In this document: positions 1 to 64,000 of the stretch, in pieces
Numbering within the stretch: position 1 is the stretch's first letter
Layout: every line of letters starts with the position of its first letter
Source: Krasilnikoviella flava
Lineage (GTDB): Bacteria > Actinomycetota > Actinomycetes > Actinomycetales > Cellulomonadaceae
Length of the DNA stretch: 64,000 nucleotides
NCBI RefSeq assembly: GCF_900167525.1
Contig: NZ_FUZQ01000007.1
Span: 62,001 to 126,000, forward strand
Direction of reading: 5' to 3'
Translations under genes and position numbers: made by a program
Notes under the pieces: model-generated
Told to the model about the DNA's origin: nothing
What the model saw: the letters and a program-made list of their open reading frames with translations, nothing else
Databases searched by the model: none

Positions 1-204
1 GTGCATGTCGCGGACGAAGTCGTTCATCTGCTCGAGGGCGGCAGCGGGCGGCGCGACGACGACGTCCACCCCCTCGCCGAGCACGTTCAGCTCGGAGTCC
101 GTGACCACGGCGGCGACCTCGACCAGCGCGTCCGCGCGCAGGTCCAGACCGGTCATCTCGCAGTCGATCCAGACGATGCGTTCGTTCGGGTTCGCGGGGC
201 TCAC
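1..204 (-). CDS. orn: Oligoribonuclease, N-terminal part (runs off the window)
   Basis: The reverse strand from a GTG at 204 encodes 68 residues and is cut by the window edge. The stretch [12 protein letters not shown] near residues 10-21 is the Exo I motif of the DEDD-type 3'-5' exonucleases, with the metal-binding Asp14 and Glu16 visible. In family members this enzyme degrades 2-5 nt RNA fragments, including linearised cyclic-di-GMP, in the cytoplasm. Actinobacterial Orn proteins are about 200 residues, so roughly the first third is here. GTG 204 is chosen because homologues start a few residues before the [10 protein letters not shown] motif. Identity is near certain; the exact start is less so. 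Confidence 0.93.
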
Positions 205-277
205 GGGGTCAGCCTACGGTCCGCGCGCCCGGGGGCGGCCCGGTGACCCTGGTGACCCCGGTGAGCTCGGTGACACG

Positions 278-337
278 ACGAGGGCCCCGGCGCTCCGGAC
301 GGTTCGGTGCGAACGGTCCGGGCCCCGGGGCCCTCGT
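278..337 (-). terminator. Long GC hairpin, likely terminator of the small gene at 388-567
   Basis: A perfect 13-bp inverted repeat (278-290 with 325-337, core GAGGGCCCCGG) continues inward through a further imperfect stem (CCGGACGGTTCG against CGAACGGTCCGG, one mismatch) around a GTGC loop. It lies 50 bp downstream of the small reverse-strand gene and upstream of orn, where a terminator is expected. There is no T-tract, as is usual in high-GC actinobacteria. Confidence 0.7.
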
Positions 338-387
338 GGTGGCGTCGTCGGCGGGTCGATACCCGGCCGGCGCCCGCCCTGCGGGTG

Positions 388-567
388 TCATGCGGTCAGC
401 CAGTCGTACAGCCACCGGGCGATGCTGGTGCGCTGTCGGCGGGCGTGCGGCTGCGGGCGCAGCTTGCGCTGCTGCTGCAGTCGGTGGATGGTTCGTCGTC
501 GCTCGGCGTCCTCGAGACGCTCGCGCTGGATGGCCTGCACGAGAAGCAGGTTCTCCGGGGGAAACAT
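388..567 (-). CDS. Small basic hypothetical protein, 59 aa
   Basis: Start ATG at 567 is preceded by GAAGGA at a good distance, which favours it over an upstream in-frame start at 618. The product is 59 residues, very rich in Arg and Gln, with a hydrophobic N-terminal patch (FPPENLLLVQAI), a basic middle (ERRRTIHRLQQQRKLR) and a C-terminal aromatic tail (ARWLYDWLTA). I do not recognise a family. Its composition resembles the small, probably helical, nucleic-acid-associated proteins of actinobacteria, but that is only an impression. It stands alone: orn follows after the hairpin at 278-337, and about 210 bp upstream, up to the tRNA, show nothing I can name. Confidence 0.6.
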   Translation of the reverse strand: MFPPENLLLVQAIQRERLEDAERRRTIHRLQQQRKLRPQPHARRQRTSIARWLYDWLTA

Positions 568-777
568 GGTGATGGTGTCCTTCGTGACGTGGGGTCGTCG
601 GTCCGGGCCAGGGACCACCCGTGCGACCGGTGTCTGACCGGCCGCGCGTCACCGCGGTGCATGCATGAGTCTGCCGGGACGTCATCGTCCGGCGCACGGC
701 TTTTTCCCAGGTGGGCGCGCCCCCGGCCGTGCACGGGGCCGTGGTCGACGGGCGCCGTGCCGATACCATGGGTGCGC

Positions 778-850
<73 letters not shown>

Positions 851-853
851 CCG

Positions 854-1243
854 TCAGACGGCAGCGGGGCGCGGCATGGCCGCCGCGTCGGCGTGGTCGA
901 CCAGCTCGCGCCCCTCGCGCCGGATGCGCTCGGAGCCCCACAGCCCGAGCGGGGCGAGCGCGTCGTTGAGCGCCCGCCCGTGCTCGGTGAGCGCGTACTC
1001 GACGCGGGGCGGCACCTCGGCGTAGACGGTGCGCACCACGAGGTCGTCGGCCTCCATCTCGCGCAGGTGCTGGGTGAGCACCTTCTCGCTCACGCCCGGC
1101 AGCCCGCGGCGCAGCTCCGCGAAGCGGCGCACGCCGTGCTCCTCGAGCTCCCAGAGGATGAGGCCCTTCCACTTGCCGCTCACGACGTCGAGCGCGGCGT
1201 CGATGCCGCAGACGTAGGGGCCGCGCCGGGTGCTGGTGGTCAT
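854..1243 (-). CDS. HxlR-family winged-helix transcriptional regulator
   Basis: The protein is 129 aa. Residues CGIDAALDVVSGKWKGLILWEL followed by FAELRRGLPGVSEKVLTQHLREMEADDLVVR are the hallmark of the HxlR (DUF24) winged-helix family, with a conserved N-terminal Cys near residue 12 that in several relatives senses electrophiles or oxidants. It is transcribed away from the imine-reductase-like gene at 1380, and the 136-bp divergent region holds a palindrome at 1261-1284. By family precedent it probably represses that divergent gene and itself. The SD is GAGGAG just before the ATG at 1243. The inducer cannot be told from sequence. Confidence 0.9.
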   Translation of the reverse strand: MTTSTRRGPYVCGIDAALDVVSGKWKGLILWELEEHGVRRFAELRRGLPGVSEKVLTQHLREMEADDLVVRTVYAEVPPRVEYALTEHGRALNDALAPLGLWGSERIRREGRELVDHADAAAMPRPAAV

Positions 1244-1260
1244 GGTGCTCCTCGTGTCCG

Positions 1261-1284
1261 GGTACCTCCCTCGAGGTAAGTACC
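1261..1284. promoter_or_regulatory. Candidate HxlR operator palindrome
   Basis: A 24-bp imperfect palindrome with outer arms GGTAC/GTACC and a perfect CCTCGAGG core lies between the divergent HxlR gene and the oxidoreductase. Read on the reverse strand it contains GTACTTACC, resembling the GTAC-type sites described for HxlR-family regulators. Two more GTAC half-sites occur at 1299-1302 and 1317-1320. Assignment is by position and symmetry only. Confidence 0.55.
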
Positions 1285-1379
1285 GCAGTTTTTTGTGCGT
1301 ACTTCACACGCTTGCCGTACCCCCTGAGCATGGAGGTGTCCGGCTCGAAGGACAAGTCCCGACACCAGGAGGAGACCCC

Positions 1380-2279
1380 ATGACGCAGCACCACGCACCG
1401 ATCGAGCAGGCTCCGGTCACCGTGATCGGCCTGGGCCCGATGGGCCAGGCGATGGTCCGCAGCCTGCTCAACGGCGGCCACCCCGTCACGGTCTGGAACC
1501 GCACCCCGTCCCGGGCCGACGGCGTGGTGGCGGCCGGTGCGGCCTTCGCGCCCACGCCCCGCGAGGCGCTGGAGGCGGCCGAGCTGGTCGTGCTCAGCCT
1601 CACCGACTACGCCGCGATGGACGCGATCCTCGACGGCGCGGCCGACGCGCTCGCCGGTCGCACGCTCGTCAACCTCAGCTCGGACACGCCGGACCGGACC
1701 CGCGCTGCGGCCTCGTGGGCCGCGGAGCACGGGGCCGGCTTCCTCACCGGCGGCGTGATGACGCCTGCGCCGATGGTGGGTACCGACGAGGCCTTCGTCT
1801 ACTACTCCGGGCCGCAGGAGCTGCTCGAGCGGCACCGCGACGCCCTCGGGCGGATCGGGCGCCCGCGCTACCTCGGGGCGGACCCGGGGCTGGCGCAGCT
1901 GATGTACCAGGCGCAGCTCGACGTCTTCCTCACGTCGTTGTCCGCGCTGATGCACGCCACGGCGCTGATCGGCTCCGCGGGCCTGCCCGCCCGCGAGTTC
2001 GTGCCTGACGCGGTCGCGCAGCTCGGAAGCATCCCGGCGATGCTCGAGGCCGGCGGGAGCACCGGCGAGCAGATCGACGCCGGGGACCACCCCGGGCACC
2101 TGTCCACGGTGACGATGATGGGCGCAACGGCCGACCACGTCGTCGCGGCGAGCGAGGCGGTCGGCATCGACACGGCCCTGCCGCGGGCCGTGCAGGCGCA
2201 CTACCGCCGCGCGATCGACGCCGGGCACGGCGCCGACAACTGGACGCGCATCATCGACGGCATCCGGGACCCGCGGTGA
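1380..2279 (+). CDS. Imine-reductase-like NADP-dependent oxidoreductase (Tyr type)
   Basis: The protein is 299 aa; start ATG 1380 follows AGGAGGAG. The N-terminal Rossmann fold has GLGPMG (residues 17-22) and WNRTPS, an NADPH-type phosphate-binding loop. FLTGGVMTPAPMVG matches the imine reductase signature (GGIMAVP-like) rather than the serine/glycine motif of 3-hydroxyisobutyrate dehydrogenases. In the interdomain helix (LAQLMYQAQL) Tyr176 stands where imine reductases carry the catalytic Asp or Tyr; Tyr is associated with S-selective members. The C-terminal half is the helical dimerisation domain. Its last four bases overlap the next gene (GTGA). Probably induced through the divergent HxlR regulator. 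The natural substrate is unknown. Confidence 0.8.
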   Translation: MTQHHAPIEQAPVTVIGLGPMGQAMVRSLLNGGHPVTVWNRTPSRADGVVAAGAAFAPTPREALEAAELVVLSLTDYAAMDAILDGAADALAGRTLVNLSSDTPDRTRAAASWAAEHGAGFLTGGVMTPAPMVGTDEAFVYYSGPQELLERHRDALGRIGRPRYLGADPGLAQLMYQAQLDVFLTSLSALMHATALIGSAGLPAREFVPDAVAQLGSIPAMLEAGGSTGEQIDAGDHPGHLSTVTMMGATADHVVAASEAVGIDTALPRAVQAHYRRAIDAGHGADNWTRIIDGIRDPR

Positions 2280-3144
2280 GCCGGGCGCGCGAGGCGGTCG
2301 CACTGCTCGGGCTCGGCGTCATGGGACGGGCGCTCGCCGCGACCCTGCTGGACGGCGGTCGCGCCGTCACGGTCTGGAACCGGTCGCCCGGGCGGGACAC
2401 GGAGCTGGTGGAGCGCGGCGCCCACCGGGCGGCCGCCGCCCGCGACGCCGTCCTCGCGGCGCCGGTGGTCGTCGTCTGCCTCTACGACCACGTGTCTCGG
2501 TGCGCGACACGCTCGAGCCGCTCGTCGAGCAGCTGCGCGGCCGCGTCGTGGTCAACCTGACCACGACCACCCCGAACGAGGCGCGTGCGCTCGCCTCCTG
2601 GGCGTCCGACCACGGGGTGCGGTACCTCGACGGCGCGATCATGGCCACCCCGCCGATGATCGGGTCGCCGGGCGCCGCGATCCTCTACAGCGGGGACGAA
2701 GGCGTGTTCGACGAGGTCAGGGGCCCGCTGGACGTGTGGGCGACCAGCACGTTCGAGGGGCCGGACGCCGGCCGCGCGTCGCTGCTGGACCTCGCGATGC
2801 TGTCGGGGATGTACACGATGTTCGCGGGGTTCCTGCACGGCGCCGCGATGGTGGGGGCCGACGGCGTGGACGCCACCAGCTTCGCGCGCCGCGCGGCACC
2901 CTTCCTCGCCGCCATGACCGAGGCGTTCGCGCTCGACGCCGCGGTGATCGACGACGGCAACTACTCCGACCCCGTGCAGAGCCTGGACTGGTCCGACCTG
3001 GGCCACCTGGTGCGGGCGAGCGAGGAGCAGGGGGTCGACCCCGCGCCGATCGCGATGGTGGAGGAGCTGCGCCGGCGCCAGGTCGACGCGGGGCACGGCG
3101 GGTCGGACTTCGCGCGGATCTACGAGAGCCTCCGCCGCCGCTGA
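2276..3144 (+). pseudogene. Second imine-reductase-like gene (Asp type), broken by a one-base frameshift
   Basis: It starts at GTG 2276 inside the stop of the previous gene. The first frame reads GLGVMGRALAATLLDGG and VVVVCLYDHVS, then loses the family sequence near 2498-2500. The family sequence resumes in another frame from 2500 (VRDTLEPLVEQLRGRVVVNLTTTTP, then YLDGAIMATPPMIGSPGAAILYSG). One missing G in a CGG(G) run restores an intact protein of about 289 aa. The position equivalent to Tyr176 of the upstream paralogue is Asp (codon 2788-2790, LLDLAML), the R-selective-type residue in imine reductases. Apart from the single shift nothing is degraded, so a very recent mutation or an assembly error are both possible. 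Confidence 0.8.
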
Positions 3145-3276
3145 GGAGCCGCGCCCGACGTCGTCCCGGCGTGGCGACGGACGCCGTGGCCGGCGAGCGT
3201 GCCGCGCGGGGGAAGATCGGCCCTCCGCGCGGCGCGCGCGTTTGGCACGGAACGCCCCAGCGGGAAGGATGTGCCC

Positions 3277-4950
3277 GTGACACCTTCCCTGGAAACCCGC
3301 GCCTCGCGCCGCGCCGCGAGCAGGAAAGACGGCGGGGCGGGCGAGGAGATCGGCGTCACCGTCCACGACGTCGCCCGAGACCTGCGACGTGACGTCGCGG
3401 CCGTCGAGCTCCCCCTGCCGATCGAGGGGGCGGAGGAGGCGGCGGCTTCCCGGGACCGGCTGCTCGCGCAGCTGGACGAGCACCTGCTGCCCCGCCTGAA
3501 GGAGCTGTCCTCGCCGGCCGTCGTCGTCGTGGCCGGCTCGACCGGGGCGGGCAAGTCCACGCTGTACAACTCGCTGCTCGGCGAGGCCGTCTCCGAGGCC
3601 GGGGTGCTGCGGCCCACGACGCGCGAGCCCGTGCTCGCCCACCATCCCCTGGACGCCGACGTCATGTCCTCCGGCCCGGTCACGGAGCTGTCGCGCGTGG
3701 TGCAGCACGAGGGCGTGCCGCGCGGCACGGCGCTGCTCGACGCCCCCGACCTGGACTCGTTCGTGCAGCAGAACCGCTCCACGGCGCACCAGCTGCTGGA
3801 GGCCGCCGACCTCTGGCTCTTCGTCACGACGGCCGCGCGGTACGGCGACGCGCTGCCCTGGCAGGCGCTCGCCCGGGCCACCGAGCGCGGGGCGTCCGTG
3901 GCGATGGTGCTCAACCGGGTGCCGAAGGAGACGCTGACCACGGTGCGCGGCGACCTGCTGCAGCGCCTGCGCGAGCACGGCATGACCGACGTCCCGCTGT
4001 TCGTGGTGCCCGACGTCGGCCCGCACGAGGGCCTGCTCGACCCGTCGGTCGTGCAGCCCGTGCGCCGCTGGCTCACGATGCTCGCCGGGCCGGACCGGTC
4101 GCGCGCCGTCGTCGTGCGGACCCTCAAGGGCGCCCTGGGCGCGCTGCCCGGCTGGGTCACGTCGCTCGCGGACGCGATCGACGCGCAGCAGGAGGCGGAG
4201 CACGTGCTGCGGCGGCGGGTGTCCGAGGAGATCCCGCCGGCGGAGCGGCTGGCTCGGGACGCGGTGGCCGCCGGGGTCGTCGCCGGGGCGTCGGTCGAGG
4301 CGCGCTGGCGCGAGCTGTCCGGCACGGTCGGTGTCGACCGCGTGAAGGTCCGCGGCGACCGGGCGCGCAGCACGCGCCGGGCCGGTCGCGCGCGGGAGGC
4401 GGCGCTCGAGGAGCTGCGGTCCGACGTGGTGGACGCTGCCACGCGCACGCTGGCCGCGTCGGGCGCCCGGGTCGAGGAGCGGCTGCGTGCCGTCCTCGCC
4501 GGCCCGGGCGCACCCGCCGGCGGCGAGGCGGTGGCGCCCGACGGCGCGGCGCGCACGGCCGCCCGCGAGGCGGACGTCCCGGGTCGCGTGGCGGGCTGGG
4601 CCGAGCGTGCCGACGAGCTGGTCGCCGGGCTCACCGGCGGTGCGGCCCCGGCCCAGGACGAGGCCCGCGTCGAGGCCGCGGTCAAGGCGTTCGGGCCGCG
4701 CGGGCTCGCGACGCTGCTCCTGGCGTCCGCCGCGGGCAGCGACGACGCGGCGCGGCTGCTGTCCCGGGTGCTCGGCGAGGTGGCCGACGCCTCGGTGTCG
4801 ACCCTGCGCGACGACCTGGGCGACCGTGCCGCCGCCGTCGTCGACGCCGAGGTGCAGGCCGTCCTGGACGACCTCGGTCCGTCCGAACCCGCCGACGACG
4901 CGGCCGCGGGGCTGCGCGTGCGACTCGCCGAGCTCAGGAGGCTGACATGA
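3277..4950 (+). CDS. Dynamin-like GTPase, first gene of cassette 1
   Basis: The protein is 557 aa from GTG 3277, chosen because GGAAGGA sits 7 nt upstream; GTG 3271 is an alternative. The G domain has P-loop GSTGAGKST (residues 87-95), the switch region RPTTRE, a G3-like DAPDLD (about 155-160) and a G4-like NRVP near 213, which departs from NKxD. The C-terminal half is helical and charged without a clear membrane segment. It overlaps the next gene by ATGA, so the two are co-translated. This resembles the two-gene dynamin-like operons of actinobacteria; Streptomyces DynA/DynB, which stabilise FtsZ rings in sporulation septa, are the studied case. Homologues are sometimes labelled ABC transporter in error. 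A membrane-remodelling role is inferred. Confidence 0.75.
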   Translation: MTPSLETRASRRAASRKDGGAGEEIGVTVHDVARDLRRDVAAVELPLPIEGAEEAAASRDRLLAQLDEHLLPRLKELSSPAVVVVAGSTGAGKSTLYNSLLGEAVSEAGVLRPTTREPVLAHHPLDADVMSSGPVTELSRVVQHEGVPRGTALLDAPDLDSFVQQNRSTAHQLLEAADLWLFVTTAARYGDALPWQALARATERGASVAMVLNRVPKETLTTVRGDLLQRLREHGMTDVPLFVVPDVGPHEGLLDPSVVQPVRRWLTMLAGPDRSRAVVVRTLKGALGALPGWVTSLADAIDAQQEAEHVLRRRVSEEIPPAERLARDAVAAGVVAGASVEARWRELSGTVGVDRVKVRGDRARSTRRAGRAREAALEELRSDVVDAATRTLAASGARVEERLRAVLAGPGAPAGGEAVAPDGAARTAAREADVPGRVAGWAERADELVAGLTGGAAPAQDEARVEAAVKAFGPRGLATLLLASAAGSDDAARLLSRVLGEVADASVSTLRDDLGDRAAAVVDAEVQAVLDDLGPSEPADDAAAGLRVRLAELRRLT

Positions 4951-6536
4951 CCGAGAGCCCGTCCCACGACGCGACGTTGCGTGCCCGCACCGAGGACCTC
5001 GCCCAGGCCCTCGACATCGCCGGGCCGCGGCTCGACGACGCCACGTCGGAGCGCGTCTCCGCGGCCGTCGAGGGGGTGCGCCAGCGCCTCGCGCTGGGCG
5101 TCGACCACACGGTCGTGGCCTTCGCGGGCGGCACCGGCTCCGGAAAGTCGAGCCTGTTCAACAAGGTGTCGCGCCTGAGCTTCGCGGACGTCGGGGTGAA
5201 GCGGCCCACGACGGCGCGTGTCACCGCCTGCTCCTGGTCGGACGGCGCGGAGGCGCTGCTCGACTGGGTGGGCGTGGACCGCGAGCGCCGCATCACGCAG
5301 GGCGGGGAGCTCGACGGCCAGGACGAGGAGAAGCTGGCCGGGCTCGTGCTGCTCGACCTGCCCGACCACGACTCCGTCGAGCCCGCCCACCGCGAGGTCG
5401 TCGACCGCGTGCTGCCGCTCGTCGACCTGCTGGTGTGGGTCGTGGACCCGCAGAAGTACGCGGACGACGCGCTGCACTCCGGCTACCTGCGGGCGTCCGT
5501 GGGCTCCGAGTCGTCGATGGTCGTGCTGCTCAACCAGGTGGACACCGTGCCGGACGCGCAACGGGAGAACCTGCTGGCCGACCTGGCCCGCCTGCTCGAG
5601 GACGACGGGCTCACCGGCGTGTACGTGCAGGGCGTGTCCGCGAGGACGGGCGAGGGCATCGACCGTGTGCGGGTGCTCCTGGAGGAGGCGTGTGCGCGCC
5701 GCTCGGTCGCGGCCGGGCGGGCGGCGGCGGAGCTGGACACCGCGGCGCGCCTGCTGCTGGCGCAGACCCCGGCCGAGGTGCCGTGGCAGATGGGCCCGGC
5801 CGTCGAGCGGGAGCTCGACGCCCTGGTGGCCGCCACCGGGCTGGCGGCGGTCGCGACCCAGGTGGGCAACGCGGTGCGCAACGGCTACGGACGCCCCGAG
5901 GTGCCGCCCCCGGACCGGGACGCGGTCGCTCTGTCCCGGGCCCGCTGGCTGACCCGGGCGGGCGCGTCGCTGCGGCCGGGCTGGCAGCGGTCGCTCGCCG
6001 CGTCCGTCGCCGGGGCGGACCAGCTGCGCACGTCGGTGGCGGGCGCGCTGCGCGGGGTCGTGCTGGACACGCGCGGGCCGTCCTCCGCCCGGGTGCTGCG
6101 CCGCACGTCGTGGGTGCTCGGGGGGGTGGCCGTGGTGGCGGCGGTCGTCGGCGTGCTCGCGCTGACCGGGGTGCTGGACCTCGCCTCGCCGTGGCCGGCG
6201 GTCGTGCTGGGCCTGGCCGGCGTGACGGCGGTGGCCGCCGTCACGGTGGCCCTCGCGGGCGCGGGTGCGCGGAGGGGGCTGGCGCGCAAGCGGGAGCAGG
6301 CCGTGGCGTCGGCCGGCCGCGCGGCGCTCGAGCGGGTGCTCGCCGAGGGGCTCGGGGAGCCGACGCAGCAGCTGCTCGTCGAGCACCGCCGGGTGCGTGA
6401 GCTCGCGCAGGCCGCGACCGAGGTGCCGACGTCGCAGCCGCTCACCGGGTCCCTGAGGCTGCCCACAGACTCCGACCTGGCGTCGTCGTCCACAGCTGCG
6501 CCCCGGGCGGGTGCCCACCGGGCGTCGCGCGACTGA
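4947..6536 (+). CDS. Dynamin-like GTPase with two membrane segments, second gene of cassette 1
   Basis: The protein is 529 aa. G1 GGTGSGKSS (61-69), G3 DLPDHD (137-142), the characteristic WVVDPQKYADDALH and G4 NQVD (196-199) make a complete GTPase domain. Two hydrophobic helices at about 389-410 and 417-439 form a membrane hairpin, as in membrane-anchored dynamin-like proteins; a short cytoplasmic tail follows. The start overlaps the stop of the partner gene (4947-4950). Given its clear G4 motif, this subunit is the more canonical GTPase of the pair. The ssb paralogue begins 50 bp downstream with its own strong SD, so it may share the transcript. Confidence 0.77.
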   Translation: MTESPSHDATLRARTEDLAQALDIAGPRLDDATSERVSAAVEGVRQRLALGVDHTVVAFAGGTGSGKSSLFNKVSRLSFADVGVKRPTTARVTACSWSDGAEALLDWVGVDRERRITQGGELDGQDEEKLAGLVLLDLPDHDSVEPAHREVVDRVLPLVDLLVWVVDPQKYADDALHSGYLRASVGSESSMVVLLNQVDTVPDAQRENLLADLARLLEDDGLTGVYVQGVSARTGEGIDRVRVLLEEACARRSVAAGRAAAELDTAARLLLAQTPAEVPWQMGPAVERELDALVAATGLAAVATQVGNAVRNGYGRPEVPPPDRDAVALSRARWLTRAGASLRPGWQRSLAASVAGADQLRTSVAGALRGVVLDTRGPSSARVLRRTSWVLGGVAVVAAVVGVLALTGVLDLASPWPAVVLGLAGVTAVAAVTVALAGAGARRGLARKREQAVASAGRAALERVLAEGLGEPTQQLLVEHRRVRELAQAATEVPTSQPLTGSLRLPTDSDLASSSTAAPRAGAHRASRD

Positions 6537-6585
6537 TCCTGGGCGGACCGCCGGCACCCGCCGACGGCGAGCCCAGGAGGAGCGC

Positions 6586-7077
6586 ATGAACGAGGTCAGC
6601 ATCACGGTCAGCGGGTTCGTCGGGACGAAGCCGACGCTGAACCGGTCCCAGAACGGGGTCGAGTGGACCACCTTCCGCGTGGCGAGCACGCGACGGGTGC
6701 GCGACGCGCGCAGCGGCGAGTGGTCGGACGGCCGGACGCTGTGGTTCACGGTGAAGTCGTTCCGCACCGGGGCCCGCCACGTGGCCGAGTCGCTGGCGCA
6801 GGGCGACCCGGTGGTCGTCGCCGGCCGGCTGTCCACCGAGGAGTGGACGGACAAGGAGGGCAAGGACCGCTGGCAGCTCGTCGTCGACGCGCACGCCGTC
6901 GGTCCGGACGTCACCCGCGGCCTGGCCCGGTTCACGCGGGTCGTGGACCGGCCGGACCGGGAGGGAGCGCCGGCGGCGGGCGATCCCTGGGCCGAGGTCG
7001 CGGACCCGGGCGACCACCCCGGCACCGACGCGGCCGCCGAGGTCGAGGCCGAGGAACCGGTGCCGGTCGGCGGATGA
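6586..7077 (+). CDS. ssb: Single-stranded DNA-binding protein paralogue
   Basis: The protein is 163 aa; ATG 6586 follows AGGAGG. Residues 1-110 form an OB fold: NEVSITVSGFVGTKP, then ARHVAESLAQGDPVVVAGRLSTEEW and the KEGKDRWQLVVDA strand. The tail is acidic (VEAEEPVPVGG) but lacks the conserved DDDIPF-like tip by which the main SSB recruits repair and replication proteins. It also lacks the long Gly-rich linker, so it is likely a secondary SSB (SsbB-like), not the essential replicative one. It lies between the dynamin-like cassette and ettA. Function in recombination or natural DNA uptake is known for some secondary SSBs; it cannot be decided here. Confidence 0.85.
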   Translation: MNEVSITVSGFVGTKPTLNRSQNGVEWTTFRVASTRRVRDARSGEWSDGRTLWFTVKSFRTGARHVAESLAQGDPVVVAGRLSTEEWTDKEGKDRWQLVVDAHAVGPDVTRGLARFTRVVDRPDREGAPAAGDPWAEVADPGDHPGTDAAAEVEAEEPVPVGG

Positions 7078-7091
7078 CGGCTCCTGTCGCG

Positions 7092-7205
7092 TAGGCTGGT
7101 GGACCGGCCGCCATGCCGGTCCTCCAGCGTGCTCGCTGGAGCCTCGAACCTCTCGGACCCGACCTCTCGGGTTCTCCGCGCGATCGAACGGTGGAAGCAG
7201 AGCCA
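7092..7205 (+). promoter_or_regulatory. ettA promoter and structured leader
   Basis: A -10-like TAGGCT at 7092-7097 is followed by about 100 nt before the ettA start. The leader contains a perfect hairpin with arms CTCCAGCG/CGCTGGAG and loop TGCT near 7124-7143, and another inverted repeat CCCGA/TCGGG near 7160-7172. An ATG at 7113 is in frame with ettA with no stop between. Regulatory meaning is not established. Confidence 0.4.
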
Positions 7206-8888
<1,683 letters not shown>

Positions 8889-8906
8889 GCGCACGGGCTC
8901 CGCGCA

Positions 8907-8950
8907 CGCACGACGCCCCCGGCACCCCGCGGTGCCGGGGGCGTCGTGCG
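8907..8950 (+). terminator. Terminator after ettA
   Basis: A perfect 19-bp inverted repeat (8907-8925 with 8932-8950) with a 6-nt loop starts 18 bp after the ettA stop. The stem core is GACGCCCCCGGCAC. No T-tract follows, as is common in this GC range. Confidence 0.85.
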
Positions 8951-9050
8951 TCACGGGCGTCGTGAGCCGCAGGCCCGTCGCGGTGCCGGTCGGCGTGCCG
9001 GTCGCGACAAAGGGCTTGGGTCCGGCCGAGGGGCCGTGGATACTCCCCGG

Positions 9051-10043
9051 ATGACCGCCGTGCCGCTGTCCCGCACCCGCCCTGCCTGGCCCGACCTCCC
9101 CGCCCCCGTGCGCGCCGGGATCGAGGCCCGTCTCGCCGCGCCCGTGACGGCGTGGACGAGCCACGACGGTGGCTACTCGCAGGGCCTGGCGTCCACGCTG
9201 CGCACGGCGGACGGCCCCGTGTTCGTCAAGACGGTCGGGCCGGAGCACGCGTTCACCGTGGGTATGTACCGGGAGGAGGCGCGCCGCGCCGCACTGCTGC
9301 CCGCCGGAGTGCCCGCGCCCCGGCTCCTGTGGTCCGCCGACCTCCCTTCCGGCGGCGAGGACGACAGCGGGGACGGTGCCGGCGGGACGTGGGTGGCCCT
9401 GGCGTTCGAGACGGTCGCGTCGCGCAACCCGGCCACGCCGTGGGTCGACGAGGAGCTGCAGGTCGTGCTCGACCTCGCCGTCGCGGTGGGGGAGCACCCG
9501 GTGCCCGACGGCGGACTGCCGGCGTTCGAGACAGAGCTTCCCACCGACCGCACGCAACGCCTGGCCGCCGAGGCGCCCGCCGGCCTGGCGACCTACGACC
9601 CGTGGCTGATCGCGCGGCTCGACCGTCTCGCGGAGATCGAGCTCGACGCCGCGGCCGCCGTCGCCGGGTCGTCGCTGGTGCACGGCGACCTGCGCGGCGA
9701 CAACGCGCTGCTGGTCGCGCCGCCCGACGGGCCTCCGGGCGCTACCCGCGCGCTGGCCGTCGACTGGCCGAACGCCGCTCGGGGCGCGGCGTTCTGCGAC
9801 CTCGTGGGCATGCTGCCGGCCGTCGAGGTCGAGGGCGGGCCGCTCCCGGAGGAGGTGCTGAGTCGCCGTCCGCTGCCGGCGGGGACCGACGAGGACGCCG
9901 TCACGGCCTACCTCGTCGCGCTCGCGGGGTACTTCGTGCACTCCTCGCTGCAGCCGCCGCCCCCGGGCATCCCGCACGTGCGGGCGTTCCAGCGGGCGCA
10001 GGGCGAGGCGTGCGTCGCGTGGCTGCGCCGCCTCCTGAGGTGA
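9051..10043 (+). CDS. Phosphotransferase of the aminoglycoside phosphotransferase/choline-kinase-like superfamily
   Basis: The protein is 330 aa from ATG 9051. The kinase-like fold is recognised by the catalytic loop LVHGDLRGDNALL (Brenner motif HxDxxxxN-like) and the following ALAVDWPNAARGAAFCDLV, where the Asp in VDW is the metal ligand. The N-terminal lobe has TADGPVFVKTVG with the ATP-binding Lys and an EEARRAALL helix with the paired Glu. No resistance-specific motif stands out; such proteins in actinobacteria mostly act on unknown small molecules. The gene is monocistronic, after the ettA terminator and facing a decayed reverse-strand gene. Confidence 0.75.
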   Translation: MTAVPLSRTRPAWPDLPAPVRAGIEARLAAPVTAWTSHDGGYSQGLASTLRTADGPVFVKTVGPEHAFTVGMYREEARRAALLPAGVPAPRLLWSADLPSGGEDDSGDGAGGTWVALAFETVASRNPATPWVDEELQVVLDLAVAVGEHPVPDGGLPAFETELPTDRTQRLAAEAPAGLATYDPWLIARLDRLAEIELDAAAAVAGSSLVHGDLRGDNALLVAPPDGPPGATRALAVDWPNAARGAAFCDLVGMLPAVEVEGGPLPEEVLSRRPLPAGTDEDAVTAYLVALAGYFVHSSLQPPPPGIPHVRAFQRAQGEACVAWLRRLLR

Positions 10044-10076
10044 CGGCCTGGCGGCCACGAGAGCGGATCCGGACGA

Positions 10077-10422
10077 GGCCAGCGGCAGCTCGCAGACATC
10101 GGAGTATCTCTGGCTCTGCACGCCCGCGGCGGAGAACGAGTGCGACCGCAGGTTCTCGACGGCGACCCATCTCGGTGAGCTCCACCACCACGGGGGAGCC
10201 GAGCCGTGCCACGAGCGCGGCGACCATCTCGTCGGTGACGGTGGGCGGGGTCGCCGTCATCGCCTCGGCGTACGCCATGACGTCGCGCTGAGCGCGGTGT
10301 GTCGACGCTCTCGGCGTCGCGCCAGCGCGGCACCTGCCCGAACGTGCGTCGCGCGTACCAGGCGATGGCGCGGCCGTAGAGGCCCGTGAGCTCTTGCGGG
10401 GGATGCGGAACGTGCTGGTCAC
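10077..10422 (-). pseudogene. Relic of a carboxymuconolactone decarboxylase (AhpD-like) family gene
   Basis: Reverse-strand family sequence is spread over three frames. GTG 10422 gives TSTFRIP; a second frame gives ELTGLYGRAIAWYARRTFG joined directly to QVPRWRDAESVDT; the first frame then gives DVMAYAEAMTATPPTVTDEMVAALVARLGSPVVVELTEM; finally QSQRYSDVCELPLA appears in a third frame and ends at 10077. Intact relatives are about 180-200 aa and carry, between these blocks, a CxxC-bearing segment (roughly 70 residues) that is absent here. Several frameshifts plus an internal deletion make a dead gene. What it did is unknown; relatives reduce peroxides or act on lactones. Confidence 0.8.
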
Positions 10423-10578
10423 CTGCGGCCTCCGGGGGCTCGGGATGGGGGTCCCGGCGTGCAGGGCACGCCGTCGTGCCCTCCCCTCTCACCGCGTGCG
10501 CGGCCGTCGCGGGCGGTCGTGCGGGGCGTCTCACACGTCGGCTCTGCACGGATCGTCCCGGATGGGCACACTGGGCAC

Positions 10579-12582
10579 ATGACCGACCCGGATCCGACGC
10601 CTGCCCCCGACCCGCGGGACGAGGCAGCGGCCCGGGAGCTGGTCGACGCGCTCGAGGCACTGCGCGCCCGCCTCGGCGTCCTGCGCCTGCCGCTGGAGAC
10701 GCCCGGGGCTGCCGCGGCGCGCATCGACCTGCGTCAGGCCACCGGCCAGCTCGACGACTACCTGCTGCCGCGGCTGCGCGCCCAGCAGGCGCCCCTGCTC
10801 GTCGTCGTCGGCGGGTCCACCGGCGCCGGCAAGTCGACCCTGGTCAACTCGCTGCTCGGGGAGCCGGTGTCGGCGCCGGGCGTGCTGCGCCCCACCACCC
10901 GCGCGCCCGTGCTCGTGCACCACCCGCTCGACGCCCGCTGGTTCACCACCGACCGGGTGCTGCCCGGACTCGCACGCGTCACCGCGGGACACCCGGCGGA
11001 CGCGGCGCGCACCGCGGCGGACGGCGGGTCGGGCGCGGCGTCGGCGGAGGGCGCCGCGGCCCTGCGCCTGGTCGCGAGCGAGGCGCTGCCTCAGGGCCTC
11101 GCCCTGCTGGACGCGCCCGACGTGGACTCCGTGGAGACGGCCAACCGCGAGCTCTCCGCGCAGCTGCTGGGCGCGGCCGACCTGTGGCTCTTCGTCACGA
11201 CCGCGGCGCGCTACGCGGACGCCGTGCCGTGGGACCTGCTGGGTCAGGCCGCCCGCCGGCGGGCGCAGGTCGCGATCGTGCTGGACCGTGTGGACCCGGG
11301 GGCGGAGGAGGTGGCCGGCGACCTGCGCCGCATGACCGTCGAGCACGGGCTGGGCGACGCGCTCGTGTTCGTGGTCGGGGAGGCCGCCGAGCAGGGGTCG
11401 GGCGCCCTGGTGGACGGACTGCTGCCCGAGGCCGCGGTCGCGGAGATCGCCACCTGGCTCTCCGGGCTGGGCGGCGACCCCGAGGCGCGGGCGTGCGTCA
11501 TCGCCGCCACCCGCGACGGCGTGGTCGACGACCTCGTCCGGCGCGCCGTCGCGCTCGCCGAGACCGCGGACGGGCAGGAGGTGGCCGACGCCCGGCTGCG
11601 CGACGCCGTCCGCCGGTACCACGCCGAGGCCCTGACGCAGGTGGAGGCCGCGACGTCCGACGGAGCGCTGCTGCGCGGCGAGGTGCTGGCGCGCTGGCAG
11701 GACTTCGTCGGCACGGGGGAGTTCTTCCGCGCCGTCGAGGCGGGGGTGGGGCGTGCGCGGGACGCGGTGGTGCGGTTCTTCCGCGGCCGCCCGAAGGAGG
11801 CCCCGCAGGTGGAGCAGGCCATCGCCCACGGGCTCGAGTCGGTGATCCTCGACGCGGCGGAGCAGGCCGCCGAGCGCACCTTCGCGGCCTGGCGGGGCGA
11901 CGGCGCGGGTGCGGCGCTCCTGGAGGGCCTGGATCTGGCGCGGGTGCCGGCGGCACTGCGCACCGAGGTGGCCGAGCAGATCCGGGGGTGGCAGGAGGAC
12001 GTGCTGTCGCTGGTGCGCGAGCAGGGCGAGTCGCGGCGGGGCACCGCGCGCGCGGTCTCGTTCGGGGTGAACGCGCTCGGCGTCAGCCTCATGGTGATCG
12101 TGTTCGCCTCGACCGCGGGGCTCACCGGGGCGGAGATCGGGATCGCGGGCGGCACCGCCGTCGTGGCGCAGAAGCTGCTCGAGGCCGTCTTCGGCGACGA
12201 GGCCGTGCGTCGCCTCGCGGCCCAGGCCAAGGAGCGGCTGAACGGCCGCGTCGACGCGGTCCTGCGCGGGCAGGCGGCCCGCTACACGGCGCAGCTCGAT
12301 GCGCTGGGCACCCAGGACACCGGTGCCGACGGGGTCCGCGCCGCCGCGCACCGCGTGGCTTCGGCGGCCCGGGCCGAGCGGTCCGCGCGGGCGGTGCCGC
12401 ACGAGGGTGCCACCCGCCCGTGGAGCGGCGGGCTGCTGCGCGGAGCGGGCACCTTCCGCCTGCCGGACACGCCCGGCGGGGCGGACGACGCGCCCGCCGG
12501 CGAGGAGGGTGCACCCGCACGCCGCGCCGGCTGGTGGTCACGCTGGCGGTCCCGGGACCGGCACGAGGAGGGGGACCAGTGA
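10579..12582 (+). CDS. Dynamin-like GTPase, first gene of cassette 2
   Basis: The protein is 667 aa from ATG 10579. It is clearly paralogous to the gene at 3277: DDYLLPRLRAQQAPLLVVVGGSTGAGKST (P-loop 79-87), LLGEPVSAPGVLRPTTRAPVLVHHPLD, LLDAPDVDSVETANRELSAQLLGAADLWLFVTTAARYADAVPW. The G4 region reads VLDRVD, with Asp replacing the usual Asn. Unlike cassette 1, it has a hydrophobic stretch at about 491-535 (VNALGVSLMVIVFASTAGL then IGIAGGTAVVAQKLLEAVFG) that could insert into or lie on the membrane, and a longer basic tail. It overlaps the next gene by GTGA. Function is inferred from the family: membrane remodelling, possibly at the division septum. Confidence 0.75.
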   Translation: MTDPDPTPAPDPRDEAAARELVDALEALRARLGVLRLPLETPGAAAARIDLRQATGQLDDYLLPRLRAQQAPLLVVVGGSTGAGKSTLVNSLLGEPVSAPGVLRPTTRAPVLVHHPLDARWFTTDRVLPGLARVTAGHPADAARTAADGGSGAASAEGAAALRLVASEALPQGLALLDAPDVDSVETANRELSAQLLGAADLWLFVTTAARYADAVPWDLLGQAARRRAQVAIVLDRVDPGAEEVAGDLRRMTVEHGLGDALVFVVGEAAEQGSGALVDGLLPEAAVAEIATWLSGLGGDPEARACVIAATRDGVVDDLVRRAVALAETADGQEVADARLRDAVRRYHAEALTQVEAATSDGALLRGEVLARWQDFVGTGEFFRAVEAGVGRARDAVVRFFRGRPKEAPQVEQAIAHGLESVILDAAEQAAERTFAAWRGDGAGAALLEGLDLARVPAALRTEVAEQIRGWQEDVLSLVREQGESRRGTARAVSFGVNALGVSLMVIVFASTAGLTGAEIGIAGGTAVVAQKLLEAVFGDEAVRRLAAQAKERLNGRVDAVLRGQAARYTAQLDALGTQDTGADGVRAAAHRVASAARAERSARAVPHEGATRPWSGGLLRGAGTFRLPDTPGGADDAPAGEEGAPARRAGWWSRWRSRDRHEEGDQ

Positions 12583-14324
12583 GCCGGATCGACCTCGCGG
12601 ACCGGACCGCGGCGCTGGAGACGGCGGTCGTCGCGGCGAGCGGCCGGCTCGACCGCGGGCTGCTCGACGACGCGCGCGCCGTCGTGAAGCGGGCCCGTGA
12701 GCGCGGCGGGCTCTCCGCCGAGCACACGGTCGTGGCGCTCGCGGGTGCCACCGGCTCGGGCAAGTCGAGCGTGCTGAACGCCGTGGCGGGCGCCCCGATC
12801 GCGACCGTGGGGGTGCGCCGGCCCACGACGGCCCACCCCGTCGCGGCCGTGTGGGGCGACGGCGCCGGCCCGCTGCTCGACTGGCTGGAGGTCAAGCGGC
12901 GCCAGGAGATGCCGGCGCCGACGGCGGACGACGACCCCACCGACGCCGCGGGCGCGGCACGTCCCGCCCGCCGCGGGCTCGCCCGGCTGCGGGGGCGGCG
13001 CGGTCCCGCGGGCATCTCGACCGGGCTCGTGCTGCTCGACCTGCCCGACCACGACTCGGTCGTCGTCGAGCACCGGGTGCGGGCCGAGCGGCTGGTGGAG
13101 CGGGCCGACCTGCTGGTGTGGGTCGTGGACCCGCAGAAGTACGCGGACGCGGCTCTGCACGAGCGCTACCTGCGGCCGCTGGCGGGCCGGGAGGACGTGG
13201 TGGTCGTGGTGCTGAACCAGGCCGACCGGCTCGCCGACGCGGAGACAGACGCGATGCTGGCCGACCTGCGCCGACTGGTCGCCGCCGACGGGTTGGACGG
13301 CGCGCGCGTGCTCGCCGTGTCGGCCGCGACCGGGCGCGGGATGGACGAGCTCAAGGGGCTGCTCGCGGAGGCGGCGGCGCGGCGCGAGGCCGCGACTGCG
13401 CGGCTCGCCGCGGACACACGCGCCGCGGCGCAGCGGATCGCGGACGCGTGCGGCTCGAGCCCGGCGTCGCGGGCGGGGGAGCGCGCCACCGGCGCGCTGG
13501 TGGACGCGCTCGAGGCCGCCGCGGGGGTGCCGGTGGTGGCCGACGCGGTCGCGTCCGCGCACCGTAGGGACGCGCACCTCGCCACGGGGTGGCCGGTCAC
13601 GCGGTGGGTGTCGCGGTTGCGGCGGGACCCGCTGCGTCGCCTGGGCCTGCGTCGCGGAGCCGACGACGCGGGGACGGGAGCCACGGGTCCGGGCGGCGAG
13701 CCGGACCGGCCCGACCTGGTGCGCAGCTCCCTGCCGACCACGCGGCCCGCGGTGCGCGCGGCGTCGGCGTCGGCCGTGCGCCGGTACGTCGACGACGTGA
13801 CCGACGGGGCCCCCGACCCGTGGGTGCTGGTGGCGCGGGCCCGGGCGCAGGACGCGATCGACCGGCTGCCGGGCGACCTCGACCAGGCGGTCGTCGGCAC
13901 GCAGCTGGAGGCCGCGCGCCGGCCGCGCTGGTGGGCGGTGGCCGGCGCCGTGCAGTGGCTGCTGCTCGCCGTCGCGGTGGCAGGGCTGCTGTGGCTGGGC
14001 GCCGCCGCGGTGGTGGAGTACTTCCGGCTGCCGCCGCTGATCCTGCCGGTGGTCACCGTGGACCTGACGGCCTCGGGCGGGGGCGTGCTCCAGGTCCCGT
14101 GGCCGACGCTCCTGGCGCTCGGGGGCCTGGCGCTGGGCCTGCTGCTCGCGCTCGTCGCCCGGGTCCTGACCGCCTGGGGCGCGCGGCGCCGGGCCTCCCG
14201 CGTGCGCCGCCGCCTGCGCGAGTCCGTCTCGGGGGTGGCTGACCGGCTGGTGCGCGTGCCGGTGGGCGACGAGCTCACCGCGCTCGCCCGGTGCCGCGCC
14301 GCGGCGGCGATCGCCGCCGGCTGA
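12579..14324 (+). CDS. Dynamin-like GTPase with two membrane segments, second gene of cassette 2
   Basis: The protein is 581 aa from GTG 12579 (SD GAGGAGGGG). G1 ATGSGKSS (57-64), DLPDHDSVVVEHRVRAERLVERADLLVWVVDPQKYADAALH and G4 NQAD mirror the gene at 4947. Two membrane helices are at about 450-480 (WLLLAVAVAGLLWLGAAAVV) and 508-533 (LLALGGLALGLLLALVARVL). A basic insertion between G2 and G3 (about residues 105-145) is absent in cassette 1. It ends 40 bp before the thioesterase gene. With the preceding gene it forms a second complete pair, so the cell may make two distinct dynamin-like complexes. Confidence 0.77.
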   Translation: MSRIDLADRTAALETAVVAASGRLDRGLLDDARAVVKRARERGGLSAEHTVVALAGATGSGKSSVLNAVAGAPIATVGVRRPTTAHPVAAVWGDGAGPLLDWLEVKRRQEMPAPTADDDPTDAAGAARPARRGLARLRGRRGPAGISTGLVLLDLPDHDSVVVEHRVRAERLVERADLLVWVVDPQKYADAALHERYLRPLAGREDVVVVVLNQADRLADAETDAMLADLRRLVAADGLDGARVLAVSAATGRGMDELKGLLAEAAARREAATARLAADTRAAAQRIADACGSSPASRAGERATGALVDALEAAAGVPVVADAVASAHRRDAHLATGWPVTRWVSRLRRDPLRRLGLRRGADDAGTGATGPGGEPDRPDLVRSSLPTTRPAVRAASASAVRRYVDDVTDGAPDPWVLVARARAQDAIDRLPGDLDQAVVGTQLEAARRPRWWAVAGAVQWLLLAVAVAGLLWLGAAAVVEYFRLPPLILPVVTVDLTASGGGVLQVPWPTLLALGGLALGLLLALVARVLTAWGARRRASRVRRRLRESVSGVADRLVRVPVGDELTALARCRAAAAIAAG

Positions 14325-14366
14325 CGGATTGCCGGGGCACACGACCGGCGTGCGACCATGCGGGTC

Positions 14367-14870
14367 ATGACCCGTCTGCACGTCCCCGTCTCCCTGCGCT
14401 GGTCCGACCTCGACGCGTACCAGCACGTCAACAACGTCGCGATGTTCCGCCTCCTGGAGGACGCGCGCATCACGGCGTTCTGGCGGCACCCGGAGGCCGT
14501 GGACGGCGACGAGTGGCCGACCGCCGTGCTGGACACCGGGCCGCACGCCACGTCGCACACGCTGGTCGCCGGCCAGCAGATCGAGTACCTTCGGCCCCTC
14601 GGCTTCTCCCGCACCCCGGTGCGTGTGGAGATGTGGATCGGCGCCATCGGGGGCGCCAGCCTCGAGGTCTGCTACGAGGTGCACGACGGCGTCCCGGGCG
14701 GCTTCGCCCGCACGGGTCCGGCGACCGGCGGCAAGGCGTACGTCAAGGCGGTCACGACGATCGTCCTCGTCGACGCCGCGACCGGCGCCCCCCGCCGCAT
14801 CGGCCACGACGAGCGCGCGGTGTGGGAGACGTTCCTCGAGGAGCCCGTGGCCTTCCGCCGCCGCGGCTGA
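14367..14870 (+). CDS. Acyl-CoA thioesterase, single hot-dog domain (4HBT/YbgC-FadM type)
   Basis: The protein is 167 aa from ATG 14367; ATG 14358 adds three residues. RWSDLDAYQHVNNVAMFRLLEDAR is the 4HBT thioesterase motif, with the catalytic-type Asp in SDLDAYQHVNN. The rest is one hot-dog domain (EYLRPLGFSRTPVRVEMWIGAIGGASLEVCYEV) ending with a short tail. Family members hydrolyse acyl-CoA thioesters; chain preference cannot be read off. No SD is evident, so it may be leaderless or read through from the dynamin-like operon. A TopIB relic follows on the other strand 11 bp later. Confidence 0.85.
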   Translation: MTRLHVPVSLRWSDLDAYQHVNNVAMFRLLEDARITAFWRHPEAVDGDEWPTAVLDTGPHATSHTLVAGQQIEYLRPLGFSRTPVRVEMWIGAIGGASLEVCYEVHDGVPGGFARTGPATGGKAYVKAVTTIVLVDAATGAPRRIGHDERAVWETFLEEPVAFRRRG

Positions 14871-14881
14871 CCTGGCCCGGC

Positions 14882-15441
14882 GGCGGCCGGCGCCCGGGCG
14901 CTGAGCACGGTGGCGTGCCAGGCGAGGCGCCCGTCCTCGCCGGTCTCGCGCCAGGCGAGCAGGTCGACGCCGCCGCGCCGGCGCTTCAGCGTGGTGACGA
15001 GGCCGGCCACCACCGGGTCCTCGACAAGCACGTCGCGCAGCTGTCCCGACTTGGCGGGATAGCGGAGGTGCGCGCTGCCGTCGCGGCGCACGGTGGCGTG
15101 CTCCTTGCGGATCGTCGCGAGGCCGTAGCTGTCGTGCCGCTTCGCGTACACCTCGCCGCGGCGCGGAAGTACGCCTCGTCGAGGAGCCGGAACGCGAGCG
15201 CGAGCACCGTACGGCGCTCGAGCCCGGGCCGGGCGAGGTCCCCGGGTGACCCCGGCGCGGGCCGCCGGCAGATCCAGACGTCGGACCAGGCGGGCGGGAT
15301 CGCCAGGTGGGTGCAGCGCGCGATCTCGGCCTCGTCGGCGAGCGGCGCGCCCTCGACGTCGAGGAACACCCAGCCGTCGCCCTTCGCCCGGCGCGAGTCA
15401 CCGGGGGAGGACACGGAGACGCGGCGCAGTCGCACGCGCAC
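14882..15441 (-). pseudogene. Relic of a bacterial topoisomerase IB gene
   Basis: GTG 15441 starts a recognisable TopIB N-terminus (RVRLRRVSVSSPGDSRRAKG, GWVFLDVEGAPLADEAEIARC, LAIPPAWSDVWIC), which jumps straight to RTVLALAFRLLDEAYFR. The frame then shifts and continues with YAKRHDSYGLATIRKEHATVRRDG, RYPAKSGQLRDVLVEDP, VTTLKRRRGGVDLLAWRE and finally WHATVLSA. Intact bacterial TopIB proteins are about 320-370 aa and contain, between these blocks, the YHPxWRxxRDxxK region and the segment leading to the active-site Tyr; both are missing. Two internal deletions plus a frameshift leave about half the gene. Confidence 0.82.
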
Positions 15442-15478
15442 AGTGTGCGGCGCGCGCTCCCCGCAGCCGCGTCGCGCC

Positions 15479-16408
15479 TCAGCCGGGCAGCCGGATCATG
15501 CCCTCCTGGGCGATGCTCGCCACCAGCCGGCCCTCGCGGTCGTACACGCGGGCGAGGCCCAGACCGCGCCCGCCCTGCGCGCCCGGCGACTCCTGCACGT
15601 ACAGCAGCCAGTCGTCGGCGCGTGCGTCGCGGTGGAACCACATGGCGTGGTCGAGGCTCGCCATCGGCACGGTGCCGCCGACGTCGATCCACGACCTGCC
15701 CGCCTGGCGCAGCACCGGCTCGAGCATCACCTGGTCGCAGGCGAAGGCGAGCAGGGCGCGGTGCAGCAGCCGGTCGTCGGACTCGATCGCGTGCCGGGCG
15801 CGCACCCACACCTGCTGCGTGGGCTTCGGCCGAGGGTCGGGCCCCAGGTAGAGCGAGCCACCCACGTGACGCAGGTCGAACGCCGACTCGTGGGACCAGA
15901 ACTTCGCGGCCGGGTGGTCGATGCCCTCGAGCATCTCGATCGCGGAGGTGACGTCCTCCGGCGGCGGCACGTCGTCGGGGGCCGGCGCGAAGGCCTCGTA
16001 GCCGGGCTGGTCGGTCTGGAAGGACACCGTCAGCGACAGGATCGGCTTGTTGTGCTGGATCGCGTGCGACCGGCGCGCGCTGAACGACCGGCCGTCGCGC
16101 AGCCGCTCGACGGCGAAGTCGATCGGCGTGTCCAGGGTGCCCTCGCGCAGGAAGTAGGCGTGCAGGGAGTGCGGCAGCCTGTCGTCGTCGACGGTGCGGC
16201 CGCAGGCGAGCAGGGCCTGCGCCAGCACCTGGCCGCCGTACACACGGCGGGCGGGGCCGGGCACGCTGTCGCCGCGCCAGACGTCGTCCTCCCCGCGGGG
16301 GCCCCAGCCGTCGACCTCGCGCAGGTCGAGCGCCGCCAGCAGACGGTCCAGGGCGTCGGGGATACCCGCCGGGGCCGGCGTGGTGGTGGACGTCTCGCTC
16401 ACGGGCAC
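15479..16408 (-). CDS. tesB: Acyl-CoA thioesterase II
   Basis: The protein is 309 aa. Double hot-dog architecture: N-terminal domain with RRVYGGQVLAQALLACGRTV and HSLHAYFLREGTLDTPIDFAVERLRDGRSFSARRSHAIQ, C-terminal domain with HRALLAFACDQVMLEPVLRQAG, SLDHAMWFHRDARADDWLLYVQESPGAQGGRGLGLARVYDREG. These are typical TesB signatures. It hydrolyses medium/long acyl-CoAs in the cytoplasm. The GTG at 16408 and another GTG six bases later are both possible starts. It follows the truncated-globin gene by 19 bp in the same direction, so the two are probably one transcript. Confidence 0.93.
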   Translation of the reverse strand: MPVSETSTTTPAPAGIPDALDRLLAALDLREVDGWGPRGEDDVWRGDSVPGPARRVYGGQVLAQALLACGRTVDDDRLPHSLHAYFLREGTLDTPIDFAVERLRDGRSFSARRSHAIQHNKPILSLTVSFQTDQPGYEAFAPAPDDVPPPEDVTSAIEMLEGIDHPAAKFWSHESAFDLRHVGGSLYLGPDPRPKPTQQVWVRARHAIESDDRLLHRALLAFACDQVMLEPVLRQAGRSWIDVGGTVPMASLDHAMWFHRDARADDWLLYVQESPGAQGGRGLGLARVYDREGRLVASIAQEGMIRLPG

Positions 16409-16427
16409 TCCTGGTGGGGTCGAGGGG

Positions 16428-16823
16428 TCACTCGTCGAACGTGTTGATCATGCTGAACGCCGCGCGCTCCAGATAGTCCCACAGCTGGGACTCGTGGATC
16501 GGCGCCAGGCCCAGGGAGTCGACGGCGGTGCGCATGTGGCGCAGCCAGCGGTCGCGCGCGTCGGGGTTGACCTTGAACGGTGCGTGTCGCATGCGCAGGC
16601 GCGGGTGGCCGCGCTGCTGGCTGTACGTCGTCGGGCCGCCCCAGTACTGCTCGAGGAACAGCGTGAGCCGCACCTTCGCGGGCCCGAGGTCCTCCTCGGG
16701 GTACATGGGCCGCAGCACCTCGTCGGTGGCGACGCCCTCGTAGAACACGTCGACGAGGCGCTCGAACGTCGCGTGCCCGCCGACGGCGTCGTAGAACGAC
16801 GCGGGTGAAGTCTGGTCCGTCAC
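16428..16823 (-). CDS. glbO: Group II truncated haemoglobin
   Basis: The protein is 131 aa. It has [56 protein letters not shown], then [23 protein letters not shown] with the proximal His. This 2-on-2 globin pattern with its GHPRLRMRH block is the trHbO type of actinobacteria, in which mycobacterial GlbO binds O2 and has peroxidase activity. The C-terminus ([12 protein letters not shown]) matches the family. It is the promoter-proximal gene of a pair with tesB. The pairing with a thioesterase may be only convenience. Confidence 0.94.
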
Positions 16824-16927
16824 CGGGCCATCCTCCCAGACACCCGCGGTGCTGCTCCTCCCGCTCGGCGCCCCGGAGGGTTACGCTGGTCACGGACCTG
16901 CAACGACGCACTCCACGGGAGGCCCCC

Positions 16928-17176
16928 ATGACCATCGCCCCGCACAAGGCCGACGACATCCTCGCGGCGCTCGGCGGCAGCCGTAACGTCGTCGAGCTCG
17001 AGCCGTGCATCACCCGGCTGCGGGTCGAGGTGAGCGACCCGGCCCTCGTGGACGAGCCGGGGCTCAAGGCGTCGGGCGCGTTCGGCGTGGTGCGCTCCGG
17101 CCGGGTGGTGCAGGTGATCGTGGGCCCGGAGGCCGACGACCTCGCCGCGCAGATGGACCCGCTGCTCGTCTCCTGA
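16928..17176 (+). CDS. PTS EIIB-type domain protein (glucose/N-acetylglucosamine family)
   Basis: The protein is 82 aa; ATG 16928 follows CGGGAGG. The single EIIB fold has ILAALGGSRNVVELEPCITRLRVEV, where Cys27 is the phosphorylated residue, followed by LKASGAFGVVRSGRVVQVIVGPEADDLAAQM. In this PTS family EIIB passes phosphate from EIIA to the sugar bound by EIIC. Here it is a lone small protein with no EIIC or EIIA nearby, so it must work with components encoded elsewhere. It ends 9 bp before the convergent mscS-like gene. Confidence 0.88.
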   Translation: MTIAPHKADDILAALGGSRNVVELEPCITRLRVEVSDPALVDEPGLKASGAFGVVRSGRVVQVIVGPEADDLAAQMDPLLVS

Positions 17177-17185
17177 CGGCCCGGA

Positions 17186-18262
17186 TCAGACCTCGGGCTC
17201 CTCCAGCAGGGCCGGCTCGACGTCGTCCTGCTGCAGCAGCACGCCGGACCGGCGCAGCTCGGCCTGCGCCAGTCGGCGGAGCTCGCGCGAGACCTCCCAC
17301 TGGTCGCCCGGTCGGGTCTGCGCGTGCAGCGTGAACGTCATGGTGATGTCGTTCACGGCGTCGACCCCGCGCACCGAGGGCGCCTCGAGTAGCAGCGGGG
17401 AGAGCTCCGGGTCGGCCTGCACGGCGTCGGCGGCGCGGCCGAGCGCGGCGCGGACCACGTCGACGTCAGCGTCGATCGGCACACGGACCTCGGCCACGGC
17501 GCGCGACCACTGCTGCGTCATGTTGCCGGCCCGCAGGATCTCGCCGTTGCGCACGTACCAGAGGGTGCCGTCGAAGGCGCGCACCTGCGTGACGCGGAGC
17601 TGCACCTCCTCGACCGTGCCGGTCGCGCCCGAGCCGAGGTCGACGACGTCGCCCACGCCGAACTGGTCCTCGACCAGGAGGAAGACGCCGGAGATGAAGT
17701 CCTTCACCAGGCTCTGGGCGCCGAAGCCCAGCGCGATGCCGACGACGCCGGCGGAGGCGAGGAGCGCTCCGACCGGCTGACCCACCGCCTGCAGGATCAT
17801 CAGCGCCATGATCGTGCCGACCGTGATGTTGGCCGTCGAGCGCAGCACCGACCCCACCGTCCGTGCCCGCTGCGCGCGCCGCTGGCTGGCCAGCGGGTTC
17901 GCCAGCGCGATCGCGTCCTCGACGAACGGCGTCCGGCCCAGGTAGCGGCGCCACGCCCCGGAGGACGCCGAGGCGTCCTTCGGCGGCTCGGTCGTCTTCG
18001 TCCCCGCTCCCGTGGCGATGCGCTCCGTCACGTGCCCGATCACGCGCCGCAGCAGCGCGAGGATGACGCCGCCGATCACCAGGATGACGAGGATCTGCAG
18101 CGGCCAGCCGGTGAACCACTCCCAGAAGGCGTTCCCCGCCTCGACGGTCGCGTCGAAGCCCTGCTCGACGATGCCGGTGTCGGACGGGCTGGGGCTCGGG
18201 CTCGGGGTCGGGCTCACGGACGCCGGGGCAGCGGTCCGGAGGGCGAGGTTCAGGGGAGTCAC
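17186..18262 (-). CDS. MscS-family mechanosensitive channel
   Basis: The protein is 358 aa from GTG 18262. After a Ser/Pro-rich N-terminus come membrane helices (WPLQILVILVIGGVILALLRRVIG; ANITVGTIMALMILQAVGQPVGALLASAGVVGIALGFGAQSLVKDFISGVFLLVEDQFGVGDVV). The Gly/Ala pore helix GIALGFGAQSLVKDFISG is the MscS TM3 signature. The beta domain follows (VQLRVTQVRAFDGTLWYVRNGEI). It would release solutes on hypo-osmotic shock. It is divergent from malQ with about 107 bp between. A longer start at 18349 is possible but would overlap the malQ promoter. Confidence 0.9.
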   Translation of the reverse strand: MTPLNLALRTAAPASVSPTPSPSPSPSDTGIVEQGFDATVEAGNAFWEWFTGWPLQILVILVIGGVILALLRRVIGHVTERIATGAGTKTTEPPKDASASSGAWRRYLGRTPFVEDAIALANPLASQRRAQRARTVGSVLRSTANITVGTIMALMILQAVGQPVGALLASAGVVGIALGFGAQSLVKDFISGVFLLVEDQFGVGDVVDLGSGATGTVEEVQLRVTQVRAFDGTLWYVRNGEILRAGNMTQQWSRAVAEVRVPIDADVDVVRAALGRAADAVQADPELSPLLLEAPSVRGVDAVNDITMTFTLHAQTRPGDQWEVSRELRRLAQAELRRSGVLLQQDDVEPALLEEPEV

Positions 18263-18369
18263 CCACCCACGGTAGCGAGAGCGCGTCCGGTGACGAAACA
18301 CCGGCCGGGCGGGACCGCCGCCGCGTGGGCGGACGGCCTGGTCGGGCAACCGATGGCAGGATCGTCCCC

Positions 18370-20622
18370 GTGAGCAAGGATCAGCCGACGACCCCGGACG
18401 CCGCCCCGGACGAGATGGACGAGACGCCCGACGACGTGCGCACCGACGCGCCCGAGGCGGTGGCCGACGCCCCGTCGGCCTCCGACGAGCCGACCGCCGA
18501 GCTGCGCGAGCTCGCCGCGGCGCACGGCGTGCTCACGGAGCACCACGGCTTCGGCGGCGAGGCGGTGACCACGTCGGCGCCGACGCTCGTGGCGGTGCTG
18601 GGTGCGCTGGGCGTGCCCGCGGGCACCCCGCAGCAGGTGACGCACAGCCTGCAGCGGGCGCGCGACGACGAGTGGCGCGCCGTCCTGCCGCCCACCGTCG
18701 TGGTGCGCGAGGGTGACGACGCGCAGGTCCCGGTGCACGTCACCGCCGGTGCGGCCGTGCACGTGTGGCTGGAGGCGCACGGCGCGGAGCCCGCCGCGCG
18801 CGAGCACGCGGTGCGCCGCCGCCGCGACCTCGACCAGCTGGACGTCCTCGTGGAGCCGCGCACGGTCGACGGCCGCACCATCGGCCGCGCGACCTTCGCC
18901 CTCCCGGCGGACCTGCCGCTCGGCTGGCACTCGCTGCACGCGCTCACGGAGGGCCATGAGTCCCGCGCCACCGTCGTCGTCACCCCGCGCCGGCTCGAGC
19001 TGCCCGCCGGGCTGGAGGACGACCAGTGGTGGGGCTTCCTCGTCCAGCTGTACTCGGTGCGCTCGCGCACGTCGTGGGGCGTGGGCGACCTCGCCGACCT
19101 GGCGGACCTCGCTTGGCTGACGGCGCACCGCGCCGGTGCGGACTTCGTCGGGGTCAACCCGCTGTCCGCCACCGAGCCGGTGACGCCGCTGACCACGTCG
19201 CCGTACCTGCCGACCAGCCGGCGCTTCCTCAGCCCCCTGTACGTGCGGGTGGAGGACATCCCCGAGACGGCGTACCTCACCGCGGCCGACCGCTCCCTCG
19301 TGGAGTGGGCGGCCGACCCGGTGCGCGACCTCGTGGCCGACCCGGGCGCTCTCGACCGGGATGCCGTGTGGGAGGCCAAGAAGGCAGCGCTCGAGGTGGT
19401 GTTCACCGCGCCGCGGCGCGCCGCACGGCAGGCGGCCTACGAGGAGTTCGTCGCCGCGGAGGGCACCGGCCTGCGCGACTTCGCGACCTGGTGCGCGATC
19501 GTCGAGCACCTCGGGTCGCGGCCGCGTCCCGACGAGCTGGGCGACCCCGCGTCGCCCGCTGTCGCGGCGCTGCGCGAGCAGCTCGCCGAGCGGGTGGAGT
19601 TCTACGTGTGGCTGCAATGGGTGGCCGACGAGCAGAAGCAGACCGCCCAGCGCGTGGCCCGCGAGGCGGGGATGCGGATCGGCATCATGCACGACCTGGC
19701 CGTGGGCGCGCACCCGCAGGGTGCGGACGCGTGGGCCCACCGCGACGTGCTCGCCCGCGACGTCTCCGTCGGGGCGCCCCCGGACATGTACAACCAGCAG
19801 GGGCAGGCCTGGTCGCAGCCGCCGTGGAACCCTCGGGCGCTCGCACGAGCGGGCTACGCGCCCTATCGCGACATGCTGCGCACCGTGCTGCGGCACGCGG
19901 GCGCGCTGCGCGTCGACCACGTGCTGGGCCTGTTCCGCCAGTGGTGGGTGCCGGACGGCGCGTCGCCGGCCGCCGGCGCGTACGTCCGCTACGACCACGA
20001 GGCGCTGCTCGGGATCCTGTGCCTGGAGGCGCACCGCGCGGGCGCCGTCGTCGTGGGGGAGGACCTCGGCGTCTTCGAGCCGTGGGTGCGTGACGAGCTC
20101 GCCGACCGAGGCGTGCTCGGCACGTCGGTGCTGTGGTTCGAGAAGGAGGACGGGCGCCCGCTCGAGCCGGAGAAGTACCGGCGGGCGTCCCTCGCCACCG
20201 TCGGCACGCACGACATGCCGCCCGCGGCCGGGTACCTCGCGGGGGAGCACGTGGACCTGCGTGAGCGCCTCGGCCTGCTCGCCGACGACGCGCAGGAGCT
20301 GCGGGCCGCCGCGCGCGCCGAGCGGGACGCGGCCGTGCTGGCGCTCGCGATGCGCGGGCTGGTCGGCGACCACCCGTCCGAGCGGGAGATCGTCGAAGGG
20401 CTGCACCGGTACCTGCGCAAGACCCCGGCCGCGCTGGTGGGCGTGCAGCTCACCGACGCCGTCGGCGAGCGGCGCACGCAGAACCAGCCCGGCACCGACC
20501 AGGAGTACCCGAACTGGAAGGTGCCGCTGGCCGACGGGTCGGGGAACGTCGTCCTCGTGGACGACCTCTTCGACAACGCCCGCCTGCGCTCCCTGGTCCA
20601 GGCGGTCCGCACCGCGAGATAG
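18370..20622 (+). CDS. malQ: 4-alpha-glucanotransferase (amylomaltase)
   Basis: The protein is 750 aa from GTG 18370. The extended N-terminal beta-sandwich region of actinobacterial MalQ (residues about 30-190) precedes the GH77 barrel. Catalytic landmarks: LRVDHVLGLFRQWWVPDG (nucleophile Asp), VVGEDLG (acid/base Glu) and GTHDMPPAAGY (third Asp). Substrate loops NPLSATEPVTPLTTSPYLPTSRRF and DMYNQQGQAWSQPPWNP are intact. The enzyme transfers alpha-1,4-glucan segments in maltodextrin metabolism. The final codons AGA TAG lie inside a repeat (20613-20646) that also occurs after pepN, so the repeat supplies the last residue and stop. Confidence 0.95.
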   Translation: MSKDQPTTPDAAPDEMDETPDDVRTDAPEAVADAPSASDEPTAELRELAAAHGVLTEHHGFGGEAVTTSAPTLVAVLGALGVPAGTPQQVTHSLQRARDDEWRAVLPPTVVVREGDDAQVPVHVTAGAAVHVWLEAHGAEPAAREHAVRRRRDLDQLDVLVEPRTVDGRTIGRATFALPADLPLGWHSLHALTEGHESRATVVVTPRRLELPAGLEDDQWWGFLVQLYSVRSRTSWGVGDLADLADLAWLTAHRAGADFVGVNPLSATEPVTPLTTSPYLPTSRRFLSPLYVRVEDIPETAYLTAADRSLVEWAADPVRDLVADPGALDRDAVWEAKKAALEVVFTAPRRAARQAAYEEFVAAEGTGLRDFATWCAIVEHLGSRPRPDELGDPASPAVAALREQLAERVEFYVWLQWVADEQKQTAQRVAREAGMRIGIMHDLAVGAHPQGADAWAHRDVLARDVSVGAPPDMYNQQGQAWSQPPWNPRALARAGYAPYRDMLRTVLRHAGALRVDHVLGLFRQWWVPDGASPAAGAYVRYDHEALLGILCLEAHRAGAVVVGEDLGVFEPWVRDELADRGVLGTSVLWFEKEDGRPLEPEKYRRASLATVGTHDMPPAAGYLAGEHVDLRERLGLLADDAQELRAAARAERDAAVLALAMRGLVGDHPSEREIVEGLHRYLRKTPAALVGVQLTDAVGERRTQNQPGTDQEYPNWKVPLADGSGNVVLVDDLFDNARLRSLVQAVRTAR

Positions 20623-20646
20623 AGCGCGCGTCGCGCCGAGATAGAG
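20613..20646. repeat. 34-bp repeat at the malQ 3' end (GCCGAGATAG type), left copy
   Basis: This 34-bp sequence is the exact reverse complement of 21551-21584 next to pepN. It consists of one and a half units, each carrying GCGAGATAGAG or GCCGAGATAGAG. Read in the direction of transcription, the same sequence follows both malQ and pepN. Its first bases contain the malQ stop TAG. Confidence 0.85.
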
Positions 20647-20673
20647 ACGGCGGTCCACAAGGCCGCCGTCTCT
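20643..20673 (+). terminator. Terminator after malQ
   Basis: An 11-bp perfect stem (AGAGACGGCGG at 20643-20653, CCGCCGTCTCT at 20663-20673) with a 9-nt loop lies 20 bp after the malQ stop and touches the end of the repeat. Confidence 0.75.
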
Positions 20674-20743
20674 GCGGTTGTCCACAGATGGGCTGACCGC
20701 GCCGCTGAACGACCCCGCCGGTGGCGACGCTGGACACGTGCCC

Positions 20744-21492
20744 ATGAGAACCGCCCCCGGTCCGCTCCGTCCGCCGGCTCTGCCGTCGCCGGTGACATCG
20801 GGCCTGCTCCTCGACCTCGAACAGGCGGCGAACCTGTCCGGGGTGCTGCGACTACGCGGCGACCTGTACACGACTCCGGACCCGGAGGCACCACCGGCGG
20901 TGGCGCGCGGGGACCTCGTCATGGCGCGCGTTGCTGCCACCTTGGCGGCCCTGGACACCCAGTTCTGGTTCAGCGGTCCGACGGCGGCACTCGTGCACGG
21001 CCTGTGGACCTATCGGCTCGCCGACGCCGTGCACCTGACCCAGCTGTATCCGCCGCAGGTGCGCCGGGAGACCGAGTCGTGGGACCACCGGCACAAGGTG
21101 ACGCGGCACTGGACCGACCTCCCCTGGCGCGACCGCGTCGTCGTGCAGGGCGTCCCGGCGAGTGCCTGGTGCGACTGATCGCTGTCGAGCAGCGGTTCGG
21201 CCCGGTGGAGACCCAGATCCCGGTGGAGACGCGGATCGGCACCCGGTGGATCGACGTCGGGTGGACGCGGCCGCGAGTCGGGATCGAGTTCGACGGCGCC
21301 GTCAAGTACACGGACCTCGCCGCCGGGGACCACGACGGCGTGCGGCGGCGGGAGCGCGAGCGTCACGAGGCCATCGAGGAGACGGGCTGGCACCTCGAAC
21401 GCGCCGACTGGAGCGACGCCGAGGGCGATGCGGCGTTCGTGCGGCGGCTGCGGAGGGCGTTCGTCGGCCGGTGGCGCGCGACGGCTGGATAG
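20744..21492 (+). pseudogene. Decayed DUF559-type (Vsr-like endonuclease fold) protein gene
   Basis: ATG 20744 starts a protein of the actinobacterial AbiEi-antitoxin-like/DUF559 group: LLLDLEQAANLSGVLRLRGDLYTTPDPEAPP, FWFSGPTAALVHGLWTYRL, HKVTRHWTDLPWRDRVVVQGVP, then a stop at 21178. The C-terminal domain resumes in another frame: GECLVRLIAVEQRFGPVETQIPVETRIGTRWIDVGWTRPRVGIEFDGAVKYTD, ending RADWSDAEGDAAFVRRLRRAF. At the junction GVP is fused almost directly to the (SP)GE block, so roughly 100 or more residues between DNA-binding and endonuclease-like parts are deleted and the frame is lost. It sits alone between the malQ and pepN repeats. Confidence 0.7.
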
Positions 21493-21528
21493 CGCAGCGC
21501 GCGCGCCGCGCCGGAATAGAGGATCGCG

Positions 21529-21584
21529 CTCTATCTCGGCGCGACGCGCGCTCTATCTCGGCGCGACGCGCGCTCTATCTCGCG
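21529..21584. repeat. Tandem repeat of 22-bp units at the pepN 3' end (right copy)
   Basis: Units run 21529-21550 and 21551-21572, with a truncated third at 21573-21584; each begins CTCTATCTCG, the reverse of CGAGATAGAG. The last 34 bp are the perfect inverted counterpart of 20613-20646. The array ends at the base before the pepN stop codon (reverse-strand TGA at 21585-21587). Confidence 0.85.
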
Positions 21585-24152
21585 TCAGGCGGCGTCGACG
21601 GCCTGCGCGGCAAGCGCCCGCTCCGTGCCGGCGAGCTGCTCGACCACCATGCGGCGCAGGGCGGCCGGGGCGTCCGCGTGGGTCTCCAGCCAGCCGCGGA
21701 CGGCGTCGCGCAGCGCGACCGACGCCAGCGGCGCCGGGTAGAGACCCTCGATGAGCTCCTCGGCGATGTGGTAGCTGCGTGTGGTCCAGATCGGCAGCAG
21801 CGCATCGACATAGCGGGCGGCGAAGGGCTCCAGCACCGCCGGGTCCGTCACGTGCACGAAGCCGGCCGCGGTGGAGCGGATGATCGCGTTCGGCACGTCC
21901 GTCTGGTCGACGACGGACGCGAACGCGGCCTCCTTGCCCGCCACGGTCGGCGTCGCGGCGCGCGCCCGGGCGGCCGCCTGGCGGCCCGTGGCCGTGTCGT
22001 CCTGCTCGAGCGCGGCGTCGACCTCGGCACCGTCGGCAGCGCCGAGCAGCACGAGGCTCTCCAGCAGCTCCCACCGCAGGTCGGTGTCCACCGTGAGCCC
22101 GTCGAGGGTGACCGAGCCGTCGAGCAGGCCGCGCAGCGGGGCCGCGTGGCCGGGCGTCGACGCGAGCTGCGCGAAGAACTTCACGAGCTGCAGCTGCAGG
22201 TCGGAGCCCGCGGAGGCCTCCTGTGCGAGGGCCCACAGCCGGTCGCCGATGCGCGCCAGGGTCGCGGCGCGCCGCTCCGGCGCCACGTACGAGCGGGCGG
22301 CCAGGCCGAGCTGGTTGAGCGTCGTGCGGACGGTGGTCGACTCGGTCTCCGCGGCGATGTTGCCGAGCACCAGGTCGACGTACGCGGACGCCGGCGTCTC
22401 GCCGTCGCGCACCGCGTCCCAGACCGAGCCCCAGACGAGGGAGCGGGCCAGCGGGTCGGTGATGCGCGACAGGTGCTCCAGGGCCTCGGCGAGCGACGCC
22501 TCGTCGAGGCGGATCTTCGCATACGCGAGGTCCTCGTCGTTGAGCAGCACGAGCGCGGGGCGCTCCCGACCGACCAGCTCGGGCACGTCGGTGCGCTCGC
22601 CGTCGACGTCGATGACGACCTCGTGCGTGCGGGTGAGCGCGCCGTCGACGAGGTCGTAGAAGCCGATGCCGAGGCGGTGCGGCCGGATGGTCGGGTAGTC
22701 GGCGGGGGCCGACTGCAGCACGGCGAAGCCGGTGATGCGCCCCTCGGCGTCCTCCTCGATCTCCGGGCGCAGCGTGTTCACGCCGGCCGTCTCCAGCCAC
22801 GCCTTCGACCAGGCGGTCAGGTCGCGGCCGCTGGTGGCCTCGAGCTCGACGAGCAGGTCGCGCAGCTCGGTGTTCGACCAGGCGTGCTTGCGGAAGTACG
22901 CCGACACGCCTCCCAGGAACTCGTCGCGGCCGACCCACGCGGCGAGCTGCTTGAGCACGGACGCGCCCTTGGCGTAGGTGATGCCGTCGAAGTTGACCTG
23001 CACGTCCTCGAGGTCGCGGATCTCCGCGACGATCGGGTGCGTGGAGGGGAGCTGGTCCTGGCGGTACGCCCAGGTCTTCTCCATCGCGGAGAAGGTGGTC
23101 CAGGCGGCCTCCCACTCGGTGGCCTCGGCGGTGGCGAGCGTGGACGCGTACTCGGCGAACGACTCGTTCAGCCAGAGGTCGTTCCACCACTTCATGGTGA
23201 CGAGGTCGCCGAACCACATGTGGGCCAGCTCGTGCAGGATCGTCACGACGCGGCGCTCGCGCATGGCGTCGGTCACCTGGGAGCGGAAGACGTACGACTC
23301 GGTGAACGTCACGCAGCCGGGGTTCTCCATCGCGCCCATGTTGTACTCGGGCACGAACAGCTGGTCGTACTTGTCGAACGGGTACGGCACGCCGAACGTC
23401 GACTCGTAGAAGGCGAAGCCCTTGCGGGTCGTCTCCATGATGTAGTCCGCGTCCAGGTGCTCGGCGAGCGAGGAGCGGCAGAACACGCCGAGCGGGATCG
23501 TTCGACCGTCGGACGACGTGAGCTCGCCGCGCTGCACGGCGTACGGGCCGGCGACGAGGGCCACGAGGTAGGACGAGATGCGCGGCGTCGGCTCGAACGT
23601 CCAGGTCGCGGTCGGGACGTCGGCGTCCGTCGCGTGGGTCGCCGTCATGGGCTCGGGCGTCGGCTGGTTCGACACGACCTCCCAGGCCGCGGGGGCCGTG
23701 ACGGTCACCTGGTACGGCGCCTTGAGGTCGGGCTGCTCGAAGGTCGCGAAGACGCGGCGGGCGTCGGGCACCTCGAACTGCGTGTAGAGGTACACCTCGC
23801 CGTCGACCGGGTCGACGAACCGGTGCAGGCCCTCCCCGGTGTTCATGTAGGCGCAGTCGGCGACGACGCGCAGCTCGTTGGTCGCGGCCAGGTCGGTCAG
23901 CGCGATGCGGGAGTCGGCGAACACCTCGGCCGGGTCCAGCGCGCGGCCGTTGAGCACGACCTCGCGCACGGCCGGGGCGACCAGGTCCACGAAGGTGCTC
24001 GCGCCCGGCGTGGCCGAGAACCGGATGACGGTGGTGGACGCGAACGTGGTCGGTCCGGTGGTCAGGTCGAGATCGATCGCGTAGGACGCGACGTCGGTGA
24101 CGACGTCGGCGCGCTCGATCGCCTCGGCGCGGGTCAGGTTCTCTCCGGGCAC
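21585..24152 (-). CDS. pepN: Aminopeptidase N (M1 family metallopeptidase)
   Basis: The protein is 855 aa from GTG 24152 with GGGAGAAC upstream. The exopeptidase motif is MGAMENPGCVTF and the zinc site is HELAHMWFGDLVTMKWWNDLWLNESFAEY (HExxH-18-E) near residue 300. The N-terminal beta-saddle domain (TTVIRFSATPGASTFVDL) and the ERAP1-like C-terminal helical domain are both complete, and the length fits actinobacterial PepN (about 850-860). It is cytosolic, with no signal peptide, and releases N-terminal residues from peptides. It converges with malQ across the decayed gene and repeats. Confidence 0.96.
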   Translation of the reverse strand: MPGENLTRAEAIERADVVTDVASYAIDLDLTTGPTTFASTTVIRFSATPGASTFVDLVAPAVREVVLNGRALDPAEVFADSRIALTDLAATNELRVVADCAYMNTGEGLHRFVDPVDGEVYLYTQFEVPDARRVFATFEQPDLKAPYQVTVTAPAAWEVVSNQPTPEPMTATHATDADVPTATWTFEPTPRISSYLVALVAGPYAVQRGELTSSDGRTIPLGVFCRSSLAEHLDADYIMETTRKGFAFYESTFGVPYPFDKYDQLFVPEYNMGAMENPGCVTFTESYVFRSQVTDAMRERRVVTILHELAHMWFGDLVTMKWWNDLWLNESFAEYASTLATAEATEWEAAWTTFSAMEKTWAYRQDQLPSTHPIVAEIRDLEDVQVNFDGITYAKGASVLKQLAAWVGRDEFLGGVSAYFRKHAWSNTELRDLLVELEATSGRDLTAWSKAWLETAGVNTLRPEIEEDAEGRITGFAVLQSAPADYPTIRPHRLGIGFYDLVDGALTRTHEVVIDVDGERTDVPELVGRERPALVLLNDEDLAYAKIRLDEASLAEALEHLSRITDPLARSLVWGSVWDAVRDGETPASAYVDLVLGNIAAETESTTVRTTLNQLGLAARSYVAPERRAATLARIGDRLWALAQEASAGSDLQLQLVKFFAQLASTPGHAAPLRGLLDGSVTLDGLTVDTDLRWELLESLVLLGAADGAEVDAALEQDDTATGRQAAARARAATPTVAGKEAAFASVVDQTDVPNAIIRSTAAGFVHVTDPAVLEPFAARYVDALLPIWTTRSYHIAEELIEGLYPAPLASVALRDAVRGWLETHADAPAALRRMVVEQLAGTERALAAQAVDAA

Positions 24153-24375
24153 GGGTTCTCCCTCGTCTCAAGGTGGTGCAGCGCGTGATGGGCGCGCAGG
24201 CTCGCGCACGATGATGCCACCTCGGGCCTGCCGAGCCGCACGGGTTTCTCGGGGTCCGGTGGGGCCGGGTTCGACCGTCGAGACCGGATCGTGACATCCT
24301 GCCCGGTGCGTCGCCGCGGCTCGGGTGCCCGACACCCCGCCCGCGACGCCCGAGGAGTGACTGGAGGGAGTCCAG

Positions 24376-25452
24376 ATGTCCGGCACCGTTCCGCCGTCTC
24401 CGCCGGGGTCCGACGGCAGACCGCCGTCGGTGCCGCCGACGTCGCCGGCCGCCGGCGTGCGCCGCGTCGCGTCCGCGTACCAGCGCCCCACCGTGGTCGA
24501 CCCGTGGGCCGACGTGCCGCTGCAGCAGGTCACCGCACCGGCCGCCGCGGCCCCACCGCCGCGGCCGGAGCCCGCCGCGGCCGCACCCACCACGCCGCCC
24601 GCCGGCGCGGCGACCGTGCACGCCCCCGTGCCGCCACCGCCGGAGCCGGCGGTGGCCGCGCAGCCGACGTACCCGCCGGCCCACCAGGCCACGCAGCAGA
24701 TCCCGCCCACCCCGGCGTACTCGCCGCAGGCGGCGCCGTACCCGCCGGCGTACTCGGCCCAGCCCGCCTACGCCGCGCAGCCGGCCCCGGTTCCGCCTGC
24801 GGCGGCGACCCAGGTGCAGCAGCCCGTCCACGCGCAGCAGGCGACCGCCACGCACGCGCCAGCCGGGTACGCCGCCCCTGCCGCGGCACCCCCGCCCGCG
24901 CCGCCGCGCCGTCGCCGGAGGCTCTCCGCCGGCTGGATCGCGTTCATCGCGGTCGACGTCGTGCTCATCGCCATGGCGGTCGTGTTCGCCGTGCAGATCT
25001 TCAGCTCGTCGTCCCCTGACGCCCCCGCGGCGGACGCCGGGACGGTCGCCAGCCCCACGCCGTCGGCGTCCGCGTCCGCGCAGGAGCCGATGCAGGGCGA
25101 GGTGCTGGCGCACTTCGCGGCGCCGTCGAAGAACATCGCGTGCTCGATCTACGCCGACGGCGCCTCCTGCGGGATCGCCCAGCTCAACCAGCAGCCCGCC
25201 CCGACGGAGGGTTGCGACGGCACCACGGGCTACGCCGTGACGGTCGACGCCGAGGGGACGGTCGCGCAGCCGTGCGTCCCCGCGAACGAGCAGCCGGAGG
25301 CCGCGGGCGACGACGTCGACGTCCTGGACTACGGCGACTCGATCACCGAGGGCGACTACACGTGCACCAGCGAGGAGACGGGCATGTCGTGCACGCACGA
25401 CCCCACGGGCAAGGGCTTCTCCCTGGCACGGGCGGGCATCGGCACCAGCTGA
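24376..25452 (+). CDS. Proline-rich single-pass membrane protein with Cys-containing extracytoplasmic domain
   Basis: The protein is 358 aa; ATG 24376 follows CTGGAGGGAG. Residues 1-180 are a low-complexity Pro/Ala/Gln region (PAYSPQAAPYPPAYSAQPAYAAQ), then basic PPRRRRRL, a single membrane helix (SAGWIAFIAVDVVLIAMAVVFAVQIF) and a C-terminal domain of about 125 residues with six cysteines (SKNIACSIYADGASCGIAQ, QPCVP, YTCTSEETGMSCTHDP). The Cys pattern recalls the small secreted domain seen in DUF6636-type actinobacterial proteins; I am not sure of the match. Topology suggests the Pro-rich part is cytoplasmic and the Cys domain outside. A bidirectional terminator follows. Confidence 0.75.
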   Translation: MSGTVPPSPPGSDGRPPSVPPTSPAAGVRRVASAYQRPTVVDPWADVPLQQVTAPAAAAPPPRPEPAAAAPTTPPAGAATVHAPVPPPPEPAVAAQPTYPPAHQATQQIPPTPAYSPQAAPYPPAYSAQPAYAAQPAPVPPAAATQVQQPVHAQQATATHAPAGYAAPAAAPPPAPPRRRRRLSAGWIAFIAVDVVLIAMAVVFAVQIFSSSSPDAPAADAGTVASPTPSASASAQEPMQGEVLAHFAAPSKNIACSIYADGASCGIAQLNQQPAPTEGCDGTTGYAVTVDAEGTVAQPCVPANEQPEAAGDDVDVLDYGDSITEGDYTCTSEETGMSCTHDPTGKGFSLARAGIGTS

Positions 25453-25463
25453 TCCGCCGTCCG

Positions 25464-25525
25464 CCTCCCGACGCGACGAAGCCGCCGACCGTGAGCACGG
25501 CCGGCGGCTTCGTCGCGTCGGGAGG
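25464..25525. terminator. Bidirectional terminator between convergent genes
   Basis: A perfect 24-bp inverted repeat (25464-25487 with 25502-25525; core CGCGACGAAGCCGCCG) with a 14-nt loop lies between the proline-rich protein gene and the M13 peptidase gene, which run toward each other. Confidence 0.88.
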
Positions 25526-25543
25526 GTGTCCCTGCCCGGTGCG

Positions 25544-27556
25544 TCACCAGATGCGCACGCGCTCCTCGGGCGCGAGCCACAGCGCGTCGTCGGGGCGCAC
25601 GCCGTAGGTGGTGTGGAACTCGTCGACGTTGCGGACCACGCCGTTGCAGCGGAACTCGTTGGGGGAGTGCGGGTCGGTGGCGATGCGCCGCACGATCTCC
25701 TCGTCGCGCCCCTTGGACTGCCAGACCTGGGCCCAGCCGAGGAAGATGCGCTCGAGACCGGTGAGCCCGTCGACGACGGGGGCGTCGTCCAGCGACGTGC
25801 CGAGCGCGATGCGGTAGGCCTTGATCGCGATGGACAGGCCGCCGAGGTCGCCGATGTTCTCACCGATGGTCAGCGCGCCGTTGACGTGCGGACCTTCGGC
25901 GGGCAGCTGCGCGGGACGGAAGCCGTCGTACTGCGCGATGAGGGCCTTGGTGCGCTTCTCGAACTCGGTGCGGTCGGTCTCGGTCCACCAGTCCTCGAGT
26001 CGGCCGTCGCCGTCGTACTTGGAGCCCTGGTCGTCGAAACCGTGCCCGATCTCGTGCCCGATGACGCCGCCGATGCCGCCGTAGTTGACGGCGTCGTCGG
26101 CGTCCGGGTCGAAGAACGGCGGCTGCAGGATCGCGGCCGGGAAGACGATCTCGTTCATGCCCGGGTTGTAGTAGGCGTTGACCGTCTGCGGCGTCATGAA
26201 CCACTCGTCGCGGTCGATCGGCCGCCCGATCTTGCCGAGCTCGTGGTCCTGCTCGAAGGCGTGCGCGCGGCGGACGTTGCCGACGAGGTCGGCGGCGTCG
26301 ACCTCGAGCGCGGCGTAGTCGCGCCACTTCACGGGGTAGCCCACCTTGGGCGTGAACCGCTCGAGCTTGGCGAGCGCCTTGACCTTGGTCTCGGGCGTCA
26401 TCCAGTCGAGCGCCTCGATGGACTCGCGGTAGGCGGCCACCAGGTTCGCGACCAGCGTGTCCATCCGCTCCTTGTGCTCCAGCGGGAAGTGGCGGGCCAC
26501 GTACTGCTCGCCCACGGCCTCGCCGAGCGCCCGCTCGACGAGCGCGACGCCGCGCTTCCAGCGGTCGCGCACCTCCTGCGCGCCCGAGAGCGTGCGGCCG
26601 TAGAAGTCGAAGTTGGCCTCCACCGTGGCGTCGTCGAGGTAGGCGGCGCGGGCGGTGACCAGGTGGTACGCGGCCCAGAGCTTCCAGTCCTCGAGCGCCT
26701 CGGAGCGCCACAGCTCCGCGAGGCCGGTCGCGAACGAGGGCTCGCGCACCACGAGGGAGTCCAGGGACCCCTCGGGGGCCCCGAGCGCCGCGGCCCAGGC
26801 GCGCCAGCCGAAGCCGGGCGCCTGCTCGACGAGGTCGGCGAGCGTCATCGGGTTGTAGGTGAGGTCGGCGTCGCGGTCGCGCACCACGTCCCAGTGGTGC
26901 GCGGCGAGCTTCGTCTCGAGGGCGAGCACGCGGGCCGCGGCGTCCTCGGGGTCGGCGCCCCACGACGAGCCGGCCGTGACGCCCGCGAGCGCCAGCATGC
27001 GAGCCAGGTGCGGCGCGTACTTCTCCCGCACGGGGGCGTACTGGTCCTCGCGGTAGTAGGCCTCGTCGGGCAGGCCGAGGCCGCCCTGGACGAGGTAGGT
27101 CACGTACGTCTCCGGGTCCTTGGCGTCGTTGTCGACGTAGAACGCGACGGCGCCGCCGCCCCCGGTGCGCTGCAGCGCGCCCAGGACCTCGACGAGCGCG
27201 GCGGAGTCGGCCGCGCCGGCGATCTGGGCGAGCTCGTCGGCCACCGGCGTCGTGCCGAGCCGCTGCACCCGGTCGGTGTCGAGGAAGCTCGCGTACAGCG
27301 CGCCGATCTTGGCGGGCGTGGACGCCGGGTCGAGGTCCTCGGTCGCGGCGAGGTCGGTGATGATGGCGCGGACGCGCTCCTCCGAGAGGTCGTGCAGCTC
27401 GCGGAACGCGCCGTCCATGGCACGGTCGGCGGGGATCTCGTGCTGGGCGAGCCAGCGCCCGTTGACGTGGCGGTACAGGTCGTCCTGGGGGCGGACGGCC
27501 TGGTCGAGGGCGGAGAGGTCGATACCGGACCGCAGCCCGGTGGCGTCGGCAGTCAT
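25544..27556 (-). CDS. M13-family metalloendopeptidase (neprilysin/PepO-like)
   Basis: The protein is 670 aa. Zinc site GHEIGHGFDDQG (HExxH near residue 500), the downstream ENIGDLGG carrying the third ligand Glu, the substrate-binding NAYYNPGMNEIVFPAAILQPPFF, and a C-terminal RCNGVVRNVDEFHTTYGVRPDDALW complete the M13 pattern. The N-terminus lacks a signal peptide or membrane anchor, so it is cytoplasmic like bacterial PepO. Family members cleave short peptides up to about 40 residues. It is divergent from rpiB with about 50 bp between the starts. Confidence 0.93.
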   Translation of the reverse strand: MTADATGLRSGIDLSALDQAVRPQDDLYRHVNGRWLAQHEIPADRAMDGAFRELHDLSEERVRAIITDLAATEDLDPASTPAKIGALYASFLDTDRVQRLGTTPVADELAQIAGAADSAALVEVLGALQRTGGGGAVAFYVDNDAKDPETYVTYLVQGGLGLPDEAYYREDQYAPVREKYAPHLARMLALAGVTAGSSWGADPEDAAARVLALETKLAAHHWDVVRDRDADLTYNPMTLADLVEQAPGFGWRAWAAALGAPEGSLDSLVVREPSFATGLAELWRSEALEDWKLWAAYHLVTARAAYLDDATVEANFDFYGRTLSGAQEVRDRWKRGVALVERALGEAVGEQYVARHFPLEHKERMDTLVANLVAAYRESIEALDWMTPETKVKALAKLERFTPKVGYPVKWRDYAALEVDAADLVGNVRRAHAFEQDHELGKIGRPIDRDEWFMTPQTVNAYYNPGMNEIVFPAAILQPPFFDPDADDAVNYGGIGGVIGHEIGHGFDDQGSKYDGDGRLEDWWTETDRTEFEKRTKALIAQYDGFRPAQLPAEGPHVNGALTIGENIGDLGGLSIAIKAYRIALGTSLDDAPVVDGLTGLERIFLGWAQVWQSKGRDEEIVRRIATDPHSPNEFRCNGVVRNVDEFHTTYGVRPDDALWLAPEERVRIW

Positions 27557-27606
27557 GGCGTCACCCTACGGCGCGACGCCCACGCCCGGTGAGGGAGAAT
27601 GACGCC

Positions 27607-28074
27607 ATGCGCCTGCACATCGCCGCCGATCACGCCGGATACGAGCTCAAGACCCACCTCGTCGACCACCTGCGCGCCGCCGGGCACGACGTCGTCGACC
27701 ACGGCGCCCACGAGCTCGACCCGCAGGACGACTACCCCGCCTTCTGCATCGCGGCGGGCGAGGCCGTCGTCGCGGAGCCCGGCACGCTCGGCATCGTCAT
27801 CGGGGGCTCGGGCAACGGCGAGCAGATCGCGGCCAACAAGGTCGTCGGGGTGCGCGCGGTGCTCGCCTGGTCGCTGGAGACGGCGACGCTCGGCCGCCAG
27901 CACAACGACGCCAACGTCATCGCCGTCGGCGGCCGCATGCACTCCGTCGAGGAGGCGACGTCGTTCGTCGAGGCGTTCGTCGCCGAGCCCTTCAGCGGCG
28001 ACGCCCGCCACCAGCGCCGCATCGACAAGCTGGCCGCGTACGAGGCGTCGCACGACGTCTCCGCCATCGCCTGA
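27607..28074 (+). CDS. rpiB: Ribose-5-phosphate isomerase B
   Basis: The protein is 155 aa from ATG 27607 with GAGGGAGA upstream. RpiB/LacA fold: RLHIAADHAGYELKTHL (phosphate-binding Asp-His), VVDHGAHELDPQDDYP, the anion loop GIVIGGSGNGEQIAANKV where actinobacterial enzymes use Glu instead of the enterobacterial Cys, and RQHNDANVIAVGGRM. It interconverts ribulose 5-phosphate and ribose 5-phosphate in the pentose phosphate pathway. The glycosylase gene starts two bases after its stop, so they form an operon. Confidence 0.95.
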   Translation: MRLHIAADHAGYELKTHLVDHLRAAGHDVVDHGAHELDPQDDYPAFCIAAGEAVVAEPGTLGIVIGGSGNGEQIAANKVVGVRAVLAWSLETATLGRQHNDANVIAVGGRMHSVEEATSFVEAFVAEPFSGDARHQRRIDKLAAYEASHDVSAIA

Positions 28075-28075
28075 C

Positions 28076-29101
28076 GTGCCCGAGGGGCACACCGTCCACC
28101 GCCTCGCCGGAGCCCTGAACGGGCTGTTCGGCGGCGAGATCCTCGCCGTGTCCAGTCCGCAGGGCCGGTTCGAGGGCGGTGCCGCGCTGCTCGACGGCCG
28201 CCGTCTCGTGGCGGCGGAGGCGTGGGGCAAGCAGCTCTTCTGCGCCTTCGCGCCCACCGACCCGCCCGCGGGGCCGCACGACGACGTGCGCTGGCTGCGC
28301 GTCCATCTCGGCCTCTACGGGGCGTGGACGTTCGCCGGCGACCCGTCGACGGGCCCGGGCGGGAGCGGCAGCAGGATCGTGCACGCCATCGGCGCGCCGC
28401 GGCGGCGCATCGGGGAGCGGGAGACGACGCCGGTCGCGGAACCCGGGGGCGCCGTCGACGGCTGCCTCTCGGGGGAGTGGGTCGCGCCCGCCCCACGGGG
28501 CGCGGTCCGGCTGCGCCTGCTCGGCGCGCATGCCGTCGCGGACCTCACCGGCCCGACGGCGTGCGAGGTGCTCACGGGGTCCGAGAAGGCCGCCGTCGAG
28601 GCGCGCCTCGGGCCGGACCCGATCCGCGCCGGGACGTCGGGGGACGGGGGTGGGCGCGCGGAGTTCGTCGCCCGTGTCCGCCGGTCGCGGGTGACGGTCG
28701 GCCAGCAGCTCATGGACCAGGCGGTGATCGCGGGGGTCGGCAACATCTACCGCGCGGAGGCCCTGTTCCGCGCCGGGGTGGACCCGCTGGGCCCCGGGCG
28801 CGACGTCCCGGAGACGGCGATCGGCGCGATCTGGGACGACCTCGTCGTCCTGATGCGCGACGGCGCCACCACGGGCGCGATCGTCACCACCCGGCCGGAG
28901 CACCGCGTGCCGGACGGCGTGCACGGCGCCGCCCGGCGCACCCGGCAGAACACCGACGGCGCCGCGGGCGCGGTGCCCTCCGACGAGGCGTTCTACGTCT
29001 ACCACCGCGACGGCCTGCCGTGCCGTGTCTGCGGGGCGCCCGTGCTCACGAAGGAGCTGGTCGGGCGCAACCTGTTCTGGTGCGGGGTCTGCCAGGCCTG
29101 A
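28076..29101 (+). CDS. Fpg/Nei-family DNA glycosylase-AP lyase
   Basis: The protein is 341 aa from GTG 28076, fixed because the mature enzyme must start PEG/PEL; here PEGHTVHRLAG gives Pro2 and Glu3 as catalytic residues. The core shows the H2TH region QQLMDQAVIAGVGNIYRAEALFRAGVDP and a C-terminal zinc finger (PCRVCGAPVLTKELVGRNLFWCGVCQ, CxxC...CxxC). The sequence is closest to the actinobacterial Nei2-type endonuclease VIII rather than MutM, judging by the PEGHTVH start. It excises oxidised pyrimidines and cleaves the abasic site. About 60 residues in the middle (GSRIVHAIGAPRRRIGERE) look like a lineage-specific insertion. Confidence 0.9.
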   Translation: MPEGHTVHRLAGALNGLFGGEILAVSSPQGRFEGGAALLDGRRLVAAEAWGKQLFCAFAPTDPPAGPHDDVRWLRVHLGLYGAWTFAGDPSTGPGGSGSRIVHAIGAPRRRIGERETTPVAEPGGAVDGCLSGEWVAPAPRGAVRLRLLGAHAVADLTGPTACEVLTGSEKAAVEARLGPDPIRAGTSGDGGGRAEFVARVRRSRVTVGQQLMDQAVIAGVGNIYRAEALFRAGVDPLGPGRDVPETAIGAIWDDLVVLMRDGATTGAIVTTRPEHRVPDGVHGAARRTRQNTDGAAGAVPSDEAFYVYHRDGLPCRVCGAPVLTKELVGRNLFWCGVCQA

Positions 29102-29122
29102 CCCCCGCCGGGCCGACGGCGG

Positions 29123-30439
29123 TCAGAACACCCAGCCGCAGGCGGGCGCGACGGGCCAGCCGAACGCGGCGGACGCCCGGGCGAGCGCGCCGGGCGTGCG
29201 CTCGGTGACGAGTCCTGCGCCCGCGAGGGCCGCGAGCGACGTCCCGCCCAGGTAGGCGGCGCCGAGCTCGCGGACGTCGAGCTCCAGGTCGGGCGCGGCG
29301 TCCGTGCGCTCGCACGACGCCTCGCCGAACGCGGCCGCCCGCAGCCGCCACGACCCGGCGTTGTCGGGCAGGCGTGCGTCCGCGACGCCGAGGACGACGT
29401 CGACCTCGGCCTGGTAGCGGCGGCCGGCCAGCGCGGCGGGGACGTCGACGACGCGCACCCACACGTTGTCCGCGACGCGGGGCGCGGCCGCCCGCGGGTC
29501 CACCAGGAGGCTCGTGACCGGGTCGTCCGTGGCCAGCAGGAACGGCTCGGTCGTGGCCATGAGGTCGAGGTCGAGCAGCACTCCCCACAGGGCGCGCGCC
29601 GCGGCGGCGTCGAGCGCCACGACGTCCCCGGTGTGCACCGTGCCGCGCGGGCCCGTCACCTGCCAGTCGAGGGTGCGGCGGAACGTGGCGTAACCGCGCG
29701 GCTCGCCGTCGCGCTCGACGACGACGACGCGCAGCGACTCCCGCCCACCGGTGCGGAAGGTCTTCGGGTCCGACCAGTAGCTGTCCCACAGCGCGTCGCT
29801 CTCCCGCGTGGCCCAGCCGGGGCGGTTGAGGCCCCCGGGCGCCGTCGGCAGCCCGGGGGCGCGGTGCAGCCGTGCGACGAGCTCCCCGTGCCGCACGCGG
29901 TCGGCGTGCTCGATGCGCACGGAGTGCTCGTCCGCCCCGGGGACGTCGCGCAGGGCGGCGCCGCGCGGGACGGTCAGGCGCAGGTCGTCCGCCGCCTTGC
30001 CGTAACCGAACCGGCCGTAGATGGCGGTCTCCGCGGCGAACAGCGCCGACAGGGCCTCGCCGCGCTCGCGGCAGCGCTCGAGGTGCTGCCCGATCATGGC
30101 CGTGAGGAGCCCACGACGGCGGTGCTGCGGGTGCACACCCACCCAGGTCAGGCCCGCGGTCGGCAGGGTGGCGCCGGGCACCGGGAACTCGGCGAACGGG
30201 TAGGACGCGCGGACCGCGGCCAGGCCGCCGCGCCCGGACGGGCCCGCGACGCCGTCGGCCTCGACGCCGACGGCGCGCTCCCAGGTCAGCGGCAGGGCGA
30301 GCGCGTCGAACTCGTCCACGGAGTGCGGGTCCGGGAAGGCCCAGGTGTCGAGGTCGAGCAGGGCGTGGCGGTCGGCGGACGTGAGCTGGCGGAAGCGGTA
30401 CCCGGCGGGCAGGGCGGTCGCGGGCTGGTCGGAGGTCAC
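29123..30439 (-). CDS. eis: Eis-type GNAT N-acetyltransferase
   Basis: The protein is 438 aa from GTG 30439. The tripartite Eis architecture is visible: an N-terminal GNAT with the acetyl-CoA loop VHPQHRRRGLLTAMIGQHLERC, a second atypical GNAT, and a C-terminal sterol-carrier-like domain ending in a bulky carboxylate (ACGWVF), where the terminal Phe carboxylate is the catalytic base in Mycobacterium Eis. RYGFYG-like ETAIYGRFGYGKA is conserved. Eis proteins acetylate amines, including aminoglycosides, at several positions; the natural substrate is uncertain. It is divergent from the alkyltransferase-like gene at 30515. Confidence 0.88.
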   Translation of the reverse strand: MTSDQPATALPAGYRFRQLTSADRHALLDLDTWAFPDPHSVDEFDALALPLTWERAVGVEADGVAGPSGRGGLAAVRASYPFAEFPVPGATLPTAGLTWVGVHPQHRRRGLLTAMIGQHLERCRERGEALSALFAAETAIYGRFGYGKAADDLRLTVPRGAALRDVPGADEHSVRIEHADRVRHGELVARLHRAPGLPTAPGGLNRPGWATRESDALWDSYWSDPKTFRTGGRESLRVVVVERDGEPRGYATFRRTLDWQVTGPRGTVHTGDVVALDAAAARALWGVLLDLDLMATTEPFLLATDDPVTSLLVDPRAAAPRVADNVWVRVVDVPAALAGRRYQAEVDVVLGVADARLPDNAGSWRLRAAAFGEASCERTDAAPDLELDVRELGAAYLGGTSLAALAGAGLVTERTPGALARASAAFGWPVAPACGWVF

Positions 30440-30514
30440 CGCTCGATCGTCGCCCGAGGGTCCCGCGCCGGCCAGTGCATTTCCGCGGTCGGTGCCTGGT
30501 CGTAGGGTCGCCGT

Positions 30515-30955
30515 GTGCCTGCCGCCCCCGAGGAGCCACTGGACGCCCCCGACGAGTACGCCGCCGAGGTGCTCGGCCTGGTGCGCCGCATCCCGTCCGG
30601 CCGCGCGATGACGTACGGCCTGGTCGCGGAGATCGTCGGCGAGAAGCTGGGGCGGGGCGGCCCGCGGCAGGTCGGGAACGTCATGGCCGGCTCCGGGGAC
30701 CGCTACGCGCACCTCGTGCCGGACGGCGCGGTGGTGATCGGACCGGTGCAGGACGACCACGCCGTCCCGTGGTGGCGCGTGGTGAACGCGTCCGGGGCGC
30801 CGCCGGCCCGGCACGTCACCGCGGCGCTCGACGCGCTGCGCGCGGAGGGCTGCCCGCTCTCCCGTGACGGCCGCCGCGTGGACCTGCGCCGCGCCGTGTG
30901 GTTCCCCCAGGACGACGGCGGCGTCGAGGGCCGACGGGACGACCGGGTCGTCTAG
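30515..30955 (+). CDS. Alkyltransferase-like protein (MGMT family without the acceptor Cys)
   Basis: The protein is 146 aa from GTG 30515. TAGGGT at 30503-30508 puts the start about where transcription would begin, so it is probably leaderless. MGMT-type DNA-binding fold: LVRRIPSGRAMTYGLVAEIVG, PRQVGNVMAG, AVPWWRVVNASG. The motif PCHRV of repair methyltransferases is PWWRV here, so the alkyl-acceptor Cys is replaced by Trp. Such ATL proteins bind O6-alkylguanine, bend DNA and hand the lesion to nucleotide excision repair. Its stop shares bases with the stop of the convergent gene (CTAG at 30952-30955). Confidence 0.9.
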   Translation: MPAAPEEPLDAPDEYAAEVLGLVRRIPSGRAMTYGLVAEIVGEKLGRGGPRQVGNVMAGSGDRYAHLVPDGAVVIGPVQDDHAVPWWRVVNASGAPPARHVTAALDALRAEGCPLSRDGRRVDLRRAVWFPQDDGGVEGRRDDRVV

Positions 30956-32097
30956 GCCTTCGTCGGCGCCACCCGCGCGGCCACCGAGCCGGCGGTGGCC
31001 CGCACGCGGGCGCCCAGCGGGGTGCCGCCGTCCGCGTTCTTCCGGGCGGCCTGCGACGCGGCGAGCACGGTGAGCATCGAGGACGGGTCGCCCTGCAGCA
31101 GCATCGTGGTCAGCGCCGTCCCGTCCCAGCGGGCCAGGTCGCGGGCGATCTTGTCCGCGGGCCCGACGAGGGCGATCTCCTCGACCAGCTCGGTGGGCAC
31201 GGCGCGCGCGGCGTCCTCCTTGCGGCCGGCCAGGAAGAGCGCCTGCACCTCGTCGAGCTCGGCCGCGTAGCCGAGCCGGTCGAGCGAGGCCTTGTGGAAG
31301 TTGGCCTCTTTGGAACCCATGCCGCCGGCGTACAGGGCGATGTGCGGGCGGATCACGTCCGCGGCAGCCTCGACGTCGTCGCGCACGACGACGGGCACGG
31401 TCGCGAGCACCTCGAAGGACGAGGACGGTGCACGCTCGTCGGTGCGCTGCGCGAACCCGGCCGCGAGCAGCTCGCGGTGCTCGGCGTCGGCCTTCGGGGC
31501 GTAGAACCCTGCCATCCAGCCGTCGGCGATCTCGGCCGCGAGCGCGACGTTCTTGGGGCCCTGCGCGGCGAGCACGATCGGGATGTCGGCGCGGCGCGGG
31601 TGCACCGTGGGCTTGAGGGCCTTGCCCAGCCCGGTGGCTCCGGGGGCGTCGGCGGGCAGCGGGAGCCGGTAGAAGTCGCCGTCGGCGGTCACGGGGCGCT
31701 CGCGGGCGAAGACCTGGCGCACGACGTCGACGTACTCGCGCGTGCGTGCCAGCGGTCGGCGGTACGGCTGGCCGTACCAGCCCTCCACGACCTGCGGTCC
31801 GGAGGCCCCCAGCCCGAGCACGAACCGCCCGCCCGAGAGGTGGTCGAGGGTGATCGCCTGCATGGCCGTCGCGGTCGGGGTGCGGGCCGCCATCTGCGCG
31901 ATGCCGGTGCCGAGCCGCAGGCGGCGCGTGCGCGAGCCCCACCAGGCGAGCGGCGTGAACGCGTCCGAGCCGTAGGCCTCGGCCGTCCAGACCGAGTCGA
32001 GGCCCAGCGCCTCGGCCGCGACGAGCGCGGGCACGATCCCCTTCGGAGGCTTGCGGGACCAGTAACCGGTCTGGATGCCGATGCGCAGGGTGCTCAT
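30952..32097 (-). CDS. LLM-class F420-dependent oxidoreductase
   Basis: The protein is 381 aa from ATG 32097 with GAGGAG upstream. Luciferase-like TIM barrel: [84 protein letters not shown] and [24 protein letters not shown]. This is the actinobacterial LLM F420-dependent subgroup with the conserved [12 protein letters not shown] loop. The flavin-like cofactor is inferred as F420; a cofE gene lies at 57505. Substrate unknown. A 14-bp palindrome sits 50 bp upstream of the start. Confidence 0.88.
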
Positions 32098-32146
32098 GGG
32101 GCGGGTGCTCCTCGTCGAGATGGGCCGTCGCGGCGTTCCCCGATCT

Positions 32147-32160
32147 TCCCGGTACCGGGA
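32147..32160. promoter_or_regulatory. Palindrome upstream of the LLM oxidoreductase gene
   Basis: TCCCGGTACCGGGA is a perfect 14-bp palindrome, 50 bp before the start at 32097 and 72 bp before the divergent YjbR gene. It could be an operator for either. No adjacent regulator gene supports a specific assignment. Confidence 0.4.
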
Positions 32161-32231
32161 GTATGGGGTAATGCCCGTCACACCTTAGCCGACGTCGTGC
32201 GTGCGGCGGGCGGGCCGCTAGGTTCGGGCTC

Positions 32232-32621
32232 ATGGTCACTCTCGACGACGCGGCCCGCGCCGCCGCGGCGCTGCCCGACGTCACCGAGACGACGACGTTC
32301 CGGAACCGGGCTTGGGCGGTGTCCGGCCGCGTGTTCACGTGGGTGCGGCCGTTCAGCAAGGCCGACCTGCGGCGGTTCGGGGACGACCCCGTACCCGACG
32401 GGCCGATCCTCGCCGTCGTCGTCGACGACCTGGGCGAGAAGGAGGCCGTGCTCGCCGCCCGCCCGGAGACGCTGACGATCCCGCACCTCGACGGCGTGGC
32501 CGTCGTCCTCGTCCGGCTCGACGCGGTCGACGCCACCGCCCTGCGCGAGCTCCTCGTGGACGCCTGGCTCGCGAAGGCGCCCCGGTCGCTCGCCGAGGCC
32601 CACCGCGACCTGCTCGGCTGA
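32232..32621 (+). CDS. MmcQ/YjbR-family protein
   Basis: The protein is 129 aa. LPDVTETTTFRNRAWAVSGRVFTWVRPFSKADL followed by PILAVVVDDLGEKEAVLAARPETLTIPHLDG and a C-terminal LRELLVDAWLAKAPRSLAE helix match the small YjbR/MmcQ family, a double-wing fold of uncertain DNA-binding function. The usual F-T/HFDGYPAVLVRL region is represented by IPHLDGVAVVLVRL. No partner gene is obvious: the LLM gene is divergent and the DUF1648 gene converges 12 bp away. Confidence 0.85.
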   Translation: MVTLDDAARAAAALPDVTETTTFRNRAWAVSGRVFTWVRPFSKADLRRFGDDPVPDGPILAVVVDDLGEKEAVLAARPETLTIPHLDGVAVVLVRLDAVDATALRELLVDAWLAKAPRSLAEAHRDLLG

Positions 32622-32633
32622 CGTCGCGCGTGG

Positions 32634-33647
32634 TCAGTGGCGCCGGGAGCGGTCGGCCATCGCGTTGAGCAGCGCGGCGGCGTCCGCGGCGCCGTCGACG
32701 GTGACCGCGAACGACCGCCCGCCGGTGCGCTCGACGAGCAGCGCCTCGCCCGAGCGCAGCACCACGCCCACGCGCCCGTCGCGGGCGGTGCGCCAGCCCC
32801 ACCCGCCGTAGTCGCGCATCGGGCGCACCTGCGTCACCGAGGCCCGCACCACCTCGTCCGCCGGGACGTGCGTGCCCGGCCACCGGGCCGCGGAGCGCAC
32901 CGTCAGGCCGGCGGCGTCCACGCGCACCGTGAAGGCGAACATCGTGACGAACAGCGCAGCGAGGGCGGCGGGGACGACCAGCATCGTCCACTCGGCCGTC
33001 AGGGCCGCGGCCAGGGTGGTCAGCGCGACGGCGGCCGCCCCGACCGCGATGCCCGGTCCGCCCGTCGCACGGCGTAGCCACACCGCGCGCTCGCCGTCCC
33101 GCAGCGCGGCTCGTGGCGCGTCGTCCGGCACGGCCTCGGTGGCCGGCATCGCGGGGTCGCCCGGTACGAGCGCGGCCGCGATCGCCGCGGGCACGAGCGG
33201 GAGCAGGAAGGTGGCCAGGAGAGCGGCGCCGGACAGCTCGGCCTGCGCGGCGTCGACGAGGCCGCGCTGCGGCGCGAGCGTGGTGACGGTGATCGTCGCC
33301 ATGAAGGCGCCCGACCACACGCAGCCCGCCGCGGTGATCCGCCGGGTCGCGGCGGCGGCGCCCTGCGTGATCCCGATGGCCGCGAAGAGCGCGCAGAGCC
33401 CGACGGCCGCCACGACCCCCACGACGGCGAGCGTCGTCGGCGCCATGAAGCCGTCCGGTGTGCTGCCGCTCCAGTGCGACGCGACCTGTGCCGGCAGCTC
33501 GTCCCGCCACGTCCACACCACCGCCGCCCCGGCGAGCGCGAACAGCAGCCCGGCGAGCGAGGACCATGTCATCGCCCGGCGCGCCCGGGGGCGCCAGGCC
33601 TCCGTGCCGGCCGTTCGCGAAGAGCCGGGCGGGGGAGCGGGGGTCAT
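32634..33647 (-). CDS. DUF1648-type integral membrane protein
   Basis: The protein is 337 aa from ATG 33647, overlapping the GntR gene stop (ATGA). The N-terminal DUF1648 signature is WRDELPAQVASHWSGSTPDGF after a first membrane helix (SLAGLLFALAGAAVVW). Further helices: TTLAVVGVVAAVGLCALFAAIG, AALLATFLLPLVPAAIAAALV, AVGAAAVALTTLAAALT, MLVVPAALAALFVTMFAFTV. A C-terminal beta-rich cytoplasmic domain (PH-like: WPGTHVPADEVVRASVTQVRP, RVGVVLRSGEALLVERTGGRSFAVTVDG) follows. DUF1648 proteins commonly pair with YtrA-type GntR regulators, as here. Transport or signalling role unknown. Confidence 0.85.
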   Translation of the reverse strand: MTPAPPPGSSRTAGTEAWRPRARRAMTWSSLAGLLFALAGAAVVWTWRDELPAQVASHWSGSTPDGFMAPTTLAVVGVVAAVGLCALFAAIGITQGAAAATRRITAAGCVWSGAFMATITVTTLAPQRGLVDAAQAELSGAALLATFLLPLVPAAIAAALVPGDPAMPATEAVPDDAPRAALRDGERAVWLRRATGGPGIAVGAAAVALTTLAAALTAEWTMLVVPAALAALFVTMFAFTVRVDAAGLTVRSAARWPGTHVPADEVVRASVTQVRPMRDYGGWGWRTARDGRVGVVLRSGEALLVERTGGRSFAVTVDGAADAAALLNAMADRSRRH

Positions 33648-33994
33648 CGGTTCATCGCCTCCGTGACGAGGGTGGTGGTGGTCTGGGTGGACAGCCCTGC
33701 CCGCCGGGCCGCGGCGGCCAGGTCGGCGACCGCCCGTTCGACGTCGGTCAGGTCGGGAGCGGCGGCGGAGACGACGGCGCCGCGGCCGCGCCGGAGCTCG
33801 ACCGTGCCGTCGTCGCGCAGCACCTGGTAGGCCCGCAGGACGGTGTGCATGTTGAGGTCGAGGGACGCGGCCAGCTCGCGAGCGGACGGGAGCCGTTCCC
33901 CGGGACGCAGGGCACCGTGTGCGACCCCGAGGCGCACCTGGGCGACCAGCTGCGCGTACAGCGGCTCGTCGGTCGTCGGGTCGATGCGCCACAT
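33644..33994 (-). CDS. GntR-family regulator, YtrA subfamily
   Basis: The protein is 116 aa from ATG 33994 (GTG 33997 also possible). DEPLYAQLVAQVRLGVAHGALRPGERLPSARELAASLDLNMHTVLRAYQVLRDDGTVELRRGRGAVV is the GntR winged helix, followed by only about 40 residues, the short C-terminus of the YtrA subfamily that controls adjacent membrane-protein genes. The DUF1648 gene is translationally coupled downstream. A perfect inverted repeat at 34012-34034, 18 bp before the start, is the likely operator, so autorepression is expected. Confidence 0.92.
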   Translation of the reverse strand: MWRIDPTTDEPLYAQLVAQVRLGVAHGALRPGERLPSARELAASLDLNMHTVLRAYQVLRDDGTVELRRGRGAVVSAAAPDLTDVERAVADLAAAARRAGLSTQTTTTLVTEAMNR

Positions 33995-34011
33995 CACCCG
34001 CGCGAGGCTAG

Positions 34012-34034
34012 TTGTTCTACGACTACTAGAACAA
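34012..34034. promoter_or_regulatory. Candidate YtrA-type operator
   Basis: Perfect inverted repeat TTGTTCTA-N7-TAGAACAA, strikingly AT-rich for this genome, immediately upstream of the GntR gene. Autoregulation through such a site is normal for this subfamily. Confidence 0.75.
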
Positions 34035-34092
34035 GTTCGCCGCGTCCCCGCCGGCCGTGTGCCCGGGACCGACCGAGTGCCGGGAACGACCA

Positions 34093-34130
34093 CGGCCCGT
34101 GCCCCGCCGTGACGGCGAGGGCACGGGCCG
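34093..34130 (-). terminator. Terminator after cysE
   Basis: A 12-bp perfect stem (CGGCCCGTGCCC at 34093-34104, GGGCACGGGCCG at 34119-34130) enclosing a smaller GCCGTGACGGC hairpin, 17 bp downstream of the cysE stop on the reverse strand. Confidence 0.8.
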
Positions 34131-34146
34131 CGGTGGCCGGGCGTGC

Positions 34147-34827
34147 TCAGATCACGTACTCGAGCAGCTCCGAGGCGTCCTCGACGTGCTGGCCGTGGTC
34201 CGGCCGGTGGCCGGGGGCGCGTGCGTGCGCGGGAACCCCCACGGCCACCATGCCGGTCGGCACGTCGCGGGTGACGACGGCGTTCGCGCCGATCTGCGCG
34301 TCGTCGCCGATCCACAGCGGGCCGAGGATCTTGGCCCCGGCGCCCACCATCACCCGGTCGCCCAGGGTGGGGTGCCGCTTGCCGCGCGTCATCGACCGCC
34401 CGCCCAGGGTGGAGCCGTGGAACAGGACGCAGTCGTCGCCGACGACGGCGGTCTGGCCGATCACCACGCCCATGCCGTGGTCGATGAAGAGCCGCCGCCC
34501 GATCCGGGCCCCCGGGTGGATCTCGATCCCGGTGGTCCACCGTGCGACCTGGGACAGGAGTCGTGCGGGGAGCCGCAGCGCGGGCCGGTGCCACATGCGG
34601 TGGGTCACCCGGTGCGCCCAGACCGCGTGCACGCCCGGGTAGCCGAGGGCGACCTCGAACCGGGAGCGGGCGGCCGGGTCGTGGGCGTGCGCCGCCTCGA
34701 GGTCCTCCGCGAGGATCTCGACCAGGTGCCGGAGGCCGGGGCGGTGCCCCTCCGGCATCGGATGGTCGACGTCGCCGTCCACGCCCTCGGCGGCGTCGAC
34801 GTCCGGTGCGTTGCGGTGGCTCGTCAC
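34147..34827 (-). CDS. cysE: Serine O-acetyltransferase
   Basis: The protein is 226 aa from GTG 34827; an in-frame ATG 23 codons later would give a length closer to short EpsC-type enzymes. Left-handed beta-helix acyltransferase: YPGVHAVWAHRVTHRMWH, TGIEIHPGARIGRRLFIDHGMGVVIGQTAVVGDDCVLFHGSTLGG, KRHPTLGDRVMVGAGAKILGP, IGANAVVTRDVPTGMVAVGVPA. The catalytic His-Asp pair is in FIDHGMG. It makes O-acetylserine from serine and acetyl-CoA, the substrate of CysK encoded one base upstream. CysE enzymes are usually feedback inhibited by cysteine through the C-terminal tail, which here ends ELLEYVI; the terminal Ile is the CysK-binding residue in the cysteine synthase complex. Confidence 0.95.
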   Translation of the reverse strand: MTSHRNAPDVDAAEGVDGDVDHPMPEGHRPGLRHLVEILAEDLEAAHAHDPAARSRFEVALGYPGVHAVWAHRVTHRMWHRPALRLPARLLSQVARWTTGIEIHPGARIGRRLFIDHGMGVVIGQTAVVGDDCVLFHGSTLGGRSMTRGKRHPTLGDRVMVGAGAKILGPLWIGDDAQIGANAVVTRDVPTGMVAVGVPAHARAPGHRPDHGQHVEDASELLEYVI

Positions 34828-34828
34828 G

Positions 34829-35764
34829 TCAGTCCAGCAGGTCCGAGTACAGGATCGTGGACAGGTACCGCTCGCCGAAGTCGGGGATGACGACGACGAT
34901 CAGCTTCCCGGCGCTCTCCGGCCGCTTCGCGACCTCGAGCGCCCCCGCGATCGCGGCGCCCGACGAGATGCCCACCAGGAGGCCCTCCTCCTTGGCCGCG
35001 CGGCGGGCGAGCTCGACCGAGGTCTCGGCGTCGACGTCCAGCACCTCGTCGTAGACGGAGGTGTCGAGGATCTCCGGCACGAAGTTGGCGCCCAGGCCCT
35101 GGATCTTGTGCGGCCCGGGGTTGCCGCCGTTGAGGATGGGGGACTCGGCGGGCTCGACCGCGACGATCCGCACCTCGGGCTTGCGCTCCTTGAGCACCTG
35201 ACCCACGCCCGTGATCGTGCCCCCCGTGCCGATGCCGGACACGACGACGTCGACCGCGCCGTCGGTGTCTGCCCAGATCTCCTCGGCGGTGGTCTCCCGG
35301 TGCACCTTCGGGTTGGCCTCGTTGGCGAACTGCCGGGCGAGGACCGCGCCGGGTCGCTCGGCCGCGATCTTCTCCGCGGCGGCCACCGCGCCCTTCATGC
35401 CTTCCGCCCCCGGGGTGAGCACGAGCTCGGCGCCGTAGGCGCGCAGCAGGGCGCGCCGCTCCTTGGACATGGTCTCGGGCATCGCGAGGACGACCTGGTA
35501 GCCGCGCGCGGCGCCGACCCAGGCCAGCGCGATGCCGGTGTTGCCCGACGTGCCCTCGACGATCGTGCCGCCCGGCTGCAGGGCGCCGGACGCCTCCGCG
35601 GCGTCGATGATCGAGACGCCGATGCGGTCCTTCACGGAGTTGGCCGGGTTGTAGAACTCGAGCTTCGCGACGACCGTCGCGTCGAGGCCGGCGGCGAGAC
35701 GGTTGAGCCGGACGAGCGGGGTGCGGCCGATGAGCTTCGTCGCGTCGTCGTAGATGCGTGCCAT
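34829..35764 (-). CDS. cysK: Cysteine synthase (O-acetylserine sulfhydrylase)
   Basis: The protein is 311 aa from ATG 35764 with AGAAGGA upstream. PLP lysine in [11 protein letters not shown], substrate loop [13 protein letters not shown], phosphate-binding [12 protein letters not shown], and C-terminal [16 protein letters not shown], all typical of CysK. It replaces the acetyl group of O-acetylserine with sulfide to give cysteine. It is the first gene of the cysK-cysE operon. It has a long leader (about 350 nt) from a promoter near 36119-36147 with a small SD-preceded ORF at 35934-36047, suggesting post-initiation control. Confidence 0.96.
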
Positions 35765-35895
35765 GGGGTGATCCTTCTCGAGGGTGCGTGCGGGCGAGAT
35801 GGTGCGGGTGTGCCGCCGCGCGGCGCCGGGCCTCGGAGAAGCGCAGCGCAGGGGAGCGACGGCCGGGTCGGTGCGAGCGCCGCACGGTCGCCGGG

Positions 35896-35915
35896 GACCC
35901 GCCGTCGGGCGGGTC
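35896..35915 (-). promoter_or_regulatory. Hairpin in the cysK leader
   Basis: An 8-bp perfect stem GACCCGCC/GGCGGGTC with a 4-nt loop lies 19 nt after the stop of the small upstream ORF and about 130 nt before cysK. It could act in attenuation. The remaining leader down to 35765 shows nothing else I can name. Confidence 0.4.
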
Positions 35916-35933
35916 GGACGTGACGTGGACGCT

Positions 35934-36047
35934 CTACCGACAGGATCGCGGCGTCGTCGCCGCGGCGCACGCCGGGGTGCGGGGCGAGGCCGCCGGCACC
36001 GTCCTGCGAGCGGTCGAGGGGGTGGCGCGGGGGACGGCGACGGTCAT
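35934..36047 (-). CDS. Possible 37-aa leader peptide ahead of cysK
   Basis: An ATG at 36047 follows AGGAGGAG at an ideal distance and opens a 37-codon frame, rich in Ala, Pro, Thr and Arg, that ends RSCR before TAG. It has two Cys codons, at positions 27 and 36, the second one codon before the end. It lies about 65 nt downstream of the predicted transcription start and 170 nt before cysK. The strong SD argues for translation. A link to cysteine-dependent control is inferred from position and the late Cys codon only. Confidence 0.45.
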
Positions 36048-36118
36048 GCCCGGCCCTCCTCCTGGTGCTTTCGGTGAATGCTGTCGTCAGGCGACGTCTG
36101 TCGCAGGCTGACGCGCCG

Positions 36119-36188
36119 AGCCTAACCAGGCCCCGACCGATCGACAAGGAGCATCTCACCGATCGGCATCGTCGATCTGTCGGGGCCT
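36119..36188 (-). promoter_or_regulatory. cysK promoter with overlapping inverted repeat
   Basis: On the reverse strand TTGTCG (36142-36147) and TAGGCT (36119-36124) are separated by 17 bp, a good vegetative promoter. A 17-bp inverted repeat with one mismatch (36128-36144 with 36172-36188, core GGCCCCGAC) spans the -35 region. Its left arm fills the spacer, so a protein bound there would block RNA polymerase. It could also be the terminator of the upstream tRNA-Gly. Confidence 0.5.
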
Positions 36189-36308
36189 GCTGCCGCTCGA
36201 GGGGGGCGCCGCGGGCGCGCGAAACGCCAGGACGCGTCCGAGGCGCTCGAAGGAGGGGTGCGCAAGGAGGGCGCGCCCAGAGCGCGCGAGGGAGGTGAGG
36301 GGAGAGGG

Positions 36309-36379
36309 AGCGGGCGACGGGAATCGAACCCGCGTAGCCAGTTTGGAAGACTGGGGCTCTACCATTGAGCTACGCCCGC
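36309..36379 (-). tRNA. tRNA-Gly (anticodon TCC)
   Basis: On the reverse strand the acceptor GCGGGCG pairs with CGCCCGC, the D arm is GCTCAATGGTAGAGC, the anticodon loop CTTCCAA gives TCC, and the T arm contains GGGTTCGATTCCC. The discriminator is T (complement of A36309); CCA is not encoded. Confidence 0.96.
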
Positions 36380-36526
36380 ACGGCCACCCCGCGACATCGC
36401 CGCCGGGTGGGAACGCGGGCTCACCCTAGCAAAGGTGCGGAGCCCTCCAGAGCCGTCCGTGCACGTCCTGGCTCCGCCAGGGGGCGGCAGCACTACACTG
36501 ACCGGGTCCCGCCCAGCGGCGGGCCA

Positions 36527-36600
36527 CGGGGTGTGGCGCAGCTTGGTAGCGCATCTGCTTTGGGAGCAGAGGGTCGCTGGTTCGAATCCAGTCACCCCGA
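36527..36600 (+). tRNA. tRNA-Pro (anticodon TGG)
   Basis: The acceptor CGGGGTG pairs with CACCCCG, the D arm is GCGCAGCTTGGTAGCGC, the anticodon stem-loop TCTGC-TTTGGGA-GCAGA gives TGG, and the T arm contains CTGGTTCGAATCCAG. The discriminator is A36600. It is divergent from tRNA-Gly, with about 147 bp between. Confidence 0.97.
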
Positions 36601-36725
36601 CGTGCTGACGGACGGTGTCGTCCGTCGAGGTTCGCCCGCCGGTCGGCCCACGCCCGGCGCGCTGATCTGGAAGGATCGGTCCCTGATCGCCGAGGGACGG
36701 CGACCGACGTGCGAGGAGAACCTTG

Positions 36726-37259
36726 ATGACCACCCCGGACCCCTACACGCCAGGCACGCCCGACCAGGGCGGGTCGGCGACGCCGCCCGGTGGCGCCGAG
36801 CCCCAGCAGCCCGTCCCCGGCCAGCAGAGCCCGGGTCAGCCGGCGCCGGGGCAGCAGGCTCCGGGTCAGCCCTACGCCGGTCAGCCCTATCCCGCGCAGC
36901 CGGCGCCCGGCCAGGCGTACCCCGCCGCTCCGGCGGCCGGGCAGTACCCGCCCGCCTACGGCCAGCAGCCCCAGAACCCCGGCAAGACGCTCGGCATCGT
37001 CGGCCTGATCCTCGGCTTCTTCGGGCCGCTGTCGATCGTCGGCCTCATCCTGTCGATCGTCGGCCTCGTGAAGTCGCGCAAGGTCGGCCAGCCGAACGGC
37101 GTCGCGATCGCCGGCATCATCGTGAGCGGCCTCGTCCTGATCGGGACGATCATCATGTTCGTGGTGCTGGGCGTGGCGGCGAGCCACCTCCTCGAGGTGT
37201 GCAACGACCTCGGGCCGGGCATGCACGACGTCGACGGCATCACCTACACCTGCTCCTGA
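36726..37259 (+). CDS. Proline/glutamine-rich DUF4190-type membrane protein
   Basis: The protein is 177 aa from ATG 36726 with GAGGAG 8 nt upstream. The first 85 residues are repeats of the PGQxxPGQP/AGQPYP kind, a common intrinsically disordered cytoplasmic segment. Then NPGKTLGIVGLILGFFGPLSIVGLILSIVGLVKSRKVG and GVAIAGIIVSGLVLIGTIIMFVVLGVAAS give two to three membrane helices of the DUF4190 type. A short tail with two Cys (VCNDLGPGMHDVDGITYTCS) follows. Function unknown. It is a single gene between tRNA-Pro and tig. Confidence 0.83.
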   Translation: MTTPDPYTPGTPDQGGSATPPGGAEPQQPVPGQQSPGQPAPGQQAPGQPYAGQPYPAQPAPGQAYPAAPAAGQYPPAYGQQPQNPGKTLGIVGLILGFFGPLSIVGLILSIVGLVKSRKVGQPNGVAIAGIIVSGLVLIGTIIMFVVLGVAASHLLEVCNDLGPGMHDVDGITYTCS

Positions 37260-37469
37260 CCACCCGCTCGTGACGAGCCCGGTGAGGGTCGTCCGACGGC
37301 GCGCGTCGGTATGACGCGGGCGCCTGTCGGGCGGCCCTCACCGTGCCGTAGGATGGACGGGTTGCCCGTACGTCCGTCGTACGGCCCCGCACCCCGCGCC
37401 GCAGCAACCAGGCCGGCTAGCGCCGGTGAGACGCGCGCGCACGCACCCGAACCGTTGGAGACCATCGAA

Positions 37470-38855
37470 GTGAAGAGCGCCGTCGAGACCCTGGATCCCA
37501 CCAAGGTCAAGCTGACCGTCGAGGTGGAGTACGACGAGCTCAAGCCGAGCATCGACCACGCGTACAAGCACATCGCCGAGCAGGTGAACATCCCCGGGTT
37601 CCGCAAGGGCAAGGTTCCCCCGCGCATCATCGACCAGCGCGTCGGTTGGGGCGCCGTCGTCGAGCACGCCGTGAACGACGCTCTGTCGAACTTCTACCGT
37701 GACGCGGTCACGGCCGAGTCGCTGCGCCCGCTGGGCCAGCCCGAGGTCGAGGTGACCGAGGTCCCCGCCAAGGCCGGCGAGGGCCAGCTCGCGTTCACCG
37801 CCGAGGTCGAGGTCCGTCCCGAGATCACGCTGCCGGACCTGTCCGGCATCGAGATCACGGTGGACGCCGCCGAGGTGACCGACGAGGACGTCACGGAGCG
37901 CCTCGACGCGCTGCGCGAGCGCTTCGGCACCCTCGTGGGCGTCGACCGCCCGGCCGTCGAGGGCGACTACATCGTCATCGACCTCAAGGCCGTCATCGGC
38001 GACGAGGAGATCGACTCGGTCTCCGGCGTCTCCTACCAGATCGGCGCCGGCAACATGCTGGAGGGCCTCGACGAGGCGCTCACCGGCCTGTCGACGGACG
38101 AGACCACGACCTTCGCCACGAAGCTCGCCGGTGGCGAGCACGAGGGCGAGGAGGCGCAGGTCACCGTCACGGCCACCGCCGTCAAGGAGCGCGACCTGCC
38201 GACGCCGGACGACGACTTCGCCCAGCTCGCGTCGGAGTTCGACACGCTCGAGGAGCTCACGGCGGACCTGCGCGAGCAGGTCGCGTCGATCAAGACGTCG
38301 AACCAGGCCGTCGCCGCGCGCGACCTGCTGCTCGAGAAGCTGCTGGAGGCCGTCGAGGTCCCGGTGCCTTCGGGCGCCGTCGAGGCCGAGGTGCACCGTC
38401 ACCTGGAGTCGGAGAGCCGCCTCGAGGACGACGAGCACCGTGCCGAGGTCACCGTGGACGCCACCAAGGCCCTGCAGAACCAGATCCTGCTCGACACGCT
38501 GGCCGAGAAGCTCGAGGTCCAGGTCGGCCAGGGCGAGCTCGTCGAGTACCTGGTCCAGGCGTCGCAGCAGTACGGCATGGACCCGAACCAGTTCATCTCC
38601 ACCCTCGACCAGGGCGGTCAGATCCCCGCCATGGTCGGTGAGGTCGCGCGGTCGAAGGCGCTGGCCGTCGCGCTGCGCGACATCGAGGTCAAGGACGCCG
38701 ACGGCAACGTCGTCGACCTGACGGAGTTCATCGGCACCGAGGAGGAGGACGCCGCGGCCGCCGAGCTCGAGGGCGCCGAGGTCGCCGAGTCGGCCGAGGT
38801 CGCCGAGTCGGCCGAGGCGTCGGAGGAGACCCCGGAGGAGACGGCCAAGGCCTGA
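37470..38855 (+). CDS. tig: Trigger factor (ribosome-associated chaperone, peptidyl-prolyl isomerase)
   Basis: The protein is 461 aa from GTG 37470 with GGAG 9 nt upstream. The ribosome-binding signature IPGFRKGKVPPRIIDQRVG lies near residues 45-65, the FKBP-type PPIase domain follows (VEGDYIVIDLKAVIGDEEIDSVSGVSYQIGAGNMLEGLDEALTG), and then the helical chaperone cradle. The C-terminus ends in an acidic Glu/Ala/Ser run with a GAEVAESAEVAESAEASEE repeat, a typical actinobacterial extension. It meets nascent chains at the ribosome exit. Upstream TAGGAT near 37352 is a plausible -10. It is adjacent to the clp genes, as in many bacteria, although the EamA/TetR pair intervenes here. Confidence 0.97.
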   Translation: MKSAVETLDPTKVKLTVEVEYDELKPSIDHAYKHIAEQVNIPGFRKGKVPPRIIDQRVGWGAVVEHAVNDALSNFYRDAVTAESLRPLGQPEVEVTEVPAKAGEGQLAFTAEVEVRPEITLPDLSGIEITVDAAEVTDEDVTERLDALRERFGTLVGVDRPAVEGDYIVIDLKAVIGDEEIDSVSGVSYQIGAGNMLEGLDEALTGLSTDETTTFATKLAGGEHEGEEAQVTVTATAVKERDLPTPDDDFAQLASEFDTLEELTADLREQVASIKTSNQAVAARDLLLEKLLEAVEVPVPSGAVEAEVHRHLESESRLEDDEHRAEVTVDATKALQNQILLDTLAEKLEVQVGQGELVEYLVQASQQYGMDPNQFISTLDQGGQIPAMVGEVARSKALAVALRDIEVKDADGNVVDLTEFIGTEEEDAAAAELEGAEVAESAEVAESAEASEETPEETAKA

Positions 38856-38879
38856 TCCCCGGTCCCACCGGACCTTCGA

Positions 38880-38914
38880 CGGCCCGCATCGTCCCTCAGG
38901 GGCGGTGCGGGCCG
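38880..38914. terminator. Terminator between tig and the convergent EamA relic
   Basis: A 9-bp stem CGGCCCGCA/TGCGGGCCG (38880-38888 with 38906-38914), with further pairing inside the 17-nt loop, begins 25 bp after the tig stop and overlaps the 3' end of the reverse-strand EamA relic. Confidence 0.7.
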
Positions 38915-39710
38915 TTGCCGTTCCGGGCACGTCGGCGGGTCTCGCCGCCCAGGACCGCGGCCACGCCGAGGGCCGCGAGGGCGAGGCCGGCGGCGGTGAC
39001 GGCCGAGAGTGGCTCGCCGAACAGCATCGCGCCCGCGAGCGTGGTGGTCGGCACGACGAGGAACAGCAGGGCGTTGAGCGTCGTGACGTCGACCCGGCGC
39101 AGCAGGGACCAGGAGAGTTGGTACGCGGCCAGCGACGGGACGAGCGCGAGGACGGCGAGGGCGACCACCGCGACTCCGGAGTGCAATGCCGGCAAGGGCC
39201 CGGCCGGGAGGGTCGCGGGGTGGCGTCGCTCGAGGAACGTCGCGGCGACCAGTGCCGCGACCCCGGCGGACGCCGTCGCCAGCCCGGCCCACTGCATGCG
39301 TCTGACGTGCTGTCCCAGCAGGGGGCCGACCAGGGCCGCGACCAGGACCGGCTGCACGGCGTCGACGAGGGAGGCGGCTCCGGTGCTCACACACCGAGGC
39401 CGATCGCGCCGTACACGGGCAGCACGTAGCCGACCTGGGAGAGCAGGCCGACGGAGACGTGGTGCGCCGTCGCGCGCGGTCGGGCAAGGTGCGGCGCGAC
39501 CGCCGCCCCGGTGCTGGCCGAGGGCGCCCGGGCGCGGCGCCGACGGCGGGCCGGCCGCGCGACGCCGAGGATGGCCCCGAGCAGGACGGCAGCGACGAGG
39601 TAGCGCCACAGCAGCAGGGTGGGCACCGCGGCCTGCCCGGTGCCCAGCTTCGCGCCGAGGAAGCCCGAGCTCCACGGCAGCACGAACACGGCGGAGGCGA
39701 GCGTCGTCGT
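38896..39710 (-). pseudogene. EamA/DMT-family exporter gene, broken by a 2-bp frameshift and probable start loss
   Basis: The reverse strand encodes a ten-helix drug/metabolite transporter in two frames: FVLPWSSGFLGAKLGTGQAAVPTLLLWRYLVAAVLLGAILG ... SVGLLSQVGYVLPVYGAIGLGV ending at a stop, then STGAASLVDAVQPVLVAALVGPLLGQ ... FGEPLSAVTAAGLALAALGVAAVLGG. Removing one TG from the GTGTGTG run at about 39388-39394 rejoins the frames exactly. The expected start (family N-terminus MTTLASAVFVLLWSSGF) falls on an ACG at 39710-39708, so the start codon may also be mutated; GTG 39689 is the first usable start. The divergent TetR gene is intact. Confidence 0.8.
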
Positions 39711-39723
39711 GGCGCCGACGATG

Positions 39724-39766
39724 TACCGATCTGTCTACTCGTGTACCGGCGATATACAGATCGGTA
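39724..39766. promoter_or_regulatory. Divergent tetR/EamA promoter region with TetR-type repeats
   Basis: Perfect 11-bp inverted repeat: TACCGATCTGT (39724-39734) and ACAGATCGGTA (39756-39766), 21 bp apart. Each half lies where a -10 box for one of the divergent genes would be; TATAGT at 39764-39769 serves tetR with its ATG at 39778, giving a nearly leaderless mRNA. This arrangement suggests one repressor controls both directions. Confidence 0.7.
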
Positions 39767-39777
39767 TAGTCGTGCGC

Positions 39778-40356
39778 ATGACCGAGCCCACCACCCTCAC
39801 GCCGGCGGCGCGCCGGGTCCTCGACGCGGCGTCGCGACTCTTCTACGCCCGCGGGCTGCACGCCGTCGGCGTCGACACGATCGCGGCCGAGGCCGGGGTC
39901 ACCAAGAAGACGCTCTACGACCGGTTCGGCTCGAAGGAGGCCTTGGAGGTCGCCTACCTGCGGGCTCGCGACGCGCGCTGGGAGGAGCGCCTGCGCGACG
40001 CCCTCGCGGCCTGCCCCGGGGCGGGCACGGACCGGGTGCTGGTGCTCTTCGACGCCGTCGAGGGATGGATGGCGACCGAGGGCGGGCGCGGCTGCGCCGC
40101 GATCAACGCCCGTGCGGAGGTCGACGACCCGGCGCACCCGGTGGCCGTCGAGGTCTCCCGGCAGAAGACCTGGGTCCGCGAGCTGCTGCGGACCGAGTGC
40201 CATGCGGCCGGGCTCGCCCGGCCGGACGCCCTCGCGGACGCCCTCGTGCTGCTCTACGACGGGGCCCTCGCCGGGTCGGGGACCGGGGTGCCCGGCGATC
40301 CCTTCGCCGTCGCCCGCCGGGCGGCGCGGACGCTGTGCGAGGCGCACGGGGCGTGA
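39778..40356 (+). CDS. TetR-family transcriptional regulator
   Basis: The protein is 192 aa from ATG 39778. The N-terminal helix-turn-helix is RRVLDAASRLFYARGLHAVGVDTIAAEAGVTKKTLYDRFGSKEALEVAYLRARD. The ligand-binding part (VLVLFDAVEGWMATEGGRGCAAINARAEV, KTWVRELLRTECHAAGL, ALADALVLLYDGALAGSG) belongs to the TetR group often placed next to DMT/EamA or MFS exporters. Autorepression through 39724-39766 is likely. Its probable target, the divergent exporter gene, is broken, so the regulator may now control only itself or distant genes. Confidence 0.9.
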   Translation: MTEPTTLTPAARRVLDAASRLFYARGLHAVGVDTIAAEAGVTKKTLYDRFGSKEALEVAYLRARDARWEERLRDALAACPGAGTDRVLVLFDAVEGWMATEGGRGCAAINARAEVDDPAHPVAVEVSRQKTWVRELLRTECHAAGLARPDALADALVLLYDGALAGSGTGVPGDPFAVARRAARTLCEAHGA

Positions 40357-40381
40357 GTCGAGGCGCCCCCGGGCGCTGCGT

Positions 40382-40443
40382 GTGCGCCCGCAGCGAAAAG
40401 GCCCTCCACCGGGACGTTCCGCGTGCCCGCCGCACGTTAGGGT
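40382..40443 (+). promoter_or_regulatory. clpP1 promoter with ClgR-like box
   Basis: GTGCGC-CCGCA-GCGAAA (40382-40398) matches 10 of 12 bases of the ClgR consensus GTTCGC-N5-GCGAAC, and TAGGGT at 40438-40443 is a good -10. ClgR activates clpP1P2 in Corynebacterium, Streptomyces and Mycobacterium. The box ends 40 bp upstream of the -10 box, a suitable place for activation. Confidence 0.6.
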
Positions 40444-40473
40444 CGATCGACGGCGATGACGAAGGAGACCGAC

Positions 40474-41112
40474 GTGAACGACTTGCTGCGGATGGACGGT
40501 GCGACGCCGGTGGCGCGCGCCGACGGCCAGGGCCTCGCGCTCAACGACTCCATCTACAACCGGCTCCTCAAGGAGCGCATCATCTGGCTGGGTTCGGAGG
40601 TGCGCGACGAGAACGCGAACGCCATCTGCGCACAGATGATGCTGCTGGCCGCGGAGGACCCGGACAAGGACATCTGGCTGTACATCAACAGCCCCGGCGG
40701 CTCCATCACGGCCGGCATGGCGATCTACGACACGATGCAGTACATCAAGCCCGACATCGCGACCATCGCGATGGGCATGGCTGCCTCGATGGGGCAGTTC
40801 CTGCTCTCCTCGGGCGCGAAGGGCAAGCGCTACATCACCCCGCACGCCCGCGTGCTCATGCACCAGCCGTCCGGCGGCGTCGGCGGCACCGCGACGGACG
40901 TGCGGATCGGCGCTCAGCTGATCATGCACATGAAGAAGGTGCTCTCCGAGCTGACGGCCGAGCAGACCGGGCAGTCGCTGGAGCAGATCCTCAAGGACAA
41001 CGACCGCGACAAGTGGTTCACCGCGGACGAGGCCCTCGAGTACGGCTTCGTCGACCACGTGGTCACCAACGCCGCCTCGGTCTCGGGCGGTGGCGGCGCG
41101 TCGGGCTCCTGA
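40474..41112 (+). CDS. clpP1: ATP-dependent Clp protease proteolytic subunit 1
   Basis: The protein is 212 aa from GTG 40474, preferred because GAAGGAG lies 6 nt upstream; ATG 40456 in the same frame has no SD and would add six residues. Catalytic triad: Ser105 in GMAASMGQF, His130 in LMHQPSGG, Asp179 in [38 protein letters not shown] is the hallmark substrate-groove segment. The C-terminus is Gly/Ser-rich. It forms the mixed ClpP1P2 tetradecamer, which in actinobacteria is active only as the hetero-complex with ClpX or ClpC. Confidence 0.96.
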
Positions 41113-41169
41113 CGACGAGCCCCCTCCACCCGCCACAGAACCGACAGACTTCCAGCCGAGGAGAACATC

Positions 41170-41886
41170 GTGAGCTACTCCGACGAGTACCAGTTCGCCA
41201 TGCGGGCCCAGAACCTGGCGGGCGCCGCGGCGCGACCCGGCGGGGTCGCGCTCCCGCACGGCGCTCCGTCGTCGCGCTACGTGCTGCCCCAGTTCGAGGA
41301 GCGCACCGCGTACGGGTTCAAGCGCCAGGACCCGTACACCAAGCTGTTCGAGGACCGCATCATCTTCATGGGCGTCCAGGTCGACGACGCGTCGGCGGAC
41401 GACATCATGGCGCAGCTCCTGGTCCTGGAGAGCCAGGACCCGGACCGCGACATCATGATCTACATCAACTCCCCCGGGGGTTCGTTCACGGCGATGACCG
41501 CGCTGTACGACACGATGCAGTTCATCAAGCCGCAGATCCAGACGGTGTGCCTCGGTCAGGCGGCCTCGGCCGCCGCGGTGCTGCTCGCCGCCGGCCAGCC
41601 GGGCAAGCGCCTCGCGCTGCCGAACGCGCGCGTGCTGATCCACCAGCCCGCGATGGAGGGCGGTGGCTACGCACAGGCCTCCGACATCGAGATCCACGCC
41701 AACGAGCTCATCCGCATGCGCGAGTGGCTCGAGGAGACGCTGGCCGGCCACACGGGCAAGACCGTCGACCAGATCCGCGAGGACATCGAGCGGGACAAGA
41801 TCCTCACCGCCGCCCAGGCGAAGGACTACGGCCTGGTCGACCAGGTGCTCGAGAGCCGCAAGCCGGCCGTGCTCGCTCCGCGCTGA
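41170..41886 (+). CDS. clpP2: ATP-dependent Clp protease proteolytic subunit 2
   Basis: The protein is 238 aa from GTG 41170 with GAGGAGAAC upstream. Catalytic Ser133 ([14 protein letters not shown]), His158 ([22 protein letters not shown]) and Asp209 ([15 protein letters not shown]) are present. An N-terminal extension of about 55 residues precedes the core and is probably a processed propeptide, as known for other actinobacterial ClpPs. It lies 57 bp after clpP1 in the same operon. The divergence of the two subunits is consistent with an obligate heteromer. Confidence 0.96.
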
Positions 41887-41900
41887 CCTGCAGGATCACG

Positions 41901-41936
41901 GGGCCCGCGGCTTCCCGAGGAGGAAGCTGCGGGTCC
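41901..41936 (+). terminator. Hairpin between clpP2 and clpX
   Basis: A 15-bp stem with GU-type pairs (GGGCCCGCGGCTTCC against GGAAGCTGCGGGTCC) and a 6-nt loop, 15 bp after the clpP2 stop. It may end or attenuate the clpP transcript before clpX, which is about 95 bp further on. Confidence 0.7.
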
Positions 41937-42030
41937 CGTCGCACGACGCACCGGGGCGCTCGGCTGACAACGACGCCCCCGTGGTGTGGAATGGACGCAG
42001 GACCCAGCACTCAGGACATGGAGGCTCCCG

Positions 42031-43305
42031 GTGGCTCGGATCGGTGACGGCGCAGACCTGCTCAAGTGCTCGTTCTGCGGGAAGTCGCAGAAGCAGGTCA
42101 AGAAGCTGATCGCAGGCCCTGGCGTGTACATCTGCGACGAGTGCATCGACCTGTGCAACGAGATCATCGAGGAGGAGCTCGGCGAGGCGGCGGAGCTGGG
42201 GCTCACCGAGCTGCCGAAGCCGCGCGAGATCTTCGACTTCCTCGAGCAGTACGTCATCGGGCAGGAGCCTGCCAAGCGGGCCCTCGCGGTGGCGGTCTAC
42301 AACCACTACAAGCGGGTGCAGGCGGGCGAGGCCGCGCGCGACGGCGACGACGCCGTCGAGATCGCGAAGTCCAACATCTTGCTCATCGGCCCCACCGGCA
42401 CCGGAAAGACCTACCTGGCGCAGACGCTGGCGAAGATGCTCAACGTGCCCTTCGCCATCGCGGACGCCACGGCCCTCACGGAGGCCGGGTACGTGGGCGA
42501 GGACGTCGAGAACATCCTCCTCAAGCTCATCCAGGCCGCGGACTACGACGTGAAGAAGGCCGAGACGGGGATCATCTACATCGACGAGGTCGACAAGGTG
42601 GCCCGCAAGGCGGAGAACCCGTCGATCACGCGCGACGTCTCCGGCGAGGGCGTGCAGCAGGCCCTCCTGAAGATCATCGAGGGCACGACGGCGTCGGTGC
42701 CCCCGCAGGGCGGGCGCAAGCACCCGCACCAGGAGTTCATCCAGATCGACACCACGAACGTCCTGTTCATCGTGGCCGGCGCGTTCGCGGGCCTGGACGA
42801 CATCGTGGCCTCCCGGTCGCGCAAGCGCGGCATCGGGTTCAGCGCCCCCATGGAGAGCGGCGCCGACGAGGACCTGTACGCCGAGGTACGGCCCGAGGAC
42901 CTGCAGAAGTACGGGCTCATCCCCGAGTTCATCGGGCGGCTGCCCGTCATCGCGTCCGTGTCGCCGCTCGACCGCGACGCGCTGGTGCGAATCCTCACCG
43001 AGCCTCGCAACGCCCTCGTCAAGCAGTTCCAGCGCATGTTCGAGATCGACGGCGTCGAGCTCGAGTTCGATCAGGAGGCGGTCGAGGCGATCGCGGAGCA
43101 GGCCCTGCTGCGCGGCACCGGCGCACGCGGCCTGCGGGCCATCATGGAGGAGGTCCTCCAGCAGGTGATGTTCGACGTGCCCAGCAGGGACGACGTCGAG
43201 CGGGTGGTCGTGAGCCGCGAGGTCGTGCTCGAGAACGTGAACCCGACGCTGGTGCCGCGCACCTCTCCGGTGCGCCGCCGCACCCCCCGCGAGAAGAGCG
43301 CCTGA
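42031..43305 (+). CDS. clpX: ATP-dependent Clp protease ATP-binding subunit ClpX
   Basis: The protein is 424 aa from GTG 42031, where the family N-terminus [19 protein letters not shown] begins and GGAGG lies upstream. The N-terminal zinc-binding domain has CSFC and CDECIDLC; the AAA+ module has Walker A GPTGTGKT, the pore loop in [10 protein letters not shown], Walker [11 protein letters not shown], and the ClpP-docking loop [10 protein letters not shown] (IGF). The C-terminal helical domain is complete. ClpX unfolds tagged proteins and feeds them to ClpP1P2. An upstream in-frame ATG at 41986 is not conserved in the family. Confidence 0.97.
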
Positions 43306-43320
43306 GCACTCTCGGCGCCC

Positions 43321-45114
43321 TCACCGCGCGTAGAGGGCGTCGACATCCTCCGCGAAGTCGCGCAGCACGAGGTCCCGCTTCACCTTGAGCGACGGCGTGA
43401 GGTACTCGTTGGCCTCCGTGAAGTCGCCGTCGAGCACCCGGAACTTGCGGATCGACTCCGCGCGGGACACCGCGGTGTTCGCCTCCTCGACGGCGGCGTC
43501 CAGCGCCGCGAGCACGCGGGGGTCGGTCCGCGCGGCTCCCACCGACATCGGCGGGATCCCCTGCGTGGCCAGCCAGCCGGGCAGCATCTCGGCGTCCAGG
43601 GTGATCAGGGCGCCGATGAACGGGCGCTTGTCGCCCACGACGACCACCTGGGACACCAGCGGGTGGGCGCGCACGCGGTCCTCGAGCGGTGCGGGCGCCA
43701 CGTTCTTGCCGCCGGCGGTGACGATGATCTCCTTGGTGCGGCCGGTGATGCGCAGGTGGCCGTGGTCCAGCGCGCCGACGTCGCCGGTGCGGAACCAGCC
43801 GTCCACGACCGCTTCGGCGGTCAGGTCGGGCCGGCCGCGGTAGCCGCGGAAGAGGTGCGGTCCGGAGACGAGCACCGCACCGTCGTCGTCCACGCGCACC
43901 GACGTGCCCGGGAACGGCGGGCCGACGGTGCCGATGCGCAGGTCGGAGGGCAGGTTGACGGCCGTGGGCGCCGTGGTCTCGGTGAGCCCGTACCCCTCGA
44001 GGACGGTGAGCCCCGCACCCCGGAAGAAGTGCCCGAGCCGGTCGCCCAGGGGCGCGCCGCCCGAGATCGCGTACCGCAGGTTGCCGCCCATCGCCGCCCG
44101 AAGCTGTGCCAGCACGAAGCGGTCGGCCAGGGCGTGCCGAGCCCGCAGCCCCGCCGGGACGGCGCCGCCGTCGAGGGCACGCGAGTACTCGCCGGACACG
44201 CGGGCGGCCCAGCCGAAGACGCGCCGTCGAGCGCGCGACCCGGCCCGCTGCTCGGCGGAGTTGTAGACCTTCTCGAACACGCGTGGCACGGCCAGCAGGA
44301 ACGTGGGACGGAACGTCCGCAGGTCGTGGGTGAGGGTCTTGACGTCCGGGAGGTGGCCGAGGACCGAGCCGCTCGCGATCACCGCGACCTGGATGAGCCG
44401 CGCGAAGACGTGCGCCAGCGGCAGGAACAGCACGGTGCGCGCGCCGTCGGCCTCCAGCAGCTCGGGGAGCGCGAGGCGCGCGTTCATCGCCAGGTGGGCG
44501 AAGTTGCCGTGGGTGAGCTCCGCCCCCTTGGGGCGGCCGGTGGAGCCGGAGGTGTAGACGATGGTCGCGAGGTCGTCGCGGCGCACGGCGTCGCGACGCG
44601 CCGCGACGTCGCGGGCCGGCACGGACGCCGCCGTCTCGCGCAGGTCGTCGAGCGCGCCCGTCGCGATGACCAGCACGTCCTCGAGGTCCGGCAGGTCGTC
44701 GCGAACCTGGCGCACGGCGTCGGCGTGCGCCGGGGTCTCCACGACGACCAGGCGCGCGCCGGAGTCGGCGAGGATCCACCGCACCTGATCGGGGGAGGAC
44801 GTCTCGTAGACGGGGACCACGACCGCGCCCACGGCCCAGGCCGCGAAGTCGAGGAGGGTCCACTCGTACCGGGTGCGCGACATGATCGCGACACGGTCGC
44901 CGGCGGCGATCCCCTGCGCCACCAGGCCGCGGGCCACCGTGAGCACGTCGGCCTGGAACTCGCCCGCGCTGACGGGGACCCAGGAGCCGTCGGTCGCCGC
45001 GCGCCGCTCGATCAGGGTGCGGTCGCCGGCGCGGGCGACCCGGTCCGCCAGCAGCGTGCTGATCGTCGTGCCCTCGGGCACGTCCACGAGGCTCGGCGTC
45101 GTCGCGACCGTCAT
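43321..45114 (-). CDS. AMP-dependent long-chain fatty-acid-CoA ligase (FadD15-like)
   Basis: The protein is 597 aa from ATG 45114; ATG 45138 would add eight residues. Adenylate-forming motifs: TIVYTSGSTGRPKGAELTHGNF (P-loop), GYGLTETTAPTAVNLPSDLRIGTVGPPFPGT, WFRTGDVGALDHGHLRITGRTKEIIVTAGGKNVAP and the late Lys region SLKVKRDLVLRDF. The GKNVAP ending of the A8 motif fits the FadD15/long-chain (FAA1-like) group that activates long-chain fatty acids. It is cytoplasmic or membrane-associated. It converges with clpX 16 bp away and is divergent from chorismate mutase. Confidence 0.93.
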   Translation of the reverse strand: MTVATTPSLVDVPEGTTISTLLADRVARAGDRTLIERRAATDGSWVPVSAGEFQADVLTVARGLVAQGIAAGDRVAIMSRTRYEWTLLDFAAWAVGAVVVPVYETSSPDQVRWILADSGARLVVVETPAHADAVRQVRDDLPDLEDVLVIATGALDDLRETAASVPARDVAARRDAVRRDDLATIVYTSGSTGRPKGAELTHGNFAHLAMNARLALPELLEADGARTVLFLPLAHVFARLIQVAVIASGSVLGHLPDVKTLTHDLRTFRPTFLLAVPRVFEKVYNSAEQRAGSRARRRVFGWAARVSGEYSRALDGGAVPAGLRARHALADRFVLAQLRAAMGGNLRYAISGGAPLGDRLGHFFRGAGLTVLEGYGLTETTAPTAVNLPSDLRIGTVGPPFPGTSVRVDDDGAVLVSGPHLFRGYRGRPDLTAEAVVDGWFRTGDVGALDHGHLRITGRTKEIIVTAGGKNVAPAPLEDRVRAHPLVSQVVVVGDKRPFIGALITLDAEMLPGWLATQGIPPMSVGAARTDPRVLAALDAAVEEANTAVSRAESIRKFRVLDGDFTEANEYLTPSLKVKRDLVLRDFAEDVDALYAR

Positions 45115-45228
45115 CTGCTCTCTCTCTGTGTGCGGCATCGTGCCGGGTCCGGCGTCCGTCCAGTGTCCGGTGGGCGCCCGGGCCGACGTGGGACCTTACA
45201 CGCTCGGCGTGCCTCGTAGGATCGGGGC

Positions 45229-45618
45229 ATGCCCGACACCCCTCACGACCCCGCAGCCCGGCCCGCCGGCCCTCCCGTCACGGACGGGATGCCGCAGGAG
45301 ATCCTCGAGCTGCGCGCCAGCATCGACAACATCGACGCCGCCCTGGTGCACCTGCTGGCCGAGCGATTCAAGATGACCCGGCGCGTGGGCGAGCTCAAGG
45401 CCGTGGGCGGCCTGCCGCCCGGAGACCCCTCCCGCGACCGACAGCAGGTCGACCGGCTCAAGGGCCTGGCGGAGAGCGCCGGGCTCGACCCCGAGTTCAC
45501 CGAGCAGTTCCGCAACTTCATCGTCTCCGAGGTGATCCGCCACCACGAGCGCATCGCCGCCGAGCACGCCGCCGGGCGCCTCAAGGGCGAGCTGCCGCCC
45601 CTGGACACCTACGCTTGA
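45229..45618 (+). CDS. Chorismate mutase (AroQ type)
   Basis: The protein is 129 aa from ATG 45229. After a Pro-rich N-terminus the AroQ helix ILELRASIDNIDAALVHLLAERFKMTRRVGELKAVGGLPPGDPSRDRQQVDRLKGLAESAGLDPEFTEQFRNFIVSEVIRHHERI contains the usual chorismate contacts (LRxxID, K of GELK, RxxQ). It converts chorismate to prephenate for Phe/Tyr. There is no signal peptide, so it is the cytoplasmic form; in many actinobacteria the small mutase works with DAHP synthase, which is not encoded nearby. Confidence 0.93.
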   Translation: MPDTPHDPAARPAGPPVTDGMPQEILELRASIDNIDAALVHLLAERFKMTRRVGELKAVGGLPPGDPSRDRQQVDRLKGLAESAGLDPEFTEQFRNFIVSEVIRHHERIAAEHAAGRLKGELPPLDTYA

Positions 45619-45738
45619 AGAGGTGAGATCTGACCCGCTGAACCGGGTCCGAGGACTTGCGCGACGCGGTGGCGTCCGCCGCGTTTCCGTCGCACGCTGG
45701 GGGCTACAGCCGACGACGGACACCTGGGGGAACCACGG

Positions 45739-46977
45739 ATGAAGATCGACTGGCTCAAGCCCCTCGTCGGCCGCCCCGGACCGTTCGCGACCGTCTACCT
45801 GGACGCGACGCCCTCGGCCGAGGCGGGCGACAGGGACGTCGCGAACCGATGGCGGGCGGTGCGACGCTCCTTGGAACGGCAGTCCGCTCCGGCGGGCGTG
45901 CTCGACGAGCTCGAGGTCGCCGTGCTGCGGCCCACGCGGGTGGCGGGCGCCCACGGCCGGGTGCTCATCGCCGAGGACGGCGGGGTGGCGGTCGACCGCG
46001 TGCTGCGGAACCCGCCGGCCGTCGCGACGGGCGTGTGGCTGCCGGTGCCGGTGCTGCTGCAGGCGGCGCAGGCGGCGGACGAGGCGGTCGACGCCCTGTG
46101 CGTCGCCGTCGACCGCAGCGGTGCGGACTTCTGGCCCTGCGACGCCGGCGGCCGGCCGGGCAGGGCCCGCGAGATGTTCGAGGGCCCGAACGACGAGGTG
46201 AGCAAGACCTCGAGCACCGGCACGAAGCGCGCCATCATCGAGTCGCGGGCCGAGGACTCGTGGAAGCGCAACGCCGAGGCGGTCGCGGCGGAGGTCGACC
46301 GGCGCGTCGCGCAGGGCCGCCCGGAGGTCGTGGTGCTCACCGGCGACGTCCGCGCCGTGAACCTCGTGCGGTCGGCGCTCGGCCAGGAAGCTGCGCGGCG
46401 GTCTGTGGAGGTCGCGGGCGGCGGGCGCGGGCCGGGCATCCGGGCAGCGGACTTCGCGGCGAGCGTCGAGGACGCGCTGGACTCCTACCGGGAGCGGCGG
46501 CGCGAGGTGGTGCTCGCCGAGTACCGGCAGGACCAGGGGCGCGAGGAGGGCGCCGTGACGTCGATCGACGACGTCGTCGCCGTCCTGGCACGCGGGCAGG
46601 TCAAGGCCCTGGTGCTGGCCGAGCAGATCGCTCTCGACTCGACGTCCGCGCTCGCCGCCACCGGCGGAGCGGGCGGCGCCGACGGGCTGCTCGGTGGCCG
46701 CACGCTGTGGATCGGGCCGGACCCGATGCACATCGCGACCTCACGGTCGGACCTGGCGGACCTCGGCCTCACCGACGGGCTGGAGGAGCTGCCGGCCACG
46801 TCAGCGCTGCTGCGCGCCGCGATCGGGCAGGACGCGGCGCTGACGTTCGCGCCCGAGGGGTCGGTGGACCTCGTCGACGGCGTCGGGGCCACCCTGCGCT
46901 GGCACGACGACGGGACTCCCAAGGAGGTCGCCGCCACCATGAGCGGCGACGGCGACCGGTTCCGGTCGCCGAGGTAG
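45739..46977 (+). CDS. eRF1/Vms1-like (BaeRF family) protein similar to mycobacterial Rv2629
   Basis: The protein is 412 aa from ATG 45739 after GGGGGAACC. The N-terminal part (GPFATVYLDATPSAEAGDRDVANRWRAVRRSLERQSAPAGVLDELE) and the C-terminal pelota-like domain (SIDDVVAVLARGQVKALVLAEQIA) are those of the bacterial archaeo-eukaryotic release-factor-like proteins; Rv2629 is the studied actinobacterial relative, linked to dormancy. The central domain (VLTGDVRAVNLVRSALGQEA) is the eRF1 domain 2-like fold; I see no GGQ. A ribosome-rescue role is suspected for the family but unproven. The final AGG TAG lies inside the hairpin repeat 46968-47023. Confidence 0.82.
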   Translation: MKIDWLKPLVGRPGPFATVYLDATPSAEAGDRDVANRWRAVRRSLERQSAPAGVLDELEVAVLRPTRVAGAHGRVLIAEDGGVAVDRVLRNPPAVATGVWLPVPVLLQAAQAADEAVDALCVAVDRSGADFWPCDAGGRPGRAREMFEGPNDEVSKTSSTGTKRAIIESRAEDSWKRNAEAVAAEVDRRVAQGRPEVVVLTGDVRAVNLVRSALGQEAARRSVEVAGGGRGPGIRAADFAASVEDALDSYRERRREVVLAEYRQDQGREEGAVTSIDDVVAVLARGQVKALVLAEQIALDSTSALAATGGAGGADGLLGGRTLWIGPDPMHIATSRSDLADLGLTDGLEELPATSALLRAAIGQDAALTFAPEGSVDLVDGVGATLRWHDDGTPKEVAATMSGDGDRFRSPR

Positions 46978-47023
46978 TCCAGGATTTGCCGAACTACCTC
47001 GGCAAATCCTGGACTACCTCGGC
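46968..47023. repeat. Perfect 25-bp inverted repeat at the convergent 3' ends (GCCGAGGTAG type)
   Basis: Arms 46968-46992 and 46999-47023 are perfectly complementary with a 6-nt loop. The sequence is AT-richer than its surroundings (CCAGGATTTGCC). ACTACCTCGGC occurs twice in direct orientation (46993-47003 and 47013-47023) and once inverted (46968-46978). It includes the last codons and stop of the eRF1-like gene and ends 5 bp before the valS stop, so it also works as a bidirectional terminator. Confidence 0.88.
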
Positions 47024-47028
47024 GTGGC

Positions 47029-49803
47029 TCAGGCCTTCGGCTTGCGGGCCGGAGGCTCGCCCAGCTCGGACGCGGTGACGACGATGCCGCCCTGGACGTC
47101 GGGGTTGCCCTGGCCCTCGACCGCCTCGATGACCTCGAGCGTGCCGGTCGCGCGGCCGGCGCCCCGGACGTCGTCGAGCGCAGACCGGACGCCGTCGAGC
47201 AGGCCGGCCGGGACCGCCATGGACGCGGCCAGGATCGGCGTGCGCATCGAGACCTTGGCCTCGGACTTGATCTTGCGCAGCGCGGCGAGCGCGTGCCCCG
47301 CGGCGGTGAGCTGCACGAGCTCGGCATCCCCCGCTGCGGCGCGGAGCGGGGCGGCGACGGGCCAAGCGGCGTGGTGCACCGAGCCGGCGCGCCACCACGA
47401 CCAGACCTCCTCGGTGGCGAACGGCAGGAACGGCGCCAGCAGCCGCAGCAGGGTGTCCACCGCGAGGGCGAGCGCCGTGCGGGCGGACTCGGTCTCGGCC
47501 GTCACCGCGGTGGCCGCGGCGCCGGCGCCGTACGCGCGGTCCTTGACCAGCTCGAGGTAGTCGTCGCAGAAGGTCCAGAAGAACGTCTCGGTGACCTCGA
47601 GCGCGCGGGTGTGGTCGTACGCCTCGAACGCGTCGGTGGCCTGCTCGACGACGTCCGCCAGCCCGGTGAGCATCGCGCGGTCCAGCGGCACGGTGACGCG
47701 GGCAGGGTCGAGCACGATCTCGCCGGCGCCGGTCTCGGGGTCGACGCCGAAGGTCAGCGCGAACTTCGAGGCGTTGAGCACCTTGATGGCGAGGCGACGG
47801 CCGATCTTCATCTGGCCGACCTCGAAGGCGGCGTCGGTGCCCAGACGTGCCGCGGCGGCCCAGTAGCGGACGGCGTCGGCGCCGTGCTCCTCCAGCAGCG
47901 CCATCGGCGTGACGACGTTGCCCTTGGACTTCGACATCTTCTTGCGGTCCGGGTCGAGGATCCAGCCGCTGATGGCCGCGTGCTTCCACGGCAGCACGCC
48001 GCACTCGAGGTGCGAGCGCACGACCGAGGAGAACAGCCAGGTGCGAATGATGTCCTGGCCCTGCGGGCGCAGGTCCATCGGGTAGACGCGGGAGAAGAGG
48101 TCGGCGTCGCGCTCCCAGCCGGACACGATGAGGGGCGAGAGCGACGACGTCGCCCAGGTGTCCATGACGTCGGCGTCGCCGACGAAACCGCCGGGCGCGC
48201 CGCGCTGGGACTCGTCGTAGCCCGCCGGGGCCTGCGACGTCGGGTCGACGGGCAGCTCGGCCTCGGACGGCACGATCGGGTGGTCGTGGTCGACGTCGCC
48301 CGCCTCGGTCAGCGGGTACCACAGCGGCACGGCCACGCCGAAGAAGCGCTGGCGCGAGATGAGCCAGTCCCCGTTGAGGCCGTTCACCCAGTTCTCGTAG
48401 CGCACGCGCATGAAGTCGGGGTGGAAGTCGAGCTCCTTGCCGCGCGCGAGCAGCTCGGCCTTGAGGTCGCGGGCCTCCCAGTCGCGCCCGCCGTTGCGGA
48501 TGTACCACTGGCGGGAGGTGACGATCTCGAGGGGCTTGTCGCCCTTCTCGTAGAAGTTCGTCATGCGCTGCGTGGCGCTGGGCTCGCCGTCCAGGTCCCC
48601 CGAGGCGCGCAGCGCGTCGACGACGGCCTTGCGGGCGCTGAACGTGGTCTTGCCGGCGAGCTCCTCGGTGTACAGGGCCTCGCCCGGCCCGCCCGCGACC
48701 CAGTCCGGCGTCTCGCGGGACAGGCGACCGTCGCGCTGGATGACGGAGCGGGTCGCGAGCTGCAGCTCGCGCCACCACTGCACGTCGGTGAGGTCGCCGA
48801 AGGTGCAGCACATCGCGATGCCGGCGCCCTTGTCCATCGCGGCGGCGGGGTGCGCGAGCACCGGCACCTCCACGCCGAACAGGGGAGAGGTGACGGTGGT
48901 GCCGAACAGGTCCTGGTACCGCTCGTCGTCGGGGTGCGCGATGAGCGCCACCACGGCCGGGATGAGCTCGGGCCGGGTGGTCTCGATGTACAGCGGGGTG
49001 CCGTCGGGCCGGTGGAACGCAACCCGGTGGTAGAAGCCGGGGTACTCCCGCGCCTCGAGCTCGGCCTGCGCGACCGCCGTCTGGAACGTCACGTCCCACA
49101 GGCCGGGGGCCTCGGCCTGGTAGGCCTCGCCGCGGGCGAGGTTGCGCAGGAACGCGCGCTGCGACGCGGCGCGCGAGGTGGTGTCGATGGTCTGGTAGTT
49201 CTGGGCCCAGTCCACGGACAGGCCGAGGCGCCGCCACAGCTCCTCGAACTGCCGCTCGTCGTCGGCGGTGAGCTGCTCGCACAGCTCGATGAAGTTGCGG
49301 CGGCTGACCGGCACCTGGTCGGCGGGCTTGACGTTCTTGCGGTCGGTGCCCTGGTGCGGGGGCTCGAAGCCCTCGACGTACGGCAGCGACGGGTCGCAGC
49401 GCACGCCGTAGTAGTTCTGCACGCGGCGCTCGGTGGGCAGGCCGTTGTCGTCCCAGCCCATGGGGTAGAAGACCTTCTTGCCCCGCATCCGCTGGAAGCG
49501 CGCGACCGTGTCGGTGTGGGTGTAGCTGAACACGTGGCCCACGTGCAGGGAGCCCGAGACCGTGGGCGGCGGGGTGTCGATCGAGTACACCTGCTCGCGC
49601 GTGGCGGTGCGGTCGAAGGCGTACGTGCCCTCGGCGGTCCAGCGCTCGTCGAAGCGCTGCTCCAGCCCGTCCAGGCTCACCTTGTCCGGTACCTCCCGGA
49701 CCACCGCGCGCACGACGTCGCCGGCTACGGTGCCGGCGGGCGGGGTCGCTGCGGGGGTCTGCGCGGGCGCGGTCGGCGCCTCGTGGGTCGGGAAGTCGCT
49801 CAT
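47029..49803 (-). CDS. valS: Valyl-tRNA synthetase
   Basis: The protein is 924 aa from ATG 49803. The HIGH region reads TPPPTVSGSLHVGHVFSYTHTD and the KMSKS loop DRKKMSKSKGNVV. The editing (CP1) domain is complete (IETTRPELIPAVVALIAHPDDERYQDLFGTTVTSPLFGVEVPVL). GWDDNGLPTERRVQNYYGVRCDP replaces the enterobacterial GTDHAGIATQ block. This pattern is that of the archaeal/Rickettsia-like (type 2) ValRS rather than the common bacterial form; this assignment comes from memory of family signatures. The C-terminal coiled-coil arm of bacterial ValRS appears reduced. No T-box is visible upstream. Confidence 0.95.
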   Translation of the reverse strand: MSDFPTHEAPTAPAQTPAATPPAGTVAGDVVRAVVREVPDKVSLDGLEQRFDERWTAEGTYAFDRTATREQVYSIDTPPPTVSGSLHVGHVFSYTHTDTVARFQRMRGKKVFYPMGWDDNGLPTERRVQNYYGVRCDPSLPYVEGFEPPHQGTDRKNVKPADQVPVSRRNFIELCEQLTADDERQFEELWRRLGLSVDWAQNYQTIDTTSRAASQRAFLRNLARGEAYQAEAPGLWDVTFQTAVAQAELEAREYPGFYHRVAFHRPDGTPLYIETTRPELIPAVVALIAHPDDERYQDLFGTTVTSPLFGVEVPVLAHPAAAMDKGAGIAMCCTFGDLTDVQWWRELQLATRSVIQRDGRLSRETPDWVAGGPGEALYTEELAGKTTFSARKAVVDALRASGDLDGEPSATQRMTNFYEKGDKPLEIVTSRQWYIRNGGRDWEARDLKAELLARGKELDFHPDFMRVRYENWVNGLNGDWLISRQRFFGVAVPLWYPLTEAGDVDHDHPIVPSEAELPVDPTSQAPAGYDESQRGAPGGFVGDADVMDTWATSSLSPLIVSGWERDADLFSRVYPMDLRPQGQDIIRTWLFSSVVRSHLECGVLPWKHAAISGWILDPDRKKMSKSKGNVVTPMALLEEHGADAVRYWAAAARLGTDAAFEVGQMKIGRRLAIKVLNASKFALTFGVDPETGAGEIVLDPARVTVPLDRAMLTGLADVVEQATDAFEAYDHTRALEVTETFFWTFCDDYLELVKDRAYGAGAAATAVTAETESARTALALAVDTLLRLLAPFLPFATEEVWSWWRAGSVHHAAWPVAAPLRAAAGDAELVQLTAAGHALAALRKIKSEAKVSMRTPILAASMAVPAGLLDGVRSALDDVRGAGRATGTLEVIEAVEGQGNPDVQGGIVVTASELGEPPARKPKA

Positions 49804-49852
49804 GGTCGCTCATTCTCCCAGATCCGCGGTGACCCTCGGCGCACGGATATCT

Positions 49853-49919
49853 CATTCGATGGACAGTCATTCCATGATGTGGACAGGCGTCCTGAACGGC
49901 GTCGGAACCGTCGTAATGT
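49853..49919 (+). promoter_or_regulatory. Promoter region of the ABC importer operon
   Basis: CTGAAC (49892-49897) and TAATGT (49914-49919), 16 bp apart, form a candidate promoter. Upstream are two related sequences, each with CATTC followed by GGACAG (49853-49866 and 49868-49886), a possible activator or repressor site. Downstream, GGCGCCA/TGGCGCC (49927-49933 with 49938-49944) forms a leader hairpin. Confidence 0.45.
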
Positions 49920-49999
49920 GGCGGCCGGCGCCACGGGTGGCGCCACCTCGAACCGTCCGGCCCGCTCCACGGGACCGGACCACGTCCCGGGAGGACGAG

Positions 50000-50053
50000 A
50001 TGCAGGCGATGTGTTGTCGGTGCTGTTGCCGCCGCTTCGCCCTGCCCGCCTGA
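50000..50053 (+). CDS. Poly-cysteine leader peptide (17 aa)
   Basis: ATG 50000 follows GGGAGGAC and encodes MQAMCCRCCCRRFALPA, then TGA. Five of its first ten residues are Cys, in two runs. It ends 16 bp before the first permease gene. Cys-rich small upstream ORFs in mycobacteria and other actinobacteria slow ribosomes when cysteine is scarce and so open the ribosome-binding site of the next gene (cysteine-responsive attenuation). The SD of the permease (GAGGAG) lies next to the self-complementary GGAGCTCC, so it could be hidden in a hairpin. It predicts that this importer is induced by cysteine shortage. Confidence 0.78.
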   Translation: MQAMCCRCCCRRFALPA

Positions 50054-50069
50054 CACCCGAGGAGCTCCC

Positions 50070-51017
50070 ATGACGCTCGACCACGCCGACGAGCTGGTCG
50101 TGCCCGAGGGGCAACCCCCGTCCGCCACCGGGCGGCGCACGTTCTGGCACCGCTTCGCCCAGGACCGGTTCGCCGTCGCCGGCGCGGTCACGGTGGTCGT
50201 CTACGTCGTCGTCGCCCTGTTCGCGCCCCTGATCACGCGCCTGCTCGGCGTCGACCCGTACACCTACGACCTGGCCGCCCTCGACGCGACGGGCGCCCCG
50301 GCCGGCTGGGGCGGCGGCATCAGCGCCGAGCACTGGTTCGGCGTCGAGCCGCTGACCGGCCGCGACCTGTTCGCGATCGTGCTCATGGGCTCGCGGACGT
50401 CGCTGGTCGTGGGGATCGGGGCCACCGTCGTCTCGATGTTCATCGGCACCGTCCTCGGGCTGCTCGCCGGCTACCTCGGCGGCTGGGTGGACTGGGTGGT
50501 CAGCCGCGGCGTCGACATCATGCTCGGCCTGCCGGCGCTGATCTTCATGATCGCGATCGGCGCCGTGGCCCCGGAGTCCTTCCCCCGTCTCCTGCTGCTC
50601 GTGCTGGTCATCGGCGTGTTCAGCTGGTCGTCCGTGGCCCGCGTCGTGCGCGGACAGGCCCTCGGCCTGCGGTCGCGCGGCTTCGTGCGCGCCTCCCAGG
50701 CGCTCGGTGCCGGGCACGGGCACGTCCTGTTCCGCCAGGTGCTGCCCAACCTGGCCGCCACCGTGGTCGTCTTCGCGACGATCAGCATCCCGGGCGCCAT
50801 CGGCGCAGAGGCGGCGCTGTCGTTCCTCGGTGTCGGCGTGCCGCCGCCGACGCCGTCGTGGGGCCGGTCCATCGGCGACGCCGTGACCTGGTTCAGCTCC
50901 GACCCGATGTACCTCGTCTTCCCCGGCCTCGCGCTGTTCGGCATCACGCTCGCGCTCAACGCGTTCGGCGACGGCCTGCGCGACGCTCTCGACCCGCGCT
51001 CCGGAGGCCGTCAGTGA
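50070..51017 (+). CDS. Peptide/nickel-type ABC transporter permease (DppC/OppC-like)
   Basis: The protein is 315 aa from ATG 50070. First membrane helix FAVAGAVTVVVYVVVALFAPLI, a long extracytoplasmic loop with WFGVEPLTGRDLFAIVLMGSRTSLVVGIG, and the permease EAA loop VVRGQALGLRSRGFVRASQALGAGHGHVLFRQVLPN. These are typical of the OppC component of class 5 importers. It overlaps the next permease by GTGA. In most dpp/opp operons the B-type permease comes first; here the C-type leads. It is the gene directly under the Cys-rich leader. Confidence 0.92.
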   Translation: MTLDHADELVVPEGQPPSATGRRTFWHRFAQDRFAVAGAVTVVVYVVVALFAPLITRLLGVDPYTYDLAALDATGAPAGWGGGISAEHWFGVEPLTGRDLFAIVLMGSRTSLVVGIGATVVSMFIGTVLGLLAGYLGGWVDWVVSRGVDIMLGLPALIFMIAIGAVAPESFPRLLLLVLVIGVFSWSSVARVVRGQALGLRSRGFVRASQALGAGHGHVLFRQVLPNLAATVVVFATISIPGAIGAEAALSFLGVGVPPPTPSWGRSIGDAVTWFSSDPMYLVFPGLALFGITLALNAFGDGLRDALDPRSGGRQ

Positions 51018-52006
51018 ACGCTCTGCGGTTCGTCGGCACGCGCCTCACGAGCATGGTCTTCGTGCTCCTCGCGGTCTCCCTCCTGACCTACGCGATCTTC
51101 GTGCTGCTGCCCGCCGACCCGGCCCAGCTCGCCTGCGGGCGGCCGTGCACGCCGGAGCGGCTCGAGACGGCGCGCGCCTTCATGGGGCTGGACCAGAACT
51201 TCCTGGTGCAGTGGTGGAACTTCGTGACGGGCATCTTCACGGGCCGCACCTTCGGGTCGGCGGGCGCGGAGATCACCTGCCCCGCCCCGTGCCTCGGCTA
51301 CTCCTTCGTGCTGCGCCAGCCGGTGACCGATCTCATCGTCGGGCGCCTGCCGGTGACGTTCTCGATCGCGCTCGGGGCCGCCGTCCTGTGGCTGCTCGCC
51401 GGTGTCGCGGCGGGCGTGGTCGCCGCGGTGCGCCGCGGCACCACCGTCGACCGCGCGATCATGGTCACCGCGATCACCGGGGTCTCCGCGCCCAGCTACC
51501 TCGTGGGGTTGCTCGGCATCCTGCTCTTCGGGTTCACGCTCGACATGGTGCCCGTGAACGGTTACGTGCCGTTCACCACCAGCCCCGTGGACTGGGCCTG
51601 GCACCTGGTGCTGCCGTGGTGCGTGCTGGCGTTCCTGTCGGCGGCGATCTACGCGCGGCTGACGCGCGCCCAGATGCTCGACGCCCTCGGGTCGGAGTAC
51701 GTGCGCACCGCCCGCGCCAAGGGGATCACCGAGCGGCGCGTCGTGACCCGCCACGCGCTGCGCAACGTCATGGTGCCGGTGGTCACGCTGTTCGGCCTCG
51801 ACCTCGGCGTGCTGCTGGGCGGCACCGTGATCACCGAGAAGGTGTTCTCGATGGCGGGGCTCGGCGCGTTGCTGCTCGACGCCGTCGGCAACACCGACGT
51901 CCCGCTGCTGGTGGGCGTCACCTTCTTCTCCGCGGCCCTCATCGTGGTCGCCAACCTGCTCGTCGACGTCGTGTACGGCGTCATGGACCCGCGGGTGCGC
52001 GCATGA
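51014..52006 (+). CDS. Peptide/nickel-type ABC transporter permease (DppB/OppB-like)
   Basis: The protein is 330 aa from GTG 51014. The N-terminal signature FVGTRLTSMVFVLLAVSLLTYAIFVLLPADPA is that of OppB. The periplasmic insert (CGRPCTPERLETARAFMGLDQNFLVQWWNFVTGIFTGRTFG) contains two Cys pairs (CGRPC, CPAPC) that could form disulfides. The EAA loop is EYVRTARAKGITERRVVTRHALRN. It pairs with the preceding permease to form the channel. The substrate-binding protein gene follows after about 80 bp with its own SD. Confidence 0.93.
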   Translation: MNALRFVGTRLTSMVFVLLAVSLLTYAIFVLLPADPAQLACGRPCTPERLETARAFMGLDQNFLVQWWNFVTGIFTGRTFGSAGAEITCPAPCLGYSFVLRQPVTDLIVGRLPVTFSIALGAAVLWLLAGVAAGVVAAVRRGTTVDRAIMVTAITGVSAPSYLVGLLGILLFGFTLDMVPVNGYVPFTTSPVDWAWHLVLPWCVLAFLSAAIYARLTRAQMLDALGSEYVRTARAKGITERRVVTRHALRNVMVPVVTLFGLDLGVLLGGTVITEKVFSMAGLGALLLDAVGNTDVPLLVGVTFFSAALIVVANLLVDVVYGVMDPRVRA

Positions 52007-52087
52007 GCGCCCGTGCGTACGCGGGGCGATGTCCCGGCGGCACGCGCCACCCCCACCCCACGTCCTTCTCCGAGGAGCCCTGAACCC

Positions 52088-53776
52088 ATGACCCGCAACA
52101 CCACCCGCCGACGGTCCGTCGGCGCCGTCTCCGCCGCCGCCGCGCTCGCGCTGGTCCTCACCGCGTGCGGCGCGAACGACAAGGACGACAGCGCGACCGG
52201 CAGCCCGGCCGCCGCCCAGCAGGGCGGCACCCTGCACATCCTCACGTCGGCGCCGTCGATCAACTGGGACCCGGCCACGAGCCAGAACCTCGCCATCACG
52301 ACGCTCGGGCTGGTGGAGCGCCGCCTGACGGCCTGGCAGACCAACTCGGACGGCAGCACCGAGGTGGTGCCCGACCTGGCCACCGACACCGGCACCGCGT
52401 CCGACGACGGCAAGACCTGGACGTACACCCTCAAGGACGGCGTCGCGTTCGAGGACGGCACGCCGATCACGTCGCAGGACGTCAAGTACTCCGTCGAGCG
52501 GTCGTTCGCCCCGGAGCTCACCGGCGGGCTGAGCTACCACAAGAGCCTGCTGACCGGCGGCGACGACTACGCCGGCCCGTACGACGGCAAGACCCTCGAC
52601 TCGATCGAGACGCCGGACGACAAGACGATCGTCTTCCACCTGGACAGCGCGTACGGCGACTGGCCGTGGATCGTCTCGATGCCCGCCTTCGGCGCGGTGC
52701 CCGAGGACAAGGACGACGTCTCGACGTACACCACGACGCCCGTCGCGACGGGTCCGTACAAGGTGGCCGATACGCAGGAGGGGACCTCGGTCACCCTCGA
52801 GCGCAACGACGCCTGGGACCAGTCCACGGACGAGGCGCGCACGGCGGGCCCCGACTCGGTCGTCTTCGAGCTGGGCCAGGACGAGTCCGTTGTGGCGCAG
52901 CGCCTCATCGCCGACGCGGGCGACGACCAGAACGCCTTCGGCGCGACGTTCGTCCCCGCGGCTCAGCTCGCGCAGGTGCAGAACGACGCGAACGCCAAGG
53001 AGCGTCTCGTGACCTCCGGCCCGGGCGCGCTCGCGTACCTCGCGATCAACACCGAGGCCGAGGGGCTCGACGACGTCAAGGTGCGCGAGGCGCTCCAGTA
53101 CGCCGTGGACAAGCAGGCGTTCCAGGTGGCCTCGGGCGGTGCGATCGCCGGCGACCTGGCGACCATGCTCATCACGCCGGGGATCCCCGGGCGCGAGGAG
53201 TACGACCTGTACCCGGCGGAGCCGTCCGGCGACCCGGACAAGGCGAAGGACCTGCTCGCGGACGCGGGCTGGAAGGACCGGCCGCTGCGGCTCGTCGTCC
53301 CGGACGACGCACCCACGCGGGCCAAGGCGGAGGCCATCGAGCAGGGCCTGAAGCGTGCCGGCCTCACGGTGAAGATCGTGACCCAGCCGGCAGAGGTCTG
53401 GACGCAGACCGTGACGCAGGGCGACGGGTCGAAGTACGACCTCACGCTCTCGTCGTGGCAGCCGGACTTCCCGAGCGCGAACGGCAACATCCAGCCGCTG
53501 TTCGCGTCCTCGCAGATCGGCGACGGCGGGTACAACCTGTCGCGCTACTCGAACGCGGACGTGGACGCGCTCATCGAGCAGGCGACCCAGGAGACCGACA
53601 CCGACGCGGCGGCCGCCCTCTGGGCGCAGGCCGACAGGGCGATCGGCCTGGACGCACCCGTGGTCCCGCTGATCTACACGAAGAACTCCTTCCTGCACGG
53701 CTCCAAGGTGCAGAACTTCGAGATCCCGGACTTCCCGGCGTACCCGAACTACCTCAAGGTCTCGCTGGCACCGTGA
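52088..53776 (+). CDS. Lipoprotein substrate-binding protein of the peptide/opine/nickel family (SBP family 5)
   Basis: The protein is 562 aa from ATG 52088. Signal peptide RRRSVGAVSAAAALALVLTACG with lipobox LTAC, so it is anchored outside the membrane. Family 5 signatures: WTYTLKDGVAFEDGTPITSQDVKYSVERSF, DDVKVREALQYAVDKQAF, YDLTLSSWQPDFPSANGNIQPLF, YSNADVDALIEQATQETD. The DFPSANGNIQPLF segment near the C-terminus lines the ligand pocket in relatives that take short peptides or other small compounds; the ligand cannot be read from it. The Cys-rich leader upstream of the operon favours a sulfur-containing ligand (inference). Confidence 0.92.
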   Translation: MTRNTTRRRSVGAVSAAAALALVLTACGANDKDDSATGSPAAAQQGGTLHILTSAPSINWDPATSQNLAITTLGLVERRLTAWQTNSDGSTEVVPDLATDTGTASDDGKTWTYTLKDGVAFEDGTPITSQDVKYSVERSFAPELTGGLSYHKSLLTGGDDYAGPYDGKTLDSIETPDDKTIVFHLDSAYGDWPWIVSMPAFGAVPEDKDDVSTYTTTPVATGPYKVADTQEGTSVTLERNDAWDQSTDEARTAGPDSVVFELGQDESVVAQRLIADAGDDQNAFGATFVPAAQLAQVQNDANAKERLVTSGPGALAYLAINTEAEGLDDVKVREALQYAVDKQAFQVASGGAIAGDLATMLITPGIPGREEYDLYPAEPSGDPDKAKDLLADAGWKDRPLRLVVPDDAPTRAKAEAIEQGLKRAGLTVKIVTQPAEVWTQTVTQGDGSKYDLTLSSWQPDFPSANGNIQPLFASSQIGDGGYNLSRYSNADVDALIEQATQETDTDAAAALWAQADRAIGLDAPVVPLIYTKNSFLHGSKVQNFEIPDFPAYPNYLKVSLAP

Positions 53777-55461
53777 GCACCGACACCGGTATCGATCCCG
53801 GGGACGGGCAGCCCCTCCTGCAGGTGGAGGGGCTGTCCGTCGTGTTCGACGCGGCCGGCGCGCCGGCGGTCGACGGTTCGTCATGGGCGCTGCGTGCCGG
53901 CCAGGTGACCGCGCTGGTGGGGGAGTCCGGCTCCGGCAAGTCGGTCTCGGCGATGGCCGTGCTGGGGCTCCTTCCCCCGAGCGCCACGGTGGTGGGCAGC
54001 ATCCGGTACGACGGGGACGAGCTGGTCGGCGCCTCGCCCGACGAGGTCCGGGCCGTGCGGGGAGCGGTGTTCTCGCTGGTCTCGCAGGAGCCGATGAGCG
54101 CGTGGAACCCCGTGCTCACCATCGGCGACCAGGTGGCCGAGGCGGTGCGGGCGCACGCCCGCGTCGCGCGGTCCGCCGCGCGCGAGCGGGTGCTCGGGCT
54201 GCTGCGCGAGGCCGGCCTGGCCGACGCGGAGCGGGTCGCGCGCTCCTACCCGCACCAGCTGTCGGGCGGGCAGCTGCAGCGTGCCCTCATCGCGATGGCG
54301 CTGTCGCAGGACCCGGTGGCGATCGTCGCGGACGAGCCGACGACGGCGCTCGACGTCACCGTGCAGGCCGACATCCTCGACCTGCTGCGGCGACTGAGGG
54401 ACACCCGCGGCACGGCGGTGCTGCTCATCACGCACGACATGGGCGTGGTCGCCGACCTCGCGGACGACGTCGTCGTGATGCGCGACGGACGCGTCGTCGA
54501 GCACGCCCCGGTGCGCGAGCTGTTCGGTGCGCCGCGCGAGGAGTACACGCGCACGCTGCTCGACGCCGTCCCGCACCTGGGCCGGCAGCTCGACCAGGCC
54601 GCCGAGGTCCGCGAACCGGCGGAGGCCGTCGGGGCGACCGGCGACCACGACGACGTCGTCGTGCTGGAGGACGTCGACGTCGTGTACCCGGGCGGGCGCC
54701 GCCGGGCGCCCGTGCGTGCGGCGGACGGGGTGAGCCTGCGGATCGCGGCGGGCGAGGTGCTCGGCCTCGTGGGGGAGTCGGGGTCCGGCAAGTCCACGCT
54801 CGGTCAGGTGGTCTCGGGCCTGCTGGCCCCCGACCGGGGCCGGGTCGTGGTGGACGGCCTCGAGCTGGCGGGCGCCCGGCGGGCCGACCTGCGCGCCGTG
54901 CGCCGGCGGACGGGGATCGTGTTCCAGGACCCGGCCTCCACGCTCAACCCCCGCTGGTCGGTGGGCACCTGCGTCGCCGAGCCCTTGCGCCTGCACGCGC
55001 AGCTCGGCGAGGAGGCGACCCGGGCGCGGGTGCTGGAGCTGCTCGCGATGGTCGGGCTGGACGCGGAGCACGCCGCCCGGTTCCCGCACGAGCTCTCCGG
55101 CGGCCAGCGGCAGCGGGTGGCCATCGCGCGGGCGGTCGCCCTCGACCCGGCGGTGCTGGTGGCGGACGAGCCGACGAGCGCACTCGACGTCTCGGTCCAG
55201 GCCCGGGTGCTGGACGTGTTCGCCGAGCTGCAGGCGCGGCTCGGCTTCGCGTGCCTCTTCGTCTCGCACAACCTCGCCGTCGTCGAGCGCGTCAGCGACC
55301 GGGTGGCCGTCATGCAGGGGGGCCGCATCGTCGAGACGGGCCCGACGGCACGGGTCCTGGGCGCACCGGAGGAGGAGTACACCCGGCGCCTCGTGGGGGC
55401 CGCGCCGGTCGCCGACCCCGAGCTGCAGGAGCGCCGCCGGCGCGAGCGGGCGGGGGTCTGA
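53773..55461 (+). CDS. Fused dual ATPase of the peptide-type ABC importer (DppD-DppF fusion)
   Basis: The protein is 562 aa from GTG 53773, overlapping the previous stop. Two complete ATPase domains in one chain: VGESGSGKS, LSGGQLQRALIAMALSQDPVAIVADEPTTALDV and VGESGSGKST, LSGGQRQRVAIARAVALDPAVLVADEPTSALDV. A His/Asp-containing linker (DHDDVVVLEDVDVVYPGG) joins them. Such D-F fusions are common in actinobacterial class 5 importers and supply both sites of the transporter. It completes the operon permease-permease-SBP-ATPase. Confidence 0.94.
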   Translation: MSTDTGIDPGDGQPLLQVEGLSVVFDAAGAPAVDGSSWALRAGQVTALVGESGSGKSVSAMAVLGLLPPSATVVGSIRYDGDELVGASPDEVRAVRGAVFSLVSQEPMSAWNPVLTIGDQVAEAVRAHARVARSAARERVLGLLREAGLADAERVARSYPHQLSGGQLQRALIAMALSQDPVAIVADEPTTALDVTVQADILDLLRRLRDTRGTAVLLITHDMGVVADLADDVVVMRDGRVVEHAPVRELFGAPREEYTRTLLDAVPHLGRQLDQAAEVREPAEAVGATGDHDDVVVLEDVDVVYPGGRRRAPVRAADGVSLRIAAGEVLGLVGESGSGKSTLGQVVSGLLAPDRGRVVVDGLELAGARRADLRAVRRRTGIVFQDPASTLNPRWSVGTCVAEPLRLHAQLGEEATRARVLELLAMVGLDAEHAARFPHELSGGQRQRVAIARAVALDPAVLVADEPTSALDVSVQARVLDVFAELQARLGFACLFVSHNLAVVERVSDRVAVMQGGRIVETGPTARVLGAPEEEYTRRLVGAAPVADPELQERRRRERAGV

Positions 55462-55478
55462 GCTTCCCGTCGACCAAT

Positions 55479-55498
55479 TCTCTGACTAAAGTCAGAGA
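55479..55498. promoter_or_regulatory. MarR-type operator directly at the start codon
   Basis: TCTCTGACT-AA-AGTCAGAGA, a perfect 9-bp-arm palindrome ending one base before the ATG at 55500. It overlaps the probable promoter and start region of the MarR-GNAT gene, so binding would block its own expression. Confidence 0.8.
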
Positions 55499-55499
55499 T

Positions 55500-56447
55500 A
55501 TGAAGAACGTGACGAAGGATGCGGACGTGGCCGGGCCGGTCGACGTCGTGCGGCGGTTCAACCGCAGCTACACCCAGCGGGTCGGCGCCCTCGAGGACTC
55601 GTTCCTCGGCACGGGGATGCCGCTCGGCACGGCCCGGCTGCTGTTCGAGATCGGCACCGAGCCCGGCACCACCCGCGACCTGCGCGCCCGCCTCGGGCTC
55701 GACTCCGGCTACCTCAGCCGCCTGCTGCGGCGGCTGGAGTCGGACGGCCTGGTCGTCGTCGTCCCCGACGACGACGACCGTCGTCGCCGCCGTGTGGACC
55801 TCACCGCCGCCGGCCACCGTGCCTGGGACGACCTCGAGCGACGGTCGGTGGACCGGGCCCGCGACCTCGTCGCGCCGCTCACCGCACGCCAGCGGGCCCG
55901 GCTCGCCGCCGCCCTCGCGGAGGCCGACCTGCTGGTGCGGGCGGCGACGGTCACGCTCGAGCGCACGGACCCTGCCTCGCCCCTCGCGCGGTCGGCCGTC
56001 GCCGCCTACGTGGCCGAGCTCGGTGAGCGGCTGCCCGGCGGGTTCGATGCCGGGCCCGCACCGGCGCCCGGCGAGGCCGACCCCGAGGACGCCCGCCTCG
56101 CGGCGCCGTCGGGCGCGTTCGTCGTCGCGACGAGCGACGGCGAGCCCGTCGCCTGCGGCGGCGTGCGGACGCTGTCGGACGATGTTCCCGACGGTGCCGC
56201 CGGGGGCGTCGGGGAGATCAAGCGGATGTGGGTGCACCCCGGCTGGCGGGGCGCGGGGCTCGGCTCCCGGCTGCTGCGTCACCTCGAGGGCGTGAGCCGC
56301 GACCTCGGCCACCGCGAGGTGCGCCTCGACACCAACGGGACGCTCGCCGAGGCGGTCGCGATGTACGAGCGGGCAGGCTACCGGCGCATCGCCCGGTACA
56401 ACGACAACCCGTACGCCGAGCACTTCTTCGCCAAGCGCCTGGGCTGA
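55500..56447 (+). CDS. MarR-family regulator fused to a GNAT acetyltransferase
   Basis: The protein is 315 aa from ATG 55500. Residues 1-150 are a MarR winged helix ([58 protein letters not shown]). Residues about 200-315 are a GNAT domain with [33 protein letters not shown] (acetyl-CoA loop) and [37 protein letters not shown]. MarR-GNAT fusions are recurrent in actinobacteria and firmicutes; the enzyme substrate is unknown. No SD is present between the operator and the ATG, so translation is probably leaderless. It might control the ABC importer just upstream, but the operator position points to self-control. Confidence 0.9.
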
Positions 56448-56497
56448 GCGGACGCGGTACCACATACCTGGGCGTCGGCCGGAGATAGGGTCGAGAC

Positions 56498-57508
56498 ATG
56501 GCTGCGAACCCCGACCTGACCATCGGCTATGCCGCGATGCTCGAGCAGTTCCACCCCACCGACGTCGTCGAGTACTCGGCCTACGCGGAGGAGCACGGCT
56601 TCTCCGGCGTCATGGCCGCCGACCACTTCCAGCCGTGGGTGCCGCAGCAGGGCGAGGCGGCCTTCGTGTGGAACGTGCTCACGGCCCTCGGCGAGCGCAC
56701 CCGCGGGGACCTCGGCCCGGGCGTCACCGCACCGACCTTCCGCTGGCACCCCGCGATGGTCGCGCAGGCGTCGGCCACGCTCGCCGCGATGTACCCCGGC
56801 AGGCACTGGCTCGGGCTGGGCTCGGGCGAGGCCCTCAACGAGCACGTCGTGGCCGGCTACTGGCCGGAGGCCCCGGAGCGGATCAACCGGATGTTCGAGG
56901 CCATCGACATCATCAAGAAGCTCTTCGCGTCCGGCATCGACGGCAAGGACGTCAAGCACTCCGGGCAGTACTACAAGATGGAGTCCACGCGGTTGTGGAC
57001 CATGCCCGAGTTGCCTCCGGAGATCCTGGTCGCCACCGCCGGCCCGATCACCGCCAAGCGCGCCGGCAAGCACGCCGACGGCCTCATCACCGTCGGGGCG
57101 CCGCTGGAGAAGATCGAGATGCTGTTCGGCAAGTTCGACGACGGCGTCCGCGAGTCCGGACGCGATCCGAGGGGCATGCCCAAGGTGCTGCAGGTGCACA
57201 TGTCGTGGGCGTCGACCGACGAGGAGGCGCTCGCGAACGCGATGACCGAGTGGCCCAACGGCGGCATGAAGTTCCCGAAGGCCGACATCCGCTCCCCGCA
57301 CGACTTCGCCCAGATGGCGAAGCTGGTGCGCCCGGAGGACTTCGAGGGCCGCATGGTCATCAGCGCCGACCCGGACGAGCACCGCGCCGCGATCCAGAAG
57401 TACGTGGACCTCGGCTTCGACCGCATCTACCTGCACAACGTGGGGCGCAACCAGAAGGAGTGGATCGAGGTCTTCGGCCGCGAGGTGCTCCCGAAGCTGG
57501 TGCGGTGA
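56498..57508 (+). CDS. F420-dependent LLM oxidoreductase (FGD-like, TIGR03557 group)
   Basis: The protein is 336 aa from ATG 56498. TAGGGT at 56486-56491 puts transcription start at or near the ATG, so the mRNA is leaderless. TIM-barrel landmarks: [114 protein letters not shown] is conserved in glucose-6-phosphate dehydrogenase (F420) relatives and the TIGR03557 group; the exact substrate is not settled. Its stop overlaps cofE (GTGA), coupling enzyme and cofactor synthesis. Confidence 0.88.
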
Positions 57509-58350
57509 CGGCCCACCGGCCGGTCGCGCCCGTCGAGAACTTGCCGCCCGGCACGTGGGTCTCGGCGTGGGCACCCGAGGGCTTTCCCGAGGTACGCCCG
57601 GGTGACGACCTGGCGACGCTCGTGGGCGACGCGGTCGCGGCCGGGTCGACGGCCGCGCTCGCCGAGGGCGACGTCGTCGTGGTGACGTCGAAGATCGTCT
57701 CGAAGGCCGAGGGGCGTGTGGTATGCGCCGCGGACCGCGAGCAGGCCATCACCGACGAGACGGTCCGCGTGGTCGCGACGCGCGAGCGTCCGGACGGCCT
57801 GCCTCCGCTGCGGATCGTCGAGAACCGGCTCGGGCTGGTCATGGCCGCGGCGGGCGTGGACGCCTCGAACACCCCCGAGGGCACGGTGCTCCTGCTGCCT
57901 CACGACCCGGACGCGTCCGCCCGCGCGCTGCGCGCCGCCCTGCGCGCGCGGTTCGGCCTGGACCGGCTCGGCGTCGTCGTCACGGACACCGCCGGCCGGA
58001 CCTGGCGGGACGGCCTGACGGACATCGCCATCGGCGCGGCCGGCGTGGACGTGCTCGACGACCTGCGCGGCGGCGTCGACGCGCACGGCCGCCCGCTGTC
58101 GGTGACGGTGACCGCCGTGGCCGACGAGATCGCCGCCGCCTCCGAGCTGGTGCGCGGCAAGGCGGACGGACGCCCCGTCGCGGTGGTGCGCGGCCTCGCC
58201 CGGCACGTGCGCGCGGGGGACGGCCCGGAGGCGGACGGCGCCGGGGCCCGCACGCTGGTGCGCCCCAGTGCCGACGACCTGTTCCGGGAGGGCAGCGCCG
58301 AGGCCTACGCCCGCGGCCTCGCCGACGGCCGCGCCGGCGCGCCGGCGTAG
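57505..58350 (+). CDS. cofE: Coenzyme F420-0:L-glutamate ligase (CofE), stand-alone
   Basis: The protein is 281 aa from GTG 57505. CofE fold: [143 protein letters not shown]. It adds glutamates to F420. In mycobacteria FbiB this domain is fused to a nitroreductase-like dehydro-F420 reductase; here the chain ends after the ligase. The rest of the pathway is outside the window. Its TAG stop lies in GCGTAGTCCGGGATT, similar to the repeat at 46968. Confidence 0.93.
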
Positions 58351-58399
58351 TCCGGGATTCCGCTCGCGGTGGCGGCCCGCGGTCGCCTACGGTGCCGAC

Positions 58400-58810
58400 A
58401 TGCCTGCGCCCGAGACACCCACCGCCCTGCCCACGGACTGGATCGAGCACCGCCGCCCCGAGGACCGGGAGGCGCTCGGCTGGCTGCGCCCCGCGGGTGA
58501 CGACTGGGTGGCGGTGTCCCTCCTCGGCCGGGACCTGAGCGGTCCGCTCGACTGGACCGACGCCGAGGAGACGCTCGAGGCGACGGGGCTGACCTGGATG
58601 GCCGACGTCTGGATGCTCGAGCGCGACGACGACGAGCCGCTGCGCGTGCGGCTCGTCGAGGTCACGCCCGACCACGTCGTCGTGCAGACCGACGACTTCG
58701 GTGCGATCGACGTCGCCGTCGAGCGGTTCGAGCTGCCCTGGCCGGCGCCGCTCGCGCTGCGCCCGCGGCGCGACGGGGACCCCGACGGCCGGGTGTTCTT
58801 CGCCGGCTGA
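58400..58810 (+). CDS. Hypothetical cytoplasmic protein, 136 aa
   Basis: ATG 58400; TACGGT about 9 nt upstream suggests a leaderless transcript. The sequence is acidic and Trp-rich (WIEHRRPEDREALGWLRPAGDDWVAVSLLGRDLSGPLDWTDAEETLEATGLTWMADVWML), then a beta-rich second half (RVRLVEVTPDHVVVQTDDFGAIDVAVERFELPWPAP). I do not recognise a Pfam family with confidence. Good codon bias, an upstream -10 and clean gene boundaries indicate a real gene. It converges with the VOC gene. Confidence 0.75.
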   Translation: MPAPETPTALPTDWIEHRRPEDREALGWLRPAGDDWVAVSLLGRDLSGPLDWTDAEETLEATGLTWMADVWMLERDDDEPLRVRLVEVTPDHVVVQTDDFGAIDVAVERFELPWPAPLALRPRRDGDPDGRVFFAG

Positions 58811-58842
58811 CCTCGCGGGTGAGCGGTTCGCTCGGGACGGTC

Positions 58843-59208
58843 TCAGCCGGCGTCGGTCGTGCCCTCGTAGAGCCCGATCCTGTTGCCGTCCGGATCCTGC
58901 ACCGCGGCCCACCAGCTGGTCGGGCTGATCTCCGACTTCTCCCTGATCACCGTGCCGCCCAGCCCGCTCACCTTCGCGAGCGTGTCGTCGATGGAGTCGA
59001 CCTCGACGTAGCTGCGGGGCTGGTCGAACCCGTCGTCCCGGGGCGCGAGCCCGCCGCCGCTGATCTCGTTGGGTGCCCGCCACATCGGGTAGCCCTCGAA
59101 CCCCGGCGGCTCCGCGATCTGCCAGCCGAACAGGCCGGAGTAGAAGCCCGTGGCCCGCTCCTTGTCCGTGACGGGGATGTCGATGTGCGTGATGTCGCCG
59201 TGAGCCAT
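58843..59208 (-). CDS. VOC-family (glyoxalase/bleomycin-resistance-like) protein
   Basis: The protein is 121 aa from ATG 59208 with AAGGAG upstream. It has one VOC repeat pair: GDITHIDIPVTDKERATGFYSGLFGWQIAE, SYVEVDSIDDTLAKVSGLGGTVIREKSEI and WWAAVQDPDGNRIGLYEG. A metal-binding His-Glu pair at HIDIP and IGLYEG is consistent with the fold. The reaction is unknown; many such small VOC proteins are uncharacterised. Confidence 0.88.
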   Translation of the reverse strand: MAHGDITHIDIPVTDKERATGFYSGLFGWQIAEPPGFEGYPMWRAPNEISGGGLAPRDDGFDQPRSYVEVDSIDDTLAKVSGLGGTVIREKSEISPTSWWAAVQDPDGNRIGLYEGTTDAG

Positions 59209-59413
59209 CGTGGTGCTCCTTCGCCGGAGATCGGCCCGTGTCGGGCGGCAGCTGCCGCTCGCTTCCACGCTAACCACGGTCGCGGGCCGTGGCCGGGCCG
59301 GTGCCAGGGGCAAGGATCCTCGGCGCGTCGCGTGGTAGACGGCGTCGCACGTCGTGATACTCGGTCTCGGCGTTCAACGACGAACGCCCGCGGACACACC
59401 AGGGAGCTGTCTC

Positions 59414-60301
59414 ATGCACCATGCACGTCGCACTCACCGCACCGCCAGGGCCGCCCTCGCCGCGGCCTCCGCCGTCGTCGTCACCGCCGCGGGTCTCGTC
59501 ACGGCCGCCGCGCCCGCCGGAGCGGCACCCGCGCCCGACCGGTACGTCGCGCTCGGCGACTCCTACTCCGCCGGGTCCGGCATCCTGCCGCCCGATCCCG
59601 ACGCCCCGCTCGCCTGCCTGCGCACCACGCTCAACTACCCGCACTTCGTCGCGGACCGCCTCGGCGTGGACCTCGTCGACGTCACCTGCGGCGCGGCGCA
59701 GACGTCGGACCTCGCGACGGCCCAGTACCCCGGCGTCGCGCCGCAGCTCGACGCCGTCACCGACGACACCGACCTCGTGACCCTGACGATCGGGGGCAAC
59801 GACAACGGCACCTTCATCGGGGCGCTGCTGGCGTGCGGCTCTGCCGGCGCCCTCACGGCGGGCCGCGGCAACCCGTGCGAGCGCACCTACGGCGACCGGT
59901 TCACGAGCCAGGTCGAGGAGTCCACCTACCCGGCCGTCCGGCAGGCGCTCGAGGACATCCGGGCCCGGGCCCCGCACGCCCGGGTCGCGATCCTCGGCTA
60001 CCCCTGGATCGTGCCCGCCGAGAAGGGCTGCTTCGCCAAGCTGCCCGTCGCCGCCGGCGACGTGCCCTACCTGCGCGACCTGCAGGCCACGCTCAACGGC
60101 GTCATCGAGCGGGCGGCCGAGGAGGCGGGCGCGACGTTCGTCGACCTCGCGGAGCGCAGCGAGGGCCGCGACGCGTGCGCCCCGGCCGGCGAGCGCTGGG
60201 TGGAGCCGCTGCTGTTCGGCACGAACGTCGTGCCCGTGCATCCGAACGCGCGCGGCGAGAGCGCGATGGCCGACGCCGCGCTGGACGCGCTGGGCTACTG
60301 A
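59414..60301 (+). CDS. Secreted SGNH/GDSL-type esterase
   Basis: The protein is 295 aa from ATG 59414 after AGGGAG. Signal peptide: RRTHRTARAALAAASAVVV followed by TAAAPAGAAPA with an AxA cleavage site near residue 38. SGNH blocks: block I YVALGDSYSAGSGI (nucleophile Ser), block III TIGGNDNG, and the catalytic dyad in VVPVHPNARGESAMA. Cys pairs (CLRTT, VTCGAAQ, ACGSAG, NPCERTY, KGCFAK, DACAP) suggest disulfides in the secreted enzyme, as in Streptomyces lipases of this family. It probably hydrolyses ester bonds in lipids or glycans; substrate open. Confidence 0.92.
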   Translation: MHHARRTHRTARAALAAASAVVVTAAGLVTAAAPAGAAPAPDRYVALGDSYSAGSGILPPDPDAPLACLRTTLNYPHFVADRLGVDLVDVTCGAAQTSDLATAQYPGVAPQLDAVTDDTDLVTLTIGGNDNGTFIGALLACGSAGALTAGRGNPCERTYGDRFTSQVEESTYPAVRQALEDIRARAPHARVAILGYPWIVPAEKGCFAKLPVAAGDVPYLRDLQATLNGVIERAAEEAGATFVDLAERSEGRDACAPAGERWVEPLLFGTNVVPVHPNARGESAMADAALDALGY

Positions 60302-60323
60302 CCGCCGAGCGACCGCACGGGGA

Positions 60324-61979
60324 TCATTCCGCGGGCGGCACGACCGGGGTCGGCGTGCCGCCCGTGATCCGCACCAGCTCGTCGTACGAGGTCGGGAAGA
60401 CGGTCTTCGCGTGGCCGGCGGCGGCCCACACGACGTCGTGGCCGCGCAGGTCGACGTCGACGAGCGTGCGCACCGGGGCGGGGTGGCCCACGGGCGCGAC
60501 GCCGCCGATCACCTGGCCCGTGGCGTCGCGCACCGTCTCCTTGCTCGCCCGCGCGAGCCGGCCGCCGAGGCGCGAGCCGAGGTAGTCGGTGTCGACGCGG
60601 TGCGCGCCGCTGGTCAGGACGAGCACCGGCGCGTCGTCGAGCGTGAAGACGAGGGAGTTCGCGATCGCGCCGACCGGGACGCCGAGGGCCTCGGCAGCGC
60701 GCGCGGCCGTGGTCGCGTGGTCGTCGAGCCAGCGGATCTCCCCGTCGGCACCCTCGGCGTCCAGGGCGGTACGGACCCGGTCGACGGCGGGGTGCGAGGG
60801 CGCGTGGTCCGGCGCCGTCGCCACGACGGTCGGCGTGGCCTGCCCGGTGGTGGCCTGCTCGGTGGTGACCGCGCCGGTGGTTGCCGCGGCGGGGAGCTCG
60901 TCCTCGGGCGTGACGTCGTCGCCGGAGAGCCACCGCAGCCAGACGGTGCGGGGGTCGCCCTCGAGCACGAGAGCCCGCACCAGCAGGGTCAGCGGGATCG
61001 CGAGGATGGCGCCGAGCGGGCCGATGACGAAGGTCCAGAAGACCACCGACACGAAGCTCAGCGTGAGGCTCAGGCTCACCGCGTCCGACACGAACTTCGG
61101 CTGCACCAGCACCTGCAGCACCACGTTCACCACGCAGTAGACCGCCCCGACCGCGAGGGCCAGCGGCCAGCCGCCCACGACGAACGCCATGATGACCGGC
61201 GGGATGAGGCCCAGCACGAAGCCGATGTTCGGGATGAAGTTGGTGACGAACGCGAGGATCGCCCACACGACGGGCGCGGGCACGCCGAGCAGGGCCAGCG
61301 CGAAGCCGTCGACGATCGCGACGACGGCGCCGAACGAGGCGTTGACGACGAAGTACCGCCGCACGCCCGAGCTGAACCGGGTGGCGCGCGCGATCTGGGC
61401 GGAGTGCGTCGCGCCGAACACGCGGGACGCGGTGGCGTACCGGGCGGCGTCGGCGGCCATGAAGATCGCGTACGCGAGGACGAAGAAGAGCGCGGTCGCG
61501 ACCGCCAAGACGATGCTGCTCACGCTCCCCGCCACGGCGAGCATGCGCGACGGCTCCACGAACGACGTCGCGGCGTCGGCGATCTGGGCGTCCAGGCCCA
61601 GGGCGGACAGCTGTGCCGCGATCTCGGCGACCGACTGCTGGAGCTGGCCGAGGTACTCGCGCACCAGGCCGGCGAACTGGAAGCCGGCGAACACCAGCAT
61701 CGCGAGCAGTGCCGCCAGGATGAGATAGGCGACCACGATCACGGCGGTCGTCGCGGCCCAGCGCGGCCACCCCCGGGCCTCCAGCGGGTGGCGCACGGGG
61801 TGGCAGATGATGACGATCACCGCGGCGAGGAACACGGGGGCCAGGACGTCCGACGCCCAGTACATCCCGGCGAGGACCAGGACTGCGGCCCCGAGGGACA
61901 GCAGGGTGCGGGTGGCGGGGTTGAGGCCGCCGTGGTCGGTGGTCGGGGTGCCGGGGCCGGTCGCCGGGGTCGAGGTCAC
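60324..61979 (-). CDS. AI-2E-family transporter fused to a YbaK/ProX-type deacylase domain
   Basis: The protein is 551 aa. Residues about 25-360 are an AI-2E family membrane protein: six or more helices with LAAVIVIICHPVRHPLE, FGAVVAIVDGFALALLGVPAPVVWAILAFVTNFIPNIGFVLGLIPPVIMAFVVGG and FVIGPLGAILAIPLTLL. A Thr/Ala-rich linker (about 365-397) leads to a YbaK/aminoacyl-tRNA-editing domain (about 398-545; IRWLDDHATTAARAAEALGVPVGAIANSLVFTLDDAPVLVLTSGAHRVDTDYLG, PVGHPAPVRTLVDVDLRGHDVVWAAAGHAKTVFPTSYDEL). AI-2E members include AI-2 exporters and Na+/H+ antiporters; YbaK domains hydrolyse mischarged tRNA. I know no function for such a fusion. Confidence 0.88.
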   Translation of the reverse strand: MTSTPATGPGTPTTDHGGLNPATRTLLSLGAAVLVLAGMYWASDVLAPVFLAAVIVIICHPVRHPLEARGWPRWAATTAVIVVAYLILAALLAMLVFAGFQFAGLVREYLGQLQQSVAEIAAQLSALGLDAQIADAATSFVEPSRMLAVAGSVSSIVLAVATALFFVLAYAIFMAADAARYATASRVFGATHSAQIARATRFSSGVRRYFVVNASFGAVVAIVDGFALALLGVPAPVVWAILAFVTNFIPNIGFVLGLIPPVIMAFVVGGWPLALAVGAVYCVVNVVLQVLVQPKFVSDAVSLSLTLSFVSVVFWTFVIGPLGAILAIPLTLLVRALVLEGDPRTVWLRWLSGDDVTPEDELPAAATTGAVTTEQATTGQATPTVVATAPDHAPSHPAVDRVRTALDAEGADGEIRWLDDHATTAARAAEALGVPVGAIANSLVFTLDDAPVLVLTSGAHRVDTDYLGSRLGGRLARASKETVRDATGQVIGGVAPVGHPAPVRTLVDVDLRGHDVVWAAAGHAKTVFPTSYDELVRITGGTPTPVVPPAE

Positions 61980-62022
61980 CCCGCGACCCTAGCGACCGTG
62001 ACCGGCGAGGGCGCGCCCGTGC

Positions 62023-63207
62023 TCAGATCCAGCGCTTCCAGCGGAACACGGCGAACAGCGCCACGCTCACGCTGAGCATGGCCACGAGGGCCGCCGGGTA
62101 GCCCCACGCCCAGTGCAGCTCGGGCATGTCGTCGAAGTTCATCCCGTAGACGGTGCCCACCAGCGTCGGGGCGAAGAGGATGGCCGCCCAGCCGGAGATC
62201 TTCTTGACCTCCTCGCCCTGACGGATGCTCACCTCGGTGAGGTGGGTCATCTCCTCGTTCTGGCGCTGGGCCACGAGCGTGGCGTTCACGGTGAGGATGT
62301 CGCGCAGTGCGGCGCGGAACGACTCGACACGGTCGGCGACCTCGGTGAGGTGGTCGGCGACGTCGCGCAGGTACGCCTGCATCTCCTCGGTGACGCCGTA
62401 CTTCTCAGCACCCTTGGCCAGCGAGCCGCAGACGCGCTGCAGGGGGCGCACGGCCCGCTGGAACTCGACGACCTCGCGGGAGAGCTCGTAGATGCGCCGC
62501 GAGACCGCCGCGTCGCCGCCGAACACCTCGGACTCGATCTCGTCGATGTCGCCGTCGAGCCCTGTCACGACGGGGGCGTAGTCGTCGACCACGCGGTCGA
62601 CGATCGCGTAGAGCACCGACTCGGGGCCGCGGGCCAGCATGGCGGGGTGCGCCTCGAGGTGGGTGCGCACCGCGGCCAGGTCGGGGCACGCTCCGTGCCG
62701 CACCGTGACGACGAAGTCCGGGCCGACGAAGACGTGCAGCTCGGAGAACTCCACCTCCTCCGCTTGGTCCAGGTACCTGGCGGCGTGCAGCACGACGAAC
62801 AGCGTCTCGCCGTAGCGCTCGATCTTGGGCCGCTGGTGCGCGACGATCGCGTCCTCGACGGCGAGCGGGTGCAGGTCGAACTCACGGGCGAGCGAGGCCA
62901 GCTCGGTCTCGTCGGGACGCTCGAGCCCGATCCACGCCATCCCGCCCGGGTGGGCGCGCAGCTCGCGGAACGTGTCGGCGAGACGGGTGAAGCCCGCCAC
63001 CCGGCGCCCGTCGGCGTCGTACAGGGCGGACTCGACGATGGACGTCCGGCCGGGCAGGTCGCGGCGGTCGGTGTCGGTGCGGGCGCTGCCGAGGCGCCCG
63101 CCGGCGCCGCTCGCGGGCGTGCCGCGGCGGGGGCGCAGCGCGCCGAGCAGGGGGCGGGTGCGGACCGTGCGGGAGCTGGTGACGGCGCGGGTGGAGGTGA
63201 CGGACAT
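62023..63207 (-). CDS. corA: CorA-family magnesium/cobalt transporter
   Basis: The protein is 394 aa from ATG 63207. After a basic N-terminal stretch comes the cytoplasmic funnel domain (ALYDADGRRVAGFTRLADTFRELRAHPGGMAWIGLERPDETELASLAREFDLHPLAVEDAIVAHQRPKIERYGETLFVVLHAARYLD). Two membrane helices end the chain (KKISGWAAILFAPTLVGTVYGMNFDDMPELHW, AALVAMLSVSVALFAVFRWKRWI) with the selectivity motif YGMNF. It forms a pentameric Mg2+ channel. The 5' leader has a 13-codon Pro-rich ORF (63365-63406) and hairpins (63314-63357), suggesting Mg2+-responsive control. Confidence 0.94.
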   Translation of the reverse strand: MSVTSTRAVTSSRTVRTRPLLGALRPRRGTPASGAGGRLGSARTDTDRRDLPGRTSIVESALYDADGRRVAGFTRLADTFRELRAHPGGMAWIGLERPDETELASLAREFDLHPLAVEDAIVAHQRPKIERYGETLFVVLHAARYLDQAEEVEFSELHVFVGPDFVVTVRHGACPDLAAVRTHLEAHPAMLARGPESVLYAIVDRVVDDYAPVVTGLDGDIDEIESEVFGGDAAVSRRIYELSREVVEFQRAVRPLQRVCGSLAKGAEKYGVTEEMQAYLRDVADHLTEVADRVESFRAALRDILTVNATLVAQRQNEEMTHLTEVSIRQGEEVKKISGWAAILFAPTLVGTVYGMNFDDMPELHWAWGYPAALVAMLSVSVALFAVFRWKRWI

Positions 63208-63313
63208 GGCGGACTCCGAGCGTGCATCTGGGCGTGCAGGGACGAGGGACGGTCGTCGGTCCCGCGACTGCGGCTGGGAGGCACCCGGGATCGTCAGGGG
63301 TGCTCGGAGATCG

Positions 63314-63357
63314 GTGGCGCACCGGTGCGCCACGGCCGCCCGGCGAAGGCCGGGCGG
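63314..63357 (-). promoter_or_regulatory. Terminator-like hairpins in the corA leader
   Basis: Two perfect inverted repeats in tandem: CCGCCCGGC/GCCGGGCGG (63336-63344 with 63349-63357, loop of 4) and a 20-bp palindrome at 63314-63333 (GTGGCGCACC and its complement). They begin 8 nt after the stop of the leader ORF and lie about 110 nt before corA, the layout of a transcription attenuator. Confidence 0.6.
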
Positions 63358-63364
63358 GGAGCCG

Positions 63365-63406
63365 TCAGTCGCGGCTCGGACTACTGGGAGGCTCGCTACG
63401 GGTCAT
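63365..63406 (-). CDS. Leader peptide of corA (13 aa)
   Basis: ATG 63406 follows AGGGAGGT at an ideal distance and encodes MTRSEPPSSPSRD, then TGA. It has Glu-Pro-Pro and Ser-Pro in a very short peptide. Acidic/proline-rich leaders such as enterobacterial MgtL (with EPDP) destabilise the ribosome at low Mg2+ and thereby raise expression of a Mg2+ transporter; that mechanism is well studied in MgtL, and applying it here is inference. The peptide ends right before the hairpins, so ribosome position would decide their folding. Confidence 0.65.
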   Translation of the reverse strand: MTRSEPPSSPSRD

Positions 63407-63555
63407 GTGCGCGCACCTCCCTCGTCGTCCGCGGCGGTCGCCGCTGCTGCTCAGGCCGTCGGCCAGCATAACCGCGCTCGCGCGCCGGGGCCACGCCCGG
63501 GCGGGGGCGGGCAGGGTGATCTCCGCGACGTCGGCGAGGAGTCGGTGGCGGGAGA

Positions 63556-64000
63556 TCAGCGCCGCGGGTCGACGACGACCATCCCTGCGCGCGGGGTGTC
63601 GGCCAGCCCCGGCAGCAGGCGCGCGCCCTCGGCGAGCCCGACGACCCGGTCGACGAGGTCGGCCGGACGCAGGGTGCCGTCGGCGACGCGGGCCAGCATC
63701 TCCGGGTAGTCGGCAGCTGCCATCCCGTGGCTGCCGAGCACGTCCAGCTCCCAGCCGATCACGCGGGACATGGGGACGCGGGGGTGGCCGCCGACCGGCG
63801 GGAGCAGACCGACCTGCACGTGCCGCCCGCGGCGGCGGAGGCTCTGGACCGCGTCGGCGCAGGTGCGCTCGCTGCCGACCGCGTCGACGCTCACGTGACA
63901 GCCGCCGGTGAGGTCCTGCACCGCGGCGGGCACGTCGACCCCCTCGTCGGCGCGGACCGTGTGCGCGGCGCCGGCCCGGCGCGCGGCGTCGAGCGCGCCG
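63556..64000 (-). CDS. Zinc-type medium-chain alcohol dehydrogenase, C-terminal part (runs off the window)
   Basis: 148 codons before the stop at 63556. The Rossmann part continues ALDAARRAGAAHTVRADEGVDVPAAVQDLTGGCHVSVDAVGSERTCADAVQSLRRRGRHVQVGLLPP, followed by the closing catalytic-domain strands VIGWELDVLGSHGMAAADYPEMLARVADGTLRPADLVDRVVGLAEGARLLPGL. The start and the zinc-ligand region lie beyond 64000. Medium-chain dehydrogenase/reductase membership is clear (GSHGM, VGLAEGARLL); the substrate is not. Confidence 0.9.
   Translation of the reverse strand, partial: GALDAARRAGAAHTVRADEGVDVPAAVQDLTGGCHVSVDAVGSERTCADAVQSLRRRGRHVQVGLLPPVGGHPRVPMSRVIGWELDVLGSHGMAAADYPEMLARVADGTLRPADLVDRVVGLAEGARLLPGLADTPRAGMVVVDPRR

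Follow-up and report, generated by a model that had tools for sequence, protein, structure and literature searches.

The 17-codon ORF that directly precedes an Opp/Dpp-type importer operon in the window (the whole 64-kb stretch of Krasilnikoviella flava DNA analysed here) likely acts as the cysteine sensor in a leader-peptide attenuator that controls this importer, whose cargo would probably be a cysteine source. Judged from the sequence, the locus has the general make-up of such a system, i.e. a short ORF with tandem Cys codons placed directly 5′ of the first gene of the operon and conserved in relatives. In the proposed mechanism, a ribosome would load at the Shine-Dalgarno sequence (SD) of the leader and reach the Cys codons from codon 5 onwards. 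When Cys-tRNA(Cys) is scarce it would stall there, approximately 45-60 nt ahead of the start codon of the permease gene, and the stalled ribosome may then alter access to the downstream message, either at the translation start or for Rho or RNase. The expected outcome is raised expression of the four-gene importer, which would take up a cysteine source.

The leader ORF and the importer operon

The leader ORF (50000-50053, plus strand) encodes MQAMCCRCCCRRFALPA and ends with a TGA stop, with Cys at codons 5, 6, 8, 9 and 10. Its ATG is preceded, at a distance of 5 nt, by the SD GGGAGG (49989-49994, plus strand), and the orthologous leaders are likewise SD-preceded. A gap of 16 nt separates the stop from the permease ATG, which is located at 50070. 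Sequence and translation thereby confirm what the initial annotation had described, namely a 17-codon ORF with a good SD, with Cys encoded by five of the first ten codons and with a stop 16 nt ahead of the permease gene. Dinucleotide-preserving shuffling of the 266-nt intergenic region, with short ORFs ending at most 60 nt from the end of the region being counted, yielded no short ORF with five Cys in the first ten codons (0 of 4000 shuffles), nor an SD-bearing short ORF reaching even three Cys (likewise 0/4000). Consequently, the poly-Cys ORF is not attributable to chance. It is also the sole ORF of up to 60 codons on either strand of the window with at least four Cys in its first ten codons.

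The SD of the permease gene, AGGAG (50060-50064, plus strand), had further been described as overlapping a self-complementary GGAGCTCC. The overlap is real, as GGAGCTCC occupies 50061-50068, but neither the conservation of the palindrome nor its capacity to form a hairpin could be upheld. The orthologues carry GGAGTCCC, GGAGATCC or GGAGACCC at this place, and eight contiguous self-complementary bases are unable to fold; a role as a regulatory hairpin was therefore rejected. Neither an intrinsic terminator nor a sigma-70 promoter was detected in the intergenic region. A search against Rfam returned a single, sub-threshold match, and the NCBIfam models matched none of six Cys-rich leader peptides.

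Domain profile matches define the four downstream genes, all on the plus strand: an OppC/DppC-type permease (50070-51017; PF00528 and OppC_N), an OppB/DppB-type permease with a GTG start (51014-52006; PF19300 and PF00528), a family-5 solute-binding lipoprotein (52088-53776; SBP_bac_5, also identified by a PDB match and a motif alignment) and a fused OppD-OppF-type ATPase with two ABC_tran domains (53773-55461). Permeases with OppC_N and BPD_transp_1_N, an SBP_bac_5 lipoprotein and an ATPase with oligo_HPY together place the system among the Opp/Dpp (PepT) ABC importers, so that the dpp/opp-like class assigned from the sequence alone is borne out by the subunits. A 26-codon ORF, MSARAYAGRCPGGTRHPHPTSFSEEP (52003-52083), shares an ATGA overlap with the stop of the second permease gene and ends just before the binding-protein gene; it may be a chance occurrence.

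These four importer genes are the only genes common to the orthologous loci, and no linked sulfur-metabolism gene is found beside the orthologous operons. The divergent valyl-tRNA synthetase gene (valS, 47029-49803, minus strand) adjoins the operon in most of the window's family; however, it is absent beside the operon in Cellulomonas alba, in Micromonospora and in the Actinomycetaceae set described below. It was therefore rejected as part of the system, and the same distribution indicates that the leader travels with the importer. Directly 3′ of the importer lies a gene for a MarR-type regulator fused to a GNAT acetyltransferase (55500-56447). This gene and the downstream F420/LLM genes were rejected as operon members, as they are unconserved beside orthologous operons.

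Conservation and spacing of the Cys codons

Homologues of the permease were gathered from named genomes and then from the family, the order, the class and one further family. The leader was found in 11/11 orthologous operons of the window's family, in one operon of Micromonospora and in 24/24 operons of one Actinomycetaceae genus, probably Actinomyces, giving 36 operons with that of the window included, in which sequences from a single genus are not independent of each other. Conservation of the Cys codons in relatives had been set beforehand as the test of the attenuation reading; the Cys codons proved to be conserved in every orthologous operon of the clade, and the test did not refute this reading.

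The leaders span 9-23 codons and contain 2-5 Cys codons. Their forms differ between lineages: VRMSCCRC... in Promicromonospora (n=4), VRxVACCRCRC... in Isoptericola and Puerhibacterium, V..MCCRF... in the Sanguibacter type (n=3), VRACCRC... in Cellulomonas alba and MAGRCCRGL, followed by the stop, in Micromonospora avicenniae. The Actinomycetaceae leaders always comprise 11 codons (24/24), e.g. MTKRMCCCCCR, MAKRMWSCCCR and MLAERMCCCCR, each running directly into the stop. Start codon, SD, frame and stop are retained in 36/36 operons, while Cys is encoded by TGT or TGC and the following Arg by CGG, CGC or CGT. This synonymous variation, together with the kept frame and stop, points to selection on the Cys codons at the coding level.

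Within the window's genus, only one of 18 genomes, that of the window itself, holds a permease match at E ≤ 1e-100. Genes with a leader occupy three separate positions in the permease tree, a pattern that requires three gains or losses. Among the related importers outside the clade that were examined, those of more distant relatives lack the Cys leader; it was not found before importers of Curtobacterium or more distant taxa, even upstream of a binding-protein gene placed first. In Pseudoclavibacter (locus L039), a short ORF, MSEKCCGCRMGS, occurs 188-226 nt before the binding-protein match of a related importer; it has no clear SD and may be due to chance.

The spacing of these elements bears on how a stall would be read. 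Throughout the window's family and Micromonospora, the first Cys is codon 4-6 and lies 55-65 nt ahead of the permease start (mean 59.2, sd 3.1), whereas the leader length (9-23 codons) and the gap between leader and permease (7-40 nt) vary. Relative to the permease start, the site at which a ribosome would stall is thus better kept than the stop.

A different reading would place the control at the stop codon, with finishing ribosomes either being handed over to the permease gene or, while terminating, covering its SD. A shortage of Cys would then change the number of ribosomes arriving, possibly lowering rather than raising importer expression. The geometry among close relatives is compatible with such coupling, as in nearly all close orthologues the leader stop and the permease SD overlap (TAGGAG, CCTAGGAG or TAAGGA), with 7-16 nt from stop to start. 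However, direct coupling would have to span 40 nt in Micromonospora and 48-77 nt in the Actinomycetaceae, which is too far, and even within the window's group it is the Cys-to-start spacing, rather than the stop-to-start spacing, that is better kept. Repression upon Cys shortage would also be odd for an importer in a group that senses Cys. Taken together, we regard coupling at the stop as unlikely, and stalling at the Cys codons remains the favoured explanation.

Further Cys leaders in the same and related genomes

A covariance model built on the Actinomycetaceae leaders detected second, near-identical leaders (e.g. VRMRMCCCCCR and VVMRMCCCSCR, both directly followed by the stop) in many genomes of the genus; 33 of 40 genomes match the model when either copy is counted. 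The second copies lie directly 5′ of a polar-amino-acid ABC importer (PAAT) in 23/23 cases inspected. This importer consists of an ATPase, a family-3 binding protein and a permease and is unrelated to the Opp/Dpp importer; its permease is nearest to a cystine permease model, with a match below the cut-off.

The recurrence of the peptide before a second importer also weighs against the proposal that the short ORF makes a Cys-rich micropeptide with a function of its own, binding metal or acting in redox chemistry, rather than serving as a sensor in cis. An invariant CCR core in the window's family would suit a functional peptide. Still, length, C-terminus and Cys number vary widely (9-23 residues, 2-5 Cys), Arg replaces Cys at several positions in the Actinomycetaceae set, and the ORF always lies at a similar spacing from the importer gene, making a micropeptide very improbable compared with a cis-acting leader.

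In one genome, a leader reading VPMGMHCRCCR up to its stop precedes a sugar-type ABC importer (locus L234, 1100-7901; also L226). The locus, placed between a TrmH gene and the PAAT operon, includes a GH4 glycosidase and a PIG-L deacetylase that has BshB and Mca, the bacillithiol and mycothiol deacetylases, as its closest matches, and may possibly serve salvage of a low-molecular-weight thiol.

Cys leaders also occur on sulfur genes. The genome of the window carries a poly-Cys leader, MTTAAHRLLVTTRHGMPACVRRSMRSCLCCCR, ending in SCLCCCR and the stop, 135 nt before sulfite reductase (locus L178, G000:C8:401619-401717, minus strand). TACGGT stands just upstream of its ATG, so that this leader is possibly leaderless, as in mycobacteria. 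In related genomes, sulfite reductase and cysK are preceded by short ORFs rich in Cys. Those near cysK, e.g. MSVRVCTPFSAACACTPCCRCL with its stop, lie approximately 200-290 nt 5′ of the matched part of the gene (loci L166, L168, L169 and L170) and are possible attenuators. No leader with at least three Cys codons was found at the window genome's own cysK, and 11 other loci of this genome in which a frame starts with Cys-Cys established no further leader, being frames longer than a leader or short ones without a recognised adjoining sulfur-linked gene. The view that a cysteine-sensing leader stands ahead of an Opp/Dpp-type importer, already put forward in the initial annotation, is thus supported by the clade-wide Cys codons as well as by Cys-rich leaders on sulfur genes of the same genomes.

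RNA folding and read-out of the stall

The Actinomycetaceae leaders (n=24) share a consensus fold in RNAalifold. It comprises a helix in which leader codons 3-5 (GCGAAUG) pair with CAUUCGC 3′ of the stop, a hairpin CUGUCG-yuga-CGACAG around the leader stop, a hairpin immediately 5′ of the permease SD, and three pairs joining codon 2 and the SD. Over its 23 pairs, 98% of cells are paired, as against 29-47% when the structure is slid along the alignment, and covariation support is modest, with double changes at only two pairs. The alignment of the window's leader with its close relatives did not give a convincing consensus fold, and the Actinomycetaceae covariance model does not match the window's leader, showing that the fold is not common to both lineages.

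Pairing between the 5′ region of the leader and the permease ribosome-binding site (RBS) was no better than in shuffled sequences for the window (z = +0.85), and exceeded shuffles in Isoptericola and Puerhibacterium (z ≈ -2.9), in C. alba (-2.0) and in several Actinomycetaceae (-2 to -4). The effect of a stall was simulated by masking the stretch that a ribosome halted at the first Cys codon would cover and comparing the energy needed to open the RBS. In the window the opening cost went from 4.6 to 5.3 kcal/mol, i.e. no easing was obtained, and the simulated stall relieved the RBS by more than 1 kcal/mol in 6/12 leaders of the window's group and in 7/24 of the Actinomycetaceae.

It is hardly probable that the ORF is untranslated and owes its Cys codons merely to conservation of a DNA or RNA motif, TGYTGYCG. 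Such a motif would fit the strong retention of TGTTGTCGG among close relatives and, in the Actinomycetaceae set, a conserved hairpin of which the last Cys-Arg codons make up one arm. Against it, most Cys codons of that set sit in an unpaired loop, and the intact frames and synonymous changes described above speak for a translated leader.

Substrate of the importer

The nearest solved structure to the binding protein is OppA2 of Streptomyces clavuligerus (PDB 2wok, E 2e-75), and a W-x-x-D motif in the protein aligns with the equivalent part of peptide binders. Glutathione, cystine peptides or another thiol, named in the initial annotation, would be putative cargo. None of the four subunits reaches the NCBIfam cut-offs of the glutathione importer GsiABCD (scores against cut-offs, in bits: GsiA 489/1077, GsiB 98/594, GsiC 202/463, GsiD 213/484). 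That the importer probably brings in a cysteine source is a conclusion drawn from the leader rather than from the protein.

Relation to known systems

Cys leader peptides have been reported before cys/cbs operons of Mycobacterium, Propionibacterium acnes and Bifidobacterium longum; their Cys runs lie close to the stop codon, and they have no recognisable terminators (PMC1262725). Leaderless mycobacterial sORFs precede cysA2, nirA and Rv0485 (Shell et al. 2015, PMC4633059), and the poly-Cys sORFs of mycobacteria are, according to the accounts of Canestrari et al. 2020 given in PMC9094748 and PMC9031893, established as cysteine-responsive attenuators. In Rhodobacterales, the uORFC-8-2 motif upstream of cysS contains a tandem-Cys uORF and has been read as ribosome-mediated attenuation (PMC8632094).

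The window's leader resembles the mycobacterial sORFs in being a short tandem-Cys ORF at the head of an actinobacterial operon, with a ribosome that would sense Cys limitation, and in the parallel use of such ORFs at several operons, one being that of nirA (sulfite reductase), a gene that is poly-Cys-led in the window's genome as well. It differs in several respects. The strong SD before the start codon, in the window and its orthologues alike, argues against a leaderless start; the Cys run covers codons 5-10 of 17 instead of the C-terminus; an Opp/Dpp-type importer takes the place of a sulfur assimilation gene as the target; and RBS sequestration is unsupported for the window's own RNA. Accordingly, the mycobacterial attenuation layout initially assigned to the locus stands as regards the cysteine-sensing leader but not in its exact arrangement, the mycobacterial leaders being leaderless or having Cys near the stop (PMC4633059, PMC1262725). 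The cys/cbs leaders likewise share the Cys-codon runs and the lack of a recognisable terminator with the present leader; they precede biosynthetic operons, however, and their Cys run near the stop is a feature seen here in the Actinomycetaceae leaders only and not in that of the window. With uORFC-8-2 the likeness is limited to the uORF with tandem Cys codons, as that alphaproteobacterial element has two stems and an intrinsic terminator and controls cysteinyl-tRNA synthetase.

In the literature searched, no description of a Cys leader before an Opp/Dpp-type importer was found. Cysteine attenuation is already known for cysteine-making genes, and an Opp/Dpp-type importer as its target would appear to be new. 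The present leaders would carry actinobacterial cysteine attenuation beyond biosynthesis to uptake, add SD-led forms to the leaderless sORFs of mycobacteria, and widen its range to Cellulomonadaceae-type bacteria, Micromonospora and Actinomycetaceae. They also provide a searchable RNA signature for cysteine-regulated importers. The substrates of Opp/Dpp-type importers are unreadable from sequence, and a leader that senses one amino acid would name the nutritional purpose of the operon. We suggest, as a tentative generalization, that the poly-Cys leader may be a reusable actinobacterial module placed before importers from more than one family, namely those of the Opp/Dpp and polar-amino-acid types and, in a single genome, a sugar-type importer with a thiol-deacetylase-like gene next to it. 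In the window's lineage, where the Cys run is N-terminal and an RBS-sequestering fold is not detectable, the stall might be read by a non-mycobacterial route. The module could then help to recognise importers, so far uncharacterised, that take up cysteine sources or low-molecular-weight thiols.

Follow-up and report, generated by a model that had tools for sequence, protein, structure and literature searches.

A conserved Glu-Pro-Pro-Ser leader reading frame upstream of corA and mgtE, very probably a translation-based switch for magnesium uptake

The window analysed here is a stretch of 64,000 nucleotides from Krasilnikoviella flava (contig NZ_FUZQ01000007.1). Close to its far end, on the minus strand, lies a gene for a CorA-like Mg2+ transporter. 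Downstream of corA, a gene on the same strand (60324-61979) encodes a fusion of an AI-2E family permease with a YbaK-like aminoacyl-tRNA editing domain at the C-terminus (Pfam PF01594 and PF04073). The initial annotation had placed a 13-codon reading frame with a strong Shine-Dalgarno (SD) sequence about 160 nt ahead of corA. This upstream open reading frame (uORF) is confirmed at 63406-63365 and its SD at 63421-63415; the measured distance from the uORF stop codon to the corA ATG (63207) is 157 nt, and the identity of CorA is backed by Pfam PF01544. The uORF comprises thirteen codons plus TGA (ATG ACC CGT AGC GAG CCT CCC AGT AGT CCG AGC CGC GAC TGA) and encodes MTRSEPPSSPSRD. The features discussed below, in the order of transcription, are:

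63465..63470, minus strand: possible -10 element TATGCT, weak, picked by eye; TAGACT-like hexamers lie there in relatives
63415..63421, minus strand: strong SD of the uORF, GGGAGGT; GGAGGT or GGGGGT is kept in relatives
63387..63420, minus strand: predicted SD-sequestering hairpin, GGAGGT (63420-63415) paired to GCCTCC (63392-63387) around a loop that holds the start codon (alifold, pair counts)
63365..63406, minus strand: uORF MTRSEPPSSPSRD; its core varies at third codon positions only, one species excepted
63383..63394, minus strand: core codons GAG CCT CCC AGT (Glu-Pro-Pro-Ser); Glu-Pro-Pro invariant in 58/58 unfiltered leaders, AGT in 58/58
63366..63374, minus strand: uORF tail CCGCGACTG, predicted 5' arm of a long-range helix (alifold consensus, double change in Myceligenerans)
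63359..63377, minus strand: putative short hairpin, arms GAGCCG/CGGCTC, stop codon inside the loop (complementarity above shuffles; pairs in the consensus of genus g98)
63336..63357, minus strand: inverted repeat 1, arms of 9 bp, starting 7 nt past the uORF stop; not conserved
63314..63333, minus strand: inverted repeat 2, arms of 10 bp without spacer; not conserved in the genus
63262..63270, minus strand: CAGTCGCGG, predicted 3' arm of the long-range helix, a block kept among variable sequence in Isoptericola leaders
63208..63364, minus strand: C-rich, G-poor segment, candidate Rho-loading region (base composition)
63214..63217, minus strand: SD of corA, GGAG; pairs with uORF TCCGAG in the g1 consensus fold
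62023..63207, minus strand: corA, CorA-like Mg2+ transporter of 394 aa (Pfam PF01544, E=8e-62)

The window leader RNA is predicted to fold more stably than dinucleotide shuffles of itself (z = -3.5). A consensus scan of this leader returned no sigma-70 consensus promoter, and a scan for intrinsic terminators returned none; the TAGACT-like hexamers of relatives stand roughly 60-90 nt before the uORF.

The initial annotation had named a lack of conservation of the reading frame as grounds for refutation, and the reverse was found. A search of 18 genomes of the window's genus, its own among them, recovered the uORF in nearly letter-identical form in all 17 Isoptericola loci that have upstream sequence, the window's included; across these 17 loci the encoded amino acid differs at codon 11 only (Ser, Val, Gly or Asn). 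In the same family, corA is preceded by the uORF in further genera, among them Myceligenerans, Promicromonospora, Antribacter, Xylanimonas and Puerhibacterium; the peptides encoded there include MTRSEPPSSPSRG, MTRSEPPSSPNRS, MQRSEPPSSPRRG, MRSEPPSDSR..., MDGEPPSSPIR and MSGEPPSSTRPAS. When 59 leaders were selected by corA orthology alone, from eight genera of the window's family and a second family (f106), 58 were found to contain the uORF. The 59th (L056) retains Glu-Pro-Pro and has lost the following Ser: a deletion of 1 nt in the C-run of the uORF shifts the frame after Glu-Pro-Pro (MRSEPPVVPAAADARR...).

Over a wider range, a uORF of the form [EQ]PP[SG] with an SD is present in 72 of 171 corA leaders, representing eight GTDB families, against an expectation of 0.03 from dinucleotide shuffling. 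All 11 corA leaders sampled from f106 contain it (MRSEPPSHAPQG...), as do 5 of the 10 sampled from family f104 (MSQPPSTN and similar); the class-wide sample of corA orthologues adds families f105, f24, f98, f14 and f21. The exact core pattern, run over about 85,000 species genomes, returned 38 loci: corA lies immediately downstream in 36; for a 37th, in a Modestobacter metagenome-assembled genome, the contig confirmed this; the 38th was discarded as a chance match in a proteobacterial bin. Klenkia (MRSEPPSSPEVPAA) and Modestobacter, which we take to be members of the Geodermatophilaceae, also have the uORF before corA. At least nine families carry the leader before corA, and two carry it before mgtE. 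The uORF is absent from many Micrococcales and Streptomyces-like corA genes, and a pattern search of the whole phylum turned up no convincing example beyond the class.

The genes that follow the leader bear on its function. The initial annotation had described a corA leader: it does precede a Mg2+ transporter gene, but it is not specific to corA. The DNA pattern GGAGGTN{5,14}RTGN{3,9}SARCCYCCNAGT, applied without regard to the adjoining gene, matched in 27 of 326 genomes of the class and in 12 of 91 genomes of one genus (that of G970), and the reversed pattern yielded 0 matches in either search. A looser pattern used in the window's own genome gave 12 sites versus 24 for its reversed control, which indicates that SD, start codon and Glu-Pro-Pro alone are unspecific and that it is the AGT-containing pattern that is specific. 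The matches resolve into 39 distinct loci, 26 of which precede corA, nine mgtE and two an ABC permease gene; of the remaining two, one has an IS110-like transposase gene separating it from its gene, and the other, within a gene, was set aside as a chance match. The mgtE leaders encode MRSEPPSRRPRG..., MRSEPPSHHPPRR... and MRSEPPSPAPRG..., and the identity of mgtE was confirmed on three (PF01769, PF03448, CBS). As proteins, CorA and MgtE are not related and are assigned to different Pfam entries (PF01544 and PF01769), and hence the factor that they share is the ion: the existence of two target families speaks for a connection with Mg2+, not with descent of corA. No other observation argues as strongly for a place of the leader in Mg2+ homeostasis.

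The less usual loci merit a brief description. The two leaders before an ABC permease gene (L302 and L305) begin with GTG and continue as LYGEPPSYPRRPR or LYGEPPSCPRLPR; the L302 protein is a binding-protein-dependent ABC permease (PF00528) with unassigned substrate, and these permeases are a candidate third kind of target. At the interrupted locus (L308) the leader is intact and, by eye, the transposase gene fills the place of the downstream gene on the opposite strand. Four mgtE leaders from two genera of f106 (L281, L284, L285 and L287; g384/g354) have a different shared stretch, MRRRSSxTDxEP[SC]HS-like, preceded by a GGAGGTG SD where this is seen; they possibly represent a second leader type.

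The pattern of variation shows that the uORF is conserved as a protein code. Within the orthology-selected set, codon positions 1 and 2 of Arg-Ser-Glu-Pro-Pro are invariant, the exception being a His codon in one leader, and the third positions vary in all five codons. As variation in the core is confined to third positions, with this one codon in one species excepted, the uORF is evidently translated. The core [E/Q]-P-P-S(AGU) stands 2-4 codons past the uORF start, and the peptides are mostly 8-20 residues long, their C-terminus and length being free. Ser after Pro-Pro is encoded by AGT in all 58 uORFs of the orthology set and in 71 of 72 overall. Coding sequences of the window use AGT for 0.34% of Ser, CCT for 3.9% of Pro and GAA for 2.3% of Glu codons; despite this low usage the three rare codons are retained in leader cores. 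The choice of CCT and GAA fits a GGAGGU:ACCUCC pairing, which would mask the uORF SD and leave the start codon in the loop. The AGT codon falls outside this helix, and AGU after Pro-Pro would presumably be decoded slowly, through wobble. The TAG within AGTAGT is not kept in f106, and on this ground a programmed -1 frameshift onto it was ruled out.

The conserved RNA element is predicted to be a hairpin in which the uORF SD pairs with the uORF's own Glu-Pro-Pro codons. Fold prediction and pair counts both place the SD in a stem, as in leaders of the mgtL/corL type, and 98.6% of cells are paired over 24 sequences. RNAalifold of the Isoptericola leaders recovered this hairpin together with a helix joining the uORF tail to CAGTCGCGG, a block that lies 109-152 nt past the uORF start in 16 of 17 Isoptericola leaders and is complementary to the tail CCGCGACTG. 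Between Isoptericola and Myceligenerans one pair of the long-range helix has changed on both sides (CCGCGACTG/CAGTCGCGG versus CCGCGGCTG/CAGCCGCGG), and f106 leaders have an alike arrangement of structures built from different sequences. Good support for the helix is limited to Isoptericola/Myceligenerans and one genus of f104. A duplex energy test over all genera gave a modest result (Stouffer about -3.6, with values close to zero in many genera), and for this reason the long-range part of the model is supported in part; the competing leader pairings are present in Isoptericola/Myceligenerans and weak elsewhere. Complementarity in the stop-codon hairpin reaches 5.14, versus 4.10 in shuffled windows (sd 0.13). 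The segment between uORF and corA has mean C and G contents of 0.47 and 0.30 in Isoptericola, compared with 0.37 and 0.35 upstream of corA genes that have no uORF, a composition suggestive of a Rho-loading region.

The closest parallels are found in enterobacteria. The mgtA and corA leaders possess a uORF with Pro or acidic residues, an SD inside stem A and Rho-dependent termination; in Escherichia coli and Salmonella, this termination reduces transporter expression when mgtL or corL is translated efficiently, and ribosomes fail at the EPDP of mgtL when Mg2+ is low (PMC11552253, PMC11282234). The mgtL-mgtA and corL-corA leaders resemble the present one in having a short uORF before a Mg2+ transporter gene, Pro near its start (acidic residues also in mgtL) and the SD in a stem. 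Unlike them, it encodes [EQ]PPS where mgtL has EPDP, differs in sequence and in the organisms that carry it, is shared by corA, mgtE and perhaps an ABC permease gene, and conserves a rare AGU; its Mg2+ and Rho roles, moreover, are here extrapolated.

Very probably, the Glu-Pro-Pro-Ser uORF before corA and mgtE is a hitherto undescribed switch that acts on magnesium uptake through translation. As the leader anatomy corresponds in its main pieces, the same logic as in mgtL/corL is proposed: the leader would act as a leader-peptide attenuator that couples expression of Mg2+ transporters to the passage of ribosomes over [E/Q]-P-P-S(AGU), a reading to which we assign a probability of roughly 55%. 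At low Mg2+, ribosomes would stall or fall off at this core, upon which the uORF tail would pair downstream and the transporter mRNA would be made. At adequate Mg2+, ribosomes would complete the uORF and the C-rich segment would stay open, leading to early termination, probably by Rho. For the direction of the Mg2+ response and for the Rho step, mgtL/corL served as the model; both are unproven. A more ambitious formulation, which we hold tentatively and at slightly under even odds, is that actinomycetes possess a ribosome-based Mg2+ sensor of their own, without sequence relationship to mgtL, in which a nascent [E/Q]PP facing a conserved slow AGU would control the two unrelated transporter families CorA and MgtE and perhaps mark the uncharacterised ABC permease as another transporter connected with Mg2+.

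How the core is read is the point at which a different account has to be weighed. The initial annotation had invoked acidic, Pro-rich leaders that destabilize ribosomes at low Mg2+. The proline part of this holds throughout, with Pro-Pro conserved in all 72 leaders; acidity is not universal, the preceding residue being Glu in 67 and Gln in five, as in the MSQPPSTN peptide of f104. As Gln replaces Glu there, ribosome destabilization by acidic and Pro residues is only one option, and poly-proline pausing rather than acid-driven destabilization may be the actual reading. It might then be EF-P or translation capacity, not Mg2+, that decides the outcome of a pause at Pro-Pro with a slow AGU in the A site. 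This would account for Pro-Pro as the most constant part of the leader, for the tolerance of Gln and for the near-universal AGU, a codon very rare in the genome. On the other hand, the leader targets two unrelated families of Mg2+ transporters, which makes Mg2+ the likelier signal; a pausing sensor of this kind is rather unlikely, with some weight nonetheless.

It is improbable that the leader works as RNA only, with the SD-masking hairpin as a Mg2+-stabilized translational or transcriptional switch and the peptide incidental. The hairpin is nearly always paired in Isoptericola and its neighbours, and in Myceligenerans/Antribacter an A-U pair of it has become G-C through changes on both sides; AGT and CCT are kept at the nucleotide level, and AACCTCC stays unchanged while Glu gives way to Gln. 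Against this, the core varies at third codon positions only, several genera have the hairpin broken by an A.C mismatch and yet retain Glu-Pro-Pro, and the 1-nt deletion of L056 still leaves Glu-Pro-Pro in frame. Classical attenuation by prolyl- or seryl-tRNA charging, to which the Pro codons and the rare AGT Ser codons might appear to lend themselves, is very doubtful: there are just two adjacent Pro codons and no run, no intrinsic terminator hairpin with a U-tract follows the leader peptide, and the targets are not amino-acid genes. A small functional peptide acting in trans might explain the conserved N-terminal residues, but with a short peptide, a free C-terminus and length, and a leader nearly always in cis to a transporter gene, it is hardly credible.

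The attenuator proposed here also differs from the leaders known in Actinobacteria and from the one described for mgtE. The M-box (ykoK) riboswitch of Mycobacterium tuberculosis is likewise a leader connected with Mg2+ in an actinobacterium and combines uORFs with anti-SD pairing and Rho-dependent termination (PMC12810186); here the conserved motif sits in the uORF itself, and no M-box aptamer is present in the leaders searched. In the LEU element of the actinobacterial leuA leader, leader-peptide codons also pair with an SD and there is no obvious terminator (PMC1262725), but the codons are for leucine, the SD is that of the gene rather than the uORF's own, and the target is not related to Mg2+. 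The mgtE motif is a predicted leader element upstream of mgtE, reported from Thioalkalivibrio only and regarded as a candidate riboswitch rather than a uORF (PMC11109978). The window leader and 12 related loci gave no match to Rfam 15, M-box included. No description of the Glu-Pro-Pro-Ser leader was found in the searchable open-access literature, from which subscription papers may be missing, and no account of corA regulation in the phylum in the literature searched; the earlier statement that no described actinobacterial equivalent of this form was known agrees with these searches.

If the proposed attenuator is correct, Mg2+ sensing through translation of a proline leader either evolved separately in these organisms or is far older than thought. 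A leader that spans two unrelated transporter families might be used to predict Mg2+-related genes, the ABC permease being an example, and the AGU conserved behind Pro-Pro gives a clean way of telling whether peptide, codon or hairpin is the thing read.

The tandem inverted repeats behind the uORF had been proposed as the structural partner of the Glu-Pro-Pro leader. Both perfect repeats exist, beginning 7 nt after the stop codon, but they are not conserved within the genus, and no U-tract accompanies them (63357-63314). The leader region that bears them is highly variable among the Isoptericola genomes; as a conserved regulatory partner they were rejected on this ground, and it is the hairpin between SD and Glu-Pro-Pro codons that is conserved instead. 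The GCGCACCGGTGCGC palindrome of the window leader (63314-63333) is absent from the other Isoptericola species sampled, and recurs in near-identical form in most Promicromonospora leaders.
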